DNA from: a virus
Strand: one strand, 5' to 3'
Length of the DNA: 39,907 nt
Virus record (IMG/VR): IMGVR_UViG_3300026097_000042
Location: 1-39,907 of that record
Shown here: positions 1 to 39,907 of the stretch, piece after piece
How the letters are laid out: each line of letters begins with the position of its first letter
How positions within the stretch are numbered: the stretch's first letter is position 1
Position numbers and translations under genes: made by a program
The notes under the pieces: model-generated
Databases searched by the model: none
What the model was told of the DNA's origin: nothing
Seen by the model: only the letters and a program-made list of their open reading frames with translations

Positions 1-1093
1 AACCAGCTAAACGACGAATGTCCACTACATTCTCATCGTTTGCCTTACTACTATGTGTTTGTGAAGTTTCTTCACGATTGCCTGTTACTTCTTTGCCTTC
101 TGTTAATGTTGCCTTTTGCTTTGCTGGAGTATTACCGTCAATCACTGCCGGTAGGTATTTCTCAAACGAACTACGTAGTCTGTTCGTTTGAACTGATTCC
201 AGTAAATCTTTCATGATGGCTTTTTGATCACTGTTAAGTGGACCAACCAGCTCATTCATAATTTCTTGTCTTTGTGCAGATTCCACAAGACGCTTTTTCT
301 CAGCTTCTTTTGATTCTGCAATTTTAATTGCTTTAGCCGCATGTTTTTTGGCTTCTGCAAGTTGCTTGTCTTTTAGATCAAGAACCTTTAATAGTTTTGC
401 TGTTTCTGATTTTTCATTTAGATATGAAGAACCATATTCATTTGCAAACGCTTCAAAGATTCTACGACCGAAGTCGTTTTGACGTGCTGTGTCGATATCT
501 TCTCTGAGAGAACCAATCTCTTTGTTAAGAGTTTTAGATACTGTCTCAGATACCACATCGGCACTACGCTTAATAAAATCTTTTTTGACCTTATTGAAAT
601 GTGATTTTGCTTCTCTAACAAGCTTGACCTTGGTTTCGGCAAGATCCTTCTTGTCTTCGTAGAATTCAGCAATTTCTGAAGCAAGCGAATCAACAATGAA
701 TTCTTCAAGCTTGGCATAGTTTTCCTGCATTGCTTTTTTGTCTGCGTGTAGTTCTACAATTTCTTTTTGCAGTTGTTCAACCACAAAACCTTTTAGTAGA
801 TCTGAATTTTCACGCATTGCAACAGCATACTTTGCTTTTGCTTCTGCAAGTTGATTTCTGTCTTCTGAGAACTCTGCAATTTCTTGCTGTAGATTTTCAG
901 AAAGCATTTGATCAATTGCATCGACCATTGTCTGCTTGTCGTGCTCGTATTTCTGTGCAAACTCTTCACGGAGTTCAGCAGTTACCTGCTGCTTGTGCTC
1001 AGTTACTTTGCTATTCCAAGCTTCTTCTACTTCAGCTCTGATTTCTTCTGAAATTACATCATTTTCAAAAAGGTGTTTCAGTGCTTCCAACAT
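1..1093 (-). CDS. 22: Prohead core scaffolding protein, gp22-like (3' end outside window)
   Basis: Reads leftward from ATG at 1093 and stays open to base 1, giving at least 364 residues, so the C-terminus is missing. The protein is charged and helical. Three coiled-coil-like repeats of about 40 residues each centre on a Leu-rich 'EIAEF.EDK..LAE' pattern. It directly follows the gp21 protease gene with a 13-base gap and a good AGGAG ribosome site, matching the T4 order 20-67-68-21-22-23. In T4, gp22 is the main internal scaffold of the prohead core and is destroyed by gp21 during maturation. Several L/I-X-E tripeptides, the gp21 cleavage pattern, are present. The assignment rests on gene order, composition and these motifs. 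The major capsid gene (gp23) would be expected just past the left edge. Confidence 0.85.
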   Translation of the reverse strand, partial: MLEALKHLFENDVISEEIRAEVEEAWNSKVTEHKQQVTAELREEFAQKYEHDKQTMVDAIDQMLSENLQQEIAEFSEDRNQLAEAKAKYAVAMRENSDLLKGFVVEQLQKEIVELHADKKAMQENYAKLEEFIVDSLASEIAEFYEDKKDLAETKVKLVREAKSHFNKVKKDFIKRSADVVSETVSKTLNKEIGSLREDIDTARQNDFGRRIFEAFANEYGSSYLNEKSETAKLLKVLDLKDKQLAEAKKHAAKAIKIAESKEAEKKRLVESAQRQEIMNELVGPLNSDQKAIMKDLLESVQTNRLRSSFEKYLPAVIDGNTPAKQKATLTEGKEVTGNREETSQTHSSKANDENVVDIRRLAG

Positions 1094-1106
1094 ATAATTT
1101 CTCCTG

Positions 1107-1730
1107 TTATTGGAGTTTGTTGATTATGTTAACCAACGATTCCTTTAGATACTTCTGTGCCTTTGAGTCTTCTTTTGTTGCCTGTGCTAATTCGTATGCT
1201 TTGTATCCACCGCGAGCATTCATTAGATGTTCATATATGGGTGTTGGATACGCTCCTGGAGCCGATGGTTGTGCAACCACGTCTACAGTTATAATTTCAA
1301 AATCGGAAACTTCGTTGCTTCCATCTTCACTTACATTCCCTGAACCGCGCGATGAGACGCCCAGTTTAACTCCGCTTTCCAGCATTGTTTTAACCAGTTG
1401 TCCCATCGGGGTAGGTAGAATTTTTAGTTTACCGTAACCGTTTGCATCATCCATCCAGCATTCGCTGATCATATGACTCACACGGTCTAGGTTTATGTTA
1501 AGGCCTTCTGGATGATCAACTTCTCCGAGAACACTGTATCCTCCTTTTATTTGATCATTGAGAGTTTTGACAGCCCTGCCGATTTCGTTCACAGGATACA
1601 CACGCTGGTTTGCGTTACGTACTCCGCCCTGTATCATGATACCTTTCATGTACAAGTCTTTTCCTTCATTAGCAGACTCAACAACCATTCTAGCTTGGTC
1701 GAATGTCAAATGCTCTCGTAAGTTTTTCAT
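1107..1730 (-). CDS. 21: Prohead core maturation protease gp21 (peptidase family S77)
   Basis: A 207-residue protein with the hallmarks of the T4 gp21 serine protease. His73 lies in a 'GEVDHPEG' motif, the serine nucleophile is in 'GVSSRGSG' (Ser126/127), and an acidic residue (Asp150) sits in 'ITVDVVAQPSAPGA'. The length matches T4 gp21 (212 residues). It assembles inside the prohead core, then cleaves scaffold, core and capsid proteins after L/I-X-E. The gene lies between the acidic core-protein gene (16-base gap) and the gp22-like gene (13-base gap), the canonical T4 position. The start is ATG at 1730 with AAGGG about ten bases upstream. Nothing is missing or broken. Confidence 0.95.
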   Translation of the reverse strand: MKNLREHLTFDQARMVVESANEGKDLYMKGIMIQGGVRNANQRVYPVNEIGRAVKTLNDQIKGGYSVLGEVDHPEGLNINLDRVSHMISECWMDDANGYGKLKILPTPMGQLVKTMLESGVKLGVSSRGSGNVSEDGSNEVSDFEIITVDVVAQPSAPGAYPTPIYEHLMNARGGYKAYELAQATKEDSKAQKYLKESLVNIINKLQ

Positions 1731-1746
1731 TCAAATATGCCCTTCT

Positions 1747-2751
1747 TTATTTTGCGCGAGTGCTTACTTTATTAAGTGTGCTATCTGCGCCTTTGTCAGC
1801 ACTGTCAGGCTTGCCTTTCTTTTCAGCACCGTGTCCTGCTGGAACAGTTTTGCCTGCTTTAGCTGCTTTACCACCTGGAACATTAATGTTGCCAGTTGAC
1901 ATATCTTTTGGTGAAGTATCATTTAGTGGTGAACCTTTCAGTGCACCTTTATTTGCTTCGCCGCTGTTTTCGTCTTTGCTTTGATTTAGGTTTGACGCTG
2001 TGCCACCCATGTCGTTCTTCATATTGTCAACTGTAGACTTTTTGTTTACACCGCCGTCTTCACCTTTGCCTTTTGATTCAGCACCGTGACCACCTGCAAC
2101 TTTTTCTACATACTCACGCATTTGTTCTGCGCTTGACTTTTCGTCAACTTCTTCGTCAGCTTCGTCAACTTCTTCGTCGTCTGCTTCGTCAACTTCTTCG
2201 TCGTCAGCTTCAAATGCAAATGACTCTTCTTCAGGCTCTTCTTCGCCTTCGTCGTCACCTTCGTCATCCATGTCCATGTCCATGTCCATGTCATCTCCAG
2301 CTTCGCCTTCTTCACCTGACATCAGTTTTTCAAATTCTGCTTTGAGTTCGTCTAGAGCATCTTCTAGATCGTCAACACGATCTTCAACTTCATCGTCGCC
2401 GCCTTCGTCGTCCATGTCCATATCCATGTCCATGTCGCCTTCTTCGTCGTCTTCAATGTCGCCCATCATGTCGTCGCCTGCGTCGCCGCCCATCATCATG
2501 TCGTCATCTGCTTCTACTTCAAACTCGTCAAGGTCAAAGTCTTCAGACATTTTTTCATCTTCGTCTTCATCTTCGTCCTTGGCTTCTTCAACTTCTTCTT
2601 CGTCCTCTTCTTCAACTTCTTCGTCTTCTAGAAGAGACTCATAAATCTCTCTTGACTTTTCAACCACGATTTCGTGGAAAAGCTCTTGTGCGCCGTCACG
2701 GTCTTCGTTTACAAGACGCTCCAGCATTTCTTCAAATTTTGTACGGTCCAT
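1747..2751 (-). CDS. Acidic prohead core protein, gp67/gp68-like, strongly expanded
   Basis: A 334-residue, extremely acidic protein. The N-terminal ~45 residues ('FEEMLERLVNEDRDGAQELFHEIVVEKSREIYESLL') match the conserved start of prohead core proteins of marine T4-like phages. A second conserved helix ('DDLEDALDELKAEFEKLMSG') lies near residues 125-150. Between and after these are low-complexity Asp/Glu stretches, two copies of an (MD)4-DEG block, and a run of DDEEVDEA repeats. The C-terminal third is Lys/Gly/Asn-rich, with two GHGAE motifs. T4 gp67 (80 residues) and gp68 (141) are far smaller. The position between gp20 and gp21 agrees with a core role. Start ATG at 2751 has AGGAG upstream, and a sigma70-like promoter precedes it. 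Which of 67 or 68 it represents is unclear. Confidence 0.8.
   Translation of the reverse strand: MDRTKFEEMLERLVNEDRDGAQELFHEIVVEKSREIYESLLEDEEVEEEDEEEVEEAKDEDEDEDEKMSEDFDLDEFEVEADDDMMMGGDAGDDMMGDIEDDEEGDMDMDMDMDDEGGDDEVEDRVDDLEDALDELKAEFEKLMSGEEGEAGDDMDMDMDMDDEGDDEGEEEPEEESFAFEADDEEVDEADDEEVDEADEEVDEKSSAEQMREYVEKVAGGHGAESKGKGEDGGVNKKSTVDNMKNDMGGTASNLNQSKDENSGEANKGALKGSPLNDTSPKDMSTGNINVPGGKAAKAGKTVPAGHGAEKKGKPDSADKGADSTLNKVSTRAK
2140..2216. repeat. Low-complexity GAA/GAC-type repeat inside the core-protein gene
   Basis: On the minus strand this codes three near-identical copies of a DDEEVDEA unit. On the plus strand it appears as recurring cttcgtc/aacttc blocks. In-frame expansion or contraction here would change protein length without breaking it. 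Confidence 0.7.
2267..2292. repeat. Tandem hexamer (catgtc)n coding Met-Asp repeats, copy 1
   Basis: About four consecutive copies of the hexamer, reading as alternating Met-Asp on the minus strand. A second array lies at 2411-2436 in the same gene. Confidence 0.85.
2411..2436. repeat. Tandem hexamer (catgtc)n coding Met-Asp repeats, copy 2
   Basis: Same hexamer as at 2267-2292, with one base change (tatc for tgtc). The two arrays flank the conserved helical segment of the core protein, so the acidic module looks internally duplicated. Confidence 0.8.
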
Positions 2752-2774
2752 TTTATTCTCCTGTAAAAAGTAAT

Positions 2775-2804
2775 ATCATACCGCGGTACGATACGGGCTG
2801 TCAA
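2775..2804 (-). promoter_or_regulatory. Sigma70-type promoter before the core-protein gene
   Basis: On the minus strand: a perfect -35 TTGACA (2804-2799), an 18-base spacer and a -10 TATGAT (2780-2775), ending 24 bases before ATG 2751. The spacer contains a 10-base palindrome, TACCGCGGTA (2779-2788), which overlaps the -10 by two bases and could bind a regulator. This is inferred from consensus only. Confidence 0.55.
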
Positions 2805-2833
2805 TTATATTTACTACATATACGTGAAAATGT

Positions 2834-2881
2834 CTTTGAAAAGGCCGGATTTTGACTGATTTTTGTCAAAATTTTTCAAAG
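2834..2881 (-). terminator. Long nested hairpin at the end of the Maf-like gene; possible terminator or processing site
   Basis: Two stacked perfect stems: the outer is 9 bp (2834-2842 with 2873-2881) and the inner 8 bp (2849-2856 with 2865-2872). The loop is 8 bases, and a one-sided six-base bulge GGCCGG lies at 2843-2848. The stop codon of the 2876-3592 gene lies within it. No clean T-run follows on the minus strand, so intrinsic termination is only one possibility. It sits directly upstream of the promoter at 2775-2804, as expected at a transcription-unit boundary. Confidence 0.5.
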
Positions 2882-3592
2882 ATTGTGATTTTTTTTAAAT
2901 TTTTCTTGGCTTATGTGCTCTATGTTACTTAAACCTGTTAGTTCTTTTGGGATAAATCCCCCTTCTTCCATTACTCGATAGTACTTAATATTCGGATGCT
3001 CTTTTATGGTTATAGTGGTTTGTTTTAACCAGTTACCGTAAAATGTAGCACGGTCTGTAGACTTCTTGTAATTTGTAGTATCAGCAAACAGATTATTAAA
3101 ATATCTACCATCAGCTTTGCCTTTGTAGTCAAAGCCTAAAATATATATCTCTTTGTAGCCATGTTGACTGGCTAACCAAAGTGCAGTTGGCCCTGAACTC
3201 CAGCCTTTGCTAGGATTAAACAGGTTTAAATTTGGAATATTTCGGTAACTTCTGTTAGGATTTGTCCAAAGTTCGTTTTCAAGCTGATATCCTGTTCTTG
3301 AAATCTCTATAACCATGCGTGTGTCTACGGCAATTAGATAATCGGGCGTAAATGTTCTGTATAGTGCATTGCATCCGTAAATTTTACCTTTGCCCTTCAG
3401 TTCTACAGGTTCAACAAAGGCACGACTGGTACCATTGCCTAATACGAATGCTAAATCTTCTCTTAATTCTGCTTTCGGAATTTTAACAGGAGGATTTGGA
3501 GGAACAGGTGTTCCTGTTTTTTTAGCTCTTTTAATAGCCTTAAGTCTGCGCTTTTCTTCTTTTGATATTTCTGGATTGTTATGTTCGGACAT
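2876..3592 (-). CDS. Maf/MptE-like (DUF115-type) protein, unknown role
   Basis: A 238-residue protein. After a basic, Pro-rich N-terminus (about 45 residues) comes a nucleotide-binding-like fold start, 'FVLGNGTSRAFVEP...GKIYGCNALYRTFTPDYLIAVDTRM', then 'SGPTALWLASQHGYKEIYILGFDY'. The GNGxS, YGCN, DxxM and 'GFDY' pattern resembles motility-accessory-factor/MptE-like proteins, which include sugar-transfer enzymes and a pterin pyrophosphokinase. Catalytic activity cannot be confirmed from the sequence alone. It lies inside the capsid block between the gp20-associated small ORF (one-base TAATG overlap, so probably translationally coupled) and the core-protein gene. T4 has no such gene at this position. 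The place suggests virion modification or assembly, but that is inference. Confidence 0.55.
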   Translation of the reverse strand: MSEHNNPEISKEEKRRLKAIKRAKKTGTPVPPNPPVKIPKAELREDLAFVLGNGTSRAFVEPVELKGKGKIYGCNALYRTFTPDYLIAVDTRMVIEISRTGYQLENELWTNPNRSYRNIPNLNLFNPSKGWSSGPTALWLASQHGYKEIYILGFDYKGKADGRYFNNLFADTTNYKKSTDRATFYGNWLKQTTITIKEHPNIKYYRVMEEGGFIPKELTGLSNIEHISQEKFKKNHNL

Positions 3593-3837
3593 TACATACC
3601 TGTTTCAGCGTTTGCTGCAATTCCGTACATTTGTTTTACAAAATGAAGGTCTTTTTTGCGCTCTTCAACAGATAGCTCAGAAGCTTTGCGGATGCGATTA
3701 AGCTGTTTCAGTGTTAATCTTACTTTGCGGGTGTCATCAAAGTCAACAGGTGACTCGTCATACTCTGGCTCATAACGAGTATCTTCTACGCTGTCCAGCG
3801 TGTCTTTATCAAAGTAAAATAATTCTCTAAGTATCAT
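3592..3837 (-). CDS. Small conserved protein between portal and core genes
   Basis: 81 residues from ATG at 3837 ('MILRELFYFDKD'), with a basic helical C-terminal half ('DDTRKVRLTLKQLNRIRKASELSVEERKKDLHFVKQMYG'). Small proteins of this kind with a 'TRK.RLTLK.LNK.R' core occur next to gp20 in marine T4-like phages. The function is unknown, and a portal or core-assembly partner is a guess. An in-frame GTG at 3879 would add 14 residues but overlaps gp20 and has its GGAG directly abutting the start codon. The ATG gives a better N-terminus but lacks a clear ribosome site. Its TAA overlaps the next gene's ATG by one base. Confidence 0.7.
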   Translation of the reverse strand: MILRELFYFDKDTLDSVEDTRYEPEYDESPVDFDDTRKVRLTLKQLNRIRKASELSVEERKKDLHFVKQMYGIAANAETGM

Positions 3838-3844
3838 GACAGTG

Positions 3845-3852
3845 TATTTATA
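3845..3852 (-). promoter_or_regulatory. TATAAATA late-promoter-like box at the gp20 stop
   Basis: A perfect T4-type late -10 element on the minus strand, overlapping the TAA of gp20. The expected start site is only a base or two before ATG 3837, so it would make a nearly leaderless mRNA. It may be real, or a chance effect of the stop codon context. Confidence 0.35.
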
Positions 3853-5593
3853 TCGTTTGTTCAGTTGACGGTGCTTCACCTCCGCCTAGCTCTTGTCCTG
3901 TAGCAGTTTCAGGTGCTTCGCCTTCTCCGCCTTCTATTGCGCCAGCATCAGCGTCAATTTCATCTTCTACTCCGCCAAGGTCGCCTTCGATGCCTGCGCC
4001 ACTTATTCCGGCACCACGCATTTCTGCGCTGGCATCAGTTGGTAAAGGCTCTAGGTTCTCTTCGTTTTCTTCTCTCCACAGACGTTCATTCTCTGCTAGC
4101 TCCTCTTCGCTCAGTCCTAGGAAGCGTTTTAGGGCAAAGCGATTTGAAATATACGGTATAGCCGCCATCTGTGTGTATGTTGGCACACGAGCATTGTCAA
4201 TTTCACTCTGTCTATAGCTGGCAAAGTTCTGTGGCTCTTGGAATTTAAGTGAAAACATGTTAGTATCAATGTTCACACCTTTTTCTAATAGATATCGTTT
4301 GAACTCTGTGTCAAATTCTTCAATAATAAGTCCTTGCAACCTTTCACAATAGGTATTGAATCTAAGTTCTTGAATGTATGCCGTTCCTACTCTACCATCG
4401 TTGTATTGAGAGCTTGCGTCATCAGCTCCGGTAGGCAAATATGAACTCGGGATTCGTAAGCCGCGTACAAGCTTATTAGTAAAGTATCTAAGATCATCGA
4501 TTTCTCCTAGGTTTGTTCCACCTGGTAATGTTTCTACTTTGGACCCTCTGCCTTCCGCTGTTTGTGGGAAGAAGTAATCTTCGTTGATTGACAGCGGGTT
4601 ATATGAACTGTCTATGACATTCTGACCGCCCCCTGTTGCCGATGGGATACGTCTTTGATGTATTTCCGTTTTTACACGCTCAACAAACTGCATAGCAAGG
4701 TGAGTTGGCATGTTGCCCACATCAACGTAGAATACTCTTCTTTCTGGAGCTCTCTGAACACGATAGATAATAATCGCATCTTCAAGCAATTCTTTTTGTT
4801 TGTAAACTTTGAATACTGTTTCCAGCAAACTATTACCAAACGGATAATTCTTGTCCAATCCTTCTGACAGACTCAAATGCACAACATGTTCTGCACCAAC
4901 AGTGATTTCATTTTCTTCGTTCATCCAGCGATTGCCGGCATTTGTAGGCGAGTTGCCTGTCATACCTCGCACACCGCCCGTTAAATAACCTTGTCCGCCG
5001 CCAGTAACTTGACCGTTAGTTTCGTATGGTGTAGTTGCTACCATGTCTTTGAAGTTTACATTGAAATCTTTGATCACATACTGTTCTGGAGTCTTGCCTT
5101 CGCTTTCGTTTACGATAATTTTAGTAACGTTTGCAGGATCTACATGGAACCACTTTTTGGTTTCTGGATCTCTAATAAAGACTTGATCGCCATACTTGAA
5201 TGTGTTGCGGAATAGTCTAAACATTCTTGTATCAAACTTTTGTATTTTATACCACTGTTGCAGATACTGTTGTATAATAGTGGTTTCTGAATTTGTTGCT
5301 TTCTGTTTGAAATCGATTCGAAAGTTAGTGCCGTTCTGTTGATTCTTTTGTGTGCAAAACTCTGCGAGAATATCCAGTGCGGCATTGACTTCTGAGTCCA
5401 TATCCATTACATTATACTGTCCATAGCGTTCCACACGATTTGGTGTGCCCATGTACACGTCTGGAAGATATGAAGAATAGTTAGAGCGTGCAGGACCGGC
5501 CTGACCGTTGCTGGCTCGTCCTGAGAACGGAGAGTAGCTGCCGTCTGGGTTGTTACCTGTTTGTACAGGTGTGAAATACTTTTTCCATGACAT
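3848..5593 (-). CDS. 20: Portal vertex protein gp20
   Basis: A 581-residue protein (T4 gp20: 524). The N-terminus 'YLPDVYMGTPNRVERYGQYNVMDMDSEVNAALDILAEFCTQ' and the core 'GDQVFIRDPETKKWFHVDP', 'SLLETVFKVYKQKELLEDAIIIYRVQRAPERRVFYVDVGNMP' and 'LPGGTNLGEIDDLRYFTNKLVRGLRIPSSYLP' are characteristic of the T4 portal family. The C-terminal ~70 residues are acidic, Gly/Glu-rich and poorly conserved. A dodecameric gp20 ring initiates prohead assembly, holds the terminase during packaging and joins the neck. Start ATG at 5593 is preceded by AGGGG and sits three bases after the stop of the tape-measure-like gene. The gene is intact. Confidence 0.95.
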   Translation of the reverse strand: MSWKKYFTPVQTGNNPDGSYSPFSGRASNGQAGPARSNYSSYLPDVYMGTPNRVERYGQYNVMDMDSEVNAALDILAEFCTQKNQQNGTNFRIDFKQKATNSETTIIQQYLQQWYKIQKFDTRMFRLFRNTFKYGDQVFIRDPETKKWFHVDPANVTKIIVNESEGKTPEQYVIKDFNVNFKDMVATTPYETNGQVTGGGQGYLTGGVRGMTGNSPTNAGNRWMNEENEITVGAEHVVHLSLSEGLDKNYPFGNSLLETVFKVYKQKELLEDAIIIYRVQRAPERRVFYVDVGNMPTHLAMQFVERVKTEIHQRRIPSATGGGQNVIDSSYNPLSINEDYFFPQTAEGRGSKVETLPGGTNLGEIDDLRYFTNKLVRGLRIPSSYLPTGADDASSQYNDGRVGTAYIQELRFNTYCERLQGLIIEEFDTEFKRYLLEKGVNIDTNMFSLKFQEPQNFASYRQSEIDNARVPTYTQMAAIPYISNRFALKRFLGLSEEELAENERLWREENEENLEPLPTDASAEMRGAGISGAGIEGDLGGVEDEIDADAGAIEGGEGEAPETATGQELGGGEAPSTEQTI

Positions 5594-5596
5594 ATG

Positions 5597-13015: not shown

Positions 13016-13462
13016 TTATGTGTCGGTTGTTTTGCCTTGTTCTTGTTCTAATAAAGCCTGTCTAAGTTTTTCTGATCCGCCTACCCTGACATTGATAATG
13101 CCATTGTAATAATCGTCGCTTTCTAATACTCGACGATCAAACTGCTCTCTTGCCTCAATGTAGGACATTTCTGCCCTGCTTTTACATAGATATAGAATTT
13201 CTCGTGTGAACTTGTCCTCGCCTAGTGCTTCAACATCTGCCTGTAGTCTATCCGAACTACCCCAATAAGTTTTCCAGTCTGACTCTTTGTATCCACGCCT
13301 GCGATTCTTTTTGCCTTTGAGAGGAGGTTTGCTTGTTTTGAACTTGGCTAGTTTTTTGCCTATGTATTTGCGCCCGTTGGTAGTATTGGTTATCAAGTAG
13401 ACGAAACCTTCGTATTCATCGGATAGTTCGTCCACGGGTTCACCTTGATAAGTCCATTGCAT
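13016..13462 (-). CDS. GIY-YIG endonuclease-like protein (Seg-like family)
   Basis: A 148-residue protein with a GIY-YIG fold start at residues 20-35 ('FVYLITNTTNGRKYIGKK', where VYL replaces GIY and YIG is exact). A basic region ('KPPLKGKKNRRRGYKESDWKTYWGSS') and 'GEDKFTREIL' follow, then a conserved tail 'AREQFDRRVLESDDYYNGIINVRV'. Related small proteins are common in T4-like phages and are usually listed as homing-type endonucleases. Some may instead be stable nucleases with other roles. It lies between hemC (50-base gap) and the structured gene-free region. Start ATG at 13462 has no clear ribosome site. No intron or split gene is visible around it. Confidence 0.75.
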   Translation of the reverse strand: MQWTYQGEPVDELSDEYEGFVYLITNTTNGRKYIGKKLAKFKTSKPPLKGKKNRRRGYKESDWKTYWGSSDRLQADVEALGEDKFTREILYLCKSRAEMSYIEAREQFDRRVLESDDYYNGIINVRVGGSEKLRQALLEQEQGKTTDT

Positions 13463-13512
13463 GAACTTATATAACGTCGCGGCCTTGGTATCAGTCTGCC
13501 TTCTGACTTAGA

Positions 13513-14268
13513 TCAACAATCGAAATAAACTGCTCTAAGCTGTATGGGATTGTCCCCGCTAGCATACCCTGCTATGCGTGTGCTACAATCGCCTTGTATG
13601 CCTTTCAGTAATGCTCTTTCCAGCATTGCTTGCCTATAAGTTAGATCGTGATTGGCTGTTTTTGCAATCGTGCCTGCTTCTGTGCCTTTTAGAGTTTGTA
13701 ATGCAATAATGCCTTGTCCTACAGCTGGAGTGCAATGATGTACAGGAAGTCTAATCCAACCTCTGTCTATACCCAGTGTTTGCAATCCTGCTTCTGCTAA
13801 TACTATAGCATCATATTCTCCGTTGTCTAGTTTTTCTAAACGTGTGTCAATATTTCCTCTAATAGGTTTGATTTCAACATTTAGATTTGAATAAAACTTT
13901 GATAACTGTGCAGTTCTTCTTGGACTGCTGGTGCCTAACCGAAATCCGTCAAAGATATTGCCAACTACTACATCGTATGGACTGTTTCTTTCTAATACCG
14001 CAGATATTTCCAAGTCAGGGTGTTCTACATCACCTGGCATGTCCTTTAAACTATGCACAGCAATATCTACTTGGCCATTTAACAGTGCAGTTTCGATAGC
14101 ATTACAGAAAACACCTTTTCCTCCTATTTCGTGAATAGGAGTGTCGGCATTGATATCACCGTCTGTTTTTATAATCACAATCTCAGTGTCGCAATCTAGT
14201 TTACTGCACACAAGGTCAGCATAAGCCAATGCAAGTTTACTGCCTCTAACACCTATACGCACAGTCAT
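13513..14268 (-). CDS. hemC: Porphobilinogen deaminase (hydroxymethylbilane synthase), short form
   Basis: 251 residues, clearly HemC: it would join four porphobilinogens into hydroxymethylbilane in tetrapyrrole (heme) synthesis. Key features seen: 'RIGVRGSKLALAYADLV' (substrate/cofactor-binding Arg8, Ser10), 'GGKGVF', 'DIAVHSLKDMP' with catalytic Asp76, 'GTSSPRRTAQL' (Arg117/118), 'IRGNIDTRLEKLDNGEYDAIVLAEAGL' (Arg137/143), 'PAVGQG', and 'IQGDCSTRIAGYA' with Cys228, the expected dipyrromethane cofactor attachment. Bacterial HemC is about 310 residues. This one stops roughly 60 residues early, soon after the cofactor Cys, so domain 3 is cut short. All active-site elements are present, so activity is plausible but unproven. 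It overlaps the upstream small ORF by ATGA within the gp55-47-46 operon, so it is a phage-resident gene rather than a stray host fragment. Confidence 0.92.
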   Translation of the reverse strand: MTVRIGVRGSKLALAYADLVCSKLDCDTEIVIIKTDGDINADTPIHEIGGKGVFCNAIETALLNGQVDIAVHSLKDMPGDVEHPDLEISAVLERNSPYDVVVGNIFDGFRLGTSSPRRTAQLSKFYSNLNVEIKPIRGNIDTRLEKLDNGEYDAIVLAEAGLQTLGIDRGWIRLPVHHCTPAVGQGIIALQTLKGTEAGTIAKTANHDLTYRQAMLERALLKGIQGDCSTRIAGYASGDNPIQLRAVYFDC

Positions 14269-14474
14269 TGATCTTCCGGTTTTTTGTCTTTGAGTTTTTG
14301 TTTTTCTTCTCGCAATTCTAAATTTCGAGCTTTTGCAATGTCTCTAATTTTTCTTGTGCATTGTTGCACGGCGGCATAAGCACGAAAACTGTGCTTGCGC
14401 TCCCACCATTCATTGGCTTTAAAGTATTCTAAGTATGCTCTTACTAACTGTTCGTGTAAATCTTCGTCACTCAT
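14265..14474 (-). CDS. Small helical phage protein between gp46 and hemC
   Basis: 69 residues, helical, charged and basic at the end ('LVRAYLEYFKANEWWERKHSFRAYAAVQQCTRKIRDIAKARNLELREEKQKLKDKK'). Short proteins with this 'AYLEFLKANE.F....S.R....V....R.IR.LA..R' pattern occur near gp46 in related marine phages. The function is unknown. It starts two bases after the gp46 stop and overlaps hemC by ATGA, so the three genes are translationally linked. Confidence 0.7.
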   Translation of the reverse strand: MSDEDLHEQLVRAYLEYFKANEWWERKHSFRAYAAVQQCTRKIRDIAKARNLELREEKQKLKDKKPEDQ

Positions 14475-14476
14475 CC

Positions 14477-16249
14477 TTATTCCACAATTTCCAAATCATT
14501 TGCATATGAAGTAAATCCATTCTCTTTGATAACTTTCAGCACATTATTCACACGACCTACCAGTTCGTCTTTGTGCGAAATAAGGAAAATGTTCTTCTTG
14601 CGTTCTCTGGTCATCTTCTTAAGAACCGCAATTGCATTTTCTACACCAGAACTGTCCATGCCTGAATCCACCAGCTCGTCAATAAACAACAAATTGATAT
14701 TTTGATATAGGCTTTCCCAAACATCACGAAATGCAAAGCTCATGCCCAGTATCAGTCTGTTGCGCTCGCCTCTTGATAGGTTATCAAAGTCTAAATCCTG
14801 TCCCAGCTGAGTGATTTCCACACTCAAGTCGTTCTGGAATGTCACCTGATGAGGAAGTCCTAGCAAGCTCAAATAATATGTCAGTCGATTGTTTAGATAC
14901 ATTAGATTTTGATCAATAATCTTTTTGCGAATAAACGAATCCTTATTGGTTAACAGTTTCAACAAGAACTCTTGATGGTCTTTGAATTCGCTCAGGCTGT
15001 TAACTGTGTCCCAATTGATCTCCTGCATCGCAGTAGAATTCAACTCGTCTATCTGTGCCTGATAAGGATCATCTTCTGTTTCTTTGTTGGACAATGCCTG
15101 CGTTAGACTGTCAACATTGTTTCTGTGTTCGTATGCTTCTTTGGCGCTTTCATAGAACGTGCTGGGTCTACCGTTGATATCTCCGATTTTGTTTAGATCA
15201 GACAACACTAATTCCAGTTTGTCAGCAACTTCTGTTTGATATGCCATTGCATCAGACAGTTCTTTTTTCTTTCGAGATAAGATTTCTTCTTTTTTGTCTG
15301 CATGCAATGCCTGTCCGCAGGTATAACAGGTTGCGCCATCTAATTCACCAATGTCAGTCTCGGCTTTCTTTACACTTTTGTCTGCACGAAGCAGTGCGCT
15401 TTCCAGTGTGCTCTTTTCTTTGTTAAGGGCCGAGATAGCATTGTTCATCTCAGTCCAATTGTTAAGCTTTTCATGAGCTTCAAGTTCTGCATCAATGTCT
15501 AGATGTTCCAGTTCTTCAATGGCATCCTGCAATTTTTCACAGTCTTTCTTTTTCTTAGCCTGCCAAGCACGCTGATTTTGTTTTAGATTGTCAATTGTGC
15601 TCTGTATCTTCTTGTTAGACTCTTCAATGGCATTAATTTTAAATGTTTCTTCAGTGATTTTTTCTTTGATCTGTTTGATTTCGTCTTTGAGTTGATCAGC
15701 TTTCTCACTGAGGATTGTAATGCCCAACAGTTGTTCGATGATGTTTCGCTGATCGTTAGCCCGCATGCTCAAGAAAGGCTCTGTGTAAGTGTTCAGCGCC
15801 ACAATGTGTTTAAACATATCGTGACTCATGCCTAACAGATGGTTAATGTCTTCTTGAGTTTTGCGGCTGTCGCCTTGCGATTCGTCTTCTTCTATCTGCT
15901 CTTCATTGTTGATAAAGAATTTCAGCACATTAGGAGAGCGACCCCGCTCTATCCTATAATCTGCTCCGTTCTTTTCAAAGGATAGGGTGACCAACATCCC
16001 TTTAGAATTAGTCTTATTGATAAGATTATTCCGTTTGATGTTGGTCAGTGCTTGGCCGTACAAAGCATAACTAAGAGCATTAATGATCGTAGTTTTACCC
16101 GTACCGTTGCGCGATCCTGAATCGTCACCTCCTTGGTCTAAATTTTCACCAAGCACTAAAGTTAAATTGGTTTGATCGAAATCCACTGCCTGGGTTTGAT
16201 TGCCCACGCTCATGAAATTCTTAACAGTTAAATCCTTAATTTTTATCAT
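14477..16249 (-). CDS. 46: Recombination endonuclease subunit gp46 (Rad50/SbcC-like)
   Basis: A 590-residue SMC-type ATPase. Walker A 'GSRNGTGKTTIINAL' lies at residues ~45-58. A long coiled coil is interrupted by the zinc hook CYTC (Cys308, Cys311). The ABC signature 'LSRGERNRLILG' and Walker B 'NLLFIDELVDSGMD' lie near the C-terminus. With gp47 it forms the Mre11/Rad50-type complex that resects DNA ends for recombination-dependent replication and helps degrade host DNA. The gene start overlaps gp47 (ATGA at 16246-16249). Length agrees with T4 gp46 (560). Confidence 0.95.
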   Translation of the reverse strand: MIKIKDLTVKNFMSVGNQTQAVDFDQTNLTLVLGENLDQGGDDSGSRNGTGKTTIINALSYALYGQALTNIKRNNLINKTNSKGMLVTLSFEKNGADYRIERGRSPNVLKFFINNEEQIEEDESQGDSRKTQEDINHLLGMSHDMFKHIVALNTYTEPFLSMRANDQRNIIEQLLGITILSEKADQLKDEIKQIKEKITEETFKINAIEESNKKIQSTIDNLKQNQRAWQAKKKKDCEKLQDAIEELEHLDIDAELEAHEKLNNWTEMNNAISALNKEKSTLESALLRADKSVKKAETDIGELDGATCYTCGQALHADKKEEILSRKKKELSDAMAYQTEVADKLELVLSDLNKIGDINGRPSTFYESAKEAYEHRNNVDSLTQALSNKETEDDPYQAQIDELNSTAMQEINWDTVNSLSEFKDHQEFLLKLLTNKDSFIRKKIIDQNLMYLNNRLTYYLSLLGLPHQVTFQNDLSVEITQLGQDLDFDNLSRGERNRLILGMSFAFRDVWESLYQNINLLFIDELVDSGMDSSGVENAIAVLKKMTRERKKNIFLISHKDELVGRVNNVLKVIKENGFTSYANDLEIVE

Positions 16250-17259
16250 TCTAGCCCGTTATAGATATCTAAAAGTGTTTTCTTGCTGTAATTTTCAGTG
16301 TCCAGCTCTGCAATTTCAGTAGACACGATTTGATCCACACTGCTGAATGCAGATATATCCAGGTCAGTGTTGATTTCTTCCATCTGCTTCTGAGGAATCA
16401 GTGTGATTTCTCTGCAATTGTACTGATTGATGTATGTTTCTTTGAGAAAATTAGCTTCTTCGAACGAAATTGGAATGTCAATGGTCACTCGAAGATGCAT
16501 TTTAGGCAGAATTATGTCTGCACTGGGGTCTAACAGTTGGCTTAACTTGATTGTGCGATACTTAGGACAGTCTGCCCAGTTGATGTATTGTGGCTCAAGG
16601 TCATTTTCTTTGTCAATGATCATCATACCACGCTCGTCGTCCCATGCATCAGCATAGTTGTGCGGAAAAGCATTGCCAATATAGTGCACAGAGCCCTGCT
16701 TTTGGCGTTTGTGGAAGTGTCCTGAGAACACATACTCCTGATGTTTGAAGTGTTCTTTCTTTAGATCACCGTGATCGGGCATTTGTACCATGGCATTCAT
16801 ATAGAAACTGGGCAGTTCAAAGTGTCCAAACATGTATTTGCTTTTGATCTTTTCAATTTTCTTCCATTCATCGCCTACCAGCCACGGCACGATGGTCACA
16901 TCGTCCTCGGTCACAATGGAATCGATAAATCTAATGCCAGGTATGTACCGTGCAAATGCTGTTGAGTTGACATTTCGCTTGTCTTTGTAGTATAAGTCGT
17001 GGTTACCATCAAAGAAAATAAACTGATCGAACCCTTCTCCCAGCTTTTCTAGACTGCGAATGGTAGAATCCATGGTGGTTAGATTTAAACTGTTGCGATT
17101 GTGATGCCAGTCACCGCAGAATATACCAGTTTCGCAACCATTTGCCTGCGCAGTTTCAATAAACCAGTCCACAAAGTCTTCACAGTCACGGTTATGTTGC
17201 TTAGAATTACTTTTCAATCCGAAATGGATGTCAGTAAATACAGCCGCCTTCTTAAACAA
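16246..17259 (-). CDS. 47: Recombination endonuclease subunit gp47 (Mre11/SbcD-like)
   Basis: A 337-residue metallophosphoesterase (T4 gp47: 339). All metal-binding motifs are visible: 'FTDIHFG' (Asp10, His12), 'CGDWHHNR' (Asp50, His52), 'FDGNHDLYY' (Asn86, His87) and 'FSGHFHKRQ'. It supplies the nuclease of the gp46/47 complex. The start is TTG at 17259 with AGAGGA eight bases upstream, and an in-frame stop just before rules out a longer form. A sigma70-like promoter lies in the 51-base gap after gp55. Confidence 0.95.
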   Translation of the reverse strand: MFKKAAVFTDIHFGLKSNSKQHNRDCEDFVDWFIETAQANGCETGIFCGDWHHNRNSLNLTTMDSTIRSLEKLGEGFDQFIFFDGNHDLYYKDKRNVNSTAFARYIPGIRFIDSIVTEDDVTIVPWLVGDEWKKIEKIKSKYMFGHFELPSFYMNAMVQMPDHGDLKKEHFKHQEYVFSGHFHKRQKQGSVHYIGNAFPHNYADAWDDERGMMIIDKENDLEPQYINWADCPKYRTIKLSQLLDPSADIILPKMHLRVTIDIPISFEEANFLKETYINQYNCREITLIPQKQMEEINTDLDISAFSSVDQIVSTEIAELDTENYSKKTLLDIYNGLE

Positions 17260-17285
17260 GTGTCAGTCCTCTTAGTTATACTACA

Positions 17286-17314
17286 AAAATATGACAGATT
17301 TCGCTAGTTGTCAA
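17286..17314 (-). promoter_or_regulatory. Possible internal sigma70-type promoter before gp47
   Basis: On the minus strand: perfect TTGACA (17314-17309), a 17-base spacer and TATTTT (17291-17286, four of six). The -35 overlaps the gp55 stop. It would allow gp47/46/hemC to be transcribed independently of gp55. Confidence 0.4.
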
Positions 17315-18186
17315 TCGTTTTCTTCCTTTGGCTCCGAAGATTCTTGAGGAACATCAAAATCGCCACCGTCTACATCAGCTTCTCGCTTGAGTGCCGCTTC
17401 CCATTCGCCCGCATGCTGTCGAGTGTATGAAGGATTAAGGTCGTTCATTTCAAGAATATCGTCTCGAATGTTCTGATTGCGTTTTTCTATGTTGATAACT
17501 CTCACAAATGAGTTAGTAACCGCGGCTGTATAGTATGCAAATGGATTGTTTGACTTGGATTCGTCAAACTGCAAGCCGATCTGTGTCAATTGTAAGATTG
17601 CCTGCCCTTTCATTTCGTCATTATAGGTATAGCCGCGAACATTACCTCTAGTTGCATAGCGTTCCACCAGTTTCAGCCACATAAGTGCTAGTTTGTTTGT
17701 GGTCTGTCCGTGATCTTTGGAGAATTTACCAGTTTTTACACCGCCCTTCCAGTGGCTTTTGCCCACACAGATTAATTCCCCTTCGTCGTCGTACTTCCAA
17801 TGCTGAAATGGAGGAAAATTCAGTTTGGTTTTGGTATCCGCAATGGTTTTAGGATTCTTTTTTCGACCGGGTTCATCTGGAATGTGATCAAATGTCATCA
17901 CTCGAAAGATTAATTCTTCTTTGGTAATGTCTTTGGCAAACACTTCGCATTCTGCCTGTTTGATTTTTTCACCCGCTTCCTTGGAAGCCTCGTATGCTTC
18001 GTAGCTCAAACGTTTTGCCTTTTCCTGTTTAGCCTCTTGAACTGTGGTTGCGTTGATATCGCTGGTGCTGGATAATATGAGATCGTATTGATGATATTCC
18101 TGCCTTGAATAACTGTTGTATGTGTTCTTTGATTTGTGTATTTCTGCTAACAAGTCTCTGTTGTTAAGATAATTCTTTTTTCTCAT
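17311..18186 (-). CDS. 55: Late-transcription sigma factor gp55
   Basis: 291 residues. The conserved sigma core lies at about 165-262: 'LALMWLKLVERYATRGNVRGYTYNDEMKGQAILQLTQIGLQFDESKSNNPFAYYTAAVTNSFVRVINIEKRNQNIRDDILEMNDLNPSYTRQ'. This matches gp55 of marine T4-like phages closely. gp55 directs host RNA polymerase to TATAAATA late promoters, several of which occur in this window. T4 gp55 has 185 residues. Here there is an N-terminal extension of about 110 residues (a Lys/Glu-rich helix and 'PPFQHWKYDDEGELICVGKSHWKGGV'). ATG 18186 has AGGAG twelve bases upstream. It is the first gene of the leftward operon and has its own sigma70-like promoter. Confidence 0.92.
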   Translation of the reverse strand: MRKKNYLNNRDLLAEIHKSKNTYNSYSRQEYHQYDLILSSTSDINATTVQEAKQEKAKRLSYEAYEASKEAGEKIKQAECEVFAKDITKEELIFRVMTFDHIPDEPGRKKNPKTIADTKTKLNFPPFQHWKYDDEGELICVGKSHWKGGVKTGKFSKDHGQTTNKLALMWLKLVERYATRGNVRGYTYNDEMKGQAILQLTQIGLQFDESKSNNPFAYYTAAVTNSFVRVINIEKRNQNIRDDILEMNDLNPSYTRQHAGEWEAALKREADVDGGDFDVPQESSEPKEEND

Positions 18187-18211
18187 ATAATTATTATTCT
18201 CCTAAGTTACT

Positions 18212-18240
18212 ATAATAATATACTCTGTTAATTTTGTCAA
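18212..18240 (-). promoter_or_regulatory. Sigma70-type promoter for the gp55-47-46-hemC operon
   Basis: Minus strand: perfect TTGACA (18240-18235), a 17-base spacer and TATTAT (18217-18212, five of six), 25 bases before the gp55 ATG. It is near consensus, so host polymerase could use it without phage factors. Confidence 0.7.
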
Positions 18241-18247
18241 CTAAATA
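18240..18247 (+). promoter_or_regulatory. Weak late-promoter-like ACTAAATA before the baseplate operon
   Basis: Six of eight bases match TATAAATA, 21 bases before ATG 18269. It abuts the -35 of the leftward gp55 promoter, so early leftward and late rightward transcription would compete for the same DNA. Confidence 0.4.
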
Positions 18248-18268
18248 CATCATAATAAAGGAATTTAA

Positions 18269-19075
18269 ATGGCCACTAATAATGCTACAGATATAATTCG
18301 TCAGAAGTACAGTTTTGACTCTGCAAATGCCAGTCAAATTAACAATGACTCCAAGCAATTTAACAGTGGGTCCTATGGCGAAGAACCTTCTACACGTCAA
18401 CAAGCATTAAGAGATACTGGTGTTCCTCCGGGAGCTAATCCCACTGCTGCAAAAGCCGAAGTTGCAAAAACTCCGCAGTCTAGAGAAATAGATTGGCGAG
18501 TAAGTTTGCAAGTTCCTACGGAAATTAACAGTGGTCCTGTTTTATCACCGCTAAGAGAAACCAGTAACAAAATGGTATTTCCTTTTAACCCTACTATTAT
18601 TTTAGGACATTCGGCAAATTACGATAGCATTACTCCAACACATAATAATTATCCATTTAATGCATATCAAAGCAGTCAAGTTGATCAATTTACAATTTCC
18701 GGAAGTTTTATTGCGGAAAATTCCGCAGATGCAGCATACTGGATTGCGGCAATACACTTTTTAAGAACAATGACAAAGATGTTTTATGGAAATGGCAGTA
18801 ATGTAGGAAAGCCGCCTCCCATGTCAAGGCTGAACGGGTATGGTAAACACGTTTTCAATAATATTCCTGTTCTTATAACTAACTTTACAACAGATCTACC
18901 ACAGGATATTGACTATATTCCCTGTATCGTAGACGGTGAAACAAATTATGTGCCTGTTGAAAGCTTGATCACTGTGAATTGTGTACCAAACTATGCAAGA
19001 ACCAGTGTGAGTAAATTCAATCTAAGAGAATTTGCCGAAGGCAAATTTGTTGGCGGCAATGAAGGATTCGTTTAA
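18269..19075 (+). CDS. Baseplate tail-tube cap/initiator protein, gp48-like
   Basis: A 268-residue protein. After a polar ~70-residue N-terminus comes 'DWRVSLQVP...MVFPFNPTIILGHSANYDSITPTHNNYPFNAYQSSQVDQFTISGSFIAENSADAAYWIAAIHFLRTMTKMFYG', then 'PPPMSRLNGYGKHVFNNIPVLITNFTTDLPQDIDYI'. This is the conserved structural protein that sits before gp53 in marine T4-like phages, commonly equated with gp48. The beta-rich core resembles tail-tube-type folds. gp54, the related tube initiator, cannot be excluded. ATG 18269 has AAAGGA upstream. Its TAA overlaps the next ATG by one base (TAATG). Confidence 0.6.
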   Translation: MATNNATDIIRQKYSFDSANASQINNDSKQFNSGSYGEEPSTRQQALRDTGVPPGANPTAAKAEVAKTPQSREIDWRVSLQVPTEINSGPVLSPLRETSNKMVFPFNPTIILGHSANYDSITPTHNNYPFNAYQSSQVDQFTISGSFIAENSADAAYWIAAIHFLRTMTKMFYGNGSNVGKPPPMSRLNGYGKHVFNNIPVLITNFTTDLPQDIDYIPCIVDGETNYVPVESLITVNCVPNYARTSVSKFNLREFAEGKFVGGNEGFV

Positions 19076-19368
19076 TGGCAAATCTAAGCGTATATTCTAA
19101 TACAGAAATAACACCACAGGGATATCTAGGAGTTTTTGTTCCACAACCTATACCGGCTTCACGTGACGATATAGAATTTACAATTCTTGCTCAATATTCT
19201 TATAGACCTGATCTTCTTGCATTTGATCTGTATGGAACCAAAGACCTATGGTGGGTATTTGCCCAAAGAAATATGGATGTGTTAAAAGATCCTGTGTTTG
19301 ATTTCATAGCAGGCACAAAAATTTACCTTCCACAAGAACAGAATCTCAGAAAAAGATTAGGATTCTAA
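19075..19368 (+). CDS. 53: Baseplate wedge protein gp53-like (LysM-type fold)
   Basis: 97 residues with the gp53/LysM signature 'YSYRPDLLAFDLYGTKDLWWVFAQRNMDVLKDPVFDFIAGTKIYLP'. T4 gp53 (196 residues) is a baseplate wedge subunit with a LysM-like domain that clamps neighbouring wedges. This version is little more than that domain. It is coupled to both neighbours: a one-base overlap upstream and one base before the next ATG. Confidence 0.75.
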   Translation: MANLSVYSNTEITPQGYLGVFVPQPIPASRDDIEFTILAQYSYRPDLLAFDLYGTKDLWWVFAQRNMDVLKDPVFDFIAGTKIYLPQEQNLRKRLGF

Positions 19369-19369
19369 T

Positions 19370-22300
19370 ATGTCAAAGCGTTTACCTATAAACAGCAAGT
19401 TCAATGTCGATAATATCGGTGTTGATGACATAAACGGATGGATTAACACAGCAGAATCTTTGGCAAGAAATTCCGGCTATAACACGGTGGGTAAATTTTC
19501 AACAATTCGCACCGTTACTAAATCTGTAAGCGAAATCACCGATGTTTTGCCTGCCACCCCTAGAACAGACAGATCAGTTGCTAATAGACAACCGGGTGTA
19601 GTCAGCAATTTTCCAAATTACAATCGCAGTGTTGTAAATTCCGCCGACAAAATCATTCAAGATCTAAATCAAGAAACCGGCGGCTCTACAGGAGTAATTG
19701 ATTCCAGAGGAAAAACATTATCCAGTGCAATGGGCAGTGTTACAGATGACGATACTGGCATAGAATACGACAGAAAAAAAGAAAACAACGGAAGAGCATC
19801 AAATGCCGCCACTTCTTTGAGCAGTAATTTAAGTGTTGTGCCCAGAAGCTTCAACGATTTAAACACAGCATACACATCTCCGTTAACCAATGCGTTTGAT
19901 TCCGGCAGAAATAGATTTCAAGATTTAGTTAATGGCACTTTGGCAAAAGTAGATCCAAATTTAGAAGCTGCTGCTGCTATAGGATTTGCAGTTGCCACAA
20001 ACGAAGGCGGCATCAAAAGTCTTACAAAAAGATCCGGGTCAACAGCTGCCCTTGTGGGAATTCTTACAGGCAAAGTTGATTCGGTTACAGCGTCACAAAA
20101 AATAAGACAGATAACCTATCCTGAACGACGCAGAATGTCAACCACAGTGTCTAATGTTACTCGTCCATTCTCTGAAATAGACAGAGATTTGTCCAGAGCA
20201 ATATCAAATCCAATCGATGCTTTAGGGCGTGCCACTGGCACAGACACCCGTGCAATCAAATTAGGCACAGGCATAGCCAAAGAGCTGGGAGTATTTGGTA
20301 GCCAACCTTCTATTGGTCCTAGAAACGGATCACAGAACGACAGAAATTACAACACTGTGTTAAGTAGCGGCAATAATTTTGAACAGCCTTCCGCTGTTAA
20401 TGACCCTAGAATACAAAACATTATAGGAAGCAAAAATGCTGCTCTGATAAGTTCGGGTGCAAGCAACACAGACGATCCTGTGCAAAATTTATCAGTGTTA
20501 GGAAAAAGTCTAGCTGATAATTACGAACTAGACAAAACAAGGGTGTATGATTATTCCCAAAAAGAAGTAGCCAGCTTTGTGGGAGGAGACTTGGATCAAA
20601 TCAATGACAGAATAAAGTCCGAAGTTGCTGCCACAGAAGAAGAATTGGCAGGTTTTTCACAGCCAAGAGGCACCATACAAAAACAAGCAGAAGCACTGCG
20701 TTCACTGGGACAGCCTGAAAAGCAAGGTAACGACGGCAGCACCAAATTTGGAAATCAACTTGCCAAATATAACACTTACAATTATGTTCTTACCCTTGGA
20801 ATTCTAAATGCAGAAGAATTTAACAATCCAAAATCGCTAGGCGAAAGAGGATTCAGCCAAATTATCGCAAAAAGCGGTGGCGGCGAGTTAGAAAAAAGAA
20901 TTACAACCCTAGAAGAAGATGGACTTAGCCGCGAACTAGGCGGAACTGCACACGCAGAATACTTTATTGATGATTTAGAAATAGATGTTGTAATTGCACC
21001 CAGTCAAAACACGGGTGTGGGTGTAGGAACCAATATAACTTTCAATCTAATCGAACCATACAGCATGGGCAAATTCCTAGAAGCAATTAAACTTGCTTCA
21101 GAGGAACTGGGATTCAAAAATTTCTCCAAAGTGCCATTCTGCTTGAGAATTGAATTCAAAGGTTACGACCAGTACGGAAAGCCTGTTGCAGATTCTAGCA
21201 CTATTAAACCTAGATACTTCCCCATAATGATCAACAATGTAGAGTTTGAAGTTAGTGGACAAGGAAGCACATACGGAGTGAGTGCTGTTGCTTATAATGA
21301 TGTCCCCCATGAAGACATGATAAACTCAGTCAAAACAGATGTTAAAAGCAGCGGAAGGCTGGTCCACGAAGTTCTAGAAAATTCATTGGAAAGTGTTGCC
21401 CGTAACATTAATTCTCATGTGGAAACACTCGAAGAAGAAAAGAAAATTGCAGGTTATGATAGGGTTCTTATATTATTCCCCAAAGACAAAAAAGCAATTC
21501 CAGAAGCAGTCAATGGAACAGGTGTAAATCAACAAGATTTAATCACAGTGCAGGATCAAGAAACCATAAGACGTGGTACAACGGAAAAAGCAGAAGTTGA
21601 TGATCCGGACACTGTTCAGGTAAACAAAGAAAACCTGTTTTCGTCTCCGCCTAAAGTTTATAAAACACTGAAAGCATGGAGCATGAACAAAAACAATGTA
21701 AACGAATTAGGACTTAGTCCTGTTGCGGTTGATTCTAACCAACCCAAAGGTGCTGACTTTCCTTCGGCAGCACAATCCAATGATCCGGAAACACAAATAA
21801 ACGACCCAAGCAAAGCTGAAACAGCTCCGCCTGTTAAATCAGCAGTTTTTCAATATGAGCAAGGCACGCGAATCACAGAAATCATTGAAGATGTTCTACT
21901 AAGCAGTCAGTATGCGTTTGATGCGCCTGGTGAAAAGAGGGAAGACGGTAAGAAAAAATGGTTCAAAATTGAAACTTACACGTTTATTGAAACAGACGAA
22001 AAAGTAGAAGAGTCAATAGGCCGTCCCCGAATGACATATGTTTACAGTGTTATTCCTTATTATCCAGACGAAGCCAAATTCCAAGGAACCAAAGAAGCTC
22101 CAACAAACACCAAAGAATTAAAAGCAGTTGCGTTGAAAGAATATGATTACATTTACACTGGAAAAAATCAAGATATTATCGACTTTGATATTAACTTTAA
22201 CAATGCGTTTTTCCAGTTGGTTATGAGTGATTTAAACAAAGGTAACAGCAAGCCCGGCAATAGCACCAAAGGAACAGAAGAACAACCTGAACCTGCACTT

Positions 22301-23041
22301 ACCACAGAAAAATCTGAAACAAATAACGAACAAGGTGGGAGCGTTTCTTTAAGTCCAAGACTGGACAGAGTTATACCTAAAGGACAGCAGCTTGGACCGG
22401 AAAATTCTGCCAAACGTAGAATGGCAGAGCAATTCCATGACAGACTTATCAATTCAGAAGTTGACATGATAACCGCAAACATGCAAATTTGGGGAGATCC
22501 TTTTTATATTCCAATTGACACAGGAAATAATAGGGACGAAAGAGCAGGACCAAATGCAACCCAAAGCGGCAGCATGGATTACACTTATCATGAAGTTTGC
22601 TGTAATGTAAACTTCCTTACACCTTTGGATTATCCAAATAAACCCGGACATTTTGTAATGGATTTTCCGGAATTAGTTAGACCGTTTAGCGGATACTTTC
22701 AGATATTAGCAGTTACCAATTCATTTAGCGGTGGAAAATTTACCCAAGAACTTAAATTAGTTAGACGCCCTAGACAAACAGATAAAGAAACGGGCACCAA
22801 AGGAGTTACAGGAGGAACCACACTAGGAGGAAGTGCCGGCGATTTTGACGGCGTTTCCTTTGGCGGACGCGGTGACGGTAATGCAGAAGTGCAAGCCCGC
22901 AAAGAACAAGCCGCTAAAACTAGAAGGCAGACGCAGGCATCCCAACCCGACGTAACTGAAGAAAACTCTAGAGGAACTCGATACGAGCAACTGATCGCAA
23001 AGAAAAATAAGACCAAAGCAAGAGTGCAAGGACAGCAATGA
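19370..23041 (+). CDS. Large virion protein, probable baseplate hub component
   Basis: 1223 residues. The first ~470 are Asn/Ser/Gly-rich and look poorly ordered. A conserved domain at about 475-650 ('AEYFIDDLEIDVVIAPSQNTGVGVGTNITFNLIEPYSMGKFLEAIKLASEELGF...PFCLRIEFKGYDQYGKPV...RYFPIMINNVEFEVSGQGSTYGVSAVAYND') is typical of a virion protein family in marine T4-like phages. The segment at ~1040-1135 ('GDPFYIPIDTG...NFLTPLDYP...VMDFPELVRPFSGYFQILAVTNSFSGGKFTQELKLVRRPRQ') resembles hub proteins of the gp27/gpD type. Its place between gp53 and gp5 supports a hub role. The gp27 equivalence is inferred. It overlaps the next gene by ATGA. Confidence 0.6.
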   Translation: MSKRLPINSKFNVDNIGVDDINGWINTAESLARNSGYNTVGKFSTIRTVTKSVSEITDVLPATPRTDRSVANRQPGVVSNFPNYNRSVVNSADKIIQDLNQETGGSTGVIDSRGKTLSSAMGSVTDDDTGIEYDRKKENNGRASNAATSLSSNLSVVPRSFNDLNTAYTSPLTNAFDSGRNRFQDLVNGTLAKVDPNLEAAAAIGFAVATNEGGIKSLTKRSGSTAALVGILTGKVDSVTASQKIRQITYPERRRMSTTVSNVTRPFSEIDRDLSRAISNPIDALGRATGTDTRAIKLGTGIAKELGVFGSQPSIGPRNGSQNDRNYNTVLSSGNNFEQPSAVNDPRIQNIIGSKNAALISSGASNTDDPVQNLSVLGKSLADNYELDKTRVYDYSQKEVASFVGGDLDQINDRIKSEVAATEEELAGFSQPRGTIQKQAEALRSLGQPEKQGNDGSTKFGNQLAKYNTYNYVLTLGILNAEEFNNPKSLGERGFSQIIAKSGGGELEKRITTLEEDGLSRELGGTAHAEYFIDDLEIDVVIAPSQNTGVGVGTNITFNLIEPYSMGKFLEAIKLASEELGFKNFSKVPFCLRIEFKGYDQYGKPVADSSTIKPRYFPIMINNVEFEVSGQGSTYGVSAVAYNDVPHEDMINSVKTDVKSSGRLVHEVLENSLESVARNINSHVETLEEEKKIAGYDRVLILFPKDKKAIPEAVNGTGVNQQDLITVQDQETIRRGTTEKAEVDDPDTVQVNKENLFSSPPKVYKTLKAWSMNKNNVNELGLSPVAVDSNQPKGADFPSAAQSNDPETQINDPSKAETAPPVKSAVFQYEQGTRITEIIEDVLLSSQYAFDAPGEKREDGKKKWFKIETYTFIETDEKVEESIGRPRMTYVYSVIPYYPDEAKFQGTKEAPTNTKELKAVALKEYDYIYTGKNQDIIDFDINFNNAFFQLVMSDLNKGNSKPGNSTKGTEEQPEPALTTEKSETNNEQGGSVSLSPRLDRVIPKGQQLGPENSAKRRMAEQFHDRLINSEVDMITANMQIWGDPFYIPIDTGNNRDERAGPNATQSGSMDYTYHEVCCNVNFLTPLDYPNKPGHFVMDFPELVRPFSGYFQILAVTNSFSGGKFTQELKLVRRPRQTDKETGTKGVTGGTTLGGSAGDFDGVSFGGRGDGNAEVQARKEQAAKTRRQTQASQPDVTEENSRGTRYEQLIAKKNKTKARVQGQQ

Positions 23042-25422
23042 CAACTACAGTAGTAATTGCATTAGGAACAAATGATGACGAAACAACAACATCATTAACC
23101 ACAGAAAACATAACAAAAATAATAGAATCTCTTACCGTTAGAGGATACGAAACCTTTGTGGTTGTACCGCCTAACACTGAAGAATATTCTTCTCAAAACA
23201 GTGCAGTTGTGGCAGGTGCAACAGGCGCCACAGTATACGATATTACTGACAAATACAGCATACCAGAACCCAGACATTTAACAGCAGAAGCCGCCGCTGA
23301 AATACGAAATACATACCCGGATGCCTTGCTTGTTGGCGATCATAATGCAGTAAGAATAAACGGATTTAAGTCAACTGAAGTAGCAAAAACCACCAGCACA
23401 TCTGCAGACATATTGCGTCGAGTAGAAGAACAAATGCCCGACCCAACAGACGGTGTTACAGAAGATGCAAATAACGCTGTAACAATTACTCAGCAAGACA
23501 AACAGTTGCTGGATCTTGTAACCAAAACCAACTTAGCAGGTAACACTTATTACTCGTATTATCTTGCACAAAAAGAACCTAGACTAACTGAATGGACACT
23601 GGAACAGGTGCAGTTGTTTCAAGCAAGATTACTTAAACGAAGCGGCAAGTTAGGAACCAGCAGTGCAGTAGGCAAATATCAAATGATAAAGAGTGCACTC
23701 AAGAAAGCATACACCTATCTTGGCTTAGACCCAAAAAAAATTAGATTTACCGAAGAAATTCAAGATGCTTTGATGATTGCTAGGCTAGAAGACGTAAGAA
23801 AGCTTAAAGACTGGAAGGCAGGTAAAATGCCTGACAGTGATTTTTGTATACAACTAGCTATGGAATTTGATGCAGTGCCTGTTCCTAGACCCATACAGCC
23901 TAATGAAGTTAAGCAAGGCGTACCGCCCGTGGCTCTTATGAAAGGACAAAGTTTTTACAGCGGTGAATATATTTTCACAGAAGGGCACAACTTAGATTCA
24001 TTTTTGCAAACACTAAGTGATTTAAGAAAATCAGGACCTGGAAAAGTTTCAAAAGTTGATGTTACACTGGGAAGCAAAAACAGTGCAGCGCCACCTACTG
24101 GACGTTCTTACAAAAGAACTGCTGAAGTTGCAACAACTGGCGGTGACAGAGTATTAGGCGGCCGACGAGTTAATACTAACCCTAATGAAAAATTAAATTT
24201 ACCTGAAGCAGAAAATGTGTTTGAATATCAAAATGTGGATCCACAAGATGACAGGTATGATTTTAGAACAGGAAAGCAAGTTAAAGACGTAGGAATTAAC
24301 GAAACTAACCCTGTACTAGAAAAAGAAAATTACACTGTTAGCGGAAATGATCCTTTATTCAATGCAGGAAATGCGCCTGAATTTACTCCTGTTTCTGCTA
24401 CATCAATACCACCAAACAATACCATGGTAGATTATGAAACACAAGCACCTATAAATCCTACACAAGAACAAAAAGTAGAGTCAGCAAAAAAGATAGTGGA
24501 TGAACTTAAAACACAAGGCATTACAGATCAAAGAGAACAAGCAAATATTCTAGCAGTGGTGGAAAACACCAGTCGGTTAAGCCATCGCACAACCAAAGTT
24601 TATTCTGGAGTAACAAACACAACTATACGCAGTGACTTTGGGTCTAGAGTCGCAAGTTATTCAGACACAGAACTAACCAGCCTCAAACAAGATCCCGAAA
24701 CATTTTATGATGCAGTATATGACGATATCGGAGGCTATGAGTATAGAGGACGCGGATTTATACAGGTAACCGGTAGAGATAATTATGTAGAACTAGGCGA
24801 CAAACTCAATATAGATTTAGAAAACAATCCGGATCTTGCATTTGATGAAAACACAAGTGCAAAAATCACCGCAGATTTTTATGCAACTCAGGATAACAAA
24901 ATCAATTTAACCAGTACACGAAATTTGTATACAGCAACTAAAGGATACGATCCTTACATCACTACAGATCCAGTCTTGAGATCTAAAGGCATAAAAGATC
25001 TCAAGAGCATAGATGCACTATCTGATACTTGGTTTGCAGAATTAGAAAGACTAAATCCTACACAACCTCAGACAAATACCACAACAAGCTTTGTTCAGCT
25101 TGCCGACGGCGGACTAGAAGGAGTGTCAGACAAGCCTTTACCAACTGGCAGAAGTTTACCAAGTCCTAGCAACACTTTAGAAATTACCCAAAGTATCCAG
25201 GATGAAATAGATTCTGTGAATGACAGTGATTATAATGAATTATTAGCGGCTGAATATTTAGGTGAAACGGATACAGATATAATAGACATAACAACCGGTG
25301 CTTCATTAGGCAAAAAACCTAATCCTAGCAAGATTAAATATGATGTAAACGGAGATATATTTTACGATGATCCTGGATTTAAATTTGCAGGTAATGGAAG
25401 CGGAGCAATAACGAATGTATAG
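23038..25422 (+). CDS. Multi-domain cell-wall hydrolase of the baseplate region
   Basis: 794 residues with three enzyme-like parts. (1) Residues 1-110: 'VVIALGTNDDE' and 'IPEPRHLTAEAAAEI' resemble the GxND and His blocks of SGNH hydrolases, though the first (GDS) block is absent. (2) Residues ~155-285: 'SGKLGTSSAVGKYQMIKSALKKAYTYLGLDPKKIRFTEEIQDALMI' resembles lytic transglycosylases such as lambda R. (3) Residues ~480-650: 'YRGRGFIQVTGRDNYVELGDKLNIDLENNPDLAFD' (from residue 569) is the signature of GH19 chitinase/endolysin domains, with a candidate catalytic Glu509 in 'ILAVVENTSRL'. Linkers are Asn/Pro/Thr-rich. The gene is coupled to the hub gene (ATGA) and to gp5 (8-base overlap), so it is probably virion-borne. 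Activity is unproven. Confidence 0.75.
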   Translation: MTTTVVIALGTNDDETTTSLTTENITKIIESLTVRGYETFVVVPPNTEEYSSQNSAVVAGATGATVYDITDKYSIPEPRHLTAEAAAEIRNTYPDALLVGDHNAVRINGFKSTEVAKTTSTSADILRRVEEQMPDPTDGVTEDANNAVTITQQDKQLLDLVTKTNLAGNTYYSYYLAQKEPRLTEWTLEQVQLFQARLLKRSGKLGTSSAVGKYQMIKSALKKAYTYLGLDPKKIRFTEEIQDALMIARLEDVRKLKDWKAGKMPDSDFCIQLAMEFDAVPVPRPIQPNEVKQGVPPVALMKGQSFYSGEYIFTEGHNLDSFLQTLSDLRKSGPGKVSKVDVTLGSKNSAAPPTGRSYKRTAEVATTGGDRVLGGRRVNTNPNEKLNLPEAENVFEYQNVDPQDDRYDFRTGKQVKDVGINETNPVLEKENYTVSGNDPLFNAGNAPEFTPVSATSIPPNNTMVDYETQAPINPTQEQKVESAKKIVDELKTQGITDQREQANILAVVENTSRLSHRTTKVYSGVTNTTIRSDFGSRVASYSDTELTSLKQDPETFYDAVYDDIGGYEYRGRGFIQVTGRDNYVELGDKLNIDLENNPDLAFDENTSAKITADFYATQDNKINLTSTRNLYTATKGYDPYITTDPVLRSKGIKDLKSIDALSDTWFAELERLNPTQPQTNTTTSFVQLADGGLEGVSDKPLPTGRSLPSPSNTLEITQSIQDEIDSVNDSDYNELLAAEYLGETDTDIIDITTGASLGKKPNPSKIKYDVNGDIFYDDPGFKFAGNGSGAITNV

Positions 25423-28201
25423 TTATTCTAGAACCAGGGTTAAAGATGCACCTATAAGAGGATCAGGTCCTTACGAAGCAATGATAGTAAATCATCTTGA
25501 CCCTTATATGCAAGGCAGTTTAGAGGTAGAATTACTCAGACAAAGCAGTGCGGCTAATACTCCGGAACGCAGCGGACAGTTAGTTGTTGTGAAGTATCTA
25601 TCGCCGTTTTATGGAGTCACCCCTGCCAGCGGACTTAAAGAAAACGACGGTTATGAAAATACCCAAAAGAGTTATGGCTTCTGGGCTGTGCCACCAGACT
25701 TTGGCACACGAGTTTTAGTGATATTTGCTGAAGGCAATCCTGCATACGGATACTGGATAGGGTGTATCCAAGACAACAACATGAATTTCATGGTTCCAGA
25801 TGGCAGAGCAAGCACAACGGCTACCACTGATGCAACTCCTGGAGACTTACAAGGTAAGAAATTGCCTGTAGGCGAATATAACAAAAAACTAGAAACTGGC
25901 GCAAAAATTGATCCTAACTTTTTTGATAAACCATACAACAAAGATTTCACAGGTGTATTAACAGTTCAAGGACTGTTAGATGACGAAGCCCGCGGTACAA
26001 CCACAACAAGTTCTAGAAGGGAAGTGCCTAGTATGGTATTTGGCATGAGCACACCTGGACCACTTGACAAACGTAAAGGTGCGCCCAAGGCAAAGTACGG
26101 AGAAAGCATCGGCGGAGCAGACATACCATACAATCGTCTAGGTGGTTCCAGCTTTGTAATGGATGACGGAGATGACAAATTTATCCGTGCTACCCATGCA
26201 GAAGACGGTCCTCCTATATACATAAACCGTATAAGAAAAGAAGGCGGTGGCGACGAAACAATTCCCCAAAATGAATTAACCAGAATTCGCACACGAACAG
26301 GACATCAAATACTTTTACATAACTCAGAAGATTTAATCTACATAGGAAATTCACGCGGCACTGCATGGATTGAATTAACGTCAGATGGTAAAATAGATAT
26401 TCATGCACAAGACAGCATTTCTGTTATGAGTGACAATGATATAAACTTCACAGCAGAACGAGATTTTAATGTCGATGCTGGTAGAAATGTAAACATAAAA
26501 GCCAGTGCTCGTTGGAGTGATTTCAAGAGCGTTGAAGAAGATTTGGAAAGCGGCAGGGTACAGATAGAAAGTGCGTATAACACCAATTTACATGTTGGTA
26601 GAGATCACAAAGTCACTGTGAAAAGAGATAGACATTTGTATGTAGAAAATGAATATAAATCAAATGTAGGTGGTAGCATCAACATTGGCGGAGGCGGAGA
26701 CATGATGATGAAAACCGCCGGTAGCGTGCATACCAATGCCGGCGGTAGTGTGTTTACCACCAGTGACGGAAGCACACATAACATCACCGCAGGCAACGTC
26801 TATACCAAAGTGGAAGGTAAAATGCATGTGCGTGCTGGCGAAAGCATTCAAACTAACGCAGGCACAGATATTCACACCATTGCCGGCAACAACATGTACA
26901 CACGTACAATAACCGGAGCTATACATACCACCGCTGAAACAGCAGTTTTCAATGAAACTATTTTGGCAGAGCCCACAAACGGGGAAATATTAGGAATTCA
27001 CAACACCACACCGGCTGCAATGTTTTCTAATGCACTGCTAGGAATAAACAGCATCACACCTGCAGATATAAGGATGAAAGCAGATACTGAAATACATCTA
27101 CAAGGCGGTAGTTTAATTTCGGGAGATGCAAGCGAAGTGCATTGGAACAGTGGTAAAACTGTAGACGCACTTCCTGCGATTCCTGCAGAAGATCCTGTAC
27201 CAGCAGAATTTGCATTCCAAGCAGAAGATCCAAAGTCAGATGCCGAGCCGGTTAAGCCGCTACCCACAATCACATTGCCATATGTAATGCCAGGTGTGGA
27301 TCAACCTATACCATATCCTAGCATTCTTGCCAGAGCACCTCAGCACGAACCTTGGCCACATCATGAAAACTATAATCCGCTTCAATTTAAGAGGGACCAA
27401 ACTGACAGAGAAGCAACAGGAGCTCTTGTAACTGCTGATAGATTCCAAACTCCAGACACGTTCTTGAAAGGCAAAACCAACGGAGAAACCACTGTGCGTG
27501 TTATGGGTACAGGCGGTAATCTAAGTTCGCAAAATGTACCAGAAGAAGGTGACGGTTCTGGATCTGATTATAGAAACAGTGATAGTTTTGATGATTCTGC
27601 AGCTATAGGTGAAGGACAGGTTGATCCAAGATTAAAGAGCAAGTCTGAAATAAGTGGTGACACTGACTTCGGTGCTCCTGGCGTTGATAAAGAAGAATTA
27701 GTTTATGAAAATCGGAATGCCACCCGCAATCTTGCTTGTGATCCTATACTAGAAGAATTATTAATCAAAGTAGCTAAAGAATTACAAGTGAAAGTGCATA
27801 TCACCAGCGGCGGACAAATGCCTTATGATGAATGTATTGCACGTGGCGGATATAAAGCGCAGAATTCTAAGAAATGGTATGTGGGCGGCAAAGCTGTCAG
27901 AACAGGTTCTGTAAGACACGATGGCGGAGCAGCTTGTGACTTATACCTTACAAAAGACGGTATTCAAATCCCCAGCAACAATCCTATATTCAATAAGTTC
28001 GTGGAATTGTTTATGAAAAACGGCGGCCGAGCAGGAGGATCAAGTCCTTCGTATATGGGTCCTTATGTAATGCACCTTGATATTGTTGGTTCAGATAGAG
28101 GCGGTGGCGTTGTGTGGTTAAGCACTAGAGAATTTGAACGTGCACTGCGCAAAGGTCTATCACAGCAAACTGTACCGCTTCGTCCTGGTACGGTTGCCTA
28201 G
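25415..28201 (+). CDS. 5: Baseplate hub needle protein gp5 with C-terminal M15-like peptidase domain
   Basis: 928 residues. The N-terminal OB-fold region ('MIVNHLDPYMQGSLEVELL...YGFWAVPPDFGTRVLVIFAEGNPAYGYWIG') is the gp5/VgrG start. Residues ~330-520 are rich in repeats such as 'AGSVHTNAGGSVFTTSDGSTHNITAGNVYTKVEG', the octad pattern of the triple beta-helix needle. The T4 lysozyme domain that lies between these parts is not seen. Instead the C-terminal ~180 residues carry 'VHITSGGQMPYDECIARGGY...GSVRHDGGAACDLYL...YVMHLDIVG'. His835, Asp842 and His887 match the H-x6-D...H zinc pattern of M15 (D-Ala-D-Ala/endolysin) peptidases. It would thus cut peptide cross-links rather than glycan. Zinc binding is inferred. 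Confidence 0.85.
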   Translation: MYSYSRTRVKDAPIRGSGPYEAMIVNHLDPYMQGSLEVELLRQSSAANTPERSGQLVVVKYLSPFYGVTPASGLKENDGYENTQKSYGFWAVPPDFGTRVLVIFAEGNPAYGYWIGCIQDNNMNFMVPDGRASTTATTDATPGDLQGKKLPVGEYNKKLETGAKIDPNFFDKPYNKDFTGVLTVQGLLDDEARGTTTTSSRREVPSMVFGMSTPGPLDKRKGAPKAKYGESIGGADIPYNRLGGSSFVMDDGDDKFIRATHAEDGPPIYINRIRKEGGGDETIPQNELTRIRTRTGHQILLHNSEDLIYIGNSRGTAWIELTSDGKIDIHAQDSISVMSDNDINFTAERDFNVDAGRNVNIKASARWSDFKSVEEDLESGRVQIESAYNTNLHVGRDHKVTVKRDRHLYVENEYKSNVGGSINIGGGGDMMMKTAGSVHTNAGGSVFTTSDGSTHNITAGNVYTKVEGKMHVRAGESIQTNAGTDIHTIAGNNMYTRTITGAIHTTAETAVFNETILAEPTNGEILGIHNTTPAAMFSNALLGINSITPADIRMKADTEIHLQGGSLISGDASEVHWNSGKTVDALPAIPAEDPVPAEFAFQAEDPKSDAEPVKPLPTITLPYVMPGVDQPIPYPSILARAPQHEPWPHHENYNPLQFKRDQTDREATGALVTADRFQTPDTFLKGKTNGETTVRVMGTGGNLSSQNVPEEGDGSGSDYRNSDSFDDSAAIGEGQVDPRLKSKSEISGDTDFGAPGVDKEELVYENRNATRNLACDPILEELLIKVAKELQVKVHITSGGQMPYDECIARGGYKAQNSKKWYVGGKAVRTGSVRHDGGAACDLYLTKDGIQIPSNNPIFNKFVELFMKNGGRAGGSSPSYMGPYVMHLDIVGSDRGGGVVWLSTREFERALRKGLSQQTVPLRPGTVA

Positions 28202-28213
28202 GTAAATAGTACT

Positions 28214-28654
28214 ATGAGCACTTTAGAAAAAAATCTTTACAAAAGAATAATTGTTCCGGGCAAACCACAGCCTAATAAATCTGGTACAGCATATCGGGGT
28301 TTTTCTACACTTAACCCTAATTCTAAGGAATATGCTCTTTACGATTTTGAACTAGTCAAACAGGATCTAATAAATCACTTCCATATACGTCAGGGAGAAA
28401 AGTTAAGTGACCCCGAGTTTGGGACAATTATCTGGGACCTTCTATGGGAACCATTCACCGACGAAGTAAGAGATGCTATTCTTGATAATGTCACAGAAAT
28501 TTGTAATTATGATCCTAGACTGCAAGTCACACAAATTCTTGTTGACACCTATGAAAATGGCATAGAAGTCAATTGTTTTCTTACCTATGTTCCGTTCAAT
28601 CTTTCAGAACAACTACAGTTCAAATTTGACCAAGCAAATGCTCCAGTAAATTAA
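28214..28654 (+). CDS. 25: Baseplate wedge subunit gp25
   Basis: 146 residues (T4 gp25: 132) with the family core 'LYDFELVKQDLINHFHIRQGEKLSDPEFGTIIWDLLWEPFTDEVRDAILDNVTEICNYDPRLQVTQILV'. gp25 is a conserved sheath initiator and wedge component shared with contractile injection systems. It begins 12 bases after the gp5 stop and precedes gp6, the usual order. The gene is intact. Confidence 0.95.
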   Translation: MSTLEKNLYKRIIVPGKPQPNKSGTAYRGFSTLNPNSKEYALYDFELVKQDLINHFHIRQGEKLSDPEFGTIIWDLLWEPFTDEVRDAILDNVTEICNYDPRLQVTQILVDTYENGIEVNCFLTYVPFNLSEQLQFKFDQANAPVN

Positions 28655-28674
28655 ATGCTAGTTTAATTTTTGCT

Positions 28675-28682
28675 GATAAATA
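28675..28682 (+). promoter_or_regulatory. Late-promoter-like GATAAATA before gp6
   Basis: Seven of eight bases match TATAAATA, 24 bases before ATG 28707, in a 52-base gap. An AAGGA ribosome site follows eight bases before the ATG. Confidence 0.6.
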
Positions 28683-28706
28683 TCTTATATTATAAGGAAT
28701 ATCTAT

Positions 28707-31700
28707 ATGTCGTCTACTGATAGACAGTCAAGGTTGTTAGTAACTGAAGATTGGAAGAAAATTTATCAAAGTTTCAGAAATGCGGACTTCCAAAGCTACG
28801 ATTTTGACAACCTCCGCAGAACAATGATAAACTATCTTAGACAGAATTATCCTGAAGACTTTAACGACTACATTGAAAGCTCTGAGTATCTTGCACTCAT
28901 AGACCTTATCGCCTTCCTTGGACAAAACTTATCCTTCCGTGTAGATCTCAATGCTAGAGAAAATTTCCTTGAAACAGCAGAGCGCAGAGAAAGTGTGCTC
29001 AGACTGGCAAAACTTATTTCTTATAATCCTCATAGAAACAAGCCTGCAAACGGACTGTTAAAGTTTGACACTATTACAACAACAGAGTCTGTCAAAGACA
29101 GCACAGGAACTGATTTATCAGGCACCACCGTGTTATGGAACGACCGGGCTAATCCCAACTACTTCGAACAGTTTGTTAAGATTTTAAATGCAGCACTTCC
29201 TGCCAGCGGCGGCATAGGACGTCCTTTGAAAAATGCAAATATTCAAGGAGTCAGCACTGAACAATATAGATTTAACAGTCTAAACACAGATATTCCTGCA
29301 TACGGATTTAACAAAGATGTTGAAGGACTAACCACACGATTTGAAGTTGTAAGTACATCACTTGATGGGACCAGTATTGTAGAGGAACCGCCACTTCCAG
29401 GTAATAACCCTAGCTTCCTGTACAGAGACGACGGACAGGGAGCAGGTAGTTCAAACACAGGATTCTTCATGCATTTCCGTCAAGGAACTCTTGAAAGTGC
29501 AAACTTCACAGTTAACAAACCCATCCCAAATCAGGTAGTAGGAATTGATGCGGCAGATATCAATGACAGTGATATTTGGGTATACGGAACTGATTCTAAT
29601 GGGTTTGAAACAACCCTATGGACTAAACTGGACAGTGTGGAAGGCAACAACATAATTTATTCAAGCATTTTTGAAGACACAAAAAATGTTTATGCTGTGA
29701 GCACCAGAACAGACGACAGAATTAATTTGGTATTTTCAGACGGTGTGTTCGGCAATTTACCATCTGGCAGTTTTCGTATATATTATAGAACATCTGACAA
29801 TCGAAACATGGTTATAAATCCCAGTGCGCTTCAAAGCATTTCGGTTGAAATTCCTTATATCAGCAGAACAAACAAGCAAGAAGTTTTGACAATAGGGCTT
29901 AGCCTTAAAACAACAGTAAACAATTCCAGACCGAGCGAAACTAATTCGGACATCAAAGCAGATGCTCCTGCAACATACTACACACAAAACAGATTGATCA
30001 CAGCAGAGGATTATAATGTAGGACCTCTTGGTATTGATCAGGACATAATTAAAACCAAGACAGTTAACAGGATCAGCAGTGGCATAAGCAAATACCTAGA
30101 CTTAAAGGATCCTACAGGAAAATATTCAACAACCAGTTTGTTTGCCACGGACGGTGTATTGTACAAACAAGAGTTCGTGGAAAAAATAAATTTTGATTTT
30201 GTTACACAAGCAGATATTGAAGGTGTAATTTATACGGAAATAGAACCGTTAATTAACAGCAATACTGTTAAAGCATTTTATCAACAAAACTTCAATAGAA
30301 AAAATATTGAAGATCTAAATGCTACTTGGAGACAGGTTACAAACTCCACAAATAGAAGCACTGGTTATTTTCAAGAAATCCTAAACACTGCACAGCTATT
30401 CACAGCTGCTAACGGCACGCCTATTCAAGGTGCGGCAGTATATCCTGTTGCATCATATGCACAAAACAATTTAAGTTTCTTTGAAACCGGCGCACTTGTA
30501 AAATTTAAAGCGCCTAAAAATCAAAATCAAGTACAACAGTATTATCTAGAAGACGGAACATTAACCACTTTGGCAACTGCTCCCGGTGCAAGCCTTTATA
30601 ACTGGACAATAGTGCAATCAGTAAACAACGATGGAACTGCAATTGACGATAACGGATTTGGTCCAATTGTGTTTAATGACATTATTGCAGAAGGGTCTGT
30701 GTTGGTTGAGATACTTCCTAGATATACTCGCAGCATTTCTTCAGATATCAAGCGACAAATAGTAGATAGAGCATTTGCTTTTAGAGATTTTGGATTGCGT
30801 TACAGTCAAGAAGATCGCGAATGGAAGATTATAACCGCAGAAAATATTAATACCTATTCTGGATTTTCAAATCAAAATGCAGGAAACAACATCGGACAAA
30901 ATCTTGACTCTAGCTGGATTTTCTATTTTCAAACAGACGGTAGCAAATACACAGTGTCCTATAGGAATCTAAGGTATGTATTTGAAAGTGCCGACGAAGT
31001 AAAATTCTTTTTCGACAGTGCTGATAAAATATATGATCCTAAAACAGGACAAGTACAAAAAGACGTAATTAAGGTTCTAAATATTAATACTCGTCCTAAT
31101 GCAACACAGCCTTTCAATAAAGACTTTGACTGGAGTATTTCTGATGCATACAAAGATGCAGGCGGATACAACGACACTCGTAAAATTCAGTTGGCCCTGT
31201 TTGACAAAGACGATGACGGCATTGCTGACAATCCGGATATATTCAAAGACATAGTAGACGAGTTTAATGTTCCTCTTGATAAAAGATTTATATTCCAACA
31301 GAGATATGCAACTTCTGACGGAGTAGACGATTATCGATATTTTGACAATTCTGACAACACTGTTAAAATCAGACAAAATGAAAAAGATCCTATTAACCCT
31401 AGTGTTGAGTCAGAAGGACAAGTATTCTATTTTTCAGATTTTGATTTGTTCAAAGTGCTGAATAAGTCGCAAAATAATATGACAGTGACAACCGATTATC
31501 GTGCATTTGTAGGCAGAGATAAATTAAAGTTCCAATATGTTCATGTAGCCGATCAAAACTACAGAATTGATCCGAGCAGAAGCAATATAATGGATACATA
31601 TCTGTTAACAAAAAGTTATGACAGTCTAATGAGACAATTCCTGGACGGTGGCATAACTGAAAAACCATTGCCACCTAGCACAGATGAACTATTTTCAACC

Positions 31701-39907: not shown

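Follow-up and report, generated by a model that had tools for sequence, protein, structure and literature searches.

A phage-encoded hydroxymethylbilane synthase with a trimmed domain 3, and heme-pathway operons in related viral contigs

The window analysed here, a complete IMG/VR virus record of 39,907 bases, carries on its minus strand a compact run of phage genes that is closed by hemC. In order of transcription, and all on this strand, the run comprises a gp55-like late sigma factor (17311..18186; phrog_12791, 4e-79), the gp47-like SbcD subunit (16246..17259; phrog_100, 2e-61) and gp46-like SbcC subunit (14477..16249; phrog_77, 1e-104) of a recombination nuclease, a 69-residue open reading frame with no database match, orf69 (14265..14474), and hemC itself (13513..14268), with a SegE-like GIY-YIG endonuclease gene following 3' of hemC (13016..13462; PF19835, 1.5e-35). 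Pfam, NCBIfam, alignment and a fold model identify the hemC product as a 251-residue hydroxymethylbilane synthase (porphobilinogen deaminase) with a truncated domain 3. The gp47 and gp46 genes overlap, 3 bases separate gp46 from the start of orf69, and the orf69 stop and hemC start share an ATGA overlap, in agreement with the translational coupling to phage core genes that the original prediction described. That hemC belongs to the recombination and sigma-factor run also holds, although it is the last gene of this run, on the minus strand, and does not lie inside it. The SegE-like gene is separated from the next minus-strand reading frame by about 440 bases (12579-13015), and a tRNA search of the window found none.

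Homologues of orf69 adjoin hemC at the gp46-segE locus, where the frame is conserved in many contigs and usually lies just downstream of hemC. It is unlikely to supply the missing part of HemC domain 3, having no Pfam match and being absent at other hemC loci; contig L340, moreover, has orf69 and hemE with no hemC.

Assignment of the window protein to the HemC family is clear. It scores 243.9 bits against the NCBIfam hemC equivalog TIGR00212, for which the cut-off is 164, and matches PF01379 with E=1.3e-62; the match to PF03900 covers only positions 3-38 of 74, and its score of 24.6 falls below the cut-off of 26. When 67 distinct phage HemC sequences are aligned with 139 from cellular organisms and with that of E. 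coli, E. coli R11, S13, K59, K83, D84 and S129 correspond with R8, S10, K51, K75, D76 and S115 of the window protein, and R131, R132, R149, R155, Q198 and C242 with R117, R118, R137, R143, Q185 and C228. All 12 of these cofactor and catalytic residues are invariant in the 67 phage sequences, including the cofactor-binding set (R11, S13, K83, S129, R131, R132, R149 and R155 in E. coli numbering), and every active-site motif expected from the initial reading is thus present, with the catalytic Asp at D76 and the cofactor Cys at C228. Domains 1 and 2, these Asp, Cys and Arg residues and the fold are common to the phage form and cellular HemC (E.C. 2.5.1.61; E. coli 1PDA); C55, G79, P116, Y126 and G223 are among the residues specific to the phage form. 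Since the equivalog cut-off is exceeded and the active site is intact without a complete domain 3, the latter is a usual but not a defining feature of HemC. Another short HemC family, NCBIfam NF002202 (PRK01066; 241 positions), differs from the phage form; the window protein reaches 92 bits where the cut-off is 251, and, to judge by the alignment coordinates, the NF002202 model seems to stop short of the cofactor Cys that the phage form retains.

The phage copies are 245-253 residues long, compared with 284-326 in 140 cellular HemC sequences, and the short length noted at the outset for the window protein is therefore clade-wide. Only 21-27 residues follow the cofactor Cys in the phage proteins, whereas 44-78 do so in cellular enzymes, a C-terminal shortfall of about 40 residues relative to a typical cellular HemC. 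A complete HemC domain 3 is a three-stranded sheet with three helices. In the AlphaFold2 model of the window protein, built on the 67-sequence alignment (pLDDT 93.3), domains 1 and 2 are kept and domain 3 is reduced to one helix (208-223) and a hairpin of two strands (232-238 and 242-248), with Cys228 in the loop between them; the last strand and the remaining helices are absent. A first run with 19 phage rows gave residues 223-251 a pLDDT of about 45, and the 67-row alignment resolved them. The model superimposes on E. coli 1pda with Z 30.9 and 1.4 Å for 239 residues, the last of them E. coli residue 266. The second strand is the last element of domain 3 in the phage form.

In human HMBS nonsense variants are nearly all highly damaging, and within domain 3 neither positions 316-320 nor Gly346 tolerates change (PMC10577081). 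The importance of the missing region in the human enzyme is the chief ground for doubting that the phage form is active, and is also what would make an active phage form informative. One alternative is an active enzyme with altered properties, in which the trimming of domain 3 shifts the chain length, the turnover of the cofactor or the release of product, for example towards faster release or towards shorter or longer oligopyrroles. The cofactor Cys is indeed carried by domain 3, no member has the last strand and helices of this domain, and two residues implicated in elongation and exit, E. coli Q19 and R176 (PMC3945110), are replaced in the phage forms by Tyr and by Ala or Thr respectively (Thr at R176 in the window protein). 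Full-length SAR11 HemC has the identical two substitutions, however, from which we conclude that they are independent of the truncation, and every cofactor-binding Arg checked is retained. The altered chain length or release that had been proposed thus has no evidence of its own, and we consider it unlikely.

A protein that has lost a large part of domain 3 might alternatively have been repurposed, acting not as a synthase but, for example, as a sink for porphobilinogen or for the cofactor, or as a binder of host enzymes; domains 1 and 2 have the periplasmic binding protein fold. Unrelated binding-protein folds align to the model at Z about 10, far below 1pda. The invariance of the catalytic Asp and cofactor Cys in 67 sequences, together with the operons that hemC shares in relatives with hemE and hemF of later steps, makes repurposing distinctly improbable.

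Two scans of IMG/VR found at least 87 distinct contigs with a short-type hemC gene, the first giving 46 genuine contigs and the second 80 contigs among the matches listed, of 218 candidates. Two further frames, L048 and L049, were rejected as spurious. Except in L165, a frameshifted copy with a 179-residue frame and the remaining match out of frame, the stop position is common to the contigs of both scans, and a HemC identical to that of the window occurs in a separately named 82-kb contig. Pairwise dN/dS has a median of 0.157 and a maximum of 0.32 (1979 pairs from 71 sequences), and this low value indicates that the short form is maintained by selection. In most contigs hemC lies among phage genes in conserved phage synteny, as expected of an auxiliary metabolic gene. 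The missing C-terminus, and the fact that the window record is itself merely a 40-kb fragment, might have pointed to a recent host fragment, an assembly chimera or a decaying passenger. The shared stop position, the identical second copy, a dN/dS near 0.16, the syntenic phage flanks and the long phage-only stem described below already contradict such an origin, to which we give almost no weight; the tree and the number of contigs rule out a recent host fragment confined to one contig.

Among INPHARED isolate phages no close relative of the window HemC was found. The matches obtained there reach at most about 40% identity, come from bacterial-looking or unannotated records, and were rejected as phage relatives; they are probably host contamination. 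The original description of hemC as an unusual phage gene is accordingly right in that the gene is uncommon, although a porphobilinogen deaminase had already been mentioned, with coproporphyrinogen oxidase, in one deep pelagimyophage genome, PMP-MAVG-4 (Zaragoza-Solas 2020, PMC7029224).

Phylogenetic comparison with cellular enzymes places the phage proteins in a phage-only clade on a long stem. In the careful tree the short forms are one clade (support 98/99), whose sister group is a set of 273-279-residue phage forms; the joint support is 100/100 and the stem length 0.84. The short-form clade is old and monophyletic. SAR11 (Pelagibacterales) HemC, in contrast, has a full domain 3 and 303-323 residues, and the deep branching that places the phage clade near it is weakly supported (62/95). 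In a quick tree Ehrlichia grouped with the phage clade, possibly through long-branch attraction, and it was omitted from the later tree. The joint presence of Q19Y and loss of R176 is found in most SAR11 HemC and in the phage forms, but no other cellular sequence tested has it; the sole listed exception outside SAR11, L247, is from a Pelagibacteraceae genome (G027). This shared pair of changes suggests that the old phage clade, too, had a SAR11-type donor. The Mosig-type, or pelagimyophage-type, copies (L315, L317 and L321) are of full length, at 290-303 residues; they nest within SAR11 (100/100 and 96/82) and are a separate, more recent capture. The baseplate protein of L321 shares 58% identity with its counterpart in pelagimyophage Mosig. 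As described, PMP-MAVG-4 resembles the present phages in carrying heme-pathway genes including hemC and hemF.

We draw no conclusion that SAR11 is the host, the window having 40% GC compared with 29-33% in the SAR11 loci checked. The window portal protein and gp46 are closest to those of the jumbo phages PA5oct, Phosso and Atu_ph07, at about 49-52% identity, and on this kinship we regard the window as a fragment from a T4-superfamily phage related to them; with core proteins nearest to jumbo phages, it falls outside the pelagimyophage (HTVC008M/Mosig) group. Related pelagic phages and the literature suggest that the phage group is marine.

The relatives supply the pathway context, since no other heme gene was found in the 39,907-base window or in the 82-kb contig with the identical HemC; all contigs are fragments, and gene absence therefore proves nothing. 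Genes for other steps overlap or adjoin hemC at several recurring loci. The first type, seen in mapped contigs, has the order gp55-gp47-gp46-[hemE]-[hemF]-hemC-orf69-segE; the window differs in that orf69 precedes hemC and in having no hemE or hemF at this locus. The second is 2OG-oxygenase-[hemE]-[hemF]-hemC-exonuclease followed by nrdA-nrdB, the 2OG-Fe(II) oxygenase-like gene adjoining hemC (7408-8007 in L024) being present in many contigs. The third is hemF-hemC-hemE-hemB, with a HemC of 273-275 residues, and the fourth, exemplified by L321, is hemF-hemB-hemC, where HemC is of full length. Among the viral records covered by family searches, 10 have hemE and 8 have hemF, and none has hemD or hemH (contig G378, below, lay outside the hemD and hemH search); heme oxygenase, bilin reductase and alaS are present in several. 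Because HemC, HemE or HemF served as bait in finding the contigs, the choice of query biases how often given genes are seen together.

The HemE and HemB proteins tested score above the Pfam but below the stricter NCBIfam equivalog cut-offs, whereas HemF scores above the latter. Two of these enzymes also seem to be trimmed. Phage HemB (L309:7667-8518 and L321:5788-6579; 263-283 residues) matches PF00490 from about position 26, its N-terminal arm seemingly missing, and phage HemF (L159:9219-10001; 260-264 residues) is matched only to about position 270 of 294 in its family model and so ends early. In L142 (7840-14508), several aspartyl/asparaginyl hydroxylase-like genes are interleaved with hemC and with a hemE of a second, divergent type, and there is a radical SAM-like gene upstream.

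Phage tetrapyrrole genes have been described before. The phage AlaS, HemO and PcyA of Wegner 2024 are active (PMC11480375), and some genes of that alaS/hemO/pcyA-X cassette share contigs with hemC here. That study concerns 5-ALA synthesis and heme breakdown, and no hemB, hemC or hemF came up in a search of its text. In the open-access literature searched, which leaves subscription papers and preprints outside, we found no report of phage hemE or hemB, of hemB/C/E/F operons or of a truncated HemC clade. Relative to that literature the trimmed clade and the operons are new, while a phage porphobilinogen deaminase (PMC7029224) and phage alaS, hemO and pcyA (PMC11480375) were already known. Phage tetrapyrrole metabolism, previously a matter of isolated genes, thereby comes to include multi-gene heme operons, carried by a widespread uncultured phage group.

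We think it probable that the product of the window gene is a functional hydroxymethylbilane synthase whose domain 3 is naturally minimal, and that it would supply a heme-pathway step during infection, although the replacement by Thr of E. coli R176, linked to elongation, is a counterpoint. From the intact active site we infer that the dipyrromethane cofactor would be loaded on Cys228 and that Asp76 would couple four porphobilinogens, with release of hydroxymethylbilane, which host HemD would close to uroporphyrinogen III. The onward steps to protoporphyrinogen IX could be taken in relatives by phage HemE and HemF, and the host would complete heme; in the window phage, where only hemC is seen, HemC may relieve one slow step. 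The likely benefit would be sustained heme for respiration, and bilins in those relatives with heme oxygenase and bilin reductase. That hemC often lies beside further heme genes suggests that these phages run part of host heme, and sometimes bilin, synthesis while infecting; the addition of hemE, hemF and hemB in relatives fits the increased tetrapyrrole flux first proposed. The trimmed HemC would also be a natural experiment on the need of HMBS for domain 3, a region in which human variants cause acute intermittent porphyria.

The fullest gene set is in the 107-kb contig G378 (L328, L372-L377), which has alaS, hemB, hemC, hemE, hemF, heme oxygenase and bilin reductase. We put at about even the chances of a broader proposal, in which a natural minimal HMBS functions without most of domain 3 and some members encode, with these seven genes, most of the route from glycine/succinyl-CoA to bilins, leaving the HemD and ferrochelatase-type steps to the host. 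The genes of G378, a hemF-hemC-hemE-hemB cluster, a bilin reductase/heme oxygenase pair and alaS, lie within 84655-88184, 53270-54506 and 95840-97045, and some neighbouring reading frames resemble, by eye only, GMP reductase and curli-type secretion genes.
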